Origin: Chloroflexota bacterium
Lineage (GTDB): Bacteria > Chloroflexota > Dehalococcoidia > JACPEP01
Length of the DNA stretch: 64,000 nt
Direction: 5' to 3'
Assembly: GCA_016183425.1 (NCBI GenBank)
Contig: JACPEP010000051.1
Span: 20,707 to 84,706, forward strand
Shown here: piece after piece, positions 1 through 64,000 of the stretch
How positions within the stretch are numbered: position 1 is the stretch's first letter
How the letters are laid out: each line of letters opens with the position of its first letter
Notes under the pieces: model-generated
The model's database searches: none
Seen by the model: only the letters and a program-made list of their open reading frames with translations
Told to the model about the DNA's origin: nothing
Program-made: the position numbers and the translations under genes

Positions 1-496
1 CGGCATCCTTATCCGGGGAGAGGTTTATGACGCAGTTGGATATGACCATGTCCGCCGACTCTTTCTCCAAGGGCAGTTTTTCCATCTCCCCGAGACGGAA
101 CTCCACATTGGTCACCCCCATCTGTAGGGCGTTCTCCCGAGCCAGGCGAATCATCTCCGGCGTCATATCCACGCCGATGGCCCGTCCTTGAGGGCCGACC
201 TTCTCCGCCGAAAGGAAGACATCTATGCCGCCGCCGGAGCCCAGGTCCACCACCACTTGTCCCGGCTGGAGAAGAGCCAGGGCGACGGGATTGCCACAGC
301 CTGCCGATGCTCCGATTACCGCATCGGGCAGATGGCACAGCGCCTCTTGACCATATTGCTCCGCCGCCCGTTCCTGGCGCCTTTCCAGGCTATCTGGGGC
401 GGCGGCCGAAGCCGGCGGGCAGCAGGAAGAAACAGAAACTGCCAACTGAGAGTACCTCTTCCGCACTACCCTCTTGATCTCTCTATCCCGATCCAT
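1..496 (-). CDS. arsM: Arsenite methyltransferase, ArsM-like (partial)
   Basis: This is the N-terminal part of a SAM-dependent methyltransferase that continues past the left edge of the window. It starts at the ATG read from 496 on the minus strand, behind a strong Shine-Dalgarno (AAAGGAGG). The protein begins [19 protein letters not shown], has a Cys pair (SSCCPP) near residue 28, then the SAM-binding motif [16 protein letters not shown], followed by [15 protein letters not shown] and [11 protein letters not shown]. This order is typical of the ArsM family, which methylates arsenite to volatile or less toxic species in the cytoplasm. The gene lies 13 nt downstream of a GNAT gene on the same strand, so the two probably form an operon. 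Catalytic cysteines further along are outside the window, so the substrate rests on family resemblance. Confidence 0.8.
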
Positions 497-509
497 GCCT
501 CTCCTCCTT

Positions 510-1070
510 TTAGACCAGATCCTGGGAAAAGAAAAGAGCTATCTCTTTAGTGGGGTAGAGGTGGTCGTTGAAGCCACAGAAACGGAAGCCGCACTTTTGA
601 AAAAGGCGAATGGCAGGGTAGTTCTTGGTCTGAGTTTCGGCCATCAGGCCCACCAACTGCCTTTTCTTTGCCCAACGCTTAGCCTCGGCAATGAGCAAGG
701 AGGCAATGCCTCGACGTCTCAGCAACCCCTGCACCGCCATGTGATTTACCCACCCTTGGCCCTTTTCCCACCCTATACCCAACTCCAGGTAGCCCACCAC
801 GTCCTTTACCGCCACTGCCACTAGAACCAACTCCCGCTTTTGCCAGTCGGCGAGCCACTTCCAATCTACGGGAGGGTCCACCTTTAGGGCCCGGGGCAGG
901 CGCACGGGACGAAAAAGGGTACTGACCCCCTCGTCACTGGCCTTATATTCCATTTGCCACACCCACTGAGTTTCGAAGGACAGGCTAATAGTGGGAATGA
1001 CCTGAGCATCGCCAGGGATCATAGAACGAACGTACACCTTGCCTTCCCCCATGGAGCCTGGCGATACCAT
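510..1070 (-). CDS. GNAT family N-acetyltransferase
   Basis: A 186-residue acetyltransferase of the GNAT superfamily, which transfers an acetyl group from acetyl-CoA to an amine. The acetyl-CoA pyrophosphate loop is visible as VQGLLRRRGIASLLIAEA (about residues 113-130), preceded by the beta-4 strand WVNHMAV, and followed by the usual C-terminal motif NYPAIRLFQKCGF (150-162). I chose the ATG at 1070 over an upstream in-frame start because GAGGAGGG lies 4 nt before it. It precedes arsM by 13 nt, the same direction. GNAT proteins are frequent in arsenic loci, but nothing in the sequence shows the acceptor substrate. Confidence 0.8.
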   Translation of the reverse strand: MVSPGSMGEGKVYVRSMIPGDAQVIPTISLSFETQWVWQMEYKASDEGVSTLFRPVRLPRALKVDPPVDWKWLADWQKRELVLVAVAVKDVVGYLELGIGWEKGQGWVNHMAVQGLLRRRGIASLLIAEAKRWAKKRQLVGLMAETQTKNYPAIRLFQKCGFRFCGFNDHLYPTKEIALFFSQDLV

Positions 1071-1225
1071 TATACCCTCCTCAAACAAACGGGGCAAAGT
1101 GCGACGGCCCCGGAACAGACCTGAGACTCCGATACAACGCTTTCACCGAGAACCGAACTGGGTCAGGCTACTAAACGCCTCACGAGGTGCCGCTTCCCCG
1201 ATTCAAGAAGCGCCGACGGATCCGC

Positions 1226-2518
1226 TCACTTAAGACGCCGAATAAAGGGCATCCGCAGGGCGACGCCAGTGGCCACCACTACATTGACAGCCCCTAAAAA
1301 AGCCATGGTCAGGGGGGCGCCTGCCAACTCCGCCACGCCCCCAGCCATAAGGGCTCCGGCGGATTGCAGCCCCCGATCCAGGGCGTAAACACTCATGACC
1401 CGGCCCCGAAAGTCGTCCGTTATGATGCCCTGCATTAGAGTCTGGTTAATCATAGTATAGCACTGGTCGGCAAAGCCAAAGGTAGCCATGAAAAGGACAG
1501 AACCAGCCAGCCAGGGCGAAGCAGAGAAGAGAACCAAGGAGCTTCCAGCCACCATCATGCCCGCCAAAAGCAGCTTTCCCTTGTGCTGAAAATCTCCCAG
1601 GCTGGCTACCACAACGGCACCCGTCAGCGAGCCAACGCCGGTGGCAGAGAGGAGCAACCCCATGCCACCGGCGCCGATCTCAAGAATATCCCGCGCGAAG
1701 ACGGGCATAAGGGTGCGGTAGTTCATGCTGAAAAGCATGGGAACCACTGCCAACACCAGCAAGGTGAACACCGTCTGGTTGTTTCGAACATAGCTCAACC
1801 CGTCCACCATGTTCTTCCCTATCGATTCCCGGCGGGTGAATACCGACCTCTCTGGCGCCACCATCATGAAAAGCCCCAACAGGACGAAAACGTAGAGGAA
1901 CCCCCTTGCATAGTAAGCCCCGGCGACGCCAAAAAAGGTGACCAAAAAGCCGCCAATGGCAGGACCGACAATTCGGCTGGAGTTTAGGGCGGCGGAGTTC
2001 AAGGCCACCGCGTTCATCAGTTTGTCACTCGGGACCAAGTTGGGGATAAGGGCGTTGCGGGCCGGTTGCTCGAAGGCCATGGCCATGCCGATGCCCACGG
2101 TGATAGCGAAGATATGCCACACCTCGATGCGCCCCATAGAGATGAGCACCGCCATAAGAAGGGTGAGGAGAAGATTTATCGTCTTGGTAACGATAAGGAT
2201 CTGGCGTCGGTTGACCACCATGTCGGCGACAACCCCACCAAAAAGTCCCAGAAAAATCATGGGCACCGCCCGGGCAGCGTTGATCAGGCCCACCATCCAG
2301 GCGGAATCCGTCATCTGGTACACCAGCCAGTCTCGGGCCACATTCTCCATCCATTGACCCATAGAGGAGCCTACCTGGGTGTACCATAGGAGACGGTAAT
2401 CCCGGTAACCCAGGGCATCGAGTGTTCGCACGCGCTCTATCTTAGAAACAGCTTTTCCTGCAGGAAGCTTCGCAGCCATACCATTAGCCAATTTTTCCTT
2501 CTTCCGTGCGCCCACCAT
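1226..2518 (-). CDS. MFS transporter, EntS-like exporter
   Basis: A 430-residue major facilitator with about 12 hydrophobic segments after a 40-residue basic N-terminal stretch. The RDYRLLWYTQVGSSMGQWMENVARDWLVYQMT opening region (split here: RDYRLLWYTQ, then MGQWMENVARDWLVYQ) and the loop GGVVADMVVNRR between helices 2 and 3 are typical of the MFS_3 / enterobactin-exporter group. Such proteins export small molecules by proton antiport. It is 155 nt upstream of the GNAT-arsM pair on the same strand, so it could share transcription, and could export an arsenic or other toxic product, but that is inference. No convincing ribosome site precedes the ATG at 2518; an internal Met at residue 14 is an alternative. 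Confidence 0.8.
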   Translation of the reverse strand: MVGARKKEKLANGMAAKLPAGKAVSKIERVRTLDALGYRDYRLLWYTQVGSSMGQWMENVARDWLVYQMTDSAWMVGLINAARAVPMIFLGLFGGVVADMVVNRRQILIVTKTINLLLTLLMAVLISMGRIEVWHIFAITVGIGMAMAFEQPARNALIPNLVPSDKLMNAVALNSAALNSSRIVGPAIGGFLVTFFGVAGAYYARGFLYVFVLLGLFMMVAPERSVFTRRESIGKNMVDGLSYVRNNQTVFTLLVLAVVPMLFSMNYRTLMPVFARDILEIGAGGMGLLLSATGVGSLTGAVVVASLGDFQHKGKLLLAGMMVAGSSLVLFSASPWLAGSVLFMATFGFADQCYTMINQTLMQGIITDDFRGRVMSVYALDRGLQSAGALMAGGVAELAGAPLTMAFLGAVNVVVATGVALRMPFIRRLK

Positions 2519-2666
2519 TCTAGTTCACGGTCTTTTTAATGTCAAAGGCTTGCTGTGCGTTGTCCAGGACGTACTATACAGTTCATGGGTTATGGTTACC
2601 TGGAGTATATTGAGGGGGTGTGGAGACTAACAGGGGTAGACCCTTCAAAGATTGAGTGGGGGAGGT

Positions 2667-3810
2667 ATGAAGTCTGGACACCGTATCGATTACAAAGCTC
2701 TAAGGGAGATTAACCCAAAGACAGCAAGGCTGGCAGTGATCAAGTATTTAGAGAGTAGTGGCGGTAACATATCAGATACAGCCAGGGTATTCGGCATAGA
2801 GAGGGCAGTAGTTTATGACATTCTAAGAAAGCAGCAGCAAGGAGACCTAACCGATAGGAGTAGAGCGCCGAAGAGTTTTCCCAGAAGGACGCAGCCGGAG
2901 GTCGAGGAGAGGGTAATCGAGCTTAAGAACCAGATACACCTGGGTCCTAAGAGACTATCAATTCATCTGAAGAAGCACTGCGGCATTGCCGTCCCCTATG
3001 GGACAATCAGGCATATCCTAAGGAGGAACAAGTCGAAGCTGACCTACAAGCTCAAATCCCAGAGGACCAAGCTTGGCAAAAGGGAGTTTATTGACTGGTA
3101 TTCGGCCAAGCCCTTCGAGGTAGTGCCGGTAGATGTGAAGTATATAAGGGATCAGAAGGCACTAAGTAAGGAGCAGATAGTCCACCTGCATGGGATACCC
3201 AACTATCAGTGGGATGCGCTTGATGTTAACTCCCGCTTTAAGCGGGTGGCCTATTCCAGGGAAAAGAGCTGGACTAACGGGCTCTGCTTTTACCGGTGGG
3301 CGATATCCTATATCTTAGAGCCAATGGGGTTAAGGCGAGAATTGCCTTTACAGTGGATCATGGGGAGGAGTTCGGTGGAAAATCCTGGCTTAAGGTAACC
3401 GAGCTAAGGAAGCTAATAGCAGGCTTTGGCTGCCGGCTTATTCAGAATCACAAGAGCCATCCAGGGGAGAATGCCCATATCGAGAGGTCGCATAGAACCG
3501 ATGCTGTGCCCGCCTCAGGAGGGATGAGGAGCTCTATATACCGCGGGTGTTAGAGCTGCACTCGGAGCGTGACCTCTTAGCTGAGGCCCAGGCCTACACC
3601 TACTACTACAACAACCTGAGGGAGCACTCCTCACTTGATTACCTTACCCCCTTTGAGCACCTTAAGAGACAACTCCCAAACATAAGTGAAGCGATCAAAC
3701 TCGTTACACCCTTCATCCTCGATGACGTATCAGTAGCCTTAGGCCCCTGGAGTGGATACAATGTCTTGGCACAACACCACTGCGGTGAGAGGCATCGTGT
3801 TCACTTTTGA
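2667..3810 (+). pseudogene. IS481-like transposase, two frameshifts
   Basis: The transposase is read in three successive frames. Frame 1 starts at ATG 2667 (SD GGGGGAGG) with an N-terminal helix-turn-helix (NISDTARVFGIERAVVYDIL) and the first catalytic Asp in VVPVDVKYIRD. Near 3305-3320 the frame must slip by -1 to continue as LRANGVKARIAFTVDHGEEFGG, which carries the second Asp. It continues to NAHIERSHRTD, which carries the Glu. Near 3500-3525 a second -1 slip leads to DEELYIPRVLELHSERD and the C-terminal YYYNNLREHSSLDYLTP. The DDE order and the C-terminal motif fit the IS481/IS3 integrase-core group. Both shifts are equivalent to loss of one base, so the element is probably inactive. No matching terminal inverted repeats were found. 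Confidence 0.8.
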
Positions 3811-3962
3811 GGCATCATCAGTTCACTTTTCAGCCGTCGCCGACACCCCAGCCCAATTCATTGACTTCAAAGCTGAGAAATGAGAAACTGTTATTAGTCT
3901 TGTATCTCTAACCATGTGCTATGGAACAGCTCATAGCCTAGTATCTTCAACAGAGGATCTGT
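3811..3962 (+). other. Gap between IS remnant and ferredoxin gene
   Basis: No gene is seen. The first 50 nt (ending near CCGTCGCCGACACC) may be the right end of the IS481-like element. The remainder is AT-richer and precedes the ferredoxin start; no clear -35/-10 pair was recognised. The IS insertion may have separated the ferredoxin operon from its original promoter. Confidence 0.4.
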
Positions 3963-4850
3963 ATGTGCCATCTTTGCACTGAGCACGGACGGAACGAAAA
4001 GTGGTATCTCAATTTCGAGAACTTCCTCTTTGACAAGATCTTCGCCACCCCAGAAGCCCAGGAGACCGCCAAGGAGAAGATGATCGCCACCTTTGCTGAG
4101 ACGGAGTGGCGCTATACCGACACCCAATACGTCAGAAACCCCGATTATCTCAACGCCCGGGCCCATAGTGGGTTCGGCGCTCAGATAGCTACCTATGAAG
4201 AGGCGATGCAGATCCTAGAGCTAGCCAACGAAGCTACCCGACGAGAGGACAGCATGATGGTGGTCGGCCACTGCCCATGCACCCTGGTCTATCGAGGCAC
4301 GCGGGATTATGTGTGTATCGGCTTTGGCATGCCGGTGAGTATGTCCATGAAGATAGGCTACGGCCGTTTGCCAAAAGAGGGACTCACCGAGTTTGGGGGC
4401 GCCGAGTGGCGAGAGCTCCGCCGCCAGTTGCGTCGAGATGCCAAAGTGCCCCTTAAGCTGGAAGAGGCCCGGACCCTCCTCAAAGAATGGGAGAGAAAGG
4501 GGCTGTGGCATCTGGTCATGGGGCGCGGCCGCCTGCCCCTCATCGAGGCCATTTGCAACTGTGAGCGGCCTTACTGTACCTACTGGCGCTACCGGGACGT
4601 ATACGGCATCAAAGACTACTGCCTCAAATCCCATTACCTGGCCCGCATCGACCCGGAGCACTGCACCAACTGTGGCGCTTGCGTGGAGCAGTGCCAGTTT
4701 GGTGCTGTTCATACCTCTTTGATAGCAGACCTAACCAGCATCGATCCCACCAAGTGCTTCGGGTGCGGCATCTGCCGCGCCGTATGTCGACGGGACGCCA
4801 TTTCTATGGTATCTCGAGAGTCGGTGCCGGCGGCCAGGAACCTGTGGTAG
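3963..4850 (+). CDS. 4Fe-4S ferredoxin-domain protein
   Basis: A 295-residue cytoplasmic iron-sulfur protein. The C-terminal 80 residues hold two ferredoxin-type clusters: CTNCGACVEQCQFGAVH (about 233-249) and CFGCGICRAVCRRDAIS (about 261-277). The N-terminal part opens MCHLCTEHG and contains further cysteines (GHCPCTLVY, then ICNCERPYCTYW) that could bind another centre. No membrane segment or signal peptide is visible. It is the first gene of a tight set ending in meaB, 10 nt before a second ferredoxin. It may supply electrons to a B12- or CoA-linked enzyme in the pathway, but the partner is unknown. The ribosome site (AGAGGAT) is weak, and the IS remnant lies just upstream, so the true N-terminus might have been altered. 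Confidence 0.75.
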   Translation: MCHLCTEHGRNEKWYLNFENFLFDKIFATPEAQETAKEKMIATFAETEWRYTDTQYVRNPDYLNARAHSGFGAQIATYEEAMQILELANEATRREDSMMVVGHCPCTLVYRGTRDYVCIGFGMPVSMSMKIGYGRLPKEGLTEFGGAEWRELRRQLRRDAKVPLKLEEARTLLKEWERKGLWHLVMGRGRLPLIEAICNCERPYCTYWRYRDVYGIKDYCLKSHYLARIDPEHCTNCGACVEQCQFGAVHTSLIADLTSIDPTKCFGCGICRAVCRRDAISMVSRESVPAARNLW

Positions 4851-4860
4851 GAGGACGAGG

Positions 4861-5148
4861 GTGGAGACAGCCGGCGTAGAAATAACTATCGATAAGTCCC
4901 GCTGTCGCTATTCCATGTATGACCCCCTGGGGTGCAAGAGATGCCTGGCCACCTGTCCCCTGGCCATTTTCGCCACTCGTCCGGTGCAGAAGCGAGACTT
5001 CAACCGGCCTCTGGAAGAAGTAGTTGACCCCACCCTGTGGGAGCTATTGACTCCGTGGCAAGATATGTGCAACGGATGCGGCGCCTGTGTACGCGCCTGC
5101 CCTACTCAAGCCATAACAGTGAAGATAGACGGGAAGGCAATCTCCTGA
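4861..5148 (+). CDS. Small 4Fe-4S ferredoxin-like protein
   Basis: A 95-residue iron-sulfur protein starting at GTG 4861. One complete ferredoxin motif, CNGCGACVRACPTQAIT, lies at the C-terminus (about 70-86). An earlier cysteine set, GCKRCLATCPLAIF, with an upstream Cys in KSRCRYSMY, could form a second cluster with altered spacing. It is 10 nt after the larger ferredoxin gene and 11 nt before methylmalonyl-CoA epimerase, so it is almost certainly co-transcribed. It probably pairs with the preceding protein in electron transfer. The reaction they serve cannot be told from sequence alone. Confidence 0.75.
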   Translation: METAGVEITIDKSRCRYSMYDPLGCKRCLATCPLAIFATRPVQKRDFNRPLEEVVDPTLWELLTPWQDMCNGCGACVRACPTQAITVKIDGKAIS

Positions 5149-5159
5149 AAGGAGAGAGG

Positions 5160-5579
5160 ATGACGTCGAAGACTCGCCGTGGAGAGAAGAAGCTTGATCA
5201 TGTAGCAGTGGCAGTGAAGGACATGGCATCCACTTTACGCTTCTACCAGGAGGTCATGGGCATCAGCCCCAGCCACCAGGCCGTCCTTCCTCAACAAGGG
5301 GTTAAGGTAGCCTTCCTCCCGGTGGGAGATAGCGCCATCGAGCTTTTGGAGCCCACGGATCCCCAGGGGGCGGTAGCCCGTTTCCTTGAGCGGCGCGGGG
5401 AAGGGCTGCACCATATCTGCTTCCAGGTAGCTGACATCGACGCCGAGCTGCGCTCCCTGGCCCAAAAAGGGGTGGAGCTCATCGACAAGGAGCCCCGCCC
5501 GGGCGCTGAAGGACGGGTGGGGTTTCTCCATCCCCGCAACGCCAGCGGCGTCCTCATCGAGCTGGTACAGAAGGACTAA
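5160..5579 (+). CDS. mce: Methylmalonyl-CoA epimerase
   Basis: A 139-residue VOC-fold enzyme that interconverts (R)- and (S)-methylmalonyl-CoA. The paired beta-alpha-beta modules are clear: [20 protein letters not shown] at the start and [16 protein letters not shown] in the middle. Metal ligands expected in the family are visible as His in LDHVAV, His in LHHICF and Glu in VLIELV near the C-terminus. I chose ATG 5160 rather than a more upstream in-frame start because AAAGGAGAGAGG directly precedes it and the upstream stretch overlaps the ferredoxin gene. The next two genes encode a B12-binding mutase part and MeaB, which supports the assignment to the methylmalonyl-CoA pathway (propionate, odd-chain or branched substrates). 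Confidence 0.88.
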
Positions 5580-5596
5580 CCAGAGGGTTTGTCTTC

Positions 5597-6004
5597 ATGG
5601 TATCAGAGAAAAAAATCCGTGTCCTCATTGCCAAGCCCGGACTGGATGGCCACGACCGAGGAGCTAAGGTGGTGGCCCGAGCCCTTAGAGACGCCGGCAT
5701 GGAGGTCATCTATACCGGCATCCGCCAGACCCCGGATATGATCGCCGAGGCCGCCTTACAGGAGGATGTGGACATCATCGGCATTAGCATCCTGTCGGGA
5801 GCCCACATGGAGCTCCTCCCACGCGTCTTCGCCGCCTTAAAAGCCAGGGACCTGGAAGATACCCCCGTTTTTGCAGGAGGCATAATCCCTCAGGAGGATG
5901 TTGCCTTTCTTAAGGAGCTCGGCGTCAGGGTAGTCTTCGGGCCAGGCACCATCACGGGCGATATCATCCAATTCATTCGTCAGACAGTGGGGGAGAAAGA
6001 GTGA
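5597..6004 (+). CDS. Methylmalonyl-CoA mutase, B12-binding subunit
   Basis: A 135-residue cobalamin-binding domain. It has the base-off/His-on signature [14 protein letters not shown] (about 17-30), with the axial His in DxHxxG, then the SxL motif in ISILSG and the GG motif in VFAGGIIPQ. Length and motifs match the stand-alone small subunit (C-terminal domain) of methylmalonyl-CoA mutase, which rearranges methylmalonyl-CoA to succinyl-CoA together with a catalytic subunit. No catalytic subunit gene is in this window. It lies between the epimerase gene and meaB, overlapping meaB by 4 nt. A related acyl-CoA mutase (for example isobutyryl-CoA mutase) remains possible. Confidence 0.87.
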
Positions 6005-6966
6005 CCAGAGAGCTAATAGAAAGGCTCCTAAAGGGAGACCGGCGTGCCCTGGCCCGACTCCTAAGCCTAGTGGAGAACGGGACGCCCGAAGGGATGGAGG
6101 CTCTTCGCCGTATCCACCGCTTCACCGGACAGGCGGGGACGGTAGGGATAACCGGCGCCACCGGCAGTGGCAAAAGCACCCTGGTAAGCCAGATAGCCAA
6201 GGAGTTCCACCGCCGCGGAAAGAAGGTGGGCATCATCGCCGTGGACCCCTCCAGCCCCTTCACTCAAGGGGCGCTACTGGGAGACCGGGTAAGGATGCAG
6301 GAGCTATGCCAGGATGAGGACATCTTCGTCCGTAGCATGGCTAGTCGCGGGGCGCTGGGGGGGCTGGCAGAGACCACCATGGATGCCATGGCCCTTATGG
6401 ATGCCTTCGGTAAAGAGGTCATCCTGGTGGAAACGGTGGGCGCCGGTCAAGACGAGGTGGCCGTTGTTCAAGCCACCCGTACCACTGTGGTTTTGCTCAC
6501 CCCAGGCACGGGGGACGATGTTCAGATGATGAAGGCAGGTTTGATGGAGATCGGCCACATCTACGTAGTCAACAAGTCAGACCGGGAGGGCGCCCCGGGC
6601 CTGACCCAACAACTGAACCACGTTCTCAGCCTGGCTCCCTCTAAAGCTTGGAACCCCCCCGTGCTCAATACGGTGGCCACCACCGGCCAGGGCATCGCCC
6701 CTCTAGTGGATGCCATTCAGCGCCATTGGAAGTTCCTGGCTGAGAGCGGGCTCGGAGCAGCGGATAACCGACAACGGATTCGCCACCATGTCCTCTCCCT
6801 GGTTCAGCAAAAGTTCCTCCAGCACACCTTGGCCCGTCTTCGAGCCAACGGCACTCTAGAAAGCCTGGTCAACGCGGTCACCCGGGGAGAGTTAGACCCT
6901 CAGTCCGCAGCGGAAAAGATTCTCGATAACCTATTTGCCCCCTCTAAAACTCAGCCATCCAACTAG
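6001..6966 (+). CDS. meaB: MeaB/ArgK-type GTPase, mutase chaperone
   Basis: A 321-residue G3E-family GTPase that protects and reloads adenosylcobalamin in methylmalonyl-CoA mutase. Visible motifs are the P-loop [14 protein letters not shown] (about 49-62), the family segment [17 protein letters not shown], the switch region [14 protein letters not shown] and the base-specificity motif NKSD (about 192-195). The start is a GTG overlapping the stop of the preceding B12-domain gene, which implies translational coupling. This order (epimerase, B12 subunit, meaB) gives strong context. It ends the tight ferredoxin-mutase transcription unit. Confidence 0.92.
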
Positions 6967-7103
6967 AGTCGCCCCCACCTTCGTCATGAAGGAATCCCCT
7001 CCATGTGCTATCATAGGTATGGTGAGAATTGTCCCAATGATACAGAAGCGGAGGAACATTTGCGCTTCCGGAAGGACACCTCTCAGAAGGGAAAATCTAT
7101 ATT

Positions 7104-8372
7104 ATGGAAACAAGCAATGCCAACCTTCAGCTAAGCATCGTCCTTTTGCTGGTCAGCGTGCTGTGCGTCGCCTTTTTCAACAGCTCCGAAGCGAGCCTCA
7201 TCTCCGTAAACAAGATCCGCATCCGCCATCGAGCTGAGGGGGGGAGCCGGGCGGCTCAAAGCGTGCAGAGGATTCTGTCCATCCCTGACCGACTCTTTGC
7301 CACCATCTCCATAATGGTTAACCTCTTCATTATCCTGGCCACCTCGGTGGGAACGGCGTTAACCTTCCAGCTTCTAGGAAATGAGGAGACCAGCGTTCTG
7401 GTGGCTACCGTGGGCATGACCGTTTTGGTGCTTCTATTTGGAGAGATCACACCTAAGACCCTGGCCCTTCAGACGGCAGAGCGGTACTCTTTGTTGGTAG
7501 CCCATGGCATTGAGGCGGTAATTAAGCTCCTCACCCCCTTTGTCTACCTCTTCACCCTCACCCCTAACCTTTTGCTGAGGGGGATCGGACGACGCCAGGC
7601 AAGGATACCCTTTGTCACCGAGGCGGAGATAAGGATGCTCATCGACATCGGCGAGGAGGAGGGCACCGTGACCCCTACTGAAGGGGAGATGCTGGACAAG
7701 GTCTTCCACTTCAAACACCGTTATGTCAAGGACGTTATGACCCCCCGTCCCGATATGGTGTGGGTTGAGGCAGGGAGCCGCTTCTCAGAGTTTCTCGCCA
7801 CCTTTCAGACCACTCCCCACTCCCGGTTCCCCGTTTATCGGGATAGCGTCGACAACGTGGTGGGCATTCTAGGCATCAAAGACGTCCTCATGGCCCAGGC
7901 CTCGGGCTCTCAGTATCCTGAGGCAACCATCGATAGCTTCGTCCGCCCTGCCTATTTCGTACCCGAGACCAAGCCCATCGGCCAACTCTTCGCTGACATG
8001 CAAGCCGAGGGCATTCAGGTGGCCATCATAGTGGACGAGTTTGGAGGCACTGCTGGTATGGTCACCATAGAGCAACTTCTTGAGGAGATCGTAGGCCAGA
8101 TCGGCGACGAGTTGACCAAAGGGGGGCGGGAGGTGCAAACCATCGATGAGAAGACGGTGGAGATTGACGGCAACATGCGCATCGACGAGGCCAACAAAGA
8201 GCTAAATTTGCACCTCCCTCCGGGCGACTACGAAACGGTGGCGGGCTTCCTCCTTCACCTCCTGGGCCATATCCCCACCAAAGGAGAGCAAGTAAGATAT
8301 GACAACCTGAGGCTTATGGTCACCGAAATGGAGGGGGTCAAGATAGAGCGCATCCTGGTCGCCCATGAATAG
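7104..8372 (+). CDS. CNNM/CorC-type hemolysin-family protein
   Basis: A 422-residue membrane protein with a DUF21 (CNNM) domain of about four helices over residues 5-180, including FNSSEASLISVNKIR and LLFGEITPKTLAL. It continues with a CBS pair (roughly 205-325, starting VKDVMTPRPDMVWV) and a C-terminal CorC_HlyC domain (about 340-420). Proteins of this layout are linked to magnesium or cobalt efflux, though the hemolysin label is historical. The ATG at 7104 follows GAAGGGAAAA. It overlaps the next gene by 8 nt, so the two are coupled. Confidence 0.87.
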   Translation: METSNANLQLSIVLLLVSVLCVAFFNSSEASLISVNKIRIRHRAEGGSRAAQSVQRILSIPDRLFATISIMVNLFIILATSVGTALTFQLLGNEETSVLVATVGMTVLVLLFGEITPKTLALQTAERYSLLVAHGIEAVIKLLTPFVYLFTLTPNLLLRGIGRRQARIPFVTEAEIRMLIDIGEEEGTVTPTEGEMLDKVFHFKHRYVKDVMTPRPDMVWVEAGSRFSEFLATFQTTPHSRFPVYRDSVDNVVGILGIKDVLMAQASGSQYPEATIDSFVRPAYFVPETKPIGQLFADMQAEGIQVAIIVDEFGGTAGMVTIEQLLEEIVGQIGDELTKGGREVQTIDEKTVEIDGNMRIDEANKELNLHLPPGDYETVAGFLLHLLGHIPTKGEQVRYDNLRLMVTEMEGVKIERILVAHE

Positions 8373-9024
8373 GATTTTGCAGCGCCTTCGGGTCACCTTC
8401 AGCCGGGGCGAGGAGGTGAAGTATATTGCCCACCTGGACATCATGCGCCTCTGGGAGAGGGTCCTTCGCCGCGCCCAAATCTCCTTGGCCTACTCTCAGG
8501 GGTTCACCCCCCACCCCAAAGTCTCCATCGCCGCCCCCCTGGCCGTGGGGGTTACCAGCGAGGCAGAGCTGATGGACGTCTTTCTCACCCGCCGTATGTC
8601 CCCCTACTACTTCACCAAGGCGGTAAGCCCCCAATTGCCGCCGGGAATTGGCGTTCTGGCCGTTCAGGAGGTGGGCCTGAAAGTGCCCTCCCTCCAATCG
8701 ATGGTGCGCTTCGCCGAGTATAATGTACTTGTATCCACAGACGGCAAGGGATTGCCCGATTTACAGCCACTGATAAGCTCCCTTCTGGAATCCCAAGAGC
8801 TTCCCTGGAGTCACAGCCGCGACAAGAGCCTGCGGAGCTACGACCTGAGAGCCCTTATCGACGACATATGGCTGATAGGCTGGCACGATACCTCCGGCAC
8901 CCTGGGCATGAGGCTCAGGACGGATAGCGCCGCCACCGGCCGTCCCGAGCAAGTGGCCTTGGCCCTGGGCTTCACCGACCATCCCCAGGCCATCCACCGC
9001 ACCAAGCTCATCCTGGGCAGGTAA
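8365..9024 (+). CDS. DUF2344 (TIGR03936-type) protein
   Basis: A 219-residue protein of the family usually described as radical-SAM-linked, beginning ILQRLRVTFSRGEEVKYIAHLDIMRLWERVLRR (motifs: RLRVTFSRGEEVKYI and HLDIMRLWERVLRRA), then YSQGFTPHPKVSIAAPLAVGV. These are hallmarks of the family. In many bacteria it is fused to, or follows, a B12-type radical SAM protein next to rpsT/rplU or rng genes. Here it follows a CNNM gene and no radical SAM gene is adjacent. The molecular role is unknown; I infer involvement in RNA or ribosome modification only from its usual context. Confidence 0.78.
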   Translation: MNRILQRLRVTFSRGEEVKYIAHLDIMRLWERVLRRAQISLAYSQGFTPHPKVSIAAPLAVGVTSEAELMDVFLTRRMSPYYFTKAVSPQLPPGIGVLAVQEVGLKVPSLQSMVRFAEYNVLVSTDGKGLPDLQPLISSLLESQELPWSHSRDKSLRSYDLRALIDDIWLIGWHDTSGTLGMRLRTDSAATGRPEQVALALGFTDHPQAIHRTKLILGR

Positions 9025-9063
9025 CCAAGATCTCTTTCCTCCCCTTTATGCTAACCAATGTAT

Positions 9064-9109
9064 TACGTGCCCGTAACCCCTTGACATTAACGTTAACCCC
9101 TAATATAAT
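9064..9109 (+). promoter_or_regulatory. Promoter with double palindrome (SBP gene)
   Basis: A perfect sigma-70 promoter: TTGACA at 9081-9086, a 17-nt spacer and TATAAT at 9104-9109. The -35 box lies inside a dyad TTGAC-N6-GTTAA (9081-9096). A second dyad, TACGTGCCCGTA, lies at 9064-9075. The same two elements with the same spacing occur at 10864-10909 before merR. A dyad on the -35 box suggests repression, or binding by a regulator other than a classic MerR activator. Confidence 0.8.
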
Positions 9110-9147
9110 CCTGGCATCGTTAGTTGAAAAGCAGGAGAGGAGGAGTC

Positions 9148-10837
9148 ATGAAAGAGGAGCAAAACTATTGGGCCAGGATGTGGAGAGGGCAGCTATCCCG
9201 CCGCCAGATGCTGCGGGGCGCCGCCCGAGCCGGCTTGGGCCTGTGCCGCCGCCCCCGCCCCCACCCCAATCGCCGCCCCGGCTTCCACCCCCACCAAAGT
9301 TCCGGCCCCCCCCACCCCTAAACCGGCCCCTACCCCCACCCCAGCGCCTAAGATCCTGGACAAGATAGTTCAGGCCTTCCCTAGAAACATACCTAGCCCT
9401 GACCCTCAAGTACGCTGGAACGTGGAACATAAAAACTACTGGTATGGCCTGCTTACCGATACTCTGGTGGACTTGAGCCGCGAGGAAGTGGGCATGAAGC
9501 TGGCACCCGGCCTGGCTCTGAGTTGGAAAGCTCTGGAGAATGACCCTAAAACCTGGGAGTTTAAGCTGAGACAAGGGGTCAAGTTCCACAACGGGGAAGA
9601 TTTCGACGCTGACACGGTGGTCTTCAACATGGAGCGCAACCAGAAGCCAGAGCTTAAGCTGAACTTGATGATATATCTTAAGGAGGTCACCGCCAAAGCG
9701 GTAGACAAGTACACCGTGCGGCTGACCTGGCCTGAGCCATATCCTCTCGCCCCTGCCAGGTTGCAGCAACTGGCCATAGTCCCCCGGAAGTACATCCAGG
9801 AGAAGGGGGATGAAATAATGAATACAGCCCCCATTGGCACCGGCCCCTACAAGTTTGTCAAATGGGCCAAGGATGAGTACGTGGAAATGGCCTGGGCAGG
9901 CAGCCACTGGCGGCTGAAGACGCCACCGGCAAAGACCATCATCCAGACCGTAGTACCCGACATCAGCGCCCGCGTTGCCGTCCTCAAGACGGAAGCAGCG
10001 GACATCATCTGGGGCGTGCCGGAGGACCAGGTAGCTGAGCTGACCAAGGATCCCATCGTCGGCATCTACAATGCTACCGGCGTCAGCGTCCCCACCTTCG
10101 GCATCAGCCAGATGAAGGAAGGGCCCCTGCGTGACAAGCGGGTGAGGCTGGCCCTCAACCTGGCCATAGATAGAGAGAAGATCGTCAACACATTGTTTGG
10201 CGGCACCTATAAAGTGGCTGCTGAGACGGTGATCCCGGTGGCCTTCGGCTACGACCCCACTTTAAAGCCATATCCCTATGACCACAATAAGGCTAAAGCG
10301 CTCTTGGCAGAGGCCGGCTACCCAAATGGCTTTGAGACGGTGATCGACATGGGTAAAGTGAGCGACTCCCGCTACAAAGAGTCCACCCAGGCCATCGCGG
10401 AGTACTTGAGGCAAATTGGGGTCAAGACCACCATCAGACCCCAAGAGGCGCATCCCAGTTGGGGTGACTGGGGCCGAGATCAGCGGGCGGCCAACAAGGG
10501 GCCAGAGGGGATATATCTCATGGGCTATTGCGACTGCACCCTGGATGCCAGTGACACACTGGTGTATTACAGCAAATGGGACCCCAAAGCCGGCTCGGGT
10601 GGCCTCTCCTACATCGAGGATGATAAGCTGTTCAAGATGATAGACGAGAGCAATGTCACCACGAATGTGGAAAAAAGGGAGAAGCTGCTCCAGCAAATCA
10701 TGAACTACATACATGAGCAAGCCTACGGCATCCCGCTATGGCACATAAGCCACCTCTGGGGCTATAACAAAAAGAAGATTAAGACCCTCCATTGTCGCTC
10801 CTCCAACGGGTTCACCTGGGACCTGGAGGTAGCCTAG
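9148..10837 (+). pseudogene. Family 5 substrate-binding protein, frameshifted
   Basis: Extracellular solute-binding protein of the peptide/nickel (SBP_bac_5) family. Translation from ATG 9148 (SD GGAGAGGAGG) gives a twin-arginine start, LSRRQMLRGAARAGLG, then runs out of frame at about 9235-9245. The mature protein resumes one frame over as CAAAPAPTPIAAPAS, a Pro/Thr linker, and KILDKIVQAFPRNIP, and is open to 10837. Family motifs include TWEFKLRQGVKFHNGEDFDA and IGTGPYKFVKWAKDEYVEM. Compared with the intact paralogue at 42811 (LGLAGASLLACAP), the break coincides with the signal-peptide/lipobox, where a small deletion or an inserted base would explain it. It could be a real loss or a sequencing error in the GC-rich tract. 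No ABC permease or ATPase is adjacent. Confidence 0.78.
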
Positions 10838-10863
10838 AGGAGGGACTGACAATAACCGGCTGA

Positions 10864-10909
10864 TACGTGCACGTAGTTAATTGACACTCACGTCAACACC
10901 TATTAAACT
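10864..10909 (+). promoter_or_regulatory. Promoter with double palindrome (merR operon)
   Basis: TTGACA at 10881-10886, 17-nt spacer, TAAACT at 10904-10909. The -35 box sits in a perfect dyad TTGAC-N6-GTCAA (10881-10896). A perfect 12-bp palindrome TACGTGCACGTA lies at 10864-10875. Spacing between the two dyads is identical to that at 9064-9096, so the same regulator very probably controls both. About 170 nt separate it from the merR start; no gene or recognised RNA was seen in that leader. Confidence 0.75.
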
Positions 10910-11079
10910 AATACACAGTCTTGTGGCCAGGGATCGTCGGCGCCCTGTGGACGGCCGTCAAGCCAGGGCGATGGATAGTCCGCCTATAGTGAAGACAGCC
11001 AACAGATTGAAGGCCCTTCCATGAGACGCAAAGTGGGAATAATCCCATGAGAGATGGCAATTAACAAAAGGTGGGTAAC

Positions 11080-11505
11080 ATGGAATCTCTTCTTCAGAGT
11101 GGTGAGTTGGCGAAACGGGCTCGGGTCAGTCCGCGTACCGTTCGCTACTACGACGAGCTGGGGCTATTGCCTCCCAGCCACGTTACCGAAGGCGGTATGC
11201 GCCTTTACACCCCCACCCAACTGACTCGCCTCCAGTTTATCCGCCAGATGCAGAAGGTGGGGTTATCCCTGGAGGACATAAAGGCGGCTCTGGGGGAACC
11301 GTACCAAGCATCGGGACGCCAGGAGCGGGTGGCACGGACGTTGAAATTGCTCCAGCTTCAGCAAGCCCACATCCAGGCCCAGATGGCCGAACTCCACCGA
11401 TTGCAAAAGGAGATCGAAACCGCTCTGGAGACCATCATCGCCTGTTTCAGTTGCTACGAAGCAGAATGTCCCTCCAGTTGCCCCCAGGCAATTTGTCTAC
11501 TATAG
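11080..11505 (+). CDS. MerR-family regulator with C-terminal Cys cluster
   Basis: A 141-residue DNA-binding regulator. The winged helix is GELAKRARVSPRTVRYYDEL at about residues 8-27, followed by LPPSHVTEGGMRLYT and a typical MerR helix QLTRLQFIRQMQKVGLSLED. A long dimerisation coiled coil covers about residues 85-125. The last 20 residues are unusual: CFSCYEAECPSSCPQAIC contains five cysteines (spacing C-x2-C-x4-C-x3-C-x4-C), which could hold a metal, an Fe-S centre or a thiol switch. I chose ATG 11080 over GTG 11071 because AAAGGTGG is 5 nt before it. It heads the operon with the deiodinase-like selenoprotein and the reductive dehalogenase, and probably autoregulates through the 10864-10909 module. 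Confidence 0.85.
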   Translation: MESLLQSGELAKRARVSPRTVRYYDELGLLPPSHVTEGGMRLYTPTQLTRLQFIRQMQKVGLSLEDIKAALGEPYQASGRQERVARTLKLLQLQQAHIQAQMAELHRLQKEIETALETIIACFSCYEAECPSSCPQAICLL

Positions 11506-11603
11506 AAAGCGGCATAGAAAAAAGAGAGGAGGGTCGAAAGGGAGGATACTCTGGCCGATGGCGAAGATCCCTTTGAGTAGTGGCTAATTGAAAGGAGAAA
11601 CTC

Positions 11604-12254
11604 GTGTTGAAGGTGGATGAATATAACTATGTCTCTTTGAGAAGGCCGGAGGAGTACGCCGAGCATGCCAAGCTCTATGCCCCCTTTCGGGAGAACCTGA
11701 GGGCGGGGAGCAAGGCCCCCGACTTCACGGTGAAATCATTGGACGGCCAGGAGTTTTGTCTCTCCGACTACAAGAGGAAAAAGAACGTTGTCCTGGAGTT
11801 CGGCAGCGTCACCTGACCGCCCTTTGTGGCGAGGGTCTCGCCAATGGAGCAGCTCTACCAGGAATACAAAGACAAAGACTGCGAGTTTTTGGTCCTCTAC
11901 ACCCGGGAGGCCCACCCCAACGAAACCTACCCCCGTCACGTCTCCCATGAGCAGAAGCTTTCGTACGCACGCACCTGTCAGGAAAGATATGGCATAACCC
12001 TTCTCCCGGTTCTTGTGGAAGATATTGATGGAGAGATTCATCAGGCCTATGGCTCCATGCCCAACATGGTCTACGTGGTTGACAAATCGGGGCTCATCGC
12101 CTATAAGGCGGCCTGGCTGGAGATGGATGAGCTGAGGTGCGTCCTGGAGAACCTGGTGTGGGCCGAGGCGCCCCGGCGGGCAGAGGAAAGGAGCAGCTAC
12201 AAGGCCAAGTACTCTGAGATGCTGGTACGGCGTCGGATAAGCCTTGAGGAGTAA
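11604..12254 (+). CDS. Deiodinase-like selenoprotein (UGA = Sec71)
   Basis: A 216-residue thioredoxin-fold protein read through an in-frame TGA at 11814-11816. The upstream half (to FGSVT, residue 70) and the downstream half (PPFVARVSPMEQLYQEYK onward) are in the same frame. The joined motif LEFGSVT-U-PPF matches the active site of iodothyronine deiodinases, and the downstream YTREAHPNETYP reproduces their conserved Glu and His (EAH). Vertebrate deiodinases carry an N-terminal membrane helix; none is present here, so the protein is likely cytoplasmic. A 17-nt SECIS-like hairpin follows the TGA by 10 nt. The start is GTG 11604, 6 nt after AAAGGAG. It is 16 nt upstream of a reductive-dehalogenase-like gene. 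Reduction of carbon-halogen bonds is likely by family, but a peroxiredoxin-like role is possible. No selA, selB or selC is in the window. Confidence 0.88.
11827..11843 (+). promoter_or_regulatory. Bacterial SECIS-like hairpin
   Basis: Perfect 7-bp stem TGGCGAG / CTCGCCA with loop GGT, 17 nt in total, starting 10 nt after the TGA at 11814-11816. The E. coli fdhF element is also a 17-nt apical hairpin about 11 nt past its UGA, with GGU exposed in the loop for SelB binding. Distance, size and loop all agree. Confidence 0.82.
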
Positions 12255-12270
12255 GCTAAGGAGGCGCCTT

Positions 12271-13554
12271 ATGGTCGATTTGAAAACGCCCCAGGTTGCG
12301 GAGACGGTGGTTTCCAAGAGCGATAAGCTACTCAAGAACAAGGTGAACTTCTTTACCCGGCGCGCCCAGCGCCCCACCTATGAAGTGGTGGGAGAGCTGG
12401 AGCGCTTCGACGAGCGGGATAATATCTTCGCTCGCCGCTCTCTCAAACCAAACACTCCAGAGTACGAGGCCTATTACAACCTCCACCCTGAGCTGAGAGA
12501 AAAGGACGAAGACATTCGGGCATATGACGAGCCCCAGATGGTACGTACTCAGCGAGAAAAGCACTTCCCCCACAATCCCCTGGCCCGGGCTCTCGGCGCC
12601 GCCGTGCGCGTTTCCGATTACCTGGGGGACAAGGGGGATGGGCCGCTGGCCCCTGGAAGGGCGGAGGCCGACCCAGAGAGAATGGCCCGCAACATCAAAG
12701 GCCTGGCCAGGTATTGGGGGGCAGATATGGTGGCCATCTCCACCCTCAACCCGGCCTGGGTCTACTCCCACAATGGCCGCTGGTTCTACCAGGGGGCCCG
12801 GTGGGGGGAGCCGGTGAACCTGGACCATCGTTACGCCATTACCCTGGGCTTCGCCCATCACTGGGATATGCTCCTGGCGGGACGGGGCAGCTCCATGGCC
12901 GCCGCCTTCGAGACGCAACACATCTATTCCCTCATGTCCCTGATAGGCATCCGCCTCGCCTCTTATATTCGAGCCCTGGGCTACCCCGCCCGCACTCAAC
13001 ACGTGACCAACTATCAGGTGCTCCAGGTGCCCATCGCCATCGACGCCGGCATGGGAGAGCTGGGACGCCTGGGATTTATGGTCACCAAGGAGTACGGCCC
13101 CTCCATTCGCCTGGTTACAGTTACCACCGACCTGCCCCTGGCAACCGACGCGCCGGTGGACATCGGGGTGCAGGATTTCTGCCAGCGGTGCCGAAAATGC
13201 GCCGATGCCTGCCCCACCGGAGCCGTGCCCCATGATGACAAGGTGGTAGTGCGAGGGGTGCGAAAGTGGCAGATAGACCCCTACCGGTGCTACCGCTACT
13301 GGCACGTGCGGGGCGGCATCAGTTGCTATATGTGTATGAGCGTCTGCCCCTGGACTAAGCCTCGAAACTGGCTCCATCGCCTGAACGCCCAGGCTGCCGC
13401 CCGTTTCTCCCTGGCCCGCACCCTTCTTATTGGGGCCGACGACCTCATCTACGGCCGCAAACCCCGCCTGCACGCCTACCCCTCCTGGCTGCGCCACGGG
13501 GAAGAAGAACCCTCTTTGAAGGAAAACCTTTCCACCTTTCTCCATAACCTGTAG
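12271..13554 (+). CDS. Reductive dehalogenase-like protein, no Tat signal
   Basis: A 427-residue corrinoid/iron-sulfur protein. The C-terminal half has the two RdhA cluster motifs: C304-x2-C-x2-C-x3-CP (CQRCRKCADACPTGAVP) and C340-x11-C352-x2-C355-x3-CP. Before them lies the family signature GELGRLGFMVTKEYGPSIR (263-281), which separates it from epoxyqueuosine reductase, the other relative with such clusters. Respiratory RdhA proteins carry an N-terminal Tat signal and a neighbouring rdhB anchor; both are absent, so this one should be cytoplasmic. Start ATG 12271 has AAGGAGG 7 nt upstream. It follows the deiodinase-like selenoprotein by 16 nt, which links it to dehalogenation. Substrate and halogen are unknown. 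Confidence 0.87.
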   Translation: MVDLKTPQVAETVVSKSDKLLKNKVNFFTRRAQRPTYEVVGELERFDERDNIFARRSLKPNTPEYEAYYNLHPELREKDEDIRAYDEPQMVRTQREKHFPHNPLARALGAAVRVSDYLGDKGDGPLAPGRAEADPERMARNIKGLARYWGADMVAISTLNPAWVYSHNGRWFYQGARWGEPVNLDHRYAITLGFAHHWDMLLAGRGSSMAAAFETQHIYSLMSLIGIRLASYIRALGYPARTQHVTNYQVLQVPIAIDAGMGELGRLGFMVTKEYGPSIRLVTVTTDLPLATDAPVDIGVQDFCQRCRKCADACPTGAVPHDDKVVVRGVRKWQIDPYRCYRYWHVRGGISCYMCMSVCPWTKPRNWLHRLNAQAAARFSLARTLLIGADDLIYGRKPRLHAYPSWLRHGEEEPSLKENLSTFLHNL

Positions 13555-13602
13555 AATATCTTTGATGAGATAAACCAATTAACAAGCTTTATTAGCATCA
13601 CT

Positions 13603-13625
13603 CAAGATAATGTCAATTTATCTTG
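13603..13625. repeat. Inverted repeat before M48 protease gene
   Basis: Perfect 8-bp arms CAAGATAA / TTATCTTG around a 7-nt spacer TGTCAAT. It lies in an AT-rich gap between the rdhA-like gene and the M48 gene and touches the latter's start region. It may be an operator or a weak terminator; there is no T-run after it. Confidence 0.5.
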
Positions 13626-13628
13626 TTG

Positions 13629-14801
13629 ATGACCATAAAAGATATGTTTAAAAGATATATTCCTCCAGCTGACCAGCCCGATCCGGAACGTCAGGCAAAG
13701 GCCCGACGCTATGCCCGTACCCAAAGACAGCTCTTTTTTGCAGAGATGGCCCTGGGTGGCCTCTATCTGGCCGCTCTTTTGGCCGCCAGCAGGTACGGAT
13801 TGCTGCACATCGTCATCCCCCTCCCACCCCCAGGGGCCACGGTAGCCCTCTTCGTCCTCATTCTGTTGGGTTACACCCTGCTCAGCGCCCCGCTGAGCCT
13901 ATACAGCGGCTTTACCCTCCCCCGCCGTTACGGGCTTCTGACCCAGGGGCTGGGGTCGTGGCTAAGAGACGCCATCAAGGGTATGGTCATCACTCTCCTC
14001 ATGGGCGGGATTGTGGTGGGGATAGTGTACTGGATGCTGCAACGCTTCCCCTCAGTCTGGTGGCTCCTATCCGCCGGCTTCGTCATCCTTCTAGGCGTAG
14101 CCATGACGAACTTGACGCCCATCCTTCTACTACCCCTCTTTTTCAAGGTAGAGCCTTTGGACCGGCCGGAGCTAGTGGAGCGGCTCACCCGCCTGGCGGA
14201 GAGGACCGGGAAACGGGTGAAGGGAGTGTTCACCATGAATCTGAGCCACAAGGGGACGGCGGCCAACGCCGCCCTCATGGGTCTGGGCAACACACGGCGC
14301 ATTGTCCTCACCGATACCCTGCTGGATGCCTACACCCCGGAAGAGATAGAGGTCATCCTGGCCCACGAGCTGGCCCACCACGTTCACGGCGATGTGGCCA
14401 AGGCGTTACTAACGCAAGCCGTGACGGTGCTGGCGGGCCTTTACATCGCCCACCTGGTGTTGGGCTGGGGTGCTTCCTTCTTTGACTACCGGGAGTTATC
14501 CCAGCCTGCCACGTTGCCTCTCTTTGGCCTGGTTATGGGGATCATGGCCGTAGTCATGAAAACGCCGGTGAACGCCCTTTCTCGGCATACAGAGGCCAGA
14601 GCCGATGCCTACGCCCTAAAGCTGACCAACAACCCGGCCGCCTTCATAACCATGATGACCAAACTGGCGAACCAGAACCTGGCCGAGGAACGCCCCGCAC
14701 CATGGGTAGAGTTTTTCTTCTACAGCCATCCCCCATTCTACAGGCGCATAGCCATGGCCAGGGGCCACGCCGCCGCCCACAACCAACCGCAGGATGTTTA
14801 G
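13629..14801 (+). CDS. M48 family (Ste24-like) membrane metalloprotease
   Basis: A 390-residue integral membrane zinc protease related to CAAX protease Ste24/HtpX. Four to five hydrophobic segments occupy residues 38-175. The zinc motif HELAHH is at about 246-251, preceded by RRIVLTDTLLDAYTPEEIEV. The third ligand Glu is in SRHTEARADAYALKL. An additional TM pair lies between the HEXXH motif and this Glu. Such proteases act on membrane or prenylated substrates and in membrane quality control. ATG 13629 was chosen, but TTG 13623/13626 are in frame and no clear ribosome site exists. It is 74 nt after the rdhA-like gene and may be separately transcribed. Confidence 0.85.
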   Translation: MTIKDMFKRYIPPADQPDPERQAKARRYARTQRQLFFAEMALGGLYLAALLAASRYGLLHIVIPLPPPGATVALFVLILLGYTLLSAPLSLYSGFTLPRRYGLLTQGLGSWLRDAIKGMVITLLMGGIVVGIVYWMLQRFPSVWWLLSAGFVILLGVAMTNLTPILLLPLFFKVEPLDRPELVERLTRLAERTGKRVKGVFTMNLSHKGTAANAALMGLGNTRRIVLTDTLLDAYTPEEIEVILAHELAHHVHGDVAKALLTQAVTVLAGLYIAHLVLGWGASFFDYRELSQPATLPLFGLVMGIMAVVMKTPVNALSRHTEARADAYALKLTNNPAAFITMMTKLANQNLAEERPAPWVEFFFYSHPPFYRRIAMARGHAAAHNQPQDV

Positions 14802-14836
14802 AGAACACCTACGCCAAAGGCGTACCCAAGCTAAAG

Positions 14837-17284
14837 TTATGGCACAACGATTTTCTGGATGATAGCCCGTCCCTCAGGCAGTTGCTTTCCTCCTGAAGCA
14901 GCTTGGAGGCGACGCCCCGAGGCGGGAAGATACACTCCCACTTCCAGGGTATACTCTCCTGGTGACAGGGCCTTCCCGGAAATACGTCGCCTATCGGCCA
15001 CCACCTCACCGGGTCGCCAGAAGGTAGTGGGGTAGCCCCCTCGTACCGGCTCCCCATCTAGCTGAGCCCTAATCCTGCCCTCGCCATCGTAGAGATGAGT
15101 AAAAACAGTATAAGCCTCCTTCATCTCCCTTTGAGCTTGCCAGTAGAGGGTGAAATCCAGCCCCCCGTCAGGGCCTACCCCGGCAGGGTCAATTTCATAG
15201 CCCACCAGTGACAGCTCTCCCTGGAAGTCCACCGAGATGGGGTTCGCCGTTGCAGGCGGTGAAGAAAGGCGGGGACGCGCCAACAGTCGAGGTGTACCCG
15301 GGAGCAAGTCTTTTTGGGGGATGGACGCCACTCGGACCTGGTTCTGACCGGGTACCACCAGGTAGGCTTCTTCAGGAAGTCTGAGCTGAGGCGTCAGGCG
15401 CGCCGAAGGCGCCCATTCGTTCTCACCTCGAGCGACACCAAGGGCAAGCTCAATCTCCTGGCTCAGGTTCCCCAAGTAGATGGGAGGCCAGTAGTCAACC
15501 TTGACCGTTTCGCCCGGCACCCATTCAGAGGTCGGATACCACACCAGCCCCGGAGGATGACCCCGAGCCCCGACCATGGAGCCGGCGGTGTCAAAGTACA
15601 GCGAAGGAAGATACATATCGGAGGTGGGCTTCAACAAACGCCAATACCCCGCAACCAGCACCGTATCCGAAGTGTCGTTGAGAACGGTTCCGGGGCGGAT
15701 GTCGAAGCCCAGAAGCTCGAACTCGTTGCCAAAGCGAATCGAGAGGGGGAAGGTAGGCGATGAGTTCGCTTTGGCGAAAGAGAAAAACTCCTTGGGGAGA
15801 GAAATACCCCGGTCGCCGCGACGAAGCAGAAGAACGCCATCCTTGCCAGCGATAACCCCAAAGTTCTCCTCGGCGATGAATCGGGTCACCTCCTGGTGGA
15901 GCTTCAGGGCATCATCCCCCCATCCATGGCGGAGTACATCAACTATGATGTAGTCAGCGGTAGCCGCCTTCGCATTGAACTGCTCAAAGTCGCCCTGGGA
16001 GGGCGACCGGAATTCATAGAGCTCTTTTCTCTTGGTGAGTTGGGGAAGAAGCTCGTGGGAGGCCGCCACCACGGCATCGGGTGGAATAAGGGCCATTACA
16101 TCCTGGGCCGCCCGGTGGTGATCCGTCAATTCTAGCCAATGAAAGCCCGGCCTCAGCGGCGTGAAGCCATGCTGGTACTGCCCGATAGCCATGGAGCCCC
16201 CCATCCACAGGAGCACCAGCCAGAGAACCGGACGACCCCACCCTGACCTCAGCCTCTCTCCTCCGGCCACCAGCAGCCCAGCCCCAGCGATGGCCGAGGC
16301 CACGAGCACCGGCACCAACTCGGCGTGATACTGCCGCAAACCCATGGTGTGCATATCACTGGCCGCACTCAAAAGGTTGACCCCCCAAGAGGGGGCGCTG
16401 ATGAGGAAGGTGAACAATCCCAACGGCGATAGAAACCCCAGGGGCGCCAACATGTCCCGAACGTAGCTCAGACGCTCAGGGAGAAGGAGGACTTGCAGAA
16501 CGTGGCCCGGATTGGTGACCATGGTTACCAACATGGGGCGGACTCCGCCCCCCAAATCCTGGTAGAGATACCAATGGGGAGACCTGCCTTGAATATTGAA
16601 TGCCGGCATGACCACCCCCAACACCGCTGCGAACCAGAGCCCACCCAGAATGGTGGCGGCCAGGCCCCAGCGAAGCTCACGCTGGATCGCCATCTGATAA
16701 AAGCCCATGGCTATCACCACCAGAGGGATGTTCTCTTTGGTGCTCATGGCAAGCACGGCGAAGACGAGGAAAAGAACGTGCCGTCGCTGTCTCAGGTAGT
16801 AGAGGGCAAAAAGAAGAAACGGCGCCGCTAGAGTGACGCCGTGATACTCGAACAGAACTGCTCCCTGAAGGCCTGGGTGTAACAAGTACGCGGCGGCGAA
16901 GGCCAGACCGGCCAAATCGCTTCTCAAAGTGTCCCTGGCCAGCCAGAAGGCGGGCAGGGCCCCCAAGGCCACCACCACCGCCTGTACGATCAAAAGGACT
17001 TTCGGGTCAGCATAGATGAGATAGAGAGGAACCCAAAGGAAGGTGATGAACTCGGTATGATAGCCCAAAAGGGACATCTCAGATCCCCAGGTAGTAAAAA
17101 CAAAGGGTTTGCCTTGGAGGGTATTCCACATGATCTGACCACGCCGGGCAAAATCGCCGGAGGCGGCGAAGAAGGTCTCGTAGCGGAGAATGGATAAGAA
17201 GCTTAGGTACCCGATGTAGGCGGCGATGAGAAGGAACAGTATCAGCCAAGTGCGTCGGAAGCTCGACTCACCCTTGCCAACCAT
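14837..17284 (-). CDS. DUF2079 multi-pass membrane protein
   Basis: An 815-residue protein. The N-terminal half (to about residue 420) holds roughly ten membrane helices, with the DUF2079 landmarks YETFFAASGDFARRGQIMWN and WGVNLLSAASDMHTMGLRQYH. The C-terminal half is soluble and probably extracytoplasmic. DUF2079 proteins resemble GT-C glycosyltransferases; the Asp in SGDFARR and the His in GYHTEF could be functional. I chose the ATG at 17284 rather than a 60-residue longer version because the extension overlaps the promoter of the divergent nitroreductase gene and has no membrane-protein character. It converges on the M48 gene. No substrate can be named. Confidence 0.75.
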   Translation of the reverse strand: MVGKGESSFRRTWLILFLLIAAYIGYLSFLSILRYETFFAASGDFARRGQIMWNTLQGKPFVFTTWGSEMSLLGYHTEFITFLWVPLYLIYADPKVLLIVQAVVVALGALPAFWLARDTLRSDLAGLAFAAAYLLHPGLQGAVLFEYHGVTLAAPFLLFALYYLRQRRHVLFLVFAVLAMSTKENIPLVVIAMGFYQMAIQRELRWGLAATILGGLWFAAVLGVVMPAFNIQGRSPHWYLYQDLGGGVRPMLVTMVTNPGHVLQVLLLPERLSYVRDMLAPLGFLSPLGLFTFLISAPSWGVNLLSAASDMHTMGLRQYHAELVPVLVASAIAGAGLLVAGGERLRSGWGRPVLWLVLLWMGGSMAIGQYQHGFTPLRPGFHWLELTDHHRAAQDVMALIPPDAVVAASHELLPQLTKRKELYEFRSPSQGDFEQFNAKAATADYIIVDVLRHGWGDDALKLHQEVTRFIAEENFGVIAGKDGVLLLRRGDRGISLPKEFFSFAKANSSPTFPLSIRFGNEFELLGFDIRPGTVLNDTSDTVLVAGYWRLLKPTSDMYLPSLYFDTAGSMVGARGHPPGLVWYPTSEWVPGETVKVDYWPPIYLGNLSQEIELALGVARGENEWAPSARLTPQLRLPEEAYLVVPGQNQVRVASIPQKDLLPGTPRLLARPRLSSPPATANPISVDFQGELSLVGYEIDPAGVGPDGGLDFTLYWQAQREMKEAYTVFTHLYDGEGRIRAQLDGEPVRGGYPTTFWRPGEVVADRRRISGKALSPGEYTLEVGVYLPASGRRLQAASGGKQLPEGRAIIQKIVVP

Positions 17285-17332
17285 GATGGACCGAGTATAC
17301 CATATAGCCGAAACGAAGGATAACGAACCTGG

Positions 17333-17361
17333 TTGACAGGCCCTCGGTTGGCTGCTACAAT
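17333..17361 (+). promoter_or_regulatory. Sigma-70 promoter of nitroreductase gene
   Basis: TTGACA (17333-17338), 17-nt spacer, TACAAT (17356-17361), 41 nt before ATG 17403. It lies in the divergent gap with the DUF2079 gene. Confidence 0.8.
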
Positions 17362-17402
17362 GCCCCCATCGGAAATCAACTGCAATGGAGAGGAGGCAAA
17401 CG

Positions 17403-18077
17403 ATGACTATGTCCCCGGAGAGGATCGCCATTCTAAGGACAGGAGTAGACGTGGAGGAGGCCATCTACGGGCGACGCAGCGTTCGCAAATACACTGATGC
17501 TCCGGTTCCAGAAGAGGATATTCGACGTATCATCCAGGCCGCCAGCCGCGCCGCTAACGCGGGCAATCAACAGATGTGGCACTTCCTCATTATCCGGAAC
17601 AAAGAAGTAACGCAGCGGATGCAGCAAGAGGTAATAACAGCCCTGCAGGAAGCGATGGCCTGGGAATCCAGTCGTCCCTGGGAGACCCACCTGAAGTCCC
17701 GGGTTCGCGGCTCTAGCTTCTTTACCGAGGCACCGGTAGTCATCGCCGTACTTAGCAAACCCTACGATACCGTCCTGGACAGCCAGGTGCTGCCGGCCCA
17801 CGGCCTTACCTTTCAGGATATCTACGACCTGCGGGGCGACCCGGGGCGGCAAAGCGTAGGAGCGGCCATCCAGAACATGCTCCTCGCCGCCCACGCCATG
17901 GGCTACGGGACGTGCTGGATGTGTGGCCCTTTGATTGCACGGCCCGGGCTGGAGCGGATTCTGGATGTGACGGAGCCGTGGCGACTGGTGGCCCTGGTTC
18001 CCCTGGGCGTACCAGCGGAGACCCCCAACCCCAGACCCCGGAAGCCCGTAGAGGAAATCGTCACCTGGATAGATTGA
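17403..18077 (+). CDS. Nitroreductase family protein
   Basis: A 224-residue FMN-dependent oxidoreductase. FMN-binding landmarks are YGRRSVRKYTDAPVPEEDI near residue 20, AANAGNQQMWHFLIIR near 50 and the C-terminal segment GYGTCWMCGPLIARPGLERI, followed by LVALVPLGVPAE. The start ATG 17403 is 6 nt after GGAGAGGAGG. The family reduces nitro compounds, quinones or unsaturated bonds; iodotyrosine deiodinase is a member, but its Glu-Tyr-Lys active-site lid is not evident here. It is followed by a histidine phosphatase gene 67 nt later, possibly co-transcribed. Confidence 0.85.
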   Translation: MTMSPERIAILRTGVDVEEAIYGRRSVRKYTDAPVPEEDIRRIIQAASRAANAGNQQMWHFLIIRNKEVTQRMQQEVITALQEAMAWESSRPWETHLKSRVRGSSFFTEAPVVIAVLSKPYDTVLDSQVLPAHGLTFQDIYDLRGDPGRQSVGAAIQNMLLAAHAMGYGTCWMCGPLIARPGLERILDVTEPWRLVALVPLGVPAETPNPRPRKPVEEIVTWID

Positions 18078-18144
18078 CTCCACACCAGCGTCTCCCTCAC
18101 CAAAAGGACGACTACAAGGCCGTTCTAGGGGGGAAAAGAGAGCC

Positions 18145-18759
18145 ATGCTACGTCTGATCCTGGTTCGCCACGGAGAAACGGACCGAAACCACGATAGTCG
18201 CACCCAGGGCCATAGCGATACCCCCCTCAACGATACCGGGCGGCGCCAGGCAAGAGCCGTCGCCCGAGCCCTGGAGAAAGAAAACCTGGACGCCGTGTAC
18301 TCCAGTCCCCTGGCCCGCGCCCACGAAACGGCCAGCATCATAGCCCTCCCCCATCATCTCTCCGTGGAAAAAGAGGATGGGTTAATGGAGCTCGACCTGG
18401 GGGAGCTGGACGGCCTGACCAACGATGACATAAAAGGCCAGTGGGGCCACGTCCTCCGTGAGTGGCGTCGAGATGCCGGCTCGGTGCAGCTCCCCGGCGG
18501 CGAATCCATGGCCCAGCTCCAGGAGCGGGCCTGGGCCACCATCGAAAAGATCGCCTCACGCCATCCTCAGGGAGCAGTGGTCGTAGTCAGCCACAACCTG
18601 ACGATACTGAGCGTAATTTGCAAGGCAATCCAGCTACCCCTGTCCGACTTTCGCGGGCTCCGACAAGGCGTAGCCGCCATTAGTGTTTTGAACTTCGACT
18701 CTGGCGGTCCCTACCTAAGTCTTCTCAATGACACCTGCCACCTGAGCCAACCAACCTAG
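18145..18759 (+). CDS. Histidine phosphatase family protein
   Basis: A 204-residue phosphoglycerate-mutase-like phosphatase. The catalytic motif LVRHGETDRN (residues 5-14) carries the phospho-accepting His. YSSPLARAHETASII, the glutamate segment ELDLGELDGL and the second active-site His in VVSHNLTILSVI complete the fold. Such enzymes dephosphorylate sugar phosphates, alpha-ribazole phosphate or other small metabolites. A role as cobalamin-pathway CobC is conceivable but no cob genes adjoin it. It probably shares the promoter of the preceding nitroreductase. Confidence 0.87.
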   Translation: MLRLILVRHGETDRNHDSRTQGHSDTPLNDTGRRQARAVARALEKENLDAVYSSPLARAHETASIIALPHHLSVEKEDGLMELDLGELDGLTNDDIKGQWGHVLREWRRDAGSVQLPGGESMAQLQERAWATIEKIASRHPQGAVVVVSHNLTILSVICKAIQLPLSDFRGLRQGVAAISVLNFDSGGPYLSLLNDTCHLSQPT

Positions 18760-18859
18760 CCACCCTGTCTCTAGCAACTTATGGGAGCGCGCGAACCCCC
18801 CTTTCCCCATTAAGGACGAGGAGTTGTGCAGTCTTCACCAAAATGGGGCCGGCTTCTGG

Positions 18860-18888
18860 TTGACGATGGCCGCAAAGGAGGGTAAAAT
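18860..18888 (+). promoter_or_regulatory. Promoter P1 of tRNA-5S unit
   Basis: TTGACG (18860-18865), 17-nt spacer, TAAAAT (18883-18888), about 100 nt before the tRNA-Ala gene. Confidence 0.6.
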
Positions 18889-18919
18889 AACAGCGTACCC
18901 TGGAGGTGGGTTGTTGCAC

Positions 18920-18948
18920 TGGACATCAAAGCTTGGGAGGGGTACTAT
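18920..18948 (+). promoter_or_regulatory. Promoter P2 of tRNA-5S unit
   Basis: TGGACA (18920-18925), 17-nt spacer, TACTAT (18943-18948), about 40 nt before the tRNA-Ala gene. Tandem promoters are usual for stable RNA genes. Confidence 0.6.
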
Positions 18949-18989
18949 TACTATAAGGTAGTCTCACAGCGCAAACTGCCTGGTGAGAG

Positions 18990-19061
18990 GGGGCTGTAGC
19001 TCAGCGGGAGAGCACCTCCTTTGCACGGAGGGGGTCAGGGGTTCAAATCCCCTCAGCTCCA
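18990..19061 (+). tRNA. tRNA-Ala (anticodon TGC)
   Basis: Acceptor arms GGGGCTG and CAGCTCC pair over 7 bp with one G-U. The D arm AGCTCAGCGGGAGAGC, anticodon stem CCTCC/GGAGG with loop TTTGCAC, and the T arm with GGTTCAAATCC are all present. Anticodon TGC gives alanine. The discriminator is A at 19061; CCA is not encoded. It is 47 nt before the 5S gene. Confidence 0.95.
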
Positions 19062-19108
19062 CGGCGGGCGACTAAGTAACAGAAGGATTCTTAAAAAGCG
19101 AGTATTCT

Positions 19109-19227
19109 TCCTGGTGGTCAGAGCGGAGTGGAACCACCCGTTCCCATCCCGAACACGGAAGTGAAACGCTCCAGCGCCGACGATACTGCCCTGGCAACGG
19201 GGTGGGAAAATAGGCCATTGCCAGGGA
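19109..19227 (+). rRNA. rrf: 5S ribosomal RNA
   Basis: About 119 nt. The conserved internal sequence CCATCCCGAACACGGAAGTG is present, as is the late segment ACTGCCCTGGCAACGGGGTG. The ends pair as helix I (TCCTGG with CCAGGGA). It stands without 16S or 23S genes nearby, preceded by tRNA-Ala and followed at once by a terminator. Ends are estimated to within a few bases. Confidence 0.92.
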
Positions 19228-19228
19228 G

Positions 19229-19263
19229 AAAAGGGCTCAGGGAAACCTGAGCCCTTTTCTTTT
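19229..19263 (+). terminator. Rho-independent terminator after 5S
   Basis: Perfect 13-bp hairpin: AAAAGGGCTCAGG (19229-19241), GAAA loop, CCTGAGCCCTTTT (19246-19258), then CTTTT. Confidence 0.95.
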
Positions 19264-19324
19264 CATCCTAGCTATGATAGAATAGCCTTGAGAGCATTGT
19301 ATTTCCCATATAGCGCCGAGGCTT

Positions 19325-19353
19325 TTGACCTTTCTGAAGACCGGTTTTATAAC
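19325..19353 (+). promoter_or_regulatory. Promoter of S1-domain gene
   Basis: TTGACC (19325-19330), 17-nt spacer, TATAAC (19348-19353), 33 nt before the GTG start at 19386. Confidence 0.8.
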
Positions 19354-19385
19354 TAAAAAACAAAAAAGGGGAGAGACTTAAGAAC

Positions 19386-20528
19386 GTGGCCAAAAACACA
19401 GTGGGGGAAACGAAGACCCATACTGACGCCCTGGAATCGGGGATGAAGGAGTTGCTGGAGAAGGAAGCCTACGAACTGCGTACCCCTCATCGGGGCAGTA
19501 TCGAGGATGGCGCCGTTGTCCGCGTGGATCGGGAAGGAGTATGGGTAGATATTGGCTACAAATCAGAGGGTCTCATTCCCCTCCATGAGATGCGCTCCAT
19601 GGGGCCCCATGCCACGGATAAGATCGATGTGGGCCAAGAGGTGACCATCTACGTCTTGCAAGTGGACAACGACGAGGGGCGCATCATCCTTTCCCTGGAT
19701 CGAGCGCTAGGAGAGAAGGGATGGCGCACCCTCCAGCAACGCTTTGAAAACAACGAAATCATCGAAGCGGATGTTATCGGATACAACAAAGGCGGCCTTC
19801 TGGTCAACGTAGAAGGGGTGCATGGCTTCGTACCCATCTCCCACCTGGTAGAGCTGCCGGTGGAAAAGGATGGCGACGGCCGGGACCGCCTGGGCCTCAT
19901 GGTCGGTAAACACCTCCGTCTCAAGATCATCGAGATGAATCGGCGTCGCAATCGTCTCATTCTCTCAGAACGAGCGGCTCTTCAAGAATGGAGAATGCAG
20001 CAACGAGAGCGCCTTCTGGAAGAGATTCATGAGGGAGAGATAAGACGGGGACGGGTCACCAGTATCCGAAACTTCGGTGCCTTTATTGATCTGGGGGGAG
20101 CCGATGGGCTAGCTCCAGTTTCTGAGCTGTCCTGGGAGCATGTGGACAACCCAGAGTCGGTGCTAAAGGTAGGTGAAGAGGTAGATGTTTACGTGATGCG
20201 GGTGGACCCAGAGACCAAGAAGATCGCCCTCAGCCTGCGCCGGGCATCTCCAGAGTCCTGGGAAGGTATCATTGATAAATATGACGTGGGGCAACTGATC
20301 AATGGCACCATAACCAAATTGGCTAGCTTCGGCGCCTTCGCCCGCATCGAGGGGCCCGTGGAAGGGCTCATCCATATATCAGAGCTCAGCGACCATCACA
20401 TCGTTCACCCCAAGGAGGTGGTAAAGGAGGGCGATAGCCTGACTCTAAAGATTGTGCGTATTGAAAAGGAACGACACCGCCTGGGCCTCAGCTTGAAACA
20501 AGCCCAGGAGGAGGTCGGTCGGGAGTAG
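19386..20528 (+). CDS. rpsA: Ribosomal protein S1-like, four S1 domains
   Basis: A 380-residue RNA-binding protein with four S1 domains at roughly residues 38-105, 122-190, 212-282 and 296-367. Repeated landmarks are VDIGYKSEGLIPLHEM, VEGVHGFVPISHLVEL, NFGAFIDLGGADGLAPVSEL and ASFGAFARIEGPVEGLIHIS. This four-domain form is common outside Proteobacteria and helps mRNA bind the small ribosomal subunit. The start is GTG 19386 behind GGGGAGAG. It has its own promoter after the 5S terminator and is followed 79 nt later by clpC. The shorter length compared with six-domain S1 means a non-ribosomal S1 protein is not excluded. Confidence 0.85.
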   Translation: MAKNTVGETKTHTDALESGMKELLEKEAYELRTPHRGSIEDGAVVRVDREGVWVDIGYKSEGLIPLHEMRSMGPHATDKIDVGQEVTIYVLQVDNDEGRIILSLDRALGEKGWRTLQQRFENNEIIEADVIGYNKGGLLVNVEGVHGFVPISHLVELPVEKDGDGRDRLGLMVGKHLRLKIIEMNRRRNRLILSERAALQEWRMQQRERLLEEIHEGEIRRGRVTSIRNFGAFIDLGGADGLAPVSELSWEHVDNPESVLKVGEEVDVYVMRVDPETKKIALSLRRASPESWEGIIDKYDVGQLINGTITKLASFGAFARIEGPVEGLIHISELSDHHIVHPKEVVKEGDSLTLKIVRIEKERHRLGLSLKQAQEEVGRE

Positions 20529-20607
20529 TAGTTCCCCCCCAGAGAATCTGGTCGCTCTTTTCGCGGGGCCCCTGGCTAAGGCCTAAAACCTAACCAGGAG
20601 GGGAAAA

Positions 20608-23073
20608 ATGGCAGATAGGTTTGACAAATTTTCGGAACGGGCTCGTAGAGTCCTAACCTTGGCGCAAGAAGAAGCGCAGCGTTTCAACCACAACTACATC
20701 GGTACGGAGCACATCCTCTTGGGTCTGGTTCGGGAAGGGGATGGCGTAGCTGCCAAAGTGCTGGCCAACTTGGGCGTGGAGTTGAACAAGGTACGTTCCG
20801 CCGTAGAGTTCATCATAGGTCGCGGTGAACGAACCTCTTCCGGAGAGATCGGCCTCACCCCTCGAGCCAAGAAGGTTATCGAACTGGCAGTGGATGAGGC
20901 ACGGCGCCAGAGCCACCATTACATCGGCACTGAGCACCTGCTGTTAGGACTGGTTCGCGAAGGCGAGGGCATTGCCGCCGGCGTGCTGGAGAGCCTGGGA
21001 GTGAACCTGGAGCGGGTGCGCGCCGAGGTCAGCCGCATCGTCAATGATAGTGCCCCCCACAGCCATCTGGGCACCCGGACCGCTAGTCGCACCCCTACTA
21101 TCGACCAATTGGGTATGGACCTTACCACCGCCGCCCGGAACAACAAGCTCGACCCTGTCATCGGGCGCCACCGGGAGATCGAGCGCGTAATCCAGATCCT
21201 GAGCCGTCGCACTAAAAACAACCCTGTCCTCATTGGCGAGCCAGGCGTGGGCAAGACAGCCATCGCTGAAGCCCTGGCCCACCGTATTGTGGCCGGGGAC
21301 GTGCCCGAAACCCTGCGGGGCAAACGGCTCCTCACCCTGGACATCGGCGCCCTGGTAGCGGGAACGAAATACCGGGGGGAGTTTGAGGAGCGCTTAAAGA
21401 AAGTCATCGAAGAGATAAGGGGAGCGGGCAACTGTATGCTCTTCATCGACGAGTTGCACATGTTGGTGGGTGCCGGCGCGGCGGAAGGAGCCGTGGACGC
21501 CGCCAACATCTTGAAGCCCTATCTGGCTAGAGGTGAGCTACAATGCATTGGAGCCACCACCCTGGACGAATACCGCAAACACATCGAAAGAGACGCTGCC
21601 CTGGAGAGACGCTTCCAGCCGGTGCTGGTGGAAGAACCCAGCGTCGCGGAAACCGTAGAGATCTTAAGAGGCATTAAATCTCGCTATGAGGATCATCATC
21701 ACGTAGAAATTAGCGATGAGGCAGTAGTGGCTGCCGCCCAAACCGCAGCTCGGTACATTCCCGACCGCTTCCTGCCCGACAAAGCCATCGACTTGGTAGA
21801 CGAAGCTTCCTCTCGATTGCGTATCAAACGGGCCTCCACCCCACCTACTCTCAAGGAAGCCATCAAAGGCCTGGAGAGCATTCGCCGCGAAAAAGAGGCC
21901 GCTATCGCCGCTCAGCAGTACGAGTACGCCGCCGATCTCAGGGATCGGGAGGTCAAGCTCTTAGAAAAGATAGACAGCCTGGAGACGGGCTGGCAGTCGG
22001 AGCAGGAGACCGAGAGACCAATCCTGACCCCGGATCACATCGCTGAGGTAGTGAGCATGTGGACCGGCATCCCGGTATCCCGTATCGCCAGCGAAGAGAC
22101 CGCCCGCCTTCTCCACATGGAGGAGGCCCTCCACAAACGGGTGATAGGCCAGGACGAGGCCATCACCAACGTCGCCAAGGCGGTACGTCGTGCCCGGGCC
22201 GGTCTAAAAGACCCCCGCCGCCCCATCGGCGTCTTCATCTTCCTCGGCCCCACCGGAGTGGGGAAGACAGAGTTGGCACGGGCGCTATCGGAATTCATGT
22301 TCGGCAGCGACGACGCCCTGGTTAGGTTGGATATGTCGGAATTCATGGAGCGCCACAACGTGGCCCGCCTGGTAGGCGCCCCACCAGGATACGTAGGCTA
22401 TGACGAGGGGGGCCAGCTAACTGAATCGGTCCGCCGCAAGTCCTATTGTGCCATACTCCTGGATGAGATCGAAAAGGCCCACCCTGAGGTGTTCAACATC
22501 CTCCTGCAAATCTTCGACGACGGCCATCTAAGCGACGCTAAGGGACGCAAGGTGGACTTCCGGAACACCGTTGTTATCATGACCAGCAACCTGGGGGCGG
22601 AACTCATAAAGAGGGATACTACTTTAGGCTTCGCCATCCACACCGATGAGGTCAAAGACGCTCAAAAGGCCTACGAGAAGATGAAGGAGAAGGTACTGGG
22701 GGAACTGAAGAGGGCCTTCCGCCCCGAGTTTCTCAACCGCATCGACAACGTGGTCGTCTTCCATGCTCTGAGTCGGGACCACATCCATCAGATAGTAGAT
22801 CTGATGCTGCAACAGGTAGGCCAGCAATTGAAAGAGAAGAACATCAAGATGGAGGTCACCGACCAGGCCAAAGCCTTGCTGGGCGAGAAGGGGTATGACC
22901 CCCAGTTTGGGGCTCGTCCTCTGCGTCGGGTGATTCAGAACCTGGTGGAGGACCCGCTGTCAGAGCTTATCCTGGAGGGACGCTTCCAGCCGGGCGAAAC
23001 GGTGCTCATCGATTGCGAGGAGGATCAGATCCGTATTCGCGCCCTGGAGTTGGCCACTACCTCCCAGTCATGA
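20608..23073 (+). CDS. clpC: ClpC, AAA+ unfoldase of Clp protease
   Basis: An 821-residue Hsp100 protein. It has an N-domain with two repeats ([19 protein letters not shown] and [19 protein letters not shown]), a first AAA+ module with Walker A GEPGVGKT at about 210-217, a UVR/M-domain ([20 protein letters not shown]), a second AAA+ module with Walker A GPTGVGKT near 547, and the D2-small domain. The UVR motif and length place it in ClpC rather than ClpA or ClpB. It unfolds proteins and feeds them to ClpP, which is not in this window; nor are ctsR or mcsAB. The SD is ACCAGGAGGGG before ATG 20608. Confidence 0.95.
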
Positions 23074-23170
23074 GCGAGATATGCGCCATCGCCTCAGAGA
23101 TGGTTCTTTAGTTCCTTCCCGGTAACCCCGCCGTGGCCGGCCGGAGGCAGATAGCAGTGGGGAGGTTTTT

Positions 23171-24484
23171 ATTTTCCCAGCCCTGAAACATGCCCCCGGC
23201 CCTACCCAGCCTGGGAAACTTTTCCCTGGTTGGTACATCGTAGCCGTAGGCTTTTTGGGGGAGTTTGCTGGCTCTAGCATCAGCCCTTCCACCTTCAGCA
23301 TTTTCTTCAAGCCGATAACGGAAGGCCTAGGATGGAGCCGCTCTGTCTTCTCCACAGCCAACTCCTTGGGCCTGCTGTTTGAGGCCATATCAGGGCCCCT
23401 TATCGGCTCCCTCATCGACCGGCGGGGGGGACGCAGCGTTATGGCAACCGGAGGCCTGCTGGCGGGGGTGGGGTTCATCGCCCTCAGCCTGGTTCAAAGC
23501 CCATGGCACTTTTTTCTAGTCAGGGGCTTTTTGCTGCCTACTGGACGCGTGGGCATAAGCGGCTGGTCGGTTCGGGTAATCATCTCCAACTGGTTCGTCA
23601 GACTGCGGGGCCGGGCCATCGGTCTCAGCGTCATGGGCCTCTCCGCGGGCAACACTATCTTGCCCCTCTTCCTGACCCTAATCATCCCGTTCATCGGTTG
23701 GCGTGCCTCCGTGCTGATAATGGGCGCCCTCGTCTGGGTTTTGGTCGTGGTGCCTGCAGCTATATTTGTGCGGCGCCGCCCTGAGGATATGGGCCTACAC
23801 CCCGATGGCGCTGGCCCGCTGGAACAAAACAGAGAAGACGATCCCGCCCCACACCTCTTTGCGGATACGCAACGGGTGATTTGGAGCCGAAAGCAGGCTC
23901 TGGCGACTCCCTTCCTGTGGATTATCACCCTGGCAACCAGTCTAGAGATTTTCGAGCTTCAAGGACTTCACCTCCACCTGGTTCCCTACTTGACAGACAC
24001 GGGCCTATCTGCCACGCTAGCGGCAGGGCTCATCAGCATGAGAGCCTTTCTCACCACAGGAGGGAGGTTCGTCGCCGGATTCGCGGCCGAGCGATACCAG
24101 CCTAAGTATTGCGTCATGGCCCAGGTTTTTGCCAAAGCCCTAGGCATCGGGCTTATGATCGCCACCACTAGAGTGGAACTGATAATCCTGGGACTAATCA
24201 TCTATGGCTTGGGCCAGGGAGGCAGCCCCATCTTCTGGGAAGTGATGTTGGCCAACTACTTTGGCCGGCTGTCCTTGGGTACAGTACGAAGCACCACCCT
24301 GCCCGTCCAGGTTCTGTTCCAGGCGGCAGGGCCCCTCTTCGCCGCCTACGTATACGAGCAAACCCAGAGCTATCACCTGGCCTTCCTCCTCTTCGCAGTG
24401 GGCCTGGTGGCATCGGGCCTCCTAATTCTTCCTGGCCAACCGCCTCGCCCCACCGCCACCTTAGCTATCGGGAGACCCGGGTAG
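23171..24484 (+). CDS. MFS transporter (monocarboxylate-porter type)
   Basis: A roughly 437-residue 12-helix transporter resembling the MCT/OFA group, with LIDRRGGRSVMATGGLLAG between helices 2 and 3 and a central loop near RRRPEDMGLHPDGAGPL. The start is uncertain. The in-frame TTG at 23255 would cut the first helix, whose natural beginning is GWYIVAVGFLGEFAG. No ATG, GTG or TTG exists upstream in frame before the stop at 23123. An ATT at 23171, 5 nt after GTGGGGAGG, is the best-placed candidate and is used here. A one-base shift from ATG 23190 is the alternative. It sits between clpC and radA. A substrate cannot be named. Confidence 0.7.
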   Translation: MFPALKHAPGPTQPGKLFPGWYIVAVGFLGEFAGSSISPSTFSIFFKPITEGLGWSRSVFSTANSLGLLFEAISGPLIGSLIDRRGGRSVMATGGLLAGVGFIALSLVQSPWHFFLVRGFLLPTGRVGISGWSVRVIISNWFVRLRGRAIGLSVMGLSAGNTILPLFLTLIIPFIGWRASVLIMGALVWVLVVVPAAIFVRRRPEDMGLHPDGAGPLEQNREDDPAPHLFADTQRVIWSRKQALATPFLWIITLATSLEIFELQGLHLHLVPYLTDTGLSATLAAGLISMRAFLTTGGRFVAGFAAERYQPKYCVMAQVFAKALGIGLMIATTRVELIILGLIIYGLGQGGSPIFWEVMLANYFGRLSLGTVRSTTLPVQVLFQAAGPLFAAYVYEQTQSYHLAFLLFAVGLVASGLLILPGQPPRPTATLAIGRPG

Positions 24485-24497
24485 AGGGAAGGTCATC

Positions 24498-25847
24498 ATG
24501 TCAGAAAGGACGTTTTTCTGTCGGGAGTGTGGATGGGAAAGCCCCAAGTGGCTGGGCCGCTGTCCTGGTTGCCAAAGCTGGAACAGCCTGGTGGAGAAAG
24601 ACACTTCCAAAAGCACCCCGGCCTGGGTAATGGAGAGCCACCCCCAAGAGATGAAGGACATCACCTCGGAGGCCATGCCCCGCCTCATCACACCCTTCGC
24701 CGAGTTCAACCGGGTGTTGGGGGGCGGCATCGTCCCCGGCTCCCTGATATTAGTGGGAGGCGACCCTGGGGTGGGCAAGTCTACCCTTCTCTTACAAGTG
24801 GCAGCAGCCCTGGCCGACGGGCAAGGAAAGGTGCTCTACGTCTCCGGGGAGGAATCCGGCCACCAGATTAAGCTGAGGGCAGAACGGCTGGGATTACCGG
24901 GAGCGGGGCTTTACCTCCTAACGGAGACACGGCTGGAGGCCATACAAGGGCACATAGATGCTCTAGTACCGGCAGTGGTGATAGTAGACTCCATTCAGAC
25001 CGTCTACCTGGAACAAGGAGGCGGCCCTCCCGGCAGTCCCGGTCAACTGAGGGAATGTACCTTACGCCTCATGCAATGGGCCAAGTCTCGCCACCTACCC
25101 ATCTTCCTGGTAGGCCACGTGACCAAAGAGGGCATTATCGCCGGCCCCAAGATGGTTGAACACATAGTAGACGTAGTTCTCTACCTAGAGGGAGAGAACT
25201 TCAGCAGCTATCGTCTGCTGCGAGGGGTAAAAAATCGCTACGGGTCCACCAACGAGGTGGGCATCTTCGAGATAGGAGACGGTGGGCTGGTAGAGGTGGA
25301 AAACCCGTCCCAAGTACTCTTGGCCCACCGGGGAGAGAAGACAACAGGCTCGGCAGTAGTGCCCACTCTGGAGGGCACGCGACCTCTTTTGGTGGAGCTT
25401 CAGGCTCTGGCCACCCCCACCCCCTTCGGTCTGCCACGGCGCACCGTGAACGGTCTTGACCTGAGTCGTCTCCTCCTGATGATCGCCGTCCTTACCAAGC
25501 GGGTGGGGTTGCCCCTTTCCAATCAAGATATTATCGCTAGCGTAGTAGGGGGACTTAAGATAGGCGAGCCGGCCGCGGACCTGGGCCTGGCCCTGGCTAT
25601 CGCCTCCAGCCTTCGAGACGTCCCCCTGAACCCCCACCTAGTGGTTATGGGAGAGGTGGGGCTGGGGGGAGAGCTGAGAGGCGTAAGTCAAACGGCACGG
25701 CGTCTTACCGAGGCGGCCAAGCTGGGCTTCCAGACCTGCCTTATCCCCTCCCACCTTCGGGATCAAGTGCCCTCGCCACCCCCGCTGAAGATAATAACCG
25801 CCGACTCGGTGGCGACCGCCATAAAACAGGCACTGCCCCGAAGCTGA
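24498..25847 (+). CDS. radA: DNA repair protein RadA
   Basis: A 449-residue RecA-like ATPase active in recombination branch migration. The N-terminal zinc finger is C8-x2-C11...C22-x2-C25 (CRECGWESPKWLGRCPGC). Walker A GGDPGVGKST is at about 87-96, the RadA-specific KNRYGSTNEVGIFE near 244, and a Lon-protease-like domain fills the C-terminus (from about 290). ATG 24498 follows AGGGAAGG. It is 13 nt after the MFS gene, so the two are co-transcribed. ClpC-RadA proximity is conserved in many Gram-positive lineages. Confidence 0.95.
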   Translation: MSERTFFCRECGWESPKWLGRCPGCQSWNSLVEKDTSKSTPAWVMESHPQEMKDITSEAMPRLITPFAEFNRVLGGGIVPGSLILVGGDPGVGKSTLLLQVAAALADGQGKVLYVSGEESGHQIKLRAERLGLPGAGLYLLTETRLEAIQGHIDALVPAVVIVDSIQTVYLEQGGGPPGSPGQLRECTLRLMQWAKSRHLPIFLVGHVTKEGIIAGPKMVEHIVDVVLYLEGENFSSYRLLRGVKNRYGSTNEVGIFEIGDGGLVEVENPSQVLLAHRGEKTTGSAVVPTLEGTRPLLVELQALATPTPFGLPRRTVNGLDLSRLLLMIAVLTKRVGLPLSNQDIIASVVGGLKIGEPAADLGLALAIASSLRDVPLNPHLVVMGEVGLGGELRGVSQTARRLTEAAKLGFQTCLIPSHLRDQVPSPPPLKIITADSVATAIKQALPRS

Positions 25848-25857
25848 GGCAGTGCCT
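25828..25857. terminator. Hairpin between convergent radA and rodA
   Basis: 10-bp perfect arms AGGCACTGCC / GGCAGTGCCT with a 10-nt loop. The radA stop codon lies in the loop. It ends 3 nt before the rodA stop. There is no strong T-run, so it may be a bidirectional terminator or a stabilising 3' hairpin. Confidence 0.55.
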
Positions 25858-25859
25858 CG

Positions 25860-26975
25860 TCAAGCAAATTCGATTTTGCGATGGTGCAGCACGATACTCT
25901 GTAGAATGCCCATGCCGGTGAGGAGAGAGATAAGGGAGCTGCCACCATAGCTAATAAAGGGCAAGGGCACGCCGGCCACGGGAATTAGGCCCACGTTGGA
26001 GCCTACGTGAATGAAAATCTGCACCGCTACCGTTACTACCACGCCCACAGCTACTAACCTACCCAAGGGGTCGGCAGCCAATGCCGCTACCCTTAAGCTG
26101 CGGAAAAGGAGTAAGGCAAAGAGGGCGAAAAGAACCACCACCCCCACAAACCCCAACTCCTCCCCCAAAACACTGAAAACAAAGTCTGTGGTTTGCACTC
26201 TCAAAAAATATAATTGGCTTTGGGTTCCCTGTAGATATCCCTTACCCAATAGCCCGCCAGAACCAACGCTTATCTGCGCCTGAAGCATGTTATAGCCGAC
26301 TCCCATCGGATCCGCCACCGGGTTGAGAAAAGCGCCTATCCGCTCCTTCATATACTCATGGAGGAGTTGGAAATAAGCAAAAGGACCCACCACCAAGGCG
26401 ATTGCCGCCCCCACACCCAGATAGCGCCATCTTACTCCCGCCACCAAAACCATTCCCAACCAGAGGCTGAGGATAACCAAGACGGCACTTAGATGGGGCT
26501 GAAAGTAAATCAGAGCTGCGGGCACCAAAGCCATCAGCCCCGAGAAAGCCAACCCCGATAAACTCTTTCCTTGGGTGTAATTGCCCGCCAGGAACTTGGC
26601 CAAAACCAAGATCAGTACCAGCTTGGCCGCTTCCGAGGGCTGCAAAGGCAGGACAGAGATCTCCAACCAACGCCGGGCACCATAGGTGGTCTGGCCTAAA
26701 ACAAGGATAACCGACAAAAGGCCGACCATTATCACATAGAGGGCTGGAGCCAGGCTGGCCAGTACCCGATAATCTACCAGCACCATAAAAAACATGCCCA
26801 TCAGTCCCACCAGGGCATAAATGGCTTGGCGAGCCACTGGCGTATCCCATATTTTCGCCTCCGAGGAAAGGGTAGCCATGGAAGCGCTGTATATCATAGC
26901 CAAACCAAAGCCCACCAAAAGAAGACAGGCCACCAAAAGGAGATAATCAAAATGGCGCCACCAGCGGGCTTCCAT
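25860..26975 (-). CDS. rodA: RodA, SEDS peptidoglycan polymerase
   Basis: A 371-residue SEDS-family protein with about ten membrane helices. Family landmarks are RRWLEISVLPLQPSEAAKL (with the Pro-Ser and Glu typical of SEDS), the long loop with YMKERIGAFLNPVADPMGVGYN and SVGSGGLLGKGYLQGTQSQ, and the C-terminal IPVAGVPLPFISYGGSSLIS. It polymerises glycan strands for lateral wall growth in complex with PBP2. It is the last gene of the mreBCD-mrdA-rodA operon, 3 nt after mrdA, which favours RodA over FtsW. Confidence 0.93.
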   Translation of the reverse strand: MEARWWRHFDYLLLVACLLLVGFGLAMIYSASMATLSSEAKIWDTPVARQAIYALVGLMGMFFMVLVDYRVLASLAPALYVIMVGLLSVILVLGQTTYGARRWLEISVLPLQPSEAAKLVLILVLAKFLAGNYTQGKSLSGLAFSGLMALVPAALIYFQPHLSAVLVILSLWLGMVLVAGVRWRYLGVGAAIALVVGPFAYFQLLHEYMKERIGAFLNPVADPMGVGYNMLQAQISVGSGGLLGKGYLQGTQSQLYFLRVQTTDFVFSVLGEELGFVGVVVLFALFALLLFRSLRVAALAADPLGRLVAVGVVVTVAVQIFIHVGSNVGLIPVAGVPLPFISYGGSSLISLLTGMGILQSIVLHHRKIEFA

Positions 26976-26978
26976 GGT

Positions 26979-28853
26979 CTAGCGCCCTTCCTTCCCACGC
27001 TCAAAGTAATAGCGGATGATCTGACCGCCGATGGGGGCGGCAGTCTGCGCGCCCCGACCCTGCTCCACAAAGACCACCACTGCTATCTCCGGCTTGGGAT
27101 AAGGGGCCATACCCACGAACCAGCCGTGGGTGGGATACTCGCCCGTGGCCGGGTCAATGGCCCCGTACTCCGATGTGCCCGTCTTGCCCGCCACTACCAC
27201 TCCCGGTACTTGAGCCAGAGTTGCGGTACCCCAGGCCACCGCTTGGCGCATCCCTTCCCCAAAAATGGCTAGGTTGTCCGAAGAAATGGCCACTTTCCTT
27301 CTTATCTTGGGAGTAAAGGGAGTCACCACCTTCCCCAGACCATCCACCACCTCGCGGACTATTTGGGGCTGCATAAGATTGCCACCATTGGCCACCACGC
27401 CGAAAGCGTTGAGAAGCTGAAGGGGGGTCACCGCCACAAAGCCTTGGCCAATTCCGAAATGATAGGTATCGCCTATGAACCAAGGGTCACCAATAACCTT
27501 CTGCTTCCATTCCGGATCGGGAACGATACCCGGCGTCTCCCCGATAAGGTCGACACCGGTGGGCTGGCCAAATCCCAGCTCCCGGGCATAGCGGGCCAAC
27601 CGCTCTGCCCCCAGACCTCGAAAACCCTGATAGCCCCCCGCCAGATAATAGAAATAGACGTCTGAGGAACGGGCTACTGCCTCGTAAAAGTTTAAAAGGC
27701 CCAGGGCTGCCCAGTCCTTAAAGGTATACACCACGCTGGGGTCGTACTGGCTGAGGAGGCTAATCTGCCCCGTGCTCAAAATTTGGGTGTTGGGTCCGGC
27801 CACGCCTTCCTGAAGAGCACCCAACCCGGCAACCAGCTTGAACACACTCCCCGGCGGGTACATGCCTCCTATGGCGTGATCCATCAAGGGACGCCCGGGG
27901 TCCTCCAGCAAGATCGACAACTCGTTCGGGGCTATGGAATAGGAAAAGAGGTTGTTGTCATAGCTAGGCAGGGAAACCAGGCCAAGAATCTCTCCCGTCT
28001 GGGGATTCATGGCGATAGCCACCGCGTAGCCAGAGGCCCCCTTTCCCTGGGCTAAGTACTCCGCCATCTTCCGCTGAAGCTCGATATCGATGGTCAGAAC
28101 AAGGTTGTTCCCCGGTACCGGAGCCTGGGTCGCCAGAGTGCGCAGCTCTCTACCGTCGGCATCCACCTCTATCTGATCCCACCCGGGCTGCCCCCGCAAT
28201 TGAACCTGATACACCTTTTCAACGCCTGTTTTCCCCAGGCGATCGTTACGATCGTAGCCCGAACCTTTGAGAGCGTTGTATTCCTCAGGAGAAATCCGCC
28301 CTACATAGCCCAGGGAATGAGAGATAAGGGCACCTTCGGGATAGTACCGCACCGGTTCCGTGAGGATCACTACCCCAGGCAGTTGGGCAGAGTGCTCCTC
28401 GATAAAGAAGGCCTTATCCTGGGAAATTCCCTCCGCCACCGGAATGGGAGTAAAAAAGCGCCGTTGCGTCCGCTCTTTGTCCACCAGTTGTCGCAATTGG
28501 TCCTGGGACACCCCTAGTATCTGTCCCAACTGAGAGAGGATCACCTCTTGCCTCGCCAGTGGCAGGTCGGCCAGCACCAGAGCGGCGGTAAAACTGGGCA
28601 CGTTCTGGACCAGAGAGACGCCATTCCTGTCGTAGATGAGCCCCCGCTGGGGAAGTCGCATTACCAAGCGCAGGGCGTTCCGCTCTGCCCGCTGACGGTA
28701 TTCTTCCCCCTGCACTACCTGCATCTGCCAAAGGCGACCCAGAAGGCCCAGGAACATGAGAGCCAAGACAAGGTGAAAGAATAAGAAACGATGCCTCAGC
28801 TCAGCAGCTTCATCCTTTTTGTGGTGTCGTTTACTGCTCCGCCAGCGTCTCAC
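26979..28853 (-). CDS. mrdA: Penicillin-binding protein 2 (class B transpeptidase)
   Basis: About 624 residues. A short cytoplasmic part is followed by one membrane anchor (HRFLFFHLVLALMFLGLLGR), a pedestal domain and a transpeptidase domain with active-site SxxK in YPPGSVFKL (about residue 334), SxD in ARSSDVYFYY (near 396) and KTGT in VVAGKTGTSEY (near 554). It cross-links peptidoglycan in the elongasome with RodA. The open frame extends upstream through mreD; a start at GTG 28853 just past the mreD stop is preferred, but its ribosome site (GCGGAG) is close and weak, so the N-terminus may differ. Confidence 0.9.
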   Translation of the reverse strand: MRRWRSSKRHHKKDEAAELRHRFLFFHLVLALMFLGLLGRLWQMQVVQGEEYRQRAERNALRLVMRLPQRGLIYDRNGVSLVQNVPSFTAALVLADLPLARQEVILSQLGQILGVSQDQLRQLVDKERTQRRFFTPIPVAEGISQDKAFFIEEHSAQLPGVVILTEPVRYYPEGALISHSLGYVGRISPEEYNALKGSGYDRNDRLGKTGVEKVYQVQLRGQPGWDQIEVDADGRELRTLATQAPVPGNNLVLTIDIELQRKMAEYLAQGKGASGYAVAIAMNPQTGEILGLVSLPSYDNNLFSYSIAPNELSILLEDPGRPLMDHAIGGMYPPGSVFKLVAGLGALQEGVAGPNTQILSTGQISLLSQYDPSVVYTFKDWAALGLLNFYEAVARSSDVYFYYLAGGYQGFRGLGAERLARYARELGFGQPTGVDLIGETPGIVPDPEWKQKVIGDPWFIGDTYHFGIGQGFVAVTPLQLLNAFGVVANGGNLMQPQIVREVVDGLGKVVTPFTPKIRRKVAISSDNLAIFGEGMRQAVAWGTATLAQVPGVVVAGKTGTSEYGAIDPATGEYPTHGWFVGMAPYPKPEIAVVVFVEQGRGAQTAAPIGGQIIRYYFERGKEGR

Positions 28854-28878
28854 TAACTCCGCAACCTCAAGACAGTTC

Positions 28879-29355
28879 TCACACGCGTTGACCGACCCAC
28901 TGAAGAGGTCCATATAAAACGGGCATAACGATGACGTTAAGGAAAGCGGCGGGCAGCGCGATAACGGTGAGGCTAGAATACCAATCCCCCCCTCCCCGAC
29001 CCACAAGCTGCGAGGCGAACCAGTAAAGGGAATAAAAGACCAGAGTGCCCCCAAAGGCAATACCCAGGCCGAGGGTCAGCCGATTCTCACCCAGTCTGGT
29101 TTCCCGCAGCCAGGGCAAAAGAGCAGCCACCACCATGGCCAGCACCCCACCCCCCAAAGGCCCGTTAGAGAAGATGCCTACTGCTAGAGCCCCCAGGAAG
29201 GCTATCACCAGGCCCTCCTTAACACCCCGCACCAACCCCCCTTAAAAAACCCCCCAAAAAACCCCATCGGGCTTTACGTTCATGACCACTGGGCCCACCC
29301 CCCCCTGTATCACTGCCAAAACAACGAAGGCAAGGACGACCAGATAATACGTCAT
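28879..29355 (-). pseudogene. mreD: mreD with in-frame TAA stop
   Basis: From ATG 29355 (3 nt after the mreC stop) the frame reads MTYYLVVLAFVVLAVIQGG, an MreD-like first helix, then meets TAA at about 29242-29244. The same frame continues as LVRGVKEGLVIAFLGALAVG to the stop at 28879. Together the parts make about 158 residues, the normal MreD size, with five or so helices. The stop lies in a run of homopolymers (T6 G6 T6 AA G6 on the coding strand). Compensating one-base changes in two of these runs would give an open frame, so sequencing error and true decay are both possible. Without readthrough, a 118-residue product from GTG 29229-29235 might still be made. MreD is a membrane partner of MreC in the elongasome. 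Confidence 0.75.
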
Positions 29356-29357
29356 AC

Positions 29358-30170
29358 CTATTCAACGGCGGCGGGGCGAAAATCGGTGGTAATCATAACC
29401 TCTTCCAGATGGTCCAAGGACACCGCTGCTCTCACCCTCACCTCTCGGAACATATCGCGCTTGTCACCGCGGAGCCATACTACCTGTCCGATGAGAAGCC
29501 CTTTAGGGAAGCCACCCCCTAGACCGGAGGTAACCACCAAGTCGCCTACCTTTACCTCGTCCTGCTGAGAAACATACTTCATTTCCAGGTCTTCGCTCCA
29601 CTGACCCACCACCACCCCCGGCACCCGAGAGGGCTGCACCAGGGCATTGACGGAGGAGGCCGGATCGGCAATGAGAAGGACCCGGGCATAGGAGTCCAGA
29701 ACCTGGCTTACCTTGCCCACCAACCCCCCCTGAGCCACTACCACCATCCCCACCTCCAAACCGTCCTGGCGGCCTCGATTCACCATGATGGAGCGTCTCA
29801 GATTATTGGTGTCCCTTCCCACTACGGAAGCAACAACAAATTTTTGCCCCGGCTGATCTCGTTGAAAGTTCAAAAGCTGGCGTAACCTCTGGTTCTCTTG
29901 TTCCAACTCCCATAGGCGAGCCACCTCAGCCCGGAGACGCTGGTTTTCTTGGACCAGTCCGCCAGGGGCGGACCGCCCCCCAGCCCCTTCCCCCCCCATG
30001 GGCAGGTTGGACAAAAAATCGAAGGCCTGGGTCAAGCCTTGTTGCACAGGGGCCAGAAGGGGCAAGGCCGCGTCCTCCCCCGAGGCTATCCATCCCTCCT
30101 CCCACAGTAGAAGGGCGACCACCCCCAGGCTCAGACTCAACCAGAACCAGACACGGGCTCTCAACAGCAA
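29358..30170 (-). CDS. mreC: MreC, rod-shape-determining protein
   Basis: A 270-residue bitopic protein with one N-terminal helix (about 7-23), a coiled coil rich in ENQRLR repeats (about 70-105) and a beta-rich periplasmic domain with the family segments VVGRDTNNLRRSIMVNRGRQDGL, in two parts, then GGLVGKVSQVLDSYARVLLIAD and DLVVTSGLGGGFPKGLLIG. It links MreB and PBP2/RodA. It is 53 nt downstream of mreB and 2 nt upstream of mreD. Confidence 0.93.
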   Translation of the reverse strand: MLLRARVWFWLSLSLGVVALLLWEEGWIASGEDAALPLLAPVQQGLTQAFDFLSNLPMGGEGAGGRSAPGGLVQENQRLRAEVARLWELEQENQRLRQLLNFQRDQPGQKFVVASVVGRDTNNLRRSIMVNRGRQDGLEVGMVVVAQGGLVGKVSQVLDSYARVLLIADPASSVNALVQPSRVPGVVVGQWSEDLEMKYVSQQDEVKVGDLVVTSGLGGGFPKGLLIGQVVWLRGDKRDMFREVRVRAAVSLDHLEEVMITTDFRPAAVE

Positions 30171-30223
30171 GCCCTCCGGGAACTCACTTCTTCACCCAGA
30201 ACGGACTGGCCCAATTCAAGATA

Positions 30224-31285
30224 CTAGCGGGGTGGCTTTCGCTCCTTGAGACGAATCAAAATCTTGTGGTGACGGTCTAGCTCTTCCAGAACAAGGCCAG
30301 TTCCCCGAACAACACAGGTGAGAGGGTCTTCCGCCACATACACAGGAAACTTTGTATCTTGAGCTAAACGTTGATCCAAACCGCGCAGTTGAGCGCCTCC
30401 CCCAGTGAGAACAATGCCCTGATCCATTAGATCGGACACCAGCTCCGGCGGAGTGGCTTCCACAGTGCTTTTCACTGCATCGACGATAGCTCCCACGGAG
30501 CCGGAAAGGGCTTCCCGCAACTCGACGCTGCTTAGCTCCACCGCCTTGGGCAGTCCGGTAACCAAATCCCGACCCCGTAATACTACCTCCACCTCCTCCT
30601 CTAAGGGATAGGCAGATCCCGCCTCCATCTTGACTTGTTCCGCCGTCCTTTCCCCAATAAGAAGGTTGTACCGCTGTCGGGCATAGTCCGCTATCTCCTG
30701 ATCCATCTCGTCGCCAGCGACCCGGATCGATGTCCGGGTGACGATGCCTCCCAAAGAGATGACGGCTACCTCCGTGGTGCCGCCCCCAATGTCCACTACC
30801 ATATTCCCCACGCCCTCATGGATGGGTAGCCCGGCGCCAATAGCAGCAGCTACCGGCTCTTCCACCAAATAGGCTTCCCGCGCGCCGCCGCTGAGACAGG
30901 CATCGTGGACAGCTCGTTTCTCTACCTCCGTCACCCCGCAGGGCATGCCGACGACCACCCGGGGCCGGGGAATGGGAAAACTGTGGCGCTCATGCACCTT
31001 ATGGATGAAGTAACGAAGCATCTGTTCTGTTATGTCAAAATCCGAGATGACGCCGTCTTTAAGAGGGCGAATAGCCACAATGTTGGCCGGCGTCCGCCCC
31101 ACCATGCGCTTCGCTTCTATACCGATGGCCATAATCTTGTGGCTGGGACGGTCTATGGCCACCACCGAAGGCTCGTTGATAACGATGCCCTTCCCCTTCA
31201 CCAAAACCAGTGTGTTGGCCGTGCCTAGGTCAATGCCCACATCATGAGAAAACCAGCCTAAAACAGTGTCAATAGGATTGAACAC
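30224..31285 (-). CDS. mreB: MreB, actin-like cell-shape protein
   Basis: A 353-residue actin homologue. Nucleotide-binding signatures are DVGIDLGTANTLVLVKGKGI (about 15-34), VVDIGGGTTEVAVISLGG (phosphate 2) and VLTGGGAQLRGLDQRL (adenosine motif). It forms membrane-bound filaments that position the wall-elongation machinery. First gene of the elongasome operon. A good -10 box lies 42 nt upstream. Confidence 0.96.
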   Translation of the reverse strand: MFNPIDTVLGWFSHDVGIDLGTANTLVLVKGKGIVINEPSVVAIDRPSHKIMAIGIEAKRMVGRTPANIVAIRPLKDGVISDFDITEQMLRYFIHKVHERHSFPIPRPRVVVGMPCGVTEVEKRAVHDACLSGGAREAYLVEEPVAAAIGAGLPIHEGVGNMVVDIGGGTTEVAVISLGGIVTRTSIRVAGDEMDQEIADYARQRYNLLIGERTAEQVKMEAGSAYPLEEEVEVVLRGRDLVTGLPKAVELSSVELREALSGSVGAIVDAVKSTVEATPPELVSDLMDQGIVLTGGGAQLRGLDQRLAQDTKFPVYVAEDPLTCVVRGTGLVLEELDRHHKILIRLKERKPPR

Positions 31286-31326
31286 CCCAACCTCCTACCC
31301 CAAGGCTGACCACCAGGAGACACAAA

Positions 31327-31332
31327 ATTATA
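31327..31332 (-). promoter_or_regulatory. Extended -10 promoter of mreB operon
   Basis: On the minus strand TGTGGTATAATTTTG gives a perfect TATAAT with a TG dinucleotide one base upstream (extended -10). The matching -35 (TTTTTA) is weak, as expected for such promoters. Confidence 0.65.
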
Positions 31333-31536
31333 CCACATCTTGATTCACTTAAAAAACGCTTCCCTTTCTCAAAAGGTAGGAAGGGGGAGTTAGCTTCCGC
31401 GGCCATCAACCTCTAGGGGCAAGCCCCGCCCGGGATAATGCCTGCGGGTTGGCCATAAGATAGGGCTCTTTGCCAGAGGGCACCAGCCGAGAGGTGGCAA
31501 ACACACCTTAACCGCTTTTTGGCTCTCCATGATGCC

Positions 31537-31911
31537 TCAATAGCTCCGGGAGACCACGAAGACGCCCATCATGATGACGCCCACTCCCACTATACGCATC
31601 AGATTGACGTGCTCCCCCAAAAATATCCACGAGCCGACCACCACCAACAAGTAACTGAGACTGACCATAGGATAGGCCACACTCAGAGGCACCCGGGAGA
31701 GCACGGAAAGCCAAAAGATAAGGCTGACCACAATGCTGCTCAGCCCGAGGATAATGTACGAGGTGGTGAAGGTTCGCACCAAGGTAGGAAGAAACGTATC
31801 CAGATTGAAAGCCAGTAGCCCCACCTTGTTCATGCCCATTTTGAGCAAAAGCTCTCCGGTCACACTGAAAAAGATAGCCACCAAGAGGAGAAGAACCGAT
31901 ACAAACATCAT
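31537..31911 (-). CDS. Small EamA/DMT-family membrane protein
   Basis: A 124-residue protein with four predicted helices, the half-size layout of the drug/metabolite transporter superfamily. Features are the Glu in the first helix (FFSVTGELLLKMGMN), PLSVAYPMVSLSYLLVVVG in the third and EHVNLMRIVGVGVIMMGVF in the fourth. The start ATG overlaps the stop of the preceding CoA-transferase gene by 4 nt, so it is translationally coupled. It might export or import an organic acid or CoA-pathway metabolite; a substrate cannot be read from sequence. It probably acts as a dimer. Confidence 0.78.
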   Translation of the reverse strand: MMFVSVLLLLVAIFFSVTGELLLKMGMNKVGLLAFNLDTFLPTLVRTFTTSYIILGLSSIVVSLIFWLSVLSRVPLSVAYPMVSLSYLLVVVGSWIFLGEHVNLMRIVGVGVIMMGVFVVSRSY

Positions 31912-33212
31912 AACAGTTTCTGGGCCTCCTTCCTCAGCTCAGCTCTGAAATCAGGATGGGCGATAGCTATCAATTCTTCGGCTCGCTGCCGCTGGGACTT
32001 GCCCAGAAGACGGGCGACGCCATATTCTGTGACCACTAAGTCGGCAAAGGAGCGCGGGACGGTGACGATGGTGCCCGGCTCCAGCGTAGCCACGATGCGA
32101 GAAACATAGCCATCTAAAGCGGTAGCGGGAATTACGGTGATGGAGCGACCTCCTTTAGAAAGCAAAGCCCCCATGGCGAACTCCGTCTGACCCCCAGCTC
32201 CGCTCCACATCCGAGACCCCACCGACTCCGAGGCGATCTGCCCCGTCAGATCCACTGCCATGGCGTTGTTGATGGCCACCATATTGTCATGGGCAGAGAT
32301 GACCCGAATGTTGTTGGTGTACTCCACATCCTTGAGCTGAAACATAGGATTGAGGTGGACAAACTTCATATCCTCCTCGTCCCCTCCCCCGAAGTTGGTA
32401 GCGACGAACAATCCCTGGTTCATTGTCTTTCGCTTACCAGTAATGACCCCTTTCTTCACCAGCTTGTGGATGCCGTAAGGCGTCACCTCGGAATGCCACC
32501 CCAGGTCGTTCTTGTCGGCAAAGAGGCCCATGGGCACCATGGGCCGAGTGGTGCCCCCGGTGCCGATCTGTATGGTATCTCCATCATTGACCAGGGAGTT
32601 GACCAACTCCATGATAGGTTTAACATGGGGGCCAGCCTCTCGAATATGGGCTTCCCACGCCTGCTCTGGGGTGTGCTCCACAAAGTAGGCTATTTGGGAG
32701 ACGTGAATGTAATTATCACCGTAGGTACGCACCTGGCGGGCATCTACCTCTGCCAGAACGTAATGGGCTGCCCGACAGTAGCTTCGCTTGTTCCACAGGC
32801 TGGCACCAAAGCTGCAAAAACCATGCTCGTCGGGAGGGCTGACCACCACCATAAACACATCCACCGGCCTCTCCCCCCGCTCCGTCACTGTTTTGGGGAT
32901 GAGGGTAAAGAGATTGGGGGAATAGTCGGCCCGCTTGTAGTCCAGAGCAGTACGCCCCAGCTCAGCGAAAAAGCTCTCAATGTTCACCTGAAAGGAGTCC
33001 TGCCACCCCTCCTGAAACCAGCCGAAATCGGTTCGCGGCAGCCCCACCAGGATCTCTACATTTCTCAACTCACCCTTGCGCGCCGCCAGAGCGGCGGGGA
33101 GCGCCCGAGGCTCATCACCCAGCGTCATAACCACCCGGTCCCCGGGCTTGACCACCCTCACCGCCTCCTCGGCGGTCACCAGCTTCCTGCGATACTCCTC
33201 TTTAGAATCCAT
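31908..33212 (-). CDS. Acetyl-CoA hydrolase/4-hydroxybutyrate CoA-transferase (copy 1)
   Basis: A 434-residue family I CoA-transferase of the AcoH/Cat2 group, which exchanges CoA between acyl-CoA and a free acid through a glutamyl thioester. Visible motifs are GDRVVMTLGDEPRALPAALA at the N-terminus, NSLVNDGDTIQIGTGG (about 207-222), the segment AVDLTGQIASESVGSRMWSG and GGRSITVIPATALDGYVSRI. It starts 15 nt after a close tandem paralogue, evidently a gene duplication. Together with the upstream ADP-forming acyl-CoA synthetase genes it points to organic-acid activation. The acyl specificity is not known. Confidence 0.85.
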   Translation of the reverse strand: MDSKEEYRRKLVTAEEAVRVVKPGDRVVMTLGDEPRALPAALAARKGELRNVEILVGLPRTDFGWFQEGWQDSFQVNIESFFAELGRTALDYKRADYSPNLFTLIPKTVTERGERPVDVFMVVVSPPDEHGFCSFGASLWNKRSYCRAAHYVLAEVDARQVRTYGDNYIHVSQIAYFVEHTPEQAWEAHIREAGPHVKPIMELVNSLVNDGDTIQIGTGGTTRPMVPMGLFADKNDLGWHSEVTPYGIHKLVKKGVITGKRKTMNQGLFVATNFGGGDEEDMKFVHLNPMFQLKDVEYTNNIRVISAHDNMVAINNAMAVDLTGQIASESVGSRMWSGAGGQTEFAMGALLSKGGRSITVIPATALDGYVSRIVATLEPGTIVTVPRSFADLVVTEYGVARLLGKSQRQRAEELIAIAHPDFRAELRKEAQKLL

Positions 33213-33227
33213 AGCTCTCTCCAGCCT

Positions 33228-34532
33228 CTAAAACAGCTTCTGGGCCTCTTCCCCCAACTGAACTCTGAAGTCGGGATGGGCGATGGCAATAAGGGCCTCG
33301 GCCCGCTGCCGCTGAGACTTGCCCATTAGGCGGGCGATACCGTGCTCCGTGACCACCATATCGGCGTAGGAGCGGGGGATGGTGATGACAGTGCCCGGCT
33401 CCAGCTTGGCTACGATGCGGGAGACGTAACCACCCAGGGCAGTGGAAGGCAGAACGGTTATGGAACGCCCCCCCTTAGACATCACGGCCCCGATGGCGAA
33501 CTCCGGCTGCCCTCCCGAGCCGTTCCACGTTCGAGGCCCCACCGACTCGGCCCCGATCTGGCCCGTTAAGTCAATGGCCATGGCCTGGTTTATAGCCACC
33601 ATGTTGTCGTGGGCCATGATAGTGCGTATATCGTTGACATAGTTGACGTCATGGACTTCGAACATGGGGTTGTGGGCCATAAAGGCCACATCCTCATCGT
33701 CACCCTCCAGTTGGGTAGCCACCACCTTTTCCTGATGCAAGGTCTTCCGGCTGCCGTTGATAACTCCCCGCCGCACCAGCTTAACGATGCCGTAGGGGGT
33801 CACCTCAGAGTGCCACCCCAGGTCGTTCTTGTCATTGAAGACGCCCAAGAGAGACAAGGGCCGAGTGAAGCTGCCATGGCCGACCTGGATAGTATCCCCA
33901 TCCTGTATCAATGAGGAGACATATCCGGCGATAGCTCGAGTGCGGTGATCTATGGGATACTCGCGGCGGGGACGGGGAGGCACGGTATTCTCCACAAAGT
34001 AGTCCACCCGGGAGACATGAATGAAGTTGGTGCCATAAGTACGCACCTGGTTGGCGTCCACTTCCACCAACACCTTCTTGGCCCGCAAAGCGTAGGCTCG
34101 CTTGTTCCACACCCTCAGACCGAAGCTACAAAAGCCGTGGTCATCGGGGGGCGAGACCACCGTCATGACCGCATCAATATCCCTGACCAGGGGGCGACCC
34201 TCGTCATAGACCTTAAAGTTCAAGGAGAAAAGGTTGGGGTAATAGTCAGCTCGCTTCTCATCCAGGGCATAACGCCCCAGGTCGCCAACGAAGGTCTCCA
34301 GGGCTACTTTGAAAGAGTCGTGCACCTCCTCTCGCCAGAAGCCAAAATCGTTCATCGGGAGGCAAAGGAGTAATTCCACATCCTCCAACTCTCCCGCCCG
34401 CTGCGCTAAGGCATGGGGGAGAAGGGTAGGCTCGCCACCGATGGGTATCACCACCCGATCCCGGGAACGGACTATTTTGACCGCCTCTTCCGCGGTGACC
34501 AGCTTCTTTTGGTAGTCCTCTCTCCAGTCCAC
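33228..34532 (-). CDS. Acetyl-CoA hydrolase/4-hydroxybutyrate CoA-transferase (copy 2)
   Basis: A 434-residue paralogue of the next gene, identical in length and collinear throughout: GDTIQVGHGSFTRPLSLLG, AIDLTGQIGAESVGPRTWNG and GGRSITVLPSTALGGYVSRI match the other copy's segments. Differences cluster in the middle (residues 60-210), where acyl-group selection is likely decided. The pair could form a heteromer or serve two substrates. It lies 7 nt after the acyl-CoA synthetase alpha gene on the same strand. Confidence 0.85.
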   Translation of the reverse strand: MDWREDYQKKLVTAEEAVKIVRSRDRVVIPIGGEPTLLPHALAQRAGELEDVELLLCLPMNDFGFWREEVHDSFKVALETFVGDLGRYALDEKRADYYPNLFSLNFKVYDEGRPLVRDIDAVMTVVSPPDDHGFCSFGLRVWNKRAYALRAKKVLVEVDANQVRTYGTNFIHVSRVDYFVENTVPPRPRREYPIDHRTRAIAGYVSSLIQDGDTIQVGHGSFTRPLSLLGVFNDKNDLGWHSEVTPYGIVKLVRRGVINGSRKTLHQEKVVATQLEGDDEDVAFMAHNPMFEVHDVNYVNDIRTIMAHDNMVAINQAMAIDLTGQIGAESVGPRTWNGSGGQPEFAIGAVMSKGGRSITVLPSTALGGYVSRIVAKLEPGTVITIPRSYADMVVTEHGIARLMGKSQRQRAEALIAIAHPDFRVQLGEEAQKLF

Positions 34533-34539
34533 GTTAACA

Positions 34540-35982
34540 TCAGTCCTGGCGATGAAAAGAGTAGTAGTCCACCATCTTTCGCAAGGCTACCGCCGCCCGC
34601 TGAAAGCTGGGAAAGACGGCGATTTCCCGCTCCACCAGCCCCGCCTCTGCCTGCTGCGCCATCTCTTCCATATGAAGAGGCCGCACCACAGCCATAAAAG
34701 GCTTGGGACTACGATCTCTATAATAGGCCATAGTATCTAAGATACGAGCCATGGTCTCCGGTTCTCTTTGCCAGCGACGGGCCATGAAGGGTACCGCCAA
34801 CTCCATGGTCACCACATCTACGTTGGCGTCCTCCCCCATTATGTCTAGAAGCTGACCCAGAACACGTAACAGCCCGTCCAGATTGGCGTCCATCCCCAGG
34901 GTGCTGCCCATGTCCAGAGGGTTGCGATAGCTCCCCCCTATGACGTTGAAAAAGGAGGCCAGCTTATCATAGGACTCCTGAGTCAGAGCGGGAACTTCCA
35001 GGTCGGCCCGGGCAAAGTCATCGGTTATGACTACGGACGGACCGCCCGTGTGGGCCATGAGACCCACTCGCCGCCCCGTCCCATGTTTTATGTAAAGTAA
35101 AGCCCTGACCACATCTATGGTCTCCTCCAGGCTCTCCACTGGGATGGCTCCCGCCTGACGCACCATGGCCTGCCACAGTCGGTAAGGCTGAGCCAGGGAT
35201 GCCGTGTGAGAGGCCGCAGCCCTTGCCCCCGCCTCCGTCTGCCCCCCCTTCCAGATAACCACCGGCTTGCGGGGAGTCACCGCTTTCAGACACTCAAAGA
35301 GGCGCCGCCCCTCCTTAGCCCCCTCAATGTACATGGCAATAATCCGGGTCTCTTCGTCCTGGGCAAGATACTCCACATAGTCGGGGCTATCCAGCACCAC
35401 CGCGTTGCCGTAGCTTACCGACTTGCTGACCTTGACGCCGTGACGGGCTCCCATCAGGCTGAAGAAGGCGGCGTGGGTACCACTCTGGGAAATGAACCCC
35501 ACGCACCCTCCCGGGCCGCAATATTGCTCCTGGTTGTGGCGCAGGCCGATGCTGGGATTGAAAATGCCCATGCAGTTGGGGCCGATGAGATTCAATCCCC
35601 ACTCCTGGGCCAGTTGCCGAACTTCCTCCTGGAGCCTCATCCCCTCCTCGGTACCCGTCTCGGCGAAGCCGGAGGTGAAGAGGGTCACCCCCCCCACCCC
35701 CTTGGCAATGCAATCCTTGACAACCTTGGGGGTCACCGCCCGGGGCACGGCCACGATGACGTAGTCCACCGGCCCAGGAATATCCAAGAGACTGGAGTAA
35801 TTCTCTACCCCCAGGGCAGCGATGCCTGGCGACTCTCCCTCGTCTATCTGCACCGAATACACCTTACCCTGAAAGGTGAGGACATTCCTCAACCACATAT
35901 GGTTATTGGCCGCCTTGGACCCTATTACGGCCACCGTTCTCGGGTTGAACACCCGCTCCAGCCTGTGCCCCACCCTTTGCAC
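34540..35982 (-). CDS. ADP-forming acyl-CoA synthetase, alpha subunit
   Basis: A 480-residue protein of the acetate-CoA ligase (ADP-forming) / succinyl-CoA synthetase alpha family. The N-terminal CoA-binding Rossmann domain has FNPRTVAVIGSKAANNHMW, with YVIVAVPRAVTPKVVKDCI. The catalytic ligase-CoA domain follows, with LIGPNCMGIFNP, VGFISQSGTHAAFFSLMG and KPVVIWKGGQTEAGARAAAS. It converts an acyl-CoA with ADP and phosphate to acid and ATP, or the reverse. The ATP-grasp beta subunit is the gene just upstream, 7 nt away. Confidence 0.88.
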   Translation of the reverse strand: MQRVGHRLERVFNPRTVAVIGSKAANNHMWLRNVLTFQGKVYSVQIDEGESPGIAALGVENYSSLLDIPGPVDYVIVAVPRAVTPKVVKDCIAKGVGGVTLFTSGFAETGTEEGMRLQEEVRQLAQEWGLNLIGPNCMGIFNPSIGLRHNQEQYCGPGGCVGFISQSGTHAAFFSLMGARHGVKVSKSVSYGNAVVLDSPDYVEYLAQDEETRIIAMYIEGAKEGRRLFECLKAVTPRKPVVIWKGGQTEAGARAAASHTASLAQPYRLWQAMVRQAGAIPVESLEETIDVVRALLYIKHGTGRRVGLMAHTGGPSVVITDDFARADLEVPALTQESYDKLASFFNVIGGSYRNPLDMGSTLGMDANLDGLLRVLGQLLDIMGEDANVDVVTMELAVPFMARRWQREPETMARILDTMAYYRDRSPKPFMAVVRPLHMEEMAQQAEAGLVEREIAVFPSFQRAAVALRKMVDYYSFHRQD

Positions 35983-35989
35983 CTGCCTA

Positions 35990-36670
35990 TTACCTCATCA
36001 CCACGCGAGCATCCACCACCAGGGCCTGCTCAGGGTAGGCGATAACCGGGTTCAAGTCCACCTCCCGCACCTCTGGGTTATCCTCCATAAACCGAGACAA
36101 AAGTAATATCATCTCCTCCATAAAGGGAATGTCCACACCTGGCTGCCCCCGATATCCTTCCAAAAGGGGATAGCCGCGTATCTCTCGCACCATGTCCCGA
36201 GCATCCCTAGCCTCAAGAGGAACGAGGCGGAAAGCGACATCCTGCAACACCTCCACCCACAAACCTCCCAGCCCGAACATGAGCACCGGCCCGAAAGACG
36301 CATCTCTGAAGCCGCCCATGACCACTTCGACCCCGGGCGGAGCCATCCTCTGCACTGCCATTCCCTGGACTTCGGCTTCAGGAAGCCTGGCCTTCACGGC
36401 AGCTAAAATCTCTTCATATGCCTGGGCTGTCTCATGAGCACCGGCCAAGTTCAGCCTGACCCCACCCACATTGCTCTTGTGAACCACCTGGAGAGAGACC
36501 ACCTTTAGCGCCACCGGAAAACCCAACTCTCTACCCATGGCGGCCGCCTCCTTAGAAGAGCGGGCGAGGCGGGTTTCCACCACATTGAACCCCACCCTTC
36601 GCAGAAGATCCTTGGCCTCTACTTCCGTCATAGGGCCAGCGTGAGACAAAGACTGTTTCACTTTTTGCAT
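35990..36670 (-). CDS. ADP-forming acyl-CoA synthetase, beta (ATP-grasp) subunit
   Basis: A 226-residue ATP-grasp protein, the partner of the following alpha subunit. Visible features are LLRRVGFNVVETRLARS, LGFPVALKVVSLQVVHKSNVGGVRL (in two blocks: FPVALKVVSLQVVHKS and NVGGVRLNLA) with nucleotide-binding Lys and His, and VREVDLNPVIAYPEQALVVDA at the C-terminus. I chose ATG 36670, with AGAGGTGAGG upstream, over a longer TTG start. It is the first gene of the operon leading through the CoA-transferases to the small DMT protein. The promoter is at 36736-36765. Confidence 0.88.
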   Translation of the reverse strand: MQKVKQSLSHAGPMTEVEAKDLLRRVGFNVVETRLARSSKEAAAMGRELGFPVALKVVSLQVVHKSNVGGVRLNLAGAHETAQAYEEILAAVKARLPEAEVQGMAVQRMAPPGVEVVMGGFRDASFGPVLMFGLGGLWVEVLQDVAFRLVPLEARDARDMVREIRGYPLLEGYRGQPGVDIPFMEEMILLLSRFMEDNPEVREVDLNPVIAYPEQALVVDARVVMR

Positions 36671-36735
36671 ATTTAAACTGGCCTCACCTCTTCTTCCCAA
36701 AAGCGGCGAACACGATACCGTTCATGATGGGGCTG

Positions 36736-36800
36736 ATTTTAGACCAAAGGAGGGAGAACTGTCAATGAGCATTGACAGAAGCCACTAACTTGTCTATGTT
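36736..36800. promoter_or_regulatory. Divergent promoters sharing a 20-bp palindrome
   Basis: A perfect palindrome CTGTCAATGAGCATTGACAG (36759-36778) contains both -35 boxes. Plus strand: TTGACA 36772-36777, 17-nt spacer, TATGTT 36795-36800, toward the VOC cluster. Minus strand: TTGACA at 36765-36760, 18-nt spacer, TAAAAT at 36741-36736, toward the acyl-CoA synthetase operon. A second inverted repeat ACTAAC-N8-GTTAGT (36784-36803) overlaps the plus-strand -10. One regulator could switch both operons. Confidence 0.72.
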
Positions 36801-36930
36801 AGTTCCATCTTTTCCTCAGCCTTCCCAAGCGGCCGAGGAACCCTAGAAAGGAGACCCCAAAGCTGACCGACAGGCTATCCATCAGGTCATTTACCTTTGG
36901 AAGGGACAATGTATTTAGAAAGGAGCTAAC

Positions 36931-37386
36931 ATGAAACCTGTGGAAAAGTTCGGCTTTGTCGTCATCTGCTGTGAAAACCTGGAACGCTCTCTTCACTTCT
37001 ACCAGGACCTTCTGGGCCTGAGGCTCACCAACTCTTACGAAAGTGTCAACAAACCAGAGAACGTTCGCTACCACGAGCAGTTATTCAATATCCCCAACCT
37101 TAACTACAAAACGGCCCGCCTGGAGTCAAGGAACGGGATTGGGGTAGAACTGGTTCAGTACTTAAACCCCCCCTCCAAGCCCCGTCCCCGGGAATGGAAC
37201 CTCACCGATGTGGGCTTCATCCGCCTGGCCTTCCAGGTGGAAGACGTGAACACAAAGTACGAGGAGCTAACGAAAGAAGGGGTAAAGTTTCTCAATACAC
37301 CGGCAAGACGTCCCACCGGCGGCGGCAACGTCATGGCCCTGGACCCCGATGGCAACATAATACCTCTGCCTCAACCAGCTCCTTAG
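36931..37386 (+). CDS. VOC family protein (copy 1)
   Basis: A 151-residue vicinal-oxygen-chelate (glyoxalase-fold) protein. Two modules are visible: KFGFVVICCENLERSLHFYQ at the N-terminus and VGFIRLAFQVEDVNTKYEEL in the second half, followed by GGGNVMALDPDGNIIPL. A Glu in GIGVELVQYL fits a metal ligand; the usual first-module His is replaced (FGFVV), so metal binding may be altered or absent. SD AAAGGAG precedes ATG 36931. It is paralogous to the gene at 37688. Members are isomerases, lyases, dioxygenases or epimerases; the reaction here is not known. First gene of the catabolic cluster. Confidence 0.8.
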   Translation: MKPVEKFGFVVICCENLERSLHFYQDLLGLRLTNSYESVNKPENVRYHEQLFNIPNLNYKTARLESRNGIGVELVQYLNPPSKPRPREWNLTDVGFIRLAFQVEDVNTKYEELTKEGVKFLNTPARRPTGGGNVMALDPDGNIIPLPQPAP

Positions 37387-37687
37387 TGGGGGGTAGTGCC
37401 TTTTGCCCACCCGCCCCCCTGGAAATTTGTCCCCGCCTTCGCTCTTGACATCTTGGAAAATAAGGTAAACAATACCCCTAAGTTTTCCAAAGTATGAGGA
37501 AGAAGGCTCAGCGGACAGGGGTATCCGGCACACCTAGGATCTGAGGTGGGAAGAGAAGGAGGTGATTGGCCAGAAACATCTGAGGAAAAGGGGTTCTTCT
37601 TCCACCAGTGAAGAGGACAGAAAACAGAAGTGGGAACGTTTGTGGGTGTCGGTAGCTGCGAAAGGGAGTAAGGTAGGAGCGAGAGCC
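37387..37687. other. Gene-free gap with promoter and inverted repeat
   Basis: No gene is supported. It contains the promoter-operator described at 37445-37490. Past that, the sequence to the ATG at 37688 is purine-rich and holds a Shine-Dalgarno (GGTAGGAG) near 37672. No RNA family was recognised. Confidence 0.5.
37445..37490 (+). promoter_or_regulatory. Promoter with TTGGAAAA inverted repeat
   Basis: TTGACA (37445-37450), 17-nt spacer, AACAAT (37468-37473). TTGGAAAA at 37453-37460 is mirrored by TTTTCCAA at 37483-37490, bracketing the -10 box, as an operator would. Confidence 0.5.
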
Positions 37688-38149
37688 ATGGAAATAGAAC
37701 GGGTTGCCAACATAATTCGGGCAGTAAGTGATCTCGACAAATCCATACATTTCTATTGCGATATCCTGGGCATGAAACTGGAGCGCGTTATTGATACCGA
37801 GGATAACCCAGCCTCCCAGGAGTTCCACCGCAAACTATACAACACAACGGCTCATATCAGGTATCGGGATGCCTTCGTCACCGCCGCCGACGGCGCCCTG
37901 GTGATAGAGCTTGTTCAATACATGGTGCCCGCAGCCCGACCTATGCCACCAGAGGTCAAATTCACCGATGCGGGCGTTACCCGCTTCACCCTCCGAGTAA
38001 AAGACATAAAGGCCGCCTACGAGGAGCTATCGGCAAAGGGGGTCCGGTTCCAGGGCCCACCAGCCCTCCGCCCCGCCGGCGGGGGCAACGTCCTTTGCTA
38101 TGACCCGGACGGCAACATCGTCGGCCTGACCCAGCCCCAACCCCAATAA
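37688..38149 (+). CDS. VOC family protein (copy 2)
   Basis: A 153-residue glyoxalase-fold protein, paralogue of the one at 36931: VANIIRAVSDLDKSIHFYCD in the first module, AGVTRFTLRVKDIKAAYEEL in the second, ending GGGNVLCYDPDGNIVGLTQ. A Glu is kept in ALVIELVQYM, while the first-module His is absent, as in copy 1. ATG 37688 was chosen over a 42-residue longer frame, because GGTAGGAG precedes it and the extension lacks fold character. It is 52 nt before ridA. The shared loss of the first His hints that the pair has a common, unusual chemistry. Confidence 0.8.
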   Translation: MEIERVANIIRAVSDLDKSIHFYCDILGMKLERVIDTEDNPASQEFHRKLYNTTAHIRYRDAFVTAADGALVIELVQYMVPAARPMPPEVKFTDAGVTRFTLRVKDIKAAYEELSAKGVRFQGPPALRPAGGGNVLCYDPDGNIVGLTQPQPQ

Positions 38150-38201
38150 GCTAAGGCAAAAGTCTCTTTAAAGAGTTGAACAAAAAGAAGGGAGCGTTAT
38201 C

Positions 38202-38588
38202 ATGGCAAGACAGATTATCAATCCGCCCAACATAGTATCCATGCCCGCCGCCTACTCTCAGGCGGTCAAGGTGGGCAACATGGTGATTATTTCCGGGCAG
38301 GTGGCCTGGGACAAGGACGGCCACGTGGTAGCAGTGGGGGATGCCAGAGCCCAGGCGGAAAAAGCCTATGAGAACATGGCCGAGGTTCTCAAAGCTGCTG
38401 GCGCCACTTTCAAAGACATAGTGAAAATAACCACCTTTGTAGTAAACCCCGATGACCTGGGGAAGCTTCGAGGGGTCAAGGACCGCTTCTTCGAAGGGAA
38501 CGTGCCCGCCAGCACCACGGTGTGCATCAAGCAACTGGCCCGGCCGGAGCTCCTCATCGAGATTGAAGCGATAGCGGTTATAGAGTAG
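38202..38588 (+). CDS. RidA/YjgF family enamine-imine deaminase
   Basis: A 128-residue RidA protein, a trimer that hydrolyses reactive enamines or imines to ketone and ammonia. Family segments are YSQAVKVGNMVIISGQVAWD near residue 19, AEKAYENMAEVLKAAGATF (52-70) and the C-terminal VPASTTVCIKQLARPELLIEIEA (parts: VPASTTVCIKQLARP, LLIEIEAIAV), with an Arg in QLARPELLIEIE at the active site position and the terminal Glu. It lies in a set with VOC, oxidoreductase and hydrolase genes, which suggests that nitrogen-containing intermediates occur in the pathway. Confidence 0.88.
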   Translation: MARQIINPPNIVSMPAAYSQAVKVGNMVIISGQVAWDKDGHVVAVGDARAQAEKAYENMAEVLKAAGATFKDIVKITTFVVNPDDLGKLRGVKDRFFEGNVPASTTVCIKQLARPELLIEIEAIAVIE

Positions 38589-38609
38589 CTTCCTGGGGAA
38601 AGGCCACCA

Positions 38610-39902
38610 ATGGTTCATATCGTCGTCATCGGCGGCGGCTTCGCTGGCTGCGCCGCCGCCGTAACTTCGGCTCGCCTGGGGGCTAGAGTCACCCTCCTGG
38701 AAAAGATGAACTCCCTATCCGGGCTAGGGCCCTTAACCGGGCACCTCATTACCTGGGTAGCCCGTGAAGAAACCAGGCTAATGGGGGGTGGTGGTAAAGA
38801 CTGCATCGAGGCCTTGGAAAAACTAGCTATTTTCTACCAGCCCGAGTTCGAGCTGCCCCAGGGCAACATCATCTTCGATGTGACTAAGGTAGAAGAGACT
38901 ATGTACCAGGTCGTCCAGGCGGCGGGTGTGGAAATCAGGCTACGCAGTCGGGCGGTGGATGTGGTCAAAAAGAACCACCGGGTAGAAGGGATAATCCTGG
39001 AAAGTGGCGAAATCATAACGGGCGATGCCTTCGTGGACGCTACCGGTTCCACCGGCACTCTCCATGAATGTGAAACGTACGGCCAGGGCTGTGCTTTGTG
39101 CATCCTGAAATGCCCCATCTATGGCAGCCGGGTGAGCATCGCCGCTAAGGCCGGCGCTCCCGACACCACCAGGGACAAAGCCATGTACTCACCCTGCATC
39201 TACATCGCTCCCGAAAGCGTCGCTCCCTGGCTGCTCAAGGACATCCAATCAGAGGCCACGGGATACTACTTCTACCCGGTGCCTGAAGAGCTACTGAGCA
39301 CAGACTTTACCAACCACTGGCCCCACCCCCAGAACGCCCCCGCTTCCCCCTTCAGCGCCGGACGCAGTGCCTCCCTCTTTCCAAAAGGAAAGATCCTCAT
39401 CTATCTAATACCCTTCCTAAAAACCTGGGTAAACATGCCCCTGAGATTTCTCAGAAGCATGCCCGGCTTTGAAAACGCCTGGCTGGTGAGCCCCTTGACC
39501 TCTGATGGCAACTATGTGAAACTGGGAGCGGTAGCCCCTCGAGACAACACCCTGAAAGTCCCGGGAATCGACAACCTCTTCTGCGGCGGGGAGCGGACGG
39601 GGCGCATCGGCGCCCTAGTGGAATGCCTCTTCACCGGCGACCTGGCGGCCTACAATGCAGTGAGATGGGCCTTGGGGAAAGCCCCTATTGAAATCCCCAG
39701 CTCCACCATGGTGGGCCTCTTCACAAACGAGATAAAAGACGGCCACACCATGACAGACTTTCCCTTAGGTCGTCCTAAAGGACAAATCTACGTAGAACAC
39801 GGGGTGGAGGTACTGGACAACAAGGTGGTATACCGACGCCTTTCCGCCCTTGGCCTGGTGGATATCTACGCCCGGCCCATGGTGCAAATAGCGCTCCACT
39901 AA
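38610..39902 (+). CDS. FAD-dependent oxidoreductase
   Basis: A 430-residue flavoprotein. The dinucleotide-binding fold opens VVIGGGFAGCAAAVTSARLG (residues 5-24), with the ribose-binding Glu in VTLLEKMNSLSG. A second FAD contact, DAFVDATGSTGTLHECETYG, is mid-protein and the C-terminal FAD segment reads NLFCGGERTGRIGALVEC. A CALCILKCP cluster near residue 160 has three cysteines and could bind a metal or Fe-S centre. It resembles the FAD_oxidored family that includes dehydrogenases working with Fe-S partners. It lies 21 nt after ridA. The substrate is unknown. Confidence 0.8.
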   Translation: MVHIVVIGGGFAGCAAAVTSARLGARVTLLEKMNSLSGLGPLTGHLITWVAREETRLMGGGGKDCIEALEKLAIFYQPEFELPQGNIIFDVTKVEETMYQVVQAAGVEIRLRSRAVDVVKKNHRVEGIILESGEIITGDAFVDATGSTGTLHECETYGQGCALCILKCPIYGSRVSIAAKAGAPDTTRDKAMYSPCIYIAPESVAPWLLKDIQSEATGYYFYPVPEELLSTDFTNHWPHPQNAPASPFSAGRSASLFPKGKILIYLIPFLKTWVNMPLRFLRSMPGFENAWLVSPLTSDGNYVKLGAVAPRDNTLKVPGIDNLFCGGERTGRIGALVECLFTGDLAAYNAVRWALGKAPIEIPSSTMVGLFTNEIKDGHTMTDFPLGRPKGQIYVEHGVEVLDNKVVYRRLSALGLVDIYARPMVQIALH

Positions 39903-39986
39903 GCCTCATGAAGGCGTGAGAGGTCGACAGAAGGCAGCATTTTCTTGCCCCTACGCCGGAGACCCGGGTGAGGAAAGGAGACAAGT

Positions 39987-41312
39987 TTGCCAGACATACA
40001 CGACTTAGAGAAGAAGGTCTTTGCCAAGATTGAGGAGCTGGAGCCGGAGCTAATCAAGGTCGCCCTGGACCTGGGAGACATGGACACCCCACAGCCATAC
40101 GAAAAGATAGCGGGCGACTATGTTTACGGCTGGTTCGAGGAGAATGGTTTCCGACCTAAGAAAATAGGGACCCCTCAGCGGTTCAACGTCCTCGCCAAAC
40201 ACCAAGGAATCGGCAACGGACGCAGCTTGATCTTCTGCAGCCATTTGGACGGCGGGGGTAGATATGAGGGGATGGAATGGAAGATACGGCATTGGGACGC
40301 GCCCATACGCACCAGGGCCTGGAGAGACGGGGATACTTTGGTGGGAGCCGGCATCGCCAACTGCAAGGGGCCCATGGCCTGCTGGATGATCGCCACCAAG
40401 GCCATTAGGGAGGCCGAGGCCCCCCTTCTGGGCGACATACTCCTCGCCCCGGTGGTGGGAGAGACGGGGGGTTCTCCGGTGGATGAGTTCGAATCGCCAA
40501 AGCACGATTCCCACGAACTGGGGGCTAGATACCTGGTGAGCCACGGCGGTATGGCCGACTACGCCCTGGTCGCCGAGGCCACCGGCTTCACCATCGTCCC
40601 TTGCATGACCGGCTTCGGCTATTACAAGGTCACCATCTACTCCGGACCCGCCTCCTACACCCCCTTCTTCCGCCGCCCTGAGCCCGCCATGGAAAAAAGC
40701 GTGAACGCCGTGGTGAGGATGGCCAAGTTCGTGGAAAGGTTCGAGCAGTACGCCTACGAATACATGAAGAGAGACACTTACTCTTTCGACGGCGGCACCA
40801 TGACCCCCAACGCTATTATCGGGGCCATCCGGGGAGGACTGCCCTTCAAGCCAGCCTCTACGCCAGAGGTGTGCAGCCTCTACTGCGACTTCCGAATCCG
40901 GCCGGGAAGGAATCCCCTGGATATGAAGCGAGACCTGGAGGGAATTCTGGATGAGCTGGGGATGGAAGGCACCGTGGAGATATACAAGTACCTCCGCGGC
41001 TACGACGCGTGGCAAAACCAGGGGTTCGACACCTTGAAGCAGGCCATGGTGAAAGCCCACCACAGCATGTTCCCCCAGCCTCCCCAAAAGGTTCCCTCCC
41101 AGTTCGTCAGCATGTGGCGAGATGTCAACCCATTCAACGAGCTGGGAGTGCCCGCCATATCCTACGGCTTCCCCACCGGGTACACCCATGAAGGCGCCCC
41201 TTATGACATAAACCTGTTTCGAGTGAGGGTCGCCGATATGGTGACAACGGCCAAGATATATGCTACGCTAGCCATCGACCTCTGCAACAGGCCCTTGAGT
41301 GGGCCCGTGTAA
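39987..41312 (+). CDS. M20/ArgE-type amidohydrolase (copy 1)
   Basis: A 441-residue zinc hydrolase of the M20 peptidase / acetylornithine deacetylase family. Metal ligands and catalytic residues are visible as His and Asp in IFCSHLDGGG (about 78-87), Asp-containing GAGIANCKGPMACW, Glu-Glu region VVGETGGSPVDE and the C-terminal FPTGYTHEGAP with the last ligand position. A dimerisation domain lies between. The start is TTG 39987 behind GGAAAGGAG. It is followed by a tandem paralogue. Likely substrates are N-acyl amino acids or amides; the cluster context (RidA, Mo-hydroxylase) leaves room for a ring-opening lactamase role. Confidence 0.83.
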   Translation: MPDIHDLEKKVFAKIEELEPELIKVALDLGDMDTPQPYEKIAGDYVYGWFEENGFRPKKIGTPQRFNVLAKHQGIGNGRSLIFCSHLDGGGRYEGMEWKIRHWDAPIRTRAWRDGDTLVGAGIANCKGPMACWMIATKAIREAEAPLLGDILLAPVVGETGGSPVDEFESPKHDSHELGARYLVSHGGMADYALVAEATGFTIVPCMTGFGYYKVTIYSGPASYTPFFRRPEPAMEKSVNAVVRMAKFVERFEQYAYEYMKRDTYSFDGGTMTPNAIIGAIRGGLPFKPASTPEVCSLYCDFRIRPGRNPLDMKRDLEGILDELGMEGTVEIYKYLRGYDAWQNQGFDTLKQAMVKAHHSMFPQPPQKVPSQFVSMWRDVNPFNELGVPAISYGFPTGYTHEGAPYDINLFRVRVADMVTTAKIYATLAIDLCNRPLSGPV

Positions 41313-41342
41313 TAGTGGCCTGGGATGGAAAAGGAGTCACGA

Positions 41343-42677
41343 ATGGCGAACCAAACCGAAGTGGAAAAGCAGGTTCTCAAGAAGGTTGAGGAGCTAGAGC
41401 CGGAGCTAATCAAAGTGGCTCTGGATCTGAGCACTATGGAGACTGCCCAGCCCAACGAAAAGCCCGCCGGCGACTACGCCTATGCCTGGTTTGAGGAAAA
41501 CGGCCTTAGGCCAAAAAGGGTCGGCGCTCCCGACCGATTCAACGTCCTCGCCAAGTATGAGGGCTCAGGCAAAGGCCGCAGCCTGATATTTTGTAGCCAC
41601 CTGGATGGCGGCGGTAGGTTCGAAGGCATGGAGTGGAAGTACCGATACCCCAACGCCCCTTTCCGACTCAGCGCCTGGCGGGAAGGCGATGCCTTGGTGG
41701 GCCAAAGCATCGCCAACTGTAAGGGCCCTATGGCCTGCTGGATGATCGCCACCAAGGCCATAAAGGAATCGGGGGTCAAGCTCCTGGGGGATATCCTCCT
41801 CGCTCCGGTGGTGGGAGAGACGGGCGGCTCGCCGGTAGATGAGTACAAATCCCCTGAACACGATTCCCACGAGTTGGGAGCCCGCTACCTGGTCAGTCAT
41901 GGTGGAATGGCCGACTATGCCATGGTGGCCGAAGCCACCGCCTTCTCCATCGTCCCCTGCATGACCGGCTTCGCTTATTACAAGATCACCATATACGGCG
42001 GAGCCGCTTCCTACACCCCCTTCCTGCGCCGCCCTCAGCCGGCCATGGAGAAGAACCAAAACGCCATTGTCAGAATGGCCAAGTTTATCGAGAAATTTGA
42101 GGAATACGCTGAGAAGTACATGAAGGAGAACACCTACTCCTTCGACGGGGGCACCATGGTGCCCAACGCGGTCATCGGCGGTATAAGGGGAGGGACACCC
42201 CCGAAACCCACTACTACTGCCGAGGTCTGTAGCGCCTATTGCGACTTCAGGGTTCGCCCGGGCAAAAACCCCTTGGACATGAAACGCGACCTGGAGCGGA
42301 TACTGGAGGAGATGGGCACCGAAGGCGAGGTGGAAATGTTCAAGTACCTCCCCGGGTTCGAGGCGTGGCAAAATAAGGGCTTCGATACCTTCAAAAAAGC
42401 CCTGGTGGCCGCTCACCAAACGATGTTCCAGGAACCTCCTAGAAATGTAGCCACCCAGTTTGTCAGCATGTGGCGCGATGTCAATCCCTTCAACGAATTG
42501 GGAGTGCCCGCGCTGTCTTACGGCTTCCCCACCGGATATACTAAGGAAGGGGCTACCGCCACCATGAGCTCCTCCGCCGCCGTCACGGTGAAGATCGCCG
42601 ATATGGTTCGGGCAGCCAAAGTATATGCCCTGCTGGCCCTGGACCTCTGCAACCGGCCTTTGAGCCAGCCGTTATAG
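41343..42677 (+). CDS. M20/ArgE-type amidohydrolase (copy 2)
   Basis: A 444-residue paralogue of the previous gene, collinear over its whole length with the same motifs: IFCSHLDGGGRFEGMEWKYR (two parts share the His-x-Asp), SIANCKGPMACWMIATKAIK, VVGETGGSPVDEYKSPEHD and FPTGYTKEGA. A short Ala/Thr-rich insertion (ATMSSSAAVTVK) lies near the C-terminus, where copy 1 has PYDINLFRVR. ATG 41343 is taken as start, 6 nt after AAAAGGAG. The two may form a heterodimer or act on different substrates in one pathway. Confidence 0.83.
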   Translation: MANQTEVEKQVLKKVEELEPELIKVALDLSTMETAQPNEKPAGDYAYAWFEENGLRPKRVGAPDRFNVLAKYEGSGKGRSLIFCSHLDGGGRFEGMEWKYRYPNAPFRLSAWREGDALVGQSIANCKGPMACWMIATKAIKESGVKLLGDILLAPVVGETGGSPVDEYKSPEHDSHELGARYLVSHGGMADYAMVAEATAFSIVPCMTGFAYYKITIYGGAASYTPFLRRPQPAMEKNQNAIVRMAKFIEKFEEYAEKYMKENTYSFDGGTMVPNAVIGGIRGGTPPKPTTTAEVCSAYCDFRVRPGKNPLDMKRDLERILEEMGTEGEVEMFKYLPGFEAWQNKGFDTFKKALVAAHQTMFQEPPRNVATQFVSMWRDVNPFNELGVPALSYGFPTGYTKEGATATMSSSAAVTVKIADMVRAAKVYALLALDLCNRPLSQPL

Positions 42678-42810
42678 CATTGGATACTGGCCTGCGTGGT
42701 GATAAGGAGGAAAGAGGACGGTTCGCTCTCTCGATTAGATGAGGGCCATTTCGGGCTGCTAACCCGGAATGCTTGACTTACGTGTGGATATTGGCATGGA
42801 GGATTGAGAT

Positions 42811-44424
42811 ATGGAGGGATCAATGGGCCCAGAAGCTGACTACTGGCGAGCCGCCTTGGGGAAGCGCCGTTCCCGCCGCCAGGTCTTGGGGATGGCAGCC
42901 AAGTTGGGCCTCGGCTTGGCCGGGGCTTCTTTATTAGCCTGTGCCCCCGCCGCCGGAAAGGCGCCGGAGAAGCTTACCTACGGCTATATCAAGGAAGGGG
43001 TCACCCTAGACGGCCACATCGATTTCCAGATCGGCAGCATGTCTATGGGTGACGCCCTCTACGATGCCCTTACCTACCAGAGCTCCAAGAGAGAACTAGA
43101 GCCCGGTTTGGCCGAGAGCTGGCGATCCATCAATGATAAGACCTGGGAGTTCAAACTGCGGCGGGGGATCAAGTTCCATAACGGAGAGCCGTTCAATGCA
43201 GAGGTAGTCAAGTGGAATGTGACCCGCATCCAGAACCCCAAGCACACTGGCCGCCTACGCGCCATCTTGTCTACTATTCAAGGGGTTGAGGTGGTGGATG
43301 ACGCCACTGTCCGTATCGCCACTACACAGCCCGACCCGCTTATCCCCGTGAAGTTCTTCCAGACTAAAATGGTTCCCCCCAAATACCTAGAGGAGAAGGG
43401 GGACGATATCCTGGCCTCCAAACCGGTGGGGACGGGCCCCTACCGATTTGTGGAGTGGCAAAAGGATGTCCATGTTCTCGCCGAGCGAAACGAGGATTAC
43501 TGGGGTCCTAAGCCCGGGGTGGAGAAGATATATCTTAAGGCCTTCCCTACTCAGGCAACGCGGGTGGCTGCCCTTAAGACCGGTGACATCGACATCGCCT
43601 ACAGCCTGACCAAAGAGGATATAGACGAGATCACCCGGGACAAAAACTTGGACGCCTACAAAGGAGCGGTTCGCACTTCCACCACCATGCGAACCAGCTT
43701 TGGTTCGGCAGCGGCCAAACCTCTCTTGGACAAAAGGGTGAGGCAGGCCATGCTCCACGCCATAGACTGGGATTCCATTGCCAAGAACATCTACGGCGGC
43801 CTTGCAGTACGCAACCCCAGCCTGCCTCCTCTCAGCTATTTCGGTCACGATCCATCTCTCAAGCCCTATCCCTATGACCCTAAGAAGGCCAAGGACCTCT
43901 TGTCTGCCGCGGGCTTTCCCAACGGGTTTGAGGTGGCGGTATATGATTATACCCCGGGCACCTTCGCTAAGCAGGCAGAGATGGTACAAGCCTTTAGCGG
44001 CTTTCTGGCAGAGGTGGGCATCAAGCCAAAGTTGAAGGTGTGGGAGTTCAGCGCTTGGGTTGACCATCGTAGCAAAGTCCTCAAAGAAAAGACCGGGATG
44101 GAGGGGCTCTATTATACGACCTGGGCCGATGAGAGCTTCGACGCCGATGGCTACTGCTACAACTTATTCCACAGCAAGGGCACCTTTAATTTCGCTATCT
44201 ACTCCAACCCGAAAGTCGATGAATTGCTGGACAAGGCACGTGCCACCCTCGACGTGGAGACGAGGAAGAAAACCTATGCTGAGTTGAGCAAGGTATTCAA
44301 CGATGATGCCCCGGATTTCATGGGCCTGATGCTGGGAGATGTCTTTGGCTACAACAAGACCAAAGTTCGGAAGATGGCCGCCACCGGTCATATGACCAAG
44401 ATCCGAGAAATGGCCTTTGCTTGA
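42811..44424 (+). CDS. Family 5 substrate-binding lipoprotein
   Basis: A 537-residue extracellular solute-binding protein (peptide/nickel type). The signal has a twin arginine (KRRSRRQVLGMAAKLGLG) and a lipobox SLLAC at about residues 45-49, so it is exported folded and lipid-anchored. SBP_bac_5 landmarks are TWEFKLRRGIKFHNGEPFNA and VGTGPYRFVEWQKDVHVLAE. No ABC permease or ATPase genes are adjacent, so its transport partner is elsewhere or it only binds the ligand. It lies between the M20 hydrolases and the molybdenum hydroxylase and probably binds the cluster's substrate. It serves as an intact reference for the frameshifted paralogue at 9148. Confidence 0.88.
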   Translation: MEGSMGPEADYWRAALGKRRSRRQVLGMAAKLGLGLAGASLLACAPAAGKAPEKLTYGYIKEGVTLDGHIDFQIGSMSMGDALYDALTYQSSKRELEPGLAESWRSINDKTWEFKLRRGIKFHNGEPFNAEVVKWNVTRIQNPKHTGRLRAILSTIQGVEVVDDATVRIATTQPDPLIPVKFFQTKMVPPKYLEEKGDDILASKPVGTGPYRFVEWQKDVHVLAERNEDYWGPKPGVEKIYLKAFPTQATRVAALKTGDIDIAYSLTKEDIDEITRDKNLDAYKGAVRTSTTMRTSFGSAAAKPLLDKRVRQAMLHAIDWDSIAKNIYGGLAVRNPSLPPLSYFGHDPSLKPYPYDPKKAKDLLSAAGFPNGFEVAVYDYTPGTFAKQAEMVQAFSGFLAEVGIKPKLKVWEFSAWVDHRSKVLKEKTGMEGLYYTTWADESFDADGYCYNLFHSKGTFNFAIYSNPKVDELLDKARATLDVETRKKTYAELSKVFNDDAPDFMGLMLGDVFGYNKTKVRKMAATGHMTKIREMAFA

Positions 44425-44569
44425 GGCTTTTAAAGATAGCAACCGCTTCGGATACCGGTAAGGCTCCCTGTTCCCAGTACACAAGCCACCTTGAGTTTGT
44501 GTCTCTGGTGGCCCGCGGTCATGACTTCCCTCTAGGGTGATGGTCTCGGCCAGAAGGTTTAGCGAGAAA

Positions 44570-47326
44570 ATGGAAAAGACAAAGGTCGCTTTTACCCTTA
44601 ACGGTCGCCAGTATGAAACAGAGGCGGAGACTAGCCGCTCCCTTCTGCACGTTCTTCGGGAGGACCTGGACTTGACGGGCACCAAGCAGGGCTGCGATGG
44701 GGGCGAATGCGGCACCTGCACCGTCCTCCTGGACGGCAAGGCAACCATGTCCTGTCTCCTCCCCATATCCCGGGTAGCCGGGAGAGAGGTAGTCACCATC
44801 GAGGGCCTGAGCGCTGATGGAGAGCTTCACCCCCTGCAAGAGGCGTTTATGGAGGCGGGGGCAGTGCAGTGTGGTTTCTGCACGCCCGGAATGATTCTGA
44901 CCGCTAAAGCCCTCCTTGATACAAACCCTAATCCGAGCCGGGAAGATATCGTCAGACGGCTGTCCCGCAACCTATGCCGCTGCACCGGGTATATAAAGAT
45001 AATCGACGCCATCCAATACGCCGCCCACCTGATGCAGGGTGGAGAGCGGCGGCCCAAGGCCCAGGGCACCATCGGCGCCAGCGTTGTGCGAATTGATGCC
45101 CGAGACAAGGTGCTGGGGGCTACCAGGTTCGCCGCAGATATAAAAATGCCGGGAATGCTCCACAGCAAGGCGCTCAGAAGTCCTCACCACCGCGCCCGCA
45201 TTCTCAGTATCGACACCTCAGAAGCCAAAAAAATGCCGGGCGTAGAGGCCGTCCTAACCGCCCAGGACATACCCGGCATCAACTGCACCCAGTCCGGGAG
45301 CGCAGGATGGCCTCTCCTTGCCCAAGAGGAGGCCGTCCTTCTGGGCGACCCAGTAGCCCTGGTGGCAGCTACTTCAGAAGAGGTAGCCAAAGAGGCCCTC
45401 TCCAAGGTTCGGGTGGACTACCAGCCTCTACCCGCCGTTTTCAATGCCCTGGAGGCTCTGAAAGAGGACGCTCCCCAGCTCCGTCCCCAAGGCAATCTGG
45501 ACTATGTGCGTCGTCTAGCCAAAGGAAACATTGAGGAGGGGTTTGCCCAGGCCGACGTCGTTCTGGAACGAACTTACTCCAACCCTTGTGAGGAACATGC
45601 CTACCTGGAGCCCGATGCCTCCGTGGCCTACCTGGAAGAGGGTCGGATGATCGTTCGAGCGCCCACCCAGGCCACCCACCGTTGCCAGCAGGTGACCGCC
45701 CAGATTCTGGGCCTCTCCGAGAGTCAGGTACGCGTCGTTCCCACCATGCCCGGAGGCAGCTTCGGGGGGAGATTTGCCGAAATGAACTGGCTGGCGACGC
45801 CCCTCCTGGCCTACAAAACAGGCAAGCCAGTGAAGATGGTCTTCAGCCGTGAGGAGACCCTTCTGTACACCAAGAAGCGCCCCGCCTCCATCACCCGCTA
45901 TCGCACTGGAGCCACCAAAGACGGCCAACTGGTGGCCATAGAGGCGGATATCCTGTGCAACGGCGGGGCCTATCCCAGCGAACTGGATCTGGGCATGGGC
46001 GTCGTCGCCGCCAGCGGCCCCTATCGGGTGCCCAACATAAAGGTGGAGGGACGCGGGGTTGTCACCAACTCTCCCCCCCAGGGCGCTCTCCGGGGGATGG
46101 CTGGCCATTTCTACTGCCAGGCTTTGGAATCCCAAATGGACATCATGGCCCAAGAGCTGGGGATAGACCCCCTGGAATTCCGATTGAAGAACATCATGGA
46201 GCTGGGGGACCCCGCCCCCTGGGGCCAAATAATGGATGAGAGCGTAGGAATCAAAAAGACCCTGGAGGCGATACGCCCCTACTGGCAAGAGGGAAAGCGG
46301 CGAACGGAGGAGTGGAACAAGGACACCACCTCTCCCATCCGGCGTGGGGTGGGGCTGGGCTGCATGTGGAAGGCCATGGGAGGCTCCGTAGGCATGCCGG
46401 CCCACGGCTATGTTCAGCTCCACAACGATGGCCGAGTAGAGGCCTTTTTTGGCGTCAATGAAACCGGCGGAACCTGGACCCTCCTCGCCCAGTTCATCGC
46501 CGAGGAGTTGAAGGTACCCTACAACTCCATCATCGTCACCGGCGGGGACACCGATTGCACCCCCGAGGGGGTCGCCGCCTACAGCCGGGGTACCTATGTC
46601 CTTGCCGCCGCAGTCAAGAATGCCGCCCAGCTTTTGAAAGCTACCCTCTTGAAAGAGGGGGCTCAGATACTAGAGGAGAAAGAGGACGGCGTTGGACTCC
46701 AGGACGGCTATGTGGTATCTGTCCATGACCCCTCTCAGCGTATCCCTCTCTCCCGCATGGCAGCCATCTTGCAAAGAAAGGGAGTTCCCCTGTGGTATAA
46801 AGGCACCTTTCAGCCCCGGGCAGTGTCCCCCAAAGGCACCATCGGAGAGATAGACCCCCAAACTGGTCAGGGGCTCCTTACCTGGATGCACTGCTACGCC
46901 ACCCAGATGGCCGAAGTGGAGGTAAACATCCAGACGGGAGAGGTAAAGGTGCCCCGCTTCATCTTCGCCCTGGACTCAGGGACCGTGCTCAACCCCATGA
47001 ACCTGGAGGGCCAACTAGAGGGGGCCGTCCTTATGGGCTTGGGCTACACCCTCATGGAGGGATTTGTGCCGGGGAAGAGCAAGAACTACAAAGAATATCG
47101 TATTCCCACCATCAGAGATGCCCCGTTAGAGATAGTGCACATCTTCCTCCAGGACCCAGTAGCCTCAGGACCTTACGGCGCTAAAGGGGCAGGAGAAAAC
47201 CTCAATATTGCCACTCCGGCCGCCATCCTCAACGCCATCGCCCACGCCATGGGCACCCGGATCTACACCTTTCCGGCGACGCCAGAACGCATCCTGGCCG
47301 CTTTAAAAGAGGCGGGAAAGCGCTGA
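44570..47326 (+). CDS. Mop-type molybdenum hydroxylase, single chain
   Basis: A 918-residue fusion of the small and large subunits of the xanthine oxidase family, without a FAD domain, the layout of Desulfovibrio aldehyde oxidoreductase. The plant-type 2Fe-2S centre uses C42, C47, C50 and C62 (GCDGGECGTCTVLL). The second 2Fe-2S uses C101, C104, C136 and C138 (QCGFCTPGMI, RNLCRCTGYI). The Mo-pterin part runs from about 160, with PGGSFGGRF for cofactor binding and the catalytic Glu in YGAKGAGENLNIATPA. It hydroxylates aldehydes or N-heterocycles with water as oxygen donor. ATG 44570 is one possible start; ATG 44540 is in frame. It lies 31 nt before the fumarase alpha gene. Confidence 0.88.
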   Translation: MEKTKVAFTLNGRQYETEAETSRSLLHVLREDLDLTGTKQGCDGGECGTCTVLLDGKATMSCLLPISRVAGREVVTIEGLSADGELHPLQEAFMEAGAVQCGFCTPGMILTAKALLDTNPNPSREDIVRRLSRNLCRCTGYIKIIDAIQYAAHLMQGGERRPKAQGTIGASVVRIDARDKVLGATRFAADIKMPGMLHSKALRSPHHRARILSIDTSEAKKMPGVEAVLTAQDIPGINCTQSGSAGWPLLAQEEAVLLGDPVALVAATSEEVAKEALSKVRVDYQPLPAVFNALEALKEDAPQLRPQGNLDYVRRLAKGNIEEGFAQADVVLERTYSNPCEEHAYLEPDASVAYLEEGRMIVRAPTQATHRCQQVTAQILGLSESQVRVVPTMPGGSFGGRFAEMNWLATPLLAYKTGKPVKMVFSREETLLYTKKRPASITRYRTGATKDGQLVAIEADILCNGGAYPSELDLGMGVVAASGPYRVPNIKVEGRGVVTNSPPQGALRGMAGHFYCQALESQMDIMAQELGIDPLEFRLKNIMELGDPAPWGQIMDESVGIKKTLEAIRPYWQEGKRRTEEWNKDTTSPIRRGVGLGCMWKAMGGSVGMPAHGYVQLHNDGRVEAFFGVNETGGTWTLLAQFIAEELKVPYNSIIVTGGDTDCTPEGVAAYSRGTYVLAAAVKNAAQLLKATLLKEGAQILEEKEDGVGLQDGYVVSVHDPSQRIPLSRMAAILQRKGVPLWYKGTFQPRAVSPKGTIGEIDPQTGQGLLTWMHCYATQMAEVEVNIQTGEVKVPRFIFALDSGTVLNPMNLEGQLEGAVLMGLGYTLMEGFVPGKSKNYKEYRIPTIRDAPLEIVHIFLQDPVASGPYGAKGAGENLNIATPAAILNAIAHAMGTRIYTFPATPERILAALKEAGKR

Positions 47327-47357
47327 TCGGGCCTTCAACAGACGGGGAGGTATCCTT

Positions 47358-48287
47358 ATGATCCATTCTGAAGATATAGAGAAGACCGTTTACGACCTTA
47401 TTGTCCAGTCAGCTTGTATCCTTCCCGATAACATTCGTAAGGCCCTGGAGAAAGCATACCAGGAGGAAACGGCTCCCTTAGCCAAGCTCCATCTGGAGAC
47501 CACCGTAAAACATATGAACCTGTCCCGCGATCACATGATTCAGCTTTGTGGTGATACGGGTTATCCGGTGTTTTATGTCCGAGCCGGAGAAAGGATTTTT
47601 ATTGAGGGGGGAATACCGGCTCTGGAGAGGGCTATCTCGGCCGCCGTGAAGCAAGCTACGGAGGACGCTTGGCTGCGGCCCACCGTGGTAGACCCCCTTA
47701 CCAGAGATAACCCCGGCACCAACCTGGGGCACCACATGCCTTACATCGAATACAAGTTCTCAGAAGATTTGGACTTCATGGAAATAACGGCAGCTCCCAA
47801 AGGGGGTGGCACTGAGATCTTTGGCCCCAGCTTTCGTGTTTTGCTCCACGCCGATGGTCTACTGGGAGTTAAGCGATTCGTTATCGACAGTATGGTTCAG
47901 GTCAGCCGCACTGGCTCCGTGTGCCCACCCAATATTGTTGGTGTGGGCATCGGCGGCACCGCCGACCTATGTATGAAATTGGCCAAACAAGCGGCGGTAT
48001 TGCGGCCGGTGGGTAGCCGTCACCCTGAGGATCGCATCGCCCGACTTGAGGAAGAGCTTTTGGAGGCTCTCAACGCTACAGGCATCGGCCCTCTAGCCGC
48101 TGGAGGCAAGACCACAGCCTTAGACGTACACATAGAGTATGCTCTGGGGCACCTGGCCGGATTTCCGGCGGCCATCTGCGTCCAGTGTCCCGCCGCGCGA
48201 GTGGCCACCGTGCGCCTTCATGAGGATGGAACAGTACACAAAATGGCCTGGCCCCAGTGGTTCGGACAGGAAAGAGAAACCATATGA
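47358..48287 (+). CDS. Class I fumarase/tartrate dehydratase alpha subunit
   Basis: A 309-residue alpha subunit of the two-subunit, oxygen-sensitive 4Fe-4S hydro-lyases (TtdA / FumA N-terminal type). Cluster cysteines are in QLCGDTGYPVF (about 55-65), TGSVCPPNIVGVGIGGTADLC and AAICVQCPAARVA. Conserved GKTTALDVHIEYALGH is also present. The enzyme adds water to fumarate, mesaconate or tartrate-type dicarboxylates. The beta subunit follows with a 4-nt overlap. Exact substrate is open; a dicarboxylate produced by this catabolic cluster is plausible. Confidence 0.9.
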   Translation: MIHSEDIEKTVYDLIVQSACILPDNIRKALEKAYQEETAPLAKLHLETTVKHMNLSRDHMIQLCGDTGYPVFYVRAGERIFIEGGIPALERAISAAVKQATEDAWLRPTVVDPLTRDNPGTNLGHHMPYIEYKFSEDLDFMEITAAPKGGGTEIFGPSFRVLLHADGLLGVKRFVIDSMVQVSRTGSVCPPNIVGVGIGGTADLCMKLAKQAAVLRPVGSRHPEDRIARLEEELLEALNATGIGPLAAGGKTTALDVHIEYALGHLAGFPAAICVQCPAARVATVRLHEDGTVHKMAWPQWFGQERETI

Positions 48288-48901
48288 AAACAGTGCATCT
48301 GCAAACGCCCTTGACCACAGAGCAGGTTCGCTCTCTCCAAGTAGGCGATACTGTCTTCATCAGCGGCACCATTTGGACGTGCCGATCTCGTTTTCACTCC
48401 TACTTCATCGACGAGGGCCATCAGCCACCTTTGGACACAAAAGAAAAAAACGTCCTCATTCATTGCGGCCCTATTATGGAGTGGACAGATACGGGATGGA
48501 AAAACCGGGCCATCAGTATCACCTCCAGCATCCGCTTTGAAAAATGGTCACCGGAGGTCATCCGCCGCCTCAACATTAAAGCCATCATCGGCAAAGGCAC
48601 CATGGGAGACGCTTCTGTAGAGGCTATGAAAGAGGTGGGCTGCGTCCATCTGAGCCGCACCGGTGTCTTCGCCGGTGCCTTCAGCAGCCGGGTAAAAGAG
48701 GTCTCAGAAGTCCATTGGCTGCATCTGGGACTGCCCGAGGCCCTATGGGTCTTGGAGATAACAGACTTCGGCCCGCTGGTGGTGGAGATCGATGTCCTCG
48801 GCCGGCGCTACCACAGCCAGGTAGCCGAGTCGGTACAAAAGAACCTACCCCTTATCTATCAACGTCTGGGCATTGCCGACTTTCACTTCGCCGAAAAGTA
48901 A
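48284..48901 (+). CDS. Class I fumarase/tartrate dehydratase beta subunit
   Basis: A 205-residue beta subunit with the swivelling-domain landmarks LQVGDTVFISGTIWTCRS, HCGPIMEW near 55, KAIIGKGTMGDASVEAMKEV (catalytic Lys region) and VHWLHLGLPEALWVLEITDF near the C-terminus. ATG 48284 overlaps the alpha stop (ATGA), so the subunits are coupled and made in equal amounts. It is the last gene of the plus-strand catabolic cluster. Confidence 0.9.
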   Translation: MKTVHLQTPLTTEQVRSLQVGDTVFISGTIWTCRSRFHSYFIDEGHQPPLDTKEKNVLIHCGPIMEWTDTGWKNRAISITSSIRFEKWSPEVIRRLNIKAIIGKGTMGDASVEAMKEVGCVHLSRTGVFAGAFSSRVKEVSEVHWLHLGLPEALWVLEITDFGPLVVEIDVLGRRYHSQVAESVQKNLPLIYQRLGIADFHFAEK

Positions 48902-48937
48902 CGGCCGCCGATCCATCGTCACTCGGCTCAAGGCAAA

Positions 48938-49918
48938 TCAATCCTTTCGCACGGCAATATTGACGGTGGTCCCGAAATCCACCTGCGTACCCTCGTCAGG
49001 GGTAATACTCAACACACAACCAACACACGCCCATTCCAGTACGCTGGGAGGCAACGTTCCGTCATGTCCCTGGTAGTTAATCCACGGAGAAAGAACCAAT
49101 CCCGCCTTCTTAATAGCTTCCCTGGCGGCAGCCTCGGTCAAGCCTTTAACTCGTGGCACTACGGCCCTGGTTGGCCCTTTGCTCACCCAGAGGCGCACTA
49201 ACGCGCCCGACGCCAGGGGCTGATTGGGGGCAGGACTCTGACGGACGACTTGCCCCACAACCTGTCCCCCCTCTTCCTCCTCTCGGGCCACTTGAAGCCC
49301 GATGCGGCGAAGCGCGTCCTCTGCCTGGGTGTAATCCAATCCTACCACAGAAGGCATACTCACTAGTTGCGGCGGAGGTTCAGGCTTGGCGGTAGGAGTG
49401 GGAGTGGGCGACAGCGGCACCGGGGTAGGTGTGGCAGCGACTCTGCCGGAGACGGAAGTGGCCGTGGCGGCAACACCAGAGGAAACCGGAGTCTGGGTAG
49501 GAACAGTGGTAGTAGTAGCGGTGGGAAGAGGAACCGAGACTCGAGCGGGGGTAGTCGCCGACGTTCTACCCTGTTGATAAAGGTAAAAACCCAAAAAGGC
49601 AACTATGGCCACCACTAGAACCATGGAAAGCCATGTGCCCACACTTAAAGGAGGATGGGGAAGCTGAGGCAGGGGTTCCAATCGGGGCATAACGCCGTCT
49701 TGAGGGAGAAGGTTGGTCACCTCCACCTCATCCAATCTTAAATAGCGGGCATAGGCCATGGCGAAGCCACGTCCATGGGGATGGGGTAGGAGTTGGAACT
49801 CTTCTGCCTCCAGGGCATCTAGATAGATGCGGCGGATTTTGGTAGCTTGCTCCACATCCTCCAGTGACAGCCCTTTTGACAAGCGAGCCTGGCGCAGCCG
49901 TTCCCCGAGCCCAGTCAT
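48938..49918 (-). CDS. RodZ-like HTH protein with two PASTA domains
   Basis: A 326-residue bitopic protein. The N-terminal Cro-like helix-turn-helix (GERLRQARLSKGLSLEDVEQ, within residues 1-75) and SD region resemble RodZ. One membrane helix follows (LSMVLVVAIVAFLGFYLY, about 95-112), then a 70-residue Thr/Pro/Val-rich linker, and two extracytoplasmic PASTA domains (about 188-250 and 253-325; MPSVVGLDYTQAEDALRRIG and VPRVKGLTEAAAREAIKKAG). PASTA domains bind peptidoglycan or lipid II, so this could couple wall status to MreB or cytoplasmic partners. The second PASTA contains a CVGC pair. It is divergent from the capsule genes and distant from mreB. Confidence 0.83.
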   Translation of the reverse strand: MTGLGERLRQARLSKGLSLEDVEQATKIRRIYLDALEAEEFQLLPHPHGRGFAMAYARYLRLDEVEVTNLLPQDGVMPRLEPLPQLPHPPLSVGTWLSMVLVVAIVAFLGFYLYQQGRTSATTPARVSVPLPTATTTTVPTQTPVSSGVAATATSVSGRVAATPTPVPLSPTPTPTAKPEPPPQLVSMPSVVGLDYTQAEDALRRIGLQVAREEEEGGQVVGQVVRQSPAPNQPLASGALVRLWVSKGPTRAVVPRVKGLTEAAAREAIKKAGLVLSPWINYQGHDGTLPPSVLEWACVGCVLSITPDEGTQVDFGTTVNIAVRKD

Positions 49919-50024
49919 TCTAATGTTCCTTAAGAAGCTACCTTCGTCTTAAAATAATGGTTTATAACGCTATCACTATAACCGGGCTATGAAAGAGATG
50001 TCAAGGACAGGCCGGTGCAAACAT

Positions 50025-50053
50025 TTGACAGCCAGAGCTAAAAAGGTTATATT
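50025..50053 (+). promoter_or_regulatory. Promoter of Wzz/CpsD genes
   Basis: TTGACA (50025-50030), 17-nt spacer, TATATT (50048-50053), 28 nt before the TTG start. Confidence 0.8.
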
Positions 50054-50080
50054 TCTTAGCAACAAAAAGGGAGGGTGTCC

Positions 50081-50737
50081 TTGTCACTGAAAGATGTCTG
50101 GCGGGTAGCGGCCAAAAGATGGTGGATCTTCGTGCTGGTGGCCTTTGTTTCTAGCAGTACGGCTTATGTTTATAGCAAGCTCCAGCAGCCCATCTATCGT
50201 TCCTCGGCCAAGCTCTATGTTATGCCCGCCCGTCCGGACTACGGTAGCGTCCTGGTGATTCAAAACGTGGTACGACAGTATAGCCAGCTATTGGCCAGCG
50301 ACCGTTTTCTCAACTCTATCAGCCAGGAGTTGCGGCTGGATTTACCGGCGGTGGAACTGCGGCGACAGGTTCACACCAGTGGCACTGCCGACAATCTGGC
50401 CATTCAGATCGACGTGGACAACCCCAATCCAGCCACGGCGGTCAAAATAGTCACCGCTTTAGCGCGAGAGTTTGTGGAAGATCAGGAACTCAGGATGCAG
50501 AATGTTAATAAACAAGACCGTATAGACGTGCGGATGTATGACGAGCCTACCCCAGCCGCTCTCTCTCAGCCCAAGACAAGGATTAACGTCACCACAGGCG
50601 GTATCCTGGGCCTACTTCTGGCTGCCTTCATCGCCTTTTTCTTTGAGTACCTGGACGATACTATCAAGACTGCCGAAGACGTGGAGCGCTTCATCGCCCT
50701 TCCCGTGGTAGGCAGTATTCCGGTGGCAGGACCATAG
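50081..50737 (+). CDS. Wzz/YveK-type polysaccharide chain-length protein
   Basis: A 218-residue inner-membrane protein with two helices flanking an extracytoplasmic domain: an N-terminal helix WWIFVLVAFVSSSTAYVYS (about 14-32) and a C-terminal helix TTGGILGLLLAAFIAFFFEY (about 170-190), followed by a cytoplasmic tail (DDTIKTAEDVERFIALPVVG). This is the Wzz / YveK (transmembrane activator) plan for polysaccharide polymer export. Its start is TTG 50081, 7 nt after AAAAGGGAGG. The partner kinase starts directly after its stop codon. Confidence 0.87.
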   Translation: MSLKDVWRVAAKRWWIFVLVAFVSSSTAYVYSKLQQPIYRSSAKLYVMPARPDYGSVLVIQNVVRQYSQLLASDRFLNSISQELRLDLPAVELRRQVHTSGTADNLAIQIDVDNPNPATAVKIVTALAREFVEDQELRMQNVNKQDRIDVRMYDEPTPAALSQPKTRINVTTGGILGLLLAAFIAFFFEYLDDTIKTAEDVERFIALPVVGSIPVAGP

Positions 50738-51430
50738 ATGTCAAAAGTAGCCAACAATCCAAGAGATAGGTTGATAACCTTCTCAAACCCTCGCTCCCCC
50801 GTAGCTGAAGCCTATCGGCAGTTACGCACCAACATCCAGTTTTCCAGCTTGGATCGCCCCCTGAAAACCCTGTTGGTTACCAGCACCAGTCCGGAGGAAG
50901 GCAAAAGCACCATCCTGGCCAACCTGGCTACAACTATGGCTCAAACAGGAAAGTCGGTGATAGTAGTGGATTGTGACCTGCGGCGGCCCAGCCTGCACCA
51001 GATTTTTGGGGTGGGCAATGGAACTGGTCTCACCAGCGCCATGGTCTCCATGGACATCTTTCCGTTTCAGGATACCGGAATTGGCAACCTTCGTCTTCTT
51101 CCCAGTGGCCCACTGCCTCCCAATCCCTCGGAACTTCTGGGCTCTCAACGTATGGAGGAGATAATCCAGGAGTTAAGTGAACAAGCAGACTACGTTCTCT
51201 TCGACTCACCCCCTATCATCGCCGTCACGGATGCCGCCGTACTGGCGACCAAGGTAGACGGTGTTCTCCTTGTCATCAGCGCTGGAACTACCAGACGGGA
51301 GATGGCACAGCAGGCCAAAGGTTTGTTGGACAAGGTAAACGCTCACCTCATCGGTGTGGTTCTTAATAATGTTAAGTACGATGTCAGCCTGCACCACTAT
51401 TATGCCGATGGGGAGAAGAGGCCCAAGTAG
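50738..51430 (+). CDS. CpsD/CapB-type BY-kinase
   Basis: A 230-residue bacterial tyrosine kinase domain. Walker A SPEEGKSTILANLATTMAQT is at about 51-70, Walker A' VIVVDCDLRRPSLH near 78, and Walker B VLFDSPPIIAVTDAAVLAT near 153. The C-terminal tail has only a few tyrosines (KYDVSLHHYYADG) in place of a long Tyr cluster. It regulates polysaccharide synthesis or export together with the Wzz-type activator encoded by the gene touching it upstream. ATG 50738 is immediately after that gene's stop. Confidence 0.9.
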   Translation: MSKVANNPRDRLITFSNPRSPVAEAYRQLRTNIQFSSLDRPLKTLLVTSTSPEEGKSTILANLATTMAQTGKSVIVVDCDLRRPSLHQIFGVGNGTGLTSAMVSMDIFPFQDTGIGNLRLLPSGPLPPNPSELLGSQRMEEIIQELSEQADYVLFDSPPIIAVTDAAVLATKVDGVLLVISAGTTRREMAQQAKGLLDKVNAHLIGVVLNNVKYDVSLHHYYADGEKRPK

Positions 51431-51512
51431 GCTCCTTCTTCAGTGTCTTTGAAACCCTTTGACTCCCTATCAAACCCCGTACTGGACCATCAGCCTGAGC
51501 CGACGGTGAGCG

Positions 51513-52793
51513 ATGTCCAGAGACGATCTACCTTACCAGGCGGAGCCCGAACAACCACCGCCGGGGCGAAGGCGGTGGGTCATCCTGGGCCTGATCATTC
51601 TGGTACTAACCGCCTACCTGGTAGCCAACTACGCTCCCGCCCCCTCAGTGTCCTCTCCAGACCTGAGCTCCTACTCCTCTCCTGGAGAGTGGGCCATGGG
51701 GCGCTACGACCCAAACCGTAGTGGAAGAACAGAGGGCCCAGCCTCCCCTCTCCAGGGAAAACTGGCCTGGAAGCTGGGGACCTCTGCGCCCCTATACTCT
51801 TCACCGGCGGTGGTAGGAGGCATCCTCTATCAGGCCACCGGCGACCACCGTGTGCTGGCCCTGAACGCTTATGATGGCCGGGTGGTTTGGGAGAAGCAGG
51901 TCAGTGGTCCGGTGGACTCCTCTCCCGCGGTGGCTGAGGAGTTTCTTTACCTGGGGTTGCGAGATGGCTACCTCCTGGCCCTGAACAGCCTCAGCGGGGA
52001 GGAGCGATGGCGATTCTACGCAGAATCGCCCATCTTCTCCTCTCCGGTAGTGGCCGGCGGCAGGCTTTTTTTTACTTCCTGGGGAGGCACACTCTATGCA
52101 TTGGATGCAGTTACTGGGCGTATGCTATGGCGCTTCTCTGTTGCCAGCACCCTCTCCGCCTCCCCGGCGGTGGAGGGGGAGGTGGTATCCGTAGCTTCCC
52201 ATGATGGGACAGTTTACTTTTTGGGCGTGAGCAAGGGCGTCAAGCTTTTCGATTACCCCGCCCGGCGAGGCACTACCGCTTCGGGAGCCCTGGTGAACTC
52301 CATAGCCTATCAAGGTTTTGGGGATTCCCAGTTGCGGGCCATAGACGGGCGAGAGAGGGAGTTGCCCCTGGAACGGCGCATCTATTGGCTTCAACAGCAG
52401 GCGGCCGTCTGGCTGTTCATGCCCTCTCCCCCACCCCCAAAAGGTCTAGTATGGACTTTTCGCGCCCGGCGGGCCATCAATACCTCCCCCGCCGTAGCCT
52501 TGGGTATAATATATGTAGGCTCCAACGATCACCGGGTCTACGCCGTGGACGCCGCTACCAGCCAGGAGCGATGGTCCTTCCTCACCGGTGACGCTGTGGA
52601 GTCTGCGCCGGTGGTGGCAGGGGAGACTCTTTATGTGGGTTCCAACAATGGGCGGCTCTACGCTCTGGATGCTATTTCGGGAGTGGAGCGGTGGCATTTT
52701 GACACCGATGGCCCGATTCAGAGCTCGCCGGTGGTGGCAGAGGGCATGGTGTTTATCGCCTCAGAGGATGGCGTTCTCTATGCCCTCCGCTGA
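51513..52793 (+). CDS. Membrane-anchored PQQ-type beta-propeller protein
   Basis: A 426-residue protein with an N-terminal anchor (RRRWVILGLIILVLTAYLVA, about 19-38) and an outer beta-propeller made of repeated blades of the type YSSPAVVGGILYQATGDHRV, DSSPAVAEEFLYLGLRDGY, FSSPVVAGGRLFFTSWGG, ESAPVVAGETLYVGSNNGRL and QSSPVVAEGMVFIASEDGV. Each has the recurring S(S/A)PxVxxGxxY core and ALDAxxGxxxW strand. It resembles PQQ_2/BamB-like propellers, which act as scaffolds or bind polysaccharide. It follows the Wzz/CpsD pair and may be part of the same exopolysaccharide unit. No quinone-cofactor catalytic residues were identified. Confidence 0.82.
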   Translation: MSRDDLPYQAEPEQPPPGRRRWVILGLIILVLTAYLVANYAPAPSVSSPDLSSYSSPGEWAMGRYDPNRSGRTEGPASPLQGKLAWKLGTSAPLYSSPAVVGGILYQATGDHRVLALNAYDGRVVWEKQVSGPVDSSPAVAEEFLYLGLRDGYLLALNSLSGEERWRFYAESPIFSSPVVAGGRLFFTSWGGTLYALDAVTGRMLWRFSVASTLSASPAVEGEVVSVASHDGTVYFLGVSKGVKLFDYPARRGTTASGALVNSIAYQGFGDSQLRAIDGRERELPLERRIYWLQQQAAVWLFMPSPPPPKGLVWTFRARRAINTSPAVALGIIYVGSNDHRVYAVDAATSQERWSFLTGDAVESAPVVAGETLYVGSNNGRLYALDAISGVERWHFDTDGPIQSSPVVAEGMVFIASEDGVLYALR

Positions 52794-52891
52794 ACCGTCC
52801 CCCCCCAAAAACGCCTTTTTTCGCCCTTGGGGCGGGGGTTACCTTCTAGTGACGATACTTCACCGGAATGACTAGCGACGGGAGAAGATAG

Positions 52892-53974
52892 GTGGAGATA
52901 GGCATCATTGGGCTGCCCCAGAGCGGCAAGACAACTCTATTTGCCGCCCTGCTGGGGGAAAGCGCCCCCAAAGCCACAGCGGGTCGGCCTGGCCCCCAGG
53001 TAGGGGTAGTTAAGGTGCCTGATGCGCGCTTACAGGTATTGGAGGCGATGTTCCACCCCAAACGTACTGTGTTCGCCGAGATACGTTTTTGGGATGTCGC
53101 CGAGCGGACATTCACCAAGGATGAAGGCATAGGCTCACAAATCGTGAACACCTTGCGTCAGGCGGATGCTCTGCTTCACGTAGTTCGGGTCTTTGGCAAT
53201 GAGTCGGTGCCCCACAGTGAGGGGAGCGTAGACCCAGAACGGGATGTTGCTACTGTGAACTTGGAGCTGGCCTTCTCTGACCTTGCCCTTCTTGAGACGC
53301 GCCTCCAACGCTTGGATGCCTCTCTGCGAGGTGCTAAGGGTCTGGAGCGGGAGTCCTATCTTAGGGAGCACGCTCTGTTGGGCCGCATTAAAGAGCAGCT
53401 AGAGCGGGATATCCCAATTCGCGAGCAAAGCTTGACCCAGGAGGAATGGCGGGCCATCGACATGTACCGCTTTCTCACTGCAAAGCCGTTGATGGTGGTA
53501 TATAATCTGGGTGAGGAGCAAAGGGGGGAGATAGAAGTATGGGAAAAGCAGGCTGACGGACAGCGGGCTCGTCTCCTTGCTCTCGCGTTGTGTGCCAAAT
53601 TGGAGGCAGAACTGGCTCAGATGCAGGCGGACGAGGCGGCGCAATTTCGCGCCGCCCTGGGCTGGCACGAGGTAGGGCGGGGCAGAATTATCCGCGGCGC
53701 CTACGAGCTTCTGGGTTATATCTCCTTCTTAACTGTAGGCCCCGATGAGGTGCGGGCGTGGAGCATCGTATCGGGGACGACAGCCCAAGCCGCTGCCGGC
53801 AAGATCCACTCCGATATGGAGAAGGGCTTTATTCGGGCTGAGGTGGTGTCTTTTGCCCATCTCACTCAATGCGGCAGCCTGGCCGAGACGCGCAAGCGGG
53901 GGCTGATGCGCCTAGAGGGTAAGAACTATCCGGTCCTGGATGGTGATGTCATCACTTTCCTTTTTAATGTCTGA
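52892..53974 (+). CDS. ychF: YchF/OLA1-like GTPase or ATPase
   Basis: A 360-residue Obg-type P-loop protein. Walker A is GIIGLPQSGKTTLFAALLG at 4-22. A segment VGVVKVPDARLQVLEAMFHP matches the YchF family's VxVPDxRLxxL. FWDVAERTFTKDEGIGSQIV lies after it, then the coiled-coil insertion, and the TGS-like DUF933 end at about 270-358 (ISFLTVGPDEVRAWSIVSGT, FIRAEVVSFAHLTQCGS, YPVLDGDVITFLFNV). YchF proteins prefer ATP and bind ribosomes. The start is GTG 52892. It appears independent of neighbours. Confidence 0.9.
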   Translation: MEIGIIGLPQSGKTTLFAALLGESAPKATAGRPGPQVGVVKVPDARLQVLEAMFHPKRTVFAEIRFWDVAERTFTKDEGIGSQIVNTLRQADALLHVVRVFGNESVPHSEGSVDPERDVATVNLELAFSDLALLETRLQRLDASLRGAKGLERESYLREHALLGRIKEQLERDIPIREQSLTQEEWRAIDMYRFLTAKPLMVVYNLGEEQRGEIEVWEKQADGQRARLLALALCAKLEAELAQMQADEAAQFRAALGWHEVGRGRIIRGAYELLGYISFLTVGPDEVRAWSIVSGTTAQAAAGKIHSDMEKGFIRAEVVSFAHLTQCGSLAETRKRGLMRLEGKNYPVLDGDVITFLFNV

Positions 53975-54034
53975 ATAGACGCTGGGTTTTTGCCGTGCTT
54001 TTTCTTTCGCGATTAACCTGACAAGGAGAAAAGG

Positions 54035-54775
54035 GTGGAGAGTCTGTTAACCGAGTTGGCCATGATCCTACCTTTCGGCTACGCTTTTGGAGCAGGTATG
54101 GTCACCACCGTCAGTCCCTGTGGTGTGGCCATGCTGCCCGCCTACATATCCCTCTACCTGGGAGCTGAGGAAGAGGAATTTGACCGGCGGTCTCCTCTGT
54201 GGCGTGGGGGCAAAGCTATCCTTCTTGGCCTCGTAGTAACCGCCGGTTTTATTATCCTCTTTACTATCGTGGGAACCGCAGTGGCCTTAGGAGGGCGACT
54301 TCTTTTCCGCTTTATCCCCTGGGTGGCCGTTCTCATCGGAGTGGGCCTTTTAGTCCTGGGCCTCCGCCTTCTGGCGGGAGGCCATGTGCACTTCAGATTT
54401 TTCAGCCAAATGGCGAGCCGAATAGGGGGTTCCTCTAATACGGGGCCGGGCGGTTTCCTCCTCTTTGGTATCGCTTACGGCATCGCCTGTCTAAGCTGTA
54501 CCCTACCCCTTTTTTTGGTGGTTGTAGGCAGTGCCTTGGCTTTGGGAGGGGTAGGCGCAAGCTTGCTACAGTTCGTGACCTATGCCCTGGGAAAGGGCTT
54601 TGTCATAACGCTCATCACTCTGGGCACCGCCTTTTTCAAGGAAGGAGTGCGCCATTGGTTGCGCAGCGTAGTGCCTCAGGTGGCCAGAGCCAGCGCTTTG
54701 CTGCTTGTATTGGCCGGGGGCTATATCCTTTACTACTGGTTTGTAGTGGGGGATATACTAAATTGGACTTTTTAG
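54035..54775 (+). CDS. ccdA: CcdA-type thiol-disulfide transporter
   Basis: A 246-residue membrane protein with six helices. It carries the two conserved redox cysteines in TTVSPCGVAMLPAYISLYLG (helix 1) and YGIACLSCTLPLFLVVVG (helix 4), the hallmark of the CcdA/DsbD-beta family, which moves reducing power across the membrane for cytochrome c maturation or other exported thiol proteins. The second motif has an extra cysteine (CLSC). The start is GTG 54035 behind AAGGAGAAAAGG. No ccs or thioredoxin-like gene is adjacent. Confidence 0.85.
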   Translation: MESLLTELAMILPFGYAFGAGMVTTVSPCGVAMLPAYISLYLGAEEEEFDRRSPLWRGGKAILLGLVVTAGFIILFTIVGTAVALGGRLLFRFIPWVAVLIGVGLLVLGLRLLAGGHVHFRFFSQMASRIGGSSNTGPGGFLLFGIAYGIACLSCTLPLFLVVVGSALALGGVGASLLQFVTYALGKGFVITLITLGTAFFKEGVRHWLRSVVPQVARASALLLVLAGGYILYYWFVVGDILNWTF

Positions 54776-54801
54776 ACTAACTTAAGATAACCGTGCTAAC
54801 A

Positions 54802-55416
54802 TCAGAGGCGCTGTATTAAGTCCAAAACTCGCTCAAAGGTTAAGCCCCCTAAAAAAGCGATGCCCAGGGATTTAATAAATTTGCCTACTACGCAGACAAG
54901 AAAGAACTTCCATACCGGGAAACGCACCGCCCCTGCCGCTACGCCCACCATATCGAACACTGGATTTGGAATGACGGAGACGAGAAACACAGTAAGCAAG
55001 CCTCGTCGCTGCATCCATCGTTGAGCGTGTGAATACAATCGGCTCTTTTCCACGATATTTTTCCCGCCATAGCCCAATAAATAGCCCGTCAACTCGCCCG
55101 TCGCCTCTCCCAAAGCAGCCATCACCGCTACCAGAAAGGGATTGAACAGTGCTCCGGCGGCAAAGACCGCTGCCCAGCTCGGAGCGGGCAGAACGATGGT
55201 AGAGGTACCGATGAAGCTAATTATGAGCACGCCCAGATAGCCCAGACTGGTGAGATCCCGAAAAAACCGCTGCCCCAGGGCGGCGATGGCTATGGTAAGG
55301 AGAAAAATGAGAATAACCAGGGAAAAGCGAGGCAAGGCCCTAAACCAGGATATGAGCTTATCTATCCTTACCCACATTGTTAGTGCTTTGCTTGCCAGGT
55401 CCAAATCGTTATCCAT
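54802..55416 (-). CDS. VTT/DedA family membrane protein
   Basis: A 204-residue protein with about five hydrophobic segments. The VTT landmarks are LGYLGVLIISFIGTSTIVLP, AALGEATGELTGYLLGYGGK with its paired Gly/Glu residues, and VSVIPNPVFDMVGVAAGAVRF. Family members (DedA, TVP38, YqjA) act in lipid carrier flipping and proton-dependent membrane homeostasis. It converges on ccdA (26 nt apart) and is divergent from the pst operon. Function is inferred from family only. Confidence 0.83.
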   Translation of the reverse strand: MDNDLDLASKALTMWVRIDKLISWFRALPRFSLVILIFLLTIAIAALGQRFFRDLTSLGYLGVLIISFIGTSTIVLPAPSWAAVFAAGALFNPFLVAVMAALGEATGELTGYLLGYGGKNIVEKSRLYSHAQRWMQRRGLLTVFLVSVIPNPVFDMVGVAAGAVRFPVWKFFLVCVVGKFIKSLGIAFLGGLTFERVLDLIQRL

Positions 55417-55523
55417 CTAGGCTTATTTGCACCTCTTAGCCATCCTCGCCGCCTAAAAGTTAGCTAACACTTTATCCATATTTAACTATCAAGAGTACAC
55501 GTGATGGCTGCCGTCGTCAAGGG

Positions 55524-55552
55524 TTAACAAAAGGAAGTGTTTTTGATATGAT
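55524..55552 (+). promoter_or_regulatory. Promoter upstream of pstS
   Basis: TTAACA (55524-55529), 17-nt spacer, TATGAT (55547-55552), each one mismatch from consensus. Located about 300 nt before pstS. Confidence 0.6.
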
Positions 55553-55585
55553 GTCCCCGGAAATTGATGTTGCGAAGGAGGGGGT

Positions 55586-55693
55586 TTGCCGGAACGCTAT
55601 CTGTCAACGGCCCTCCTCACCCCCATTACAGAGGCTGTATCGCTTCTAAGCAGGTCTATGAACGAGCCAGCCCCACCGGGCTTCGGGATGTAA
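55586..55693 (+). CDS. Possible 35-residue leader peptide
   Basis: TTG 55586 follows a strong ribosome site AAGGAGGGGG (55575-55584) and opens a frame reading PERYLSTALLTPITEAVSLL and ending SMNEPAPPGFGM before TAA. It lies in the pst leader just downstream of the promoter. It shows no recognised family. It could be a regulatory upstream peptide or chance; the ribosome site is the main support. Confidence 0.35.
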   Translation: MPERYLSTALLTPITEAVSLLSRSMNEPAPPGFGM

Positions 55694-55857
55694 ACTGCGG
55701 AACAATTACATCATGGCCTGCCGGAGAGACTGGCTCAAAATCTATTCTGCATATAACAAGGTATTGCCCAATGTGTCCTGAACCGATACCAGGGCTTGAA
55801 CACAGCGTCAAAGATAGTTAGGCATATTTACATTATAAAAAAAGGAAACGAACCATA

Positions 55858-56976
55858 ATGAAGGGACAGAGAGGGAAATCTGGGCCAACGCAGTCACAAA
55901 GCTTGATGCGTGTCCTGATCATTGGCCCCCTTGTCGTGAGCCTTTTGTTGGCCGCTTGTCAGGGCGGCGGCGGGCAGCCGACCTCGACATCGTCAGGGGG
56001 CACCATACGCCTGAACGGGGCGGGAGCCACGTTTCCCTTCCCTCTCTACTCACGATGGTTTGACGAGTACGCTAAAATAACCGATGTTCAGGTCAACTAC
56101 CAGTCCATCGGCTCCGGAGGCGGCATTCGCCAGATAACTGAGGGCACCGTGGACTTCGGCGCTTCGGACGGCATTATGACGGAGGAGCAAATCAAGGCAG
56201 CGGAAAAGGCCCGCGGGTCGATTCTGCACATCCCCTCCATCATGGGGGCGGTGGCCGTTTCCTATAACTTGCCGGGAATCCCCAGCGGACAACTTAAGCT
56301 CACCCCCGATATACTAGCCGATATTTACCTGAAGAAAATCACCAGTTGGAATGACCCTCGCATCGCCCAGACCAACCCAGGGTTGCCCAATATAAAGGTT
56401 GCCGTAGTGCACCGCTCCGATGGTTCAGGCACCACCTACATCTTTACCAACTACCTGTCCAAGGTGAGCCCGGAATGGAAGGAGAAGGTGGGCAATGCCA
56501 CGGCGGTAAGCTGGCCAGGAGATATCGGGGGCCAGGGCAACGAAGGCGTGGCTGGCTTGCTGCGGCAGACGCCTGGGGCCATTGGCTACGTGGAGTTGGC
56601 CTATGCCAAGCAGAATAAGATGCCTTGGGCAGCCCTCAGGAATGCTGCGGGCAACTTCATTGAGCCTTCCCTGACGGCTACCAGCCTGGCGGCCCAAGGA
56701 GTGCCTCTTCCCGACGACATGAAGATAATGATCACTAATCCTACTAATCCTCAGGCCTACCCCATCGTCGGATTCACCTGGATCCTTGCCTACCAGAAAC
56801 AGACCCATCAGACCAAGGGAAAGGCCTTGGTGGACATGCTCTGGTGGGCCATCCACGATGGACAGAAGTATGCCCCCCCCCTGGACTATGCGCCTCTGCC
56901 TGAGGATGCTGTTCGCAAAGGCGAGGCCCAGATCCGCTCCATAACCTACAACGGCCAGCCTTTATGGCAACGTTAG
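55858..56976 (+). CDS. pstS: Phosphate ABC transporter substrate-binding protein PstS
   Basis: A 372-residue lipoprotein. The signal ends in the lipobox LLLAAC at about residues 30-35, followed by a Gly/Ser linker. Phosphate-binding motifs are LNGAGATFPFPLYSRWFDEY (52-71), QSIGSGGGIRQITEGTVDFG, with ASDGIMTEEQ, and VVHRSDGSGTTYIFTNYLSK. It captures phosphate outside the membrane for PstCA. First gene of pstSCAB-phoU. Confidence 0.94.
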   Translation: MKGQRGKSGPTQSQSLMRVLIIGPLVVSLLLAACQGGGGQPTSTSSGGTIRLNGAGATFPFPLYSRWFDEYAKITDVQVNYQSIGSGGGIRQITEGTVDFGASDGIMTEEQIKAAEKARGSILHIPSIMGAVAVSYNLPGIPSGQLKLTPDILADIYLKKITSWNDPRIAQTNPGLPNIKVAVVHRSDGSGTTYIFTNYLSKVSPEWKEKVGNATAVSWPGDIGGQGNEGVAGLLRQTPGAIGYVELAYAKQNKMPWAALRNAAGNFIEPSLTATSLAAQGVPLPDDMKIMITNPTNPQAYPIVGFTWILAYQKQTHQTKGKALVDMLWWAIHDGQKYAPPLDYAPLPEDAVRKGEAQIRSITYNGQPLWQR

Positions 56977-57006
56977 GTATCCATTAAATAATAAAATGGA
57001 GAGGCA

Positions 57007-57996
57007 TTGCGCCAAGCCCTGATAAAGGAACAGGCCCAGACACCAGGGAAATGGTGGAGGCGCTGGCTTCGGTGGCCCGCTAGCTCTGGGGATTGGGTGT
57101 TCCAGACCCTCACTCTCCTGGCCGCCTTGTGCCTAGTAGGGTTGCTGGTAGCTATGGCGTTATACTTGCTGGCCGAGGCATGGCCCTCCGTCACTCTCTT
57201 CGGCCCGGCGTTTCTAACTAGCACTGCTTGGGACCCAGTACGAGGTGTCTTTGGCGCCTTGCCCGCCGTCTACGGTACTCTGGCTACCTCTGCCATCGCA
57301 ATGATAGTGGCGGTTCCGTTAAGCATGGGAGTAGCTATCTTTCTGGCAGAGCTTGCCCCGGACTGGTTGCGTGCCCCCGCTTCATTCTTGGTGGAAATGC
57401 TGGCGGCCATTCCCAGCGTCGTGCTGGGACTGTGGGGGCTCTTCGTAATGGTACCCCTTATCCGCGACCCTGTGGAGCAGTGGCTGGGCGGCAACCTGGG
57501 TTTCATCCCATTATTCCAGGGGCCTCCCTTTGGGGTCGGTTTCCTTGCCGGAGGGCTCATCCTGACGGTAATGTCTCTTCCCCTTATTACAGCCGTGGCG
57601 CGGGATTCTATCCTGGCCGTGCCCAACTCCCAACGGGAGGCCATGCTGGCCCTGGGGGCAACCCATTGGGAGACCATCAGCCGCGCCGTTTTACCTTACG
57701 CCCGGTCTGGAATAATAGCGGGGGTTATTCTAGGCCTAGGGCGTGCCCTGGGCGAGACAATGGCGGTCACCATGGTAATCGGCAATGGCTATCAAGTGAC
57801 GTTGCAGCTCTTTGCACCCGCTAACACTATGGCTAGCAAGATTGCCACCGAGTTCAACGAGGCCTCGGGCGACGTATACATCGGCGCGCTGGTGGAGCTG
57901 GCCCTGGTTCTCTTCGCCGTCACTCTGGTGGTCAACATCATAGGGCGGCTCCTGGTATATTGGACGGTATCAGACACTAGTACCAGAGGACAATAA
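57007..57996 (+). CDS. pstC: Phosphate ABC permease PstC
   Basis: A 329-residue permease with six or more helices, including PLSMGVAIFLAELAPDWLRA, LVEMLAAIPSVVLGLWGLFV and the EAA loop NSQREAMLALGATHWETISR (about 207-226). The start is TTG 57007 with GGAGAGG upstream. It pairs with PstA, whose gene overlaps its stop by 1 nt. Confidence 0.93.
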   Translation: MRQALIKEQAQTPGKWWRRWLRWPASSGDWVFQTLTLLAALCLVGLLVAMALYLLAEAWPSVTLFGPAFLTSTAWDPVRGVFGALPAVYGTLATSAIAMIVAVPLSMGVAIFLAELAPDWLRAPASFLVEMLAAIPSVVLGLWGLFVMVPLIRDPVEQWLGGNLGFIPLFQGPPFGVGFLAGGLILTVMSLPLITAVARDSILAVPNSQREAMLALGATHWETISRAVLPYARSGIIAGVILGLGRALGETMAVTMVIGNGYQVTLQLFAPANTMASKIATEFNEASGDVYIGALVELALVLFAVTLVVNIIGRLLVYWTVSDTSTRGQ

Positions 57997-58841
57997 TGAA
58001 TAACAGGCCCTCCTACCTTAGACGCAAGATAACAAATTATACAATGATGGGGCTGTGCGGCCTGGCTACCGTCATCGCTATAGGTGTCCTACTGCTGGTC
58101 GTAGGCTACACACTGGCTAACGGAATCTCCTTCTTTAACCTGGAGTTCGTTACCCAAACAGCTCGCCCTCTGGGAGAACCGGGGGGTGGCATGCGCAACG
58201 AAATCCTGGGCACCATGGTACTCGTCGGATTAGCCACCCTGTTCGGCCTGCCGGTCAGCTTGCTGGCCGGGGCCTATCTGTCAGAGTTTGGAGGCGGAAG
58301 GGTCGGAACGGCGGTGCGCTTAGTAGCCGACGTTCTGGCCGGTGTTCCATCTGTAGTCATTGGGATATTTGTCTACGTACTAGTGGTCGTGCCCATGGGT
58401 ACCTTCTCTGCCCTCTCTGGGGGGATAGCACTGGCTATTATCATGCTTCCGGTGATTGCCCGAACCACGGAGGAGATGATGAAGTTGGTGCCGACCACCC
58501 ATCGGGAGGCGGCACTGGCTTTGGGTATCCGCCGTTGGCGCACCATCGTCAGCGTAGTGATGCCCGGAGCCCTGGTGGGGATAGTGACCGGGAGCATGCT
58601 GGCCTTAGCCCGAATTGCCGGAGAGACCGCCCCCCTGATATTCACCGCTCTGGGCAACCGTTTTGGCTTTTCGGGACTGAACCAGCCCATTGCCGCCCTT
58701 CCCATCCAGATATGGCGCTACGCCGTATCCCCCTACAATACCTGGCATGAGCAGGCCTGGGCCGCGTCATTCCTCCTTGTTATGCTGGTACTTATCATCA
58801 GCGTACTGGTTCGTTGGTTTACGTCCAGGCTTAACCATTAA
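57996..58841 (+). CDS. pstA: Phosphate ABC permease PstA
   Basis: A 281-residue permease partner of PstC with about six helices. It shows the EAA loop TTHREAALALGIRRWRTIVS and DVLAGVPSVVIGIFVYVLVV. The start codon overlaps the pstC stop (TAATG), which couples translation. It is 14 nt before pstB. Confidence 0.93.
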   Translation: MNNRPSYLRRKITNYTMMGLCGLATVIAIGVLLLVVGYTLANGISFFNLEFVTQTARPLGEPGGGMRNEILGTMVLVGLATLFGLPVSLLAGAYLSEFGGGRVGTAVRLVADVLAGVPSVVIGIFVYVLVVVPMGTFSALSGGIALAIIMLPVIARTTEEMMKLVPTTHREAALALGIRRWRTIVSVVMPGALVGIVTGSMLALARIAGETAPLIFTALGNRFGFSGLNQPIAALPIQIWRYAVSPYNTWHEQAWAASFLLVMLVLIISVLVRWFTSRLNH

Positions 58842-58855
58842 AGAGACGGTGATTT

Positions 58856-59641
58856 ATGGAAGATGGGCAAGACGCTAAGATAGTAGTGGACGGGCTTAAT
58901 GCCTGGTACGGCTCTGTTCAGGCGCTTCGGGATGTCTCTTTGACCATCCTGGACAGAAAGGTGACGGCAGTTATCGGGCCTTCGGGCTGTGGAAAATCCA
59001 CCTTTATCCGCTGTCTAAACCGGATGCACGAGGTTGCCCCCCACACCCGTGTCCAGGGCAAGGTCACCCTTGATGGTCAGGACATCTACGCGCCCGGGGT
59101 AGATCCGGTGACCATACGCCGTCGGGTCGGCATGGTGTTTCAGCGGCCAAACCCCTTCCCCACCATGTCCATCTTTGACAACGTGGCTGCCGGGCTGAAG
59201 CTGGGCGGGCTGGCACCGAAAGCCTATCTGGCAGATATCGTCGAAAAGGCGCTCCGCCAGGCTGCCTTATGGGACGAGGTGAAATACATGCTGAAGCGTA
59301 ACGGCACCGCCCTTTCCGGAGGGCAGCAGCAACGGCTATGTATCGCCCGTGCCTTGGCCGTGGAACCAGAGGTCCTTTTGATGGACGAACCCTGCTCTGC
59401 CCTGGATCCCATAACCACCTTAGCCATCGAAGAACTTCTGCAGGAGCTTTCCAGAGAGTATACTATTATAATCGTCACTCATAATATGCAGCAAGCGGCA
59501 CGGGTCTCAGACAAGGCCGCCTTTTTATTCATGGGAGAAGACCGAACCGGGTTTCTTGTGGAGTACGGGGACACCAAGGAGATTTTCACTAATCCTAAAG
59601 ACCCCCGGACTGAGGGCTACATTACCGGCCGTTTTGGGTAG
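58856..59641 (+). CDS. pstB: Phosphate ABC ATP-binding protein PstB
   Basis: A 261-residue ATPase. Walker A is [20 protein letters not shown], with Q-loop [20 protein letters not shown], signature [20 protein letters not shown] and Walker [14 protein letters not shown]. The RPNPFP segment is specific for PstB. It powers phosphate import with PstCA. Confidence 0.96.
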
Positions 59642-59661
59642 GGGCCGGGGAGGAGAGAATC

Positions 59662-60327
59662 ATGACCAGGGCGCTTTTAGAAAAGCAGCTTCAAGAGATA
59701 CAGGATGAAGTTCTGGAACTGGGGGGTATGGTGGAGAGGGCCATCCTGGGTTCCATCGAGACTTTGAAAAAGCAGGACCTGGAGATGGCCCAACTAATTA
59801 TCACCGAAGACGTGGCCATCAATCAAAAGCGATTCCACATCGAAGAGAGGTGCATCCAGCTTATGGCTACCCAGCAGCCAGTGGCCAGTGACCTGAGGCA
59901 AATCGTGGCCATGATCCACATCATCGTCGACCTGGAGCGCATGGCGGACCACGCTGAGGGCATCGCCAAGATTACCCTTTTGATAGGGAAGGAGCCTCTT
60001 ATCAAGCCTCTCATCGACATCCCGCGCATGGCCCAGAAGGGCGTGGAAATGCTGCGTCGTAGCCTGGAGGCCTTCACGCAACGGAACGTCGAGGCGGCCA
60101 AAGGCATTTCCGAGGAGGACGATGAGGTGGATGCCCTCTACGACCAGGTGTATCGGGAGTTGCTGGTTCTTATGCTACAGGACCCCCGCATCATTCAGCG
60201 GGCTACCTACCTGATATGGGTGGCCCACAACCTGGAGCGTATCGCCGACCGGGTTACCAACATCTGCGAGCGGGTGGTTTTCACCGCCACCGGCCACATG
60301 GTGGAGATGAACGTCTCCAAGTATTAG
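59662..60327 (+). CDS. phoU: PhoU, phosphate signalling regulator
   Basis: A 221-residue helical protein with two PhoU repeats (metal-binding ExxxD patterns, as in VASDLRQIVAMIHIIVDLER and YLIWVAHNLERIADRVTNIC). It restrains PhoR kinase activity and Pst transport when phosphate is ample. Last gene of the pst operon. Its 3' end overlaps the convergent phoR stop by 4 nt. Confidence 0.94.
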   Translation: MTRALLEKQLQEIQDEVLELGGMVERAILGSIETLKKQDLEMAQLIITEDVAINQKRFHIEERCIQLMATQQPVASDLRQIVAMIHIIVDLERMADHAEGIAKITLLIGKEPLIKPLIDIPRMAQKGVEMLRRSLEAFTQRNVEAAKGISEEDDEVDALYDQVYRELLVLMLQDPRIIQRATYLIWVAHNLERIADRVTNICERVVFTATGHMVEMNVSKY

Positions 60328-61811
60328 CCTTTGAGAGCCACCAGGTCCACAATCAATGGCAAACTGAAGTAGAAGGTGCTTCCTTTGCCCTCCTGGCTCT
60401 CCACCCACACCTTGCCTCCATGGGCCTGAACCAGTTGTTTAACTACTGCCAGTCCGATGCCCGACCCTCCGGTGGCCCGAGAGCGAGACTTGTCGGCACG
60501 ATAAAAGCGGTCAAAGACGAAGGGCAGGTCCGCGGCAGCTATGCCGTGGCCTGTATCAGAGATAGACACAACATGGTTCCTTCCCTCCGTGTTCACCTTC
60601 AAGCTGATTTTGCCCCCAGATGGGGTATGACGAAGGGCATTATCCAGGAGGTTGCCCAGTACTTGCTCCAAACGATGGGCATCAGCCAGCACTGGGGCGA
60701 GGAGTGGTGGCATATCTATCTCTAGACTGATGTTTTTAGATGCACCTTGAAGGGAGACTTTTTCTACTGACCGCTGTATTACTGTGCCCAGGTCAGTGGA
60801 GCTCTTTTCCATCTTTAGCTGGCCGGCCTCCATGAGGGAGAGTTCTCGGAGGTCAGAAACGAGGCGAGAAAGGAACTGGCTCTCCTGGTGGAGAGAAGAC
60901 AGTTGTTCTCGGTTTGGTGGCACAAAGCCATCCACCATGGCCTCCAGGTTGCCCTGGATGATGGAAAGGGGAGTCCGAAGCTCGTGGGCGATGTCTGCCA
61001 CCATCTGACGACGTTGTTTTTCGTTCATAGCCAGCGTTTCAGCCATGGCGTTAAAGGCGGCACCCAACTCTCCAATTTCATCTCCGGAGGATACCGTAAC
61101 TCGTTGTGAGAGGTCGCCGCGAGCAATGGCTTGGGCGGCAGCGGTCACCCTGGTCAGAGGACGGGTAATATATCGGGTGAGAAGCAACCCCAAGAGCACC
61201 GCCGCCGACGCGGCTACGGCTCCCCCCAACCACAGGGAGTTCTTCACTGCCGCTAAATAATCTTGTTCCGGGGGGCCCACTAGCGGCTCCGTGGTCATCT
61301 GGAGGCCGCCCATCATGCGGCTCATTATCTCCATGTGATCCCCCTCCACCACCCCCAACCCCATCATTCCAGCGGCGGGCGCATTCCTCTGCGCTGAGGC
61401 CGCTGGAAGAGAGGCGTCCCAAGGCAAAAAGTGCAGTGTTCCTACTGGCTTTCCTTCTACTGTGATGGAAAATGAAGTCCCCAGAACCTTTTCGTCGACT
61501 AGACGATCGGTCAGTTGTCCGGTGCTATCAGCGATCACCCTTCCCTTGCCGTCAGTGAGGAGAAAATGGCCCTCTTGCTCATTCCCCATAGAGCGAAGGA
61601 GCGCCTCCACCCCTTTCCAACTTCCTTTTTCAGCATAGTAAACTCGTAGAGAGGCGAGGGTCCATCCTACCCTTAGTTGAGTGGAACCCCTCTGGAGGTA
61701 GGAGGAAAACTGACTCTCTGCGCCTCGGGCCACTGAAAGGGCGACAATAGCCACCCCGCTGAGGGCAACGGCAAGGAAGGCCAGGGCCAGCTTAAACCCT
61801 AGGCTACGCAT
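60324..61811 (-). CDS. phoR: PhoR-like sensor histidine kinase
   Basis: A 495-residue sensor kinase. An N-terminal helix (about 7-26), a 160-residue extracytoplasmic domain with a MMGLGVVEGDHMEIMSRMMG methionine-rich stretch, and a second helix (about 195-215) are followed by HAMP, the HisKA box ADIAHELRTPLSIIQG (phosphorylated His near 273) and an HATPase_c domain with N box (NLLDNALRHTP), G1 (ISDTGHGIA) and G2 (GGSGIGLAVV). Position next to pst-phoU and phoB supports PhoR, but the large outer domain differs from typical short PhoR sensors. Overlaps the phoB stop by 8 nt. Confidence 0.87.
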   Translation of the reverse strand: MRSLGFKLALAFLAVALSGVAIVALSVARGAESQFSSYLQRGSTQLRVGWTLASLRVYYAEKGSWKGVEALLRSMGNEQEGHFLLTDGKGRVIADSTGQLTDRLVDEKVLGTSFSITVEGKPVGTLHFLPWDASLPAASAQRNAPAAGMMGLGVVEGDHMEIMSRMMGGLQMTTEPLVGPPEQDYLAAVKNSLWLGGAVAASAAVLLGLLLTRYITRPLTRVTAAAQAIARGDLSQRVTVSSGDEIGELGAAFNAMAETLAMNEKQRRQMVADIAHELRTPLSIIQGNLEAMVDGFVPPNREQLSSLHQESQFLSRLVSDLRELSLMEAGQLKMEKSSTDLGTVIQRSVEKVSLQGASKNISLEIDMPPLLAPVLADAHRLEQVLGNLLDNALRHTPSGGKISLKVNTEGRNHVVSISDTGHGIAAADLPFVFDRFYRADKSRSRATGGSGIGLAVVKQLVQAHGGKVWVESQEGKGSTFYFSLPLIVDLVALKG

Positions 61812-62502
61812 TCTGGGGCGTCTCCAGCTTATAACCTAGCCCATAGACGGTGGCGATGCGGCACTGCCCTTCGGGAGCCACCGCCTCTATCTTTTGTCGC
61901 AGGTTTTTGACGTGGGCATCCACGGTGCGCTCATATCCCTGATAGGCATCCCCCTGGGCTAGCTCCAGAAGCTGCAAACGGGTATAGACCCGACCCGGAT
62001 GGCGCGCCATGGCTTCCAGAAGCCGAAACTCAGTGGGTGTCAGGTTCAACGTCTGGCCGTGGCACGACACCAGGTGTCGCGCCGAATCAATCATCAAATC
62101 GCCCACGACTATCTGTTGCCCTTCCTGGACTGGTAGGCTAGCACGGCGCAGCACTGCCCGCACCCGAGCCACCAACTCCCGGGGGCTAAAGGGTTTGGTA
62201 ACGTAGTCGTCGGCTCCCAGCTCCAGACCGATGAGCTTGTCCGTCTCCTCGTCCCGGGCAGTAAGCATGACGATGGGCACCTGCGACTCACGGCGCAGGG
62301 TACGACATACCTCCAGGCCATCTATTTCAGGAAGCATGAGGTCAAGGACTACCAGTTGGGGCTTCTCCCTCTTGAAAGCAGCCAGAGCCTCCCTGCCGTC
62401 GCCGACACCAACCACCTGGTAGCCATCCTTCTCCAGGTAGACGCGCACTAGCTCCCGAATCTTCGGCTCATCGTCAACGACGAGGATTTTTTTACCGCTC
62501 AT
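61804..62502 (-). CDS. phoB: PhoB-like response regulator
   Basis: A 232-residue OmpR/PhoB-type regulator. The receiver domain has the acidic pocket VVDDEP, phosphoacceptor Asp in VVLDLMLPEIDGLEV (about 53) and KPFSPREL with its Lys. The winged-helix DNA-binding domain follows (about 130-230: LTPTEFRLLEAMARHPGRVY, ERTVDAHVKNLRQKIE). ATG 62502 was chosen over a 10-residue longer start; GGAG lies 6 nt upstream. With PhoR it should activate the pst operon under phosphate limitation. Confidence 0.92.
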   Translation of the reverse strand: MSGKKILVVDDEPKIRELVRVYLEKDGYQVVGVGDGREALAAFKREKPQLVVLDLMLPEIDGLEVCRTLRRESQVPIVMLTARDEETDKLIGLELGADDYVTKPFSPRELVARVRAVLRRASLPVQEGQQIVVGDLMIDSARHLVSCHGQTLNLTPTEFRLLEAMARHPGRVYTRLQLLELAQGDAYQGYERTVDAHVKNLRQKIEAVAPEGQCRIATVYGLGYKLETPQNA

Positions 62503-62539
62503 CCTACGCTCCGTGCCATTAAATATTACCATAAAATGC

Positions 62540-62563
62540 AGGGGGCGGTTTGAGCCGCCCCCT
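62540..62563 (-). terminator. Terminator after Met/Gly-rich genes
   Basis: 9-bp perfect stem AGGGGGCGG / CCGCCCCCT with a 6-nt loop, followed on the minus strand by GCATTTTAT. It separates the Met/Gly-rich gene pair from phoB. Confidence 0.75.
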
Positions 62564-62592
62564 GAGGTACTCGCCTCTTTTTGTAAGACGGG

Positions 62593-63225
62593 TTACTGCC
62601 ACAAACCCATAGGCCAGAAGCCGGTCCTTTGGCCGTAGCCCCCCATCATACCGTAGCCGCTACCCTCCATCATTCCCGTGCCGTAGCCGCCCATCATGCC
62701 ACCACCCATCATACCGTAGCCACCGCCCATCATTCCCGTGCCGCCGCCACCCATCATACCACCACCCATCATGCCGCCGCCAAGACCACCATGCATGGGA
62801 CAGTTTCCCCAGCTAGTGTTGCTCTGAATGGGCTGGGCTAGCAGCTCTTTTATTGTCTCAATGGCCTCCGTGATGGCCTCATCAGCCTGAGTCTGGGTTA
62901 GATACCCATATTTCACTGATAGTTGAATCTGGTCTTTGAAGGGCTCCAAAATGGTGTTTATCAAAGTGCTCTCGCTGACACCCTTGGACTGGGCTATCCC
63001 CAGAAGGGTTTTGCCACCTTGCAGTTGCTGCGTGAGGTCGGAAACGGTGGTCCCCAAGAGGGTGGCTATCCGGTTCAGGGTAACGGTGTCAAGGAGATGA
63101 TGCCCTGCCCACCCGTTGGGCGCTCCCGTTTGTGTTGGGGTAGGAGGCTGAGCGAAGGTCGTCCCCACCCCCAGAACCAAAGCTACCAGAGCCAACCCTG
63201 CCACTAGTCCTACCAGCTTTTTCAT
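62593..63225 (-). CDS. Exported protein with Met/Gly-rich tail
   Basis: A 210-residue secreted protein. A Sec signal peptide is clear (MKKLVGLVAGLALVALVLGV with cleavage near TFAQ). The middle (about 45-135) is helical, with RIATLLGTTVSDLTQQLQGG and TLLGIAQSKGVSESTL, resembling a repeated helical motif seen in DUF2680-like exported proteins. The last 65 residues are repeats of GMMGGG with Tyr/Thr variants and one Cys-His (NCPMHGG). Methionine-rich repeats of this kind can bind Cu(I) or silver. ATG 63225 has AGGAGGAG upstream. It is in an operon with the next protein, 28 nt away. Function is not known. Confidence 0.72.
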   Translation of the reverse strand: MKKLVGLVAGLALVALVLGVGTTFAQPPTPTQTGAPNGWAGHHLLDTVTLNRIATLLGTTVSDLTQQLQGGKTLLGIAQSKGVSESTLINTILEPFKDQIQLSVKYGYLTQTQADEAITEAIETIKELLAQPIQSNTSWGNCPMHGGLGGGMMGGGMMGGGGTGMMGGGYGMMGGGMMGGYGTGMMEGSGYGMMGGYGQRTGFWPMGLWQ

Positions 63226-63253
63226 GATTGTTCTCCTCCTTTCCAAATCCGCC

Positions 63254-63601
63254 TTAGCGCATCCCGCCCCAAGGTCCGCCGCCCATCATGCCTCCCTCCA
63301 TCATGCCTCCCCCCATCATCCCACCACCCATCATCTGTCCCATTCCGCCGTACCCGCTGGTACCCATACCTCCCCCGGGGCCACCAGCGGGCCAGGGAGA
63401 AAAAGAGTTGTTAGGAACTGCCCCAGGAGCGGTAGCTTCAGGAGCATAGAATCCACTTCCACCGACGCCCTTTTCAAAAGATGTTTGGCTCATTGGCGAA
63501 AGTGAGGGTCCTCCTGCCGAAAAGACCCCTTGCCCGGCGCCCATCACCAGGGCCCCAACCACAACGGCGGCTCCCAGGGCTACTAAAAACCAGCTACTCA
63601 A
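63254..63601 (-). CDS. Small membrane-anchored Met/Gly-rich protein
   Basis: A 115-residue protein starting at TTG 63601, 8 nt after GGAGAAGGAGG. It has an N-terminal hydrophobic segment (WFLVALGAAVVVGALVMGAG, about 4-23), a Ser/Pro/Gly middle, and a C-terminal run of MMGGG repeats (from about 88). It is the upstream partner of the Met/Gly-rich protein at 62593 and shares its tail, so both probably act together, perhaps in binding of a soft metal. No known family was recognised. Confidence 0.65.
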   Translation of the reverse strand: MSSWFLVALGAAVVVGALVMGAGQGVFSAGGPSLSPMSQTSFEKGVGGSGFYAPEATAPGAVPNNSFSPWPAGGPGGGMGTSGYGGMGQMMGGGMMGGGMMEGGMMGGGPWGGMR

Positions 63602-64000
63602 ATTAGCGCCTCCTTCTCCTTTTCTTGTCTTCTGAGTACATTGTAGCTGGGGATGTTGAAAAAACGATGAAGAAGTTATGACTTTATTTTGGGGGTTTTT
63701 TCACCTTTTAGGGAGGCCAGCTAAGGCTGAGGGCTTGTTGTAGTTTGTCAGCAGGCAGTTGCCGCCAACACAATTTAGCCGTTATGGCAGTTTAGAGGTA
63801 TCTTTCCCTAAACCAGACTAAGAAAGCCCACAAGCTAAGAAACAAAAATACCCTCTAGTTTATATGAAACGTCTTAAATGTTTGCGCATAATATTTTGAG
63901 AGGGTTGTTTGGTTGCGCCCATTTCGTAAAATGAGAAATCAGAGCCATTTTGAGTTCCTCGACCGACGGGAAATAACGGTTGTGGGTGACGAGCCTGCGG
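63602..64000. other. 399-nt AT-rich gap at right edge
   Basis: No gene is supported on either strand. Near the end a promoter TTGTTT (63905-63910), 16-nt spacer, TAAAAT (63927-63932) points right, toward a gene outside the window. An open frame from ATG 63931 (NQSHFEFLDRREITVV...) runs off the edge but lacks a ribosome site. Confidence 0.4.

Follow-up and report, generated by a model that had tools for sequence, protein, structure and literature searches.

The window, i.e. the whole stretch of 64,000 nucleotides that was analysed here, originates from a Chloroflexota bacterium belonging to the class Dehalococcoidia, and carries on its forward strand a deiodinase-family gene located between a gene for a MerR-family regulator and a gene for a reductive dehalogenase family protein (Table 1). 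The coding frame of this gene includes an in-frame TGA triplet at codon 71, in the context FGSVT-U-PPF, and continues beyond it for 145 sense codons up to a TAA at 12252-12254, with an EAH motif at residues 102-104. The initial annotation of this DNA, in which the two halves had been joined across the TGA on the basis of the same motifs, was correct in this respect, although the 146 codons that it had counted following the TGA consist of 145 sense codons plus the TAA. A profile search assigned a single PF00837 domain to residues 29-183, thereby spanning the TGA (curated cut-off of 27), and the same profile, when used to search the genome, returned this locus as the sole place (68.2 bits, with one TGA inside).

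Table 1 Features of the deiodinase-like locus (coordinates refer to the window).
Feature	Coordinates	Strand	Basis or remarks
MerR-family regulator	11071..11505	+	PF13411, 76.9 bits; 98 bases upstream of the deiodinase-like gene
AAGGAG, ribosome-binding-site-like	11592..11597	+	6 nt ahead of GTG 11604; read from the sequence
Deiodinase-family CDS, 216 residues	11604..12254	+	GTG start, TGA as codon 71, TAA stop; PF00837, 75 bits
In-frame TGA at catalytic position, likely selenocysteine	11814..11816	+	Homologue codon census
Predicted bacterial SECIS hairpin	11827..11843	+	7 bp stem, GGU loop 11834-11836
Reductive dehalogenase family protein, 427 aa	12271..13554	+	TIGR02486, 182.6 bits (cut-off 160.35); structure 4ras, 5.2e-51

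In a protein database search the gene was represented by an entry (P0002) corresponding to the 136 residues after the TGA, the full-length copy not being among the matches and the 70-residue part before the TGA being below the size for listing. Since the gene is present in the database only as this post-TGA piece, its catalytic residue is absent from ordinary searches. A second deiodinase-like copy in the same genome (L194, at G000:C52:58478-58867) is decayed, with TGA, TAG and TAA codons inside.

The codon present at the position of the TGA was determined for a set of homologous loci. For this purpose 84,980 species genomes were searched and, out of 393 loci that were confirmed, the best 80 were retained, so that the sample leans toward relatives of the window; one locus from viral contigs and further loci from genomes of the same class were added. 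From 122 loci with a match over the position (L124 and L125 had none), 11 near-duplicates and two TlpA-like loci (L123 and L126) were removed, leaving 109 distinct homologous sites, which are not equivalent to independent genomes since some genomes contribute several. The codon at the catalytic column, which was never used to pick any of these sites, is TGA in 53 cases, TGC or TGT in 52, and TGG, GGT, GAT or ACG in one case each, with neither TAA nor TAG being observed. The 79 sites that had been picked by means of a word from the EAH region comprise 29 with TGA, 47 with a Cys codon and three with another codon, the corresponding numbers for the 30 sites picked by whole-sequence or profile search being 24, five and one. 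The exchange between Sec and Cys at position 71 that had been anticipated in the initial annotation is therefore present among the homologues. An alternative genetic code with TGA specifying Trp found no support, given that TGA is the stop codon of two out of 13 genes checked in the window and that TGG occurs in one of the 109 rows. A viral source was likewise rejected, the one relative in viral contigs being a Cys form.

Four homologues (L027, L031, L086 and L118) have a residue other than Sec or Cys at the catalytic column, yet retain the equivalents of E102 and H104. In L027, which sits beside Sec relatives, the codon is one base away from TGA. Two deiodinase-like matches, on G142:C129 (L117) and G173:C4 (L158), each contain two TGA codons inside.

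The 7-bp hairpin with a GGU loop that had been described in the initial annotation was confirmed, beginning 10 nt after the TGA and with its loop positioned 17 nt after it, a geometry that the initial annotation had likened to that of the E. coli fdhF SECIS. When folded alone (21 nt), it attains -10.6 kcal/mol, a value reached by none of 200 shuffles; the stability of the full 44-47 nt stretch is unremarkable, being matched by 31 and by 50 of 200 shuffles. The SECIS model given in the accessible part of PMC13188914 specifies a loop of 3-9 nt, an upper stem of 4-16 bp, a spacing of 16-37 nt, a G at loop position 1 or 2 and a free energy of -7.5 kcal/mol or lower, and the window hairpin agrees with it in its GGU loop, its 7 bp, its spacing of 17 nt and its energy when folded alone. 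This model is passed by 51 of the 53 TGA loci, but also by 25 of the 52 Cys loci and by 516 of 636 control anchors. Considering this lack of specificity, agreement with the model was dropped as proof of a SECIS, and tests of fixed geometry and of covariation were used instead.

The fixed geometry, defined by the 17-nt spacing and 3-nt loop of the window and by a minimum stem length of 5 bp, was found at 22 of 53 TGA loci (21 of 52 when the window is left out) and at none of the 52 Cys loci, while at other anchors inside the TGA genes it was found in 88 of 10,623 cases. In all 22 TGA loci with this geometry, the first or the second base of the loop is a G. For the covariation test, seven fixed pairs were scored in 52 distinct TGA segments and in 52 Cys segments and compared with shuffles which ignore the relatedness of the sequences. 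In the TGA set, 264 of 364 cells were paired (shuffles 176, sd 7.8) and both partners had changed in 98 cells (shuffles 42, sd 5.4), neither value being attained in any of 2000 shuffles, while the Cys set yielded 120 paired cells out of 364 (shuffles 124; 1458 of 2000 as high). When the pairing scheme was slid to other positions, 120 to 175 cells were paired and 26 to 62 had both partners changed, and the number of pair types in the TGA set was not above that of the shuffles (398 of 2000 as high). The GC content of the TGA and Cys groups differs (0.65 and 0.55, respectively), for which the internal anchors act as a control. Compensatory changes are thus seen in the TGA set and are not seen in the Cys set. 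Taken across the 53 relatives, the hairpin evidence provides a covariation-based SECIS for the bacterial deiodinase-like family.

These results also bear on two explanations that do not involve selenocysteine. The gene might be decayed and its TGA a true stop codon, the part beyond it being a remnant or a small protein in its own right, and such a view could draw on the failure to find selA (see below) and on the decayed copy present elsewhere in the genome. However, the frame of 216 codons is free of any lesion other than the TGA, the latter falls exactly on the Sec/Cys column, and the hairpin geometry recurs among the TGA homologues but is lacking from all 52 with Cys, so that we regard decay as very improbable. 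An error in base calling or assembly, by which a Cys codon was turned into TGA, would be conceivable in a genome available as an assembly of 52 contigs, yet a hairpin is not expected in a Cys gene and its geometry is absent from all 52 Cys loci; this explanation is considered to be extremely improbable.

Of the Sec-insertion genes, the complete absence of which would, according to the initial annotation, have spoken against its interpretation, three are present in the genome, each on a contig other than that of the window: selB (354.4 bits, 619 aa), selC, i.e. the gene for tRNA-Sec (76.6 bits; also called by ARAGORN as tRNA-SeC with a tca anticodon), and selD (396.6 bits), while the fourth, selA, was not found. 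Because selD (L010:1279-2436) has an in-frame TGA of its own near the N-terminus, within CAGU, it is itself likely to encode a selenoprotein. Close to selD, a TusD-like part and a TusC-like part are separated by a further in-frame TGA, which has the appearance of a normal stop codon. Genes for TlpA-like proteins with TGA in a WUPxC motif were encountered as well (L121-L123, L128 and L129; two each in genomes G006 and G065, and one in G095), and these possibly represent another Sec family of the class.

In the assembly, which is 95.31% complete, TIGR00474 gave no match to selA and PF03841 remained below its cut-off, and SepSecS was not found either. A weak SelA match (15.4 bits) was discarded, as the gene concerned, which lies next to one for an iron-sulphur scaffold protein, looks by inspection like a cysteine desulphurase gene. 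In a set of 148 genomes of the class, the present one among them, selB exceeds its cut-off in 95, of which 12 are without selA over cut-off, and selA exceeds its cut-off in 90, of which seven are without selB over cut-off. Considering these 12 of 95 selB genomes and the completeness of the assembly, the simplest reading is that selA is missing owing to an assembly gap. The combination of selB, selC and selD with neither selA nor SepSecS in an assembly of this completeness might otherwise indicate that Sec-tRNA is made by another synthase, to which we attach very little credence given that the numbers cited look like a dropout in both directions. On the strength of the Sec/Cys column, the hairpin covariation and the presence of selB, selC and selD, the locus is in our estimation, with a probability of roughly 0.88, a single deiodinase-family frame in which the active-site TGA is read as selenocysteine, which bears out the deiodinase-like selenoprotein proposed in the initial annotation.

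With regard to the encoded protein, a sequence-based search of solved structures retrieved mouse Dio3 (8.6e-16) and Dio2 (8.6e-10) ahead of ResA-type proteins. An SxT-U/C-P active site (S68 x T70 U71 P72) and a YxxEAH motif (Y99 x x E102 A H104) are both present, and the alignment recovers the six residues of the Dio2 proton relay, these being Ser, Thr, Tyr, Glu, His and His in the accessible part of PMC11592359, as S68, T70, Y99, E102, H104 and H112. In the 30 homologue rows that were not picked by the word, E102, H104 and T70 are each retained in 30, S68 in 26, Y99 in 25 and H112 in seven. Across all 109 rows the counts are 109 for both E102 and H104, 104 for T70, 104 for Y99, 96 for S68 and 78 for H112, the invariance of EAH being partly built in since the search word that retrieved 79 of these rows includes Y99, E102 and H104. 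The match to the NCBIfam deiodinase family protein NF038285 (105.4 bits) is below the curated cut-off of 250, and the protein is consequently not filed under that narrower family.

Whether the selenoprotein acts on halogenated substrates is a separate matter, and the odds are about even that its chemistry is instead that of a peroxidase or a thiol-disulfide reductase. In favour of such chemistry are profile matches to AhpC-TSA (49.7 bits) and Redoxin (42.3 bits), the absence of the Dio insertion loop, and a fold comparison in which DsbE/ResA-type chains and the one-Cys peroxiredoxin AhpE are at the top with Z tied to Dio2 and Dio3, a tie on account of which the fold was dropped as proof of deiodinase function; in addition, the accessible part of PMC1088965 suggests a redox function for the bacterial proteins, thyroid hormones not being expected in bacteria. 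Conversely, all six relay residues are kept, Dio3 and Dio2 outrank the other solved structures listed when ranked by sequence, position U+3 is not a cysteine in this protein (UPPF), and the gene lies directly ahead of a reductive dehalogenase gene.

Only 16 bases separate the stop codon of the deiodinase-like gene from the ATG of this reductive dehalogenase gene, and the two are likely to be co-transcribed. The dehalogenase product matches, over residues 94-399, the structure 4ras, a reductive dehalogenase of the NpRdhA type. Dehalogenases of this type are separate proteins of another family than the deiodinase-like protein, and are considered here as a likely partner only. The product of the MerR-family gene upstream may possibly regulate both genes. 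It has a cysteine-rich tail (CFSCYEAECPSSC), a feature of some metal sensors.

The neighbourhoods of the homologues were searched with a profile of 120 reductive dehalogenase proteins (E up to 1e-3), flanks of at least 1.4 kb on both sides being available for 87 of the 109 loci. Matches were obtained at two of the 109 loci, namely the window and L071, a proteobacterial Cys form with a dehalogenase match about 2.6 kb downstream, and a conserved operon with a reductive dehalogenase was therefore rejected as a general rule. The surroundings of 29 other dehalogenase loci yielded a single thioredoxin-like match, which is weak (L172, 41.6 bits), and in the best relative of the same class (G023) the deiodinase-like and dehalogenase genes are on different contigs. 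Ten single-contig genomes of the class (1.4 to 2.1 Mb) each contain 19 to 58 first-look dehalogenase candidates, and many dehalogenase genes are expected for Dehalococcoides and Dehalogenimonas. The adjoining reductive dehalogenase gene provides a specific suggestion, amenable to experiment, as to which class of substrate the selenoprotein might act on.

The following sequence of events is proposed for the selenocysteine reading. In the cell, SelB would decode the UGA as Sec under the direction of the predicted SECIS hairpin directly downstream, and the product would be a thioredoxin-fold enzyme whose selenolate reduces a small substrate, S68, T70, Y99, E102, H104 and H112 presumably acting as in the Dio2 proton relay and the Sec being regenerated by cellular thiols. 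That the reaction is the reduction of a carbon-halogen bond is put forward tentatively, as a possibility with somewhat less than even odds. We consider it unlikely that the two genes constitute a module for dehalogenation, with the Sec enzyme stripping iodine or bromine or feeding electrons and a cobalamin-dependent reductive dehalogenase taking the remaining halogens; such a module, if true, would unite selenium and B12 chemistry in one Dehalococcoidia operon.

A quick tree of the homologues comprised 108 rows, L117 being left out because it is too short after the site, and requires at least four steps for the change between U and C. The window protein is placed in a mixed subclade of 13 rows (five U, five C and three other; SH-aLRT 90), where its companions are L119 from the same class, the deltaproteobacterial L024 and L028, L029 from Syntrophobacter, and thaumarchaeal Cys forms. 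Fourteen deiodinase-like Sec proteins from the same class (L113-L116, L153-L156 and L158-L163) form a separate clade. They share with the window protein the TGA at the same column and the PPF motif, but in them 19 to 37 residues separate the His of EAH from the column of the second relay His, as compared to seven in the window protein. This spacing resembles the insertion loop of the animal enzymes. A member of this clade, L115, is closer to Dio3 than the window protein is (3.9e-22 versus 8.6e-16), and at E up to 1e-3 has no match to a solved structure other than Dio3 and Dio2. The hairpin geometry of the window occurs in none of these 14 loop-bearing relatives, whose SECIS elements, if any, must be of a different geometry. 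It is possible that the 14 proteins are kin of the ancestor of the animal deiodinases, and the existence within the same class of Sec relatives with a longer, animal-like loop bears on the origin of the latter.

Bacterial deiodinase-like selenoproteins have been known since 2005, when the Sargasso Sea study (PMC1088965, accessible part) described Sec and Cys forms matching PF00837 on contigs judged to be bacterial, with a bacterial SECIS located after the UGA and having a guanosine in its small apical loop. In view of that report, and of TGA being present at 53 of the 109 sites, the remark in the initial annotation that such proteins are known only sparsely in bacteria is too strong. The accessible part of a 2008 ocean survey (PMC2398784) includes a table row for deiodinase-like proteins with the numbers 22, 12 and 21, and that of a 2026 review (PMC13188914) lists the family with the motif UxxC, the C of which is found in 30 of the 109 rows, while the window protein has UPPF instead. 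In the open-licence literature, screened by title and the start of the abstract, no treatment of a pairing between deiodinase-like and reductive dehalogenase genes was found, and the present family member and its neighbourhood are likely to be unreported. Compared to the proteins in the accessible part of PMC1088965, the one described here comes from a single assembled genome that also contains selB, selC and selD, and its gene immediately precedes that for a reductive dehalogenase. With the animal enzymes Dio2 and Dio3 (9h48 and 4tr3), which were crystallised with C in place of U, it shares the T-U-PPF active site, the YxxEAH motif and the predicted thioredoxin fold. It differs from them in having seven residues between the relay His residues, as opposed to 16 in Dio3 as aligned, the insertion (omega) loop being absent; in the residue preceding T-U, which is V rather than the Cys of Dio3 or the Ala of Dio2; in the first 30 residues, where no hydrophobic membrane segment is discerned by eye; and in its predicted SECIS, which is of the bacterial type.
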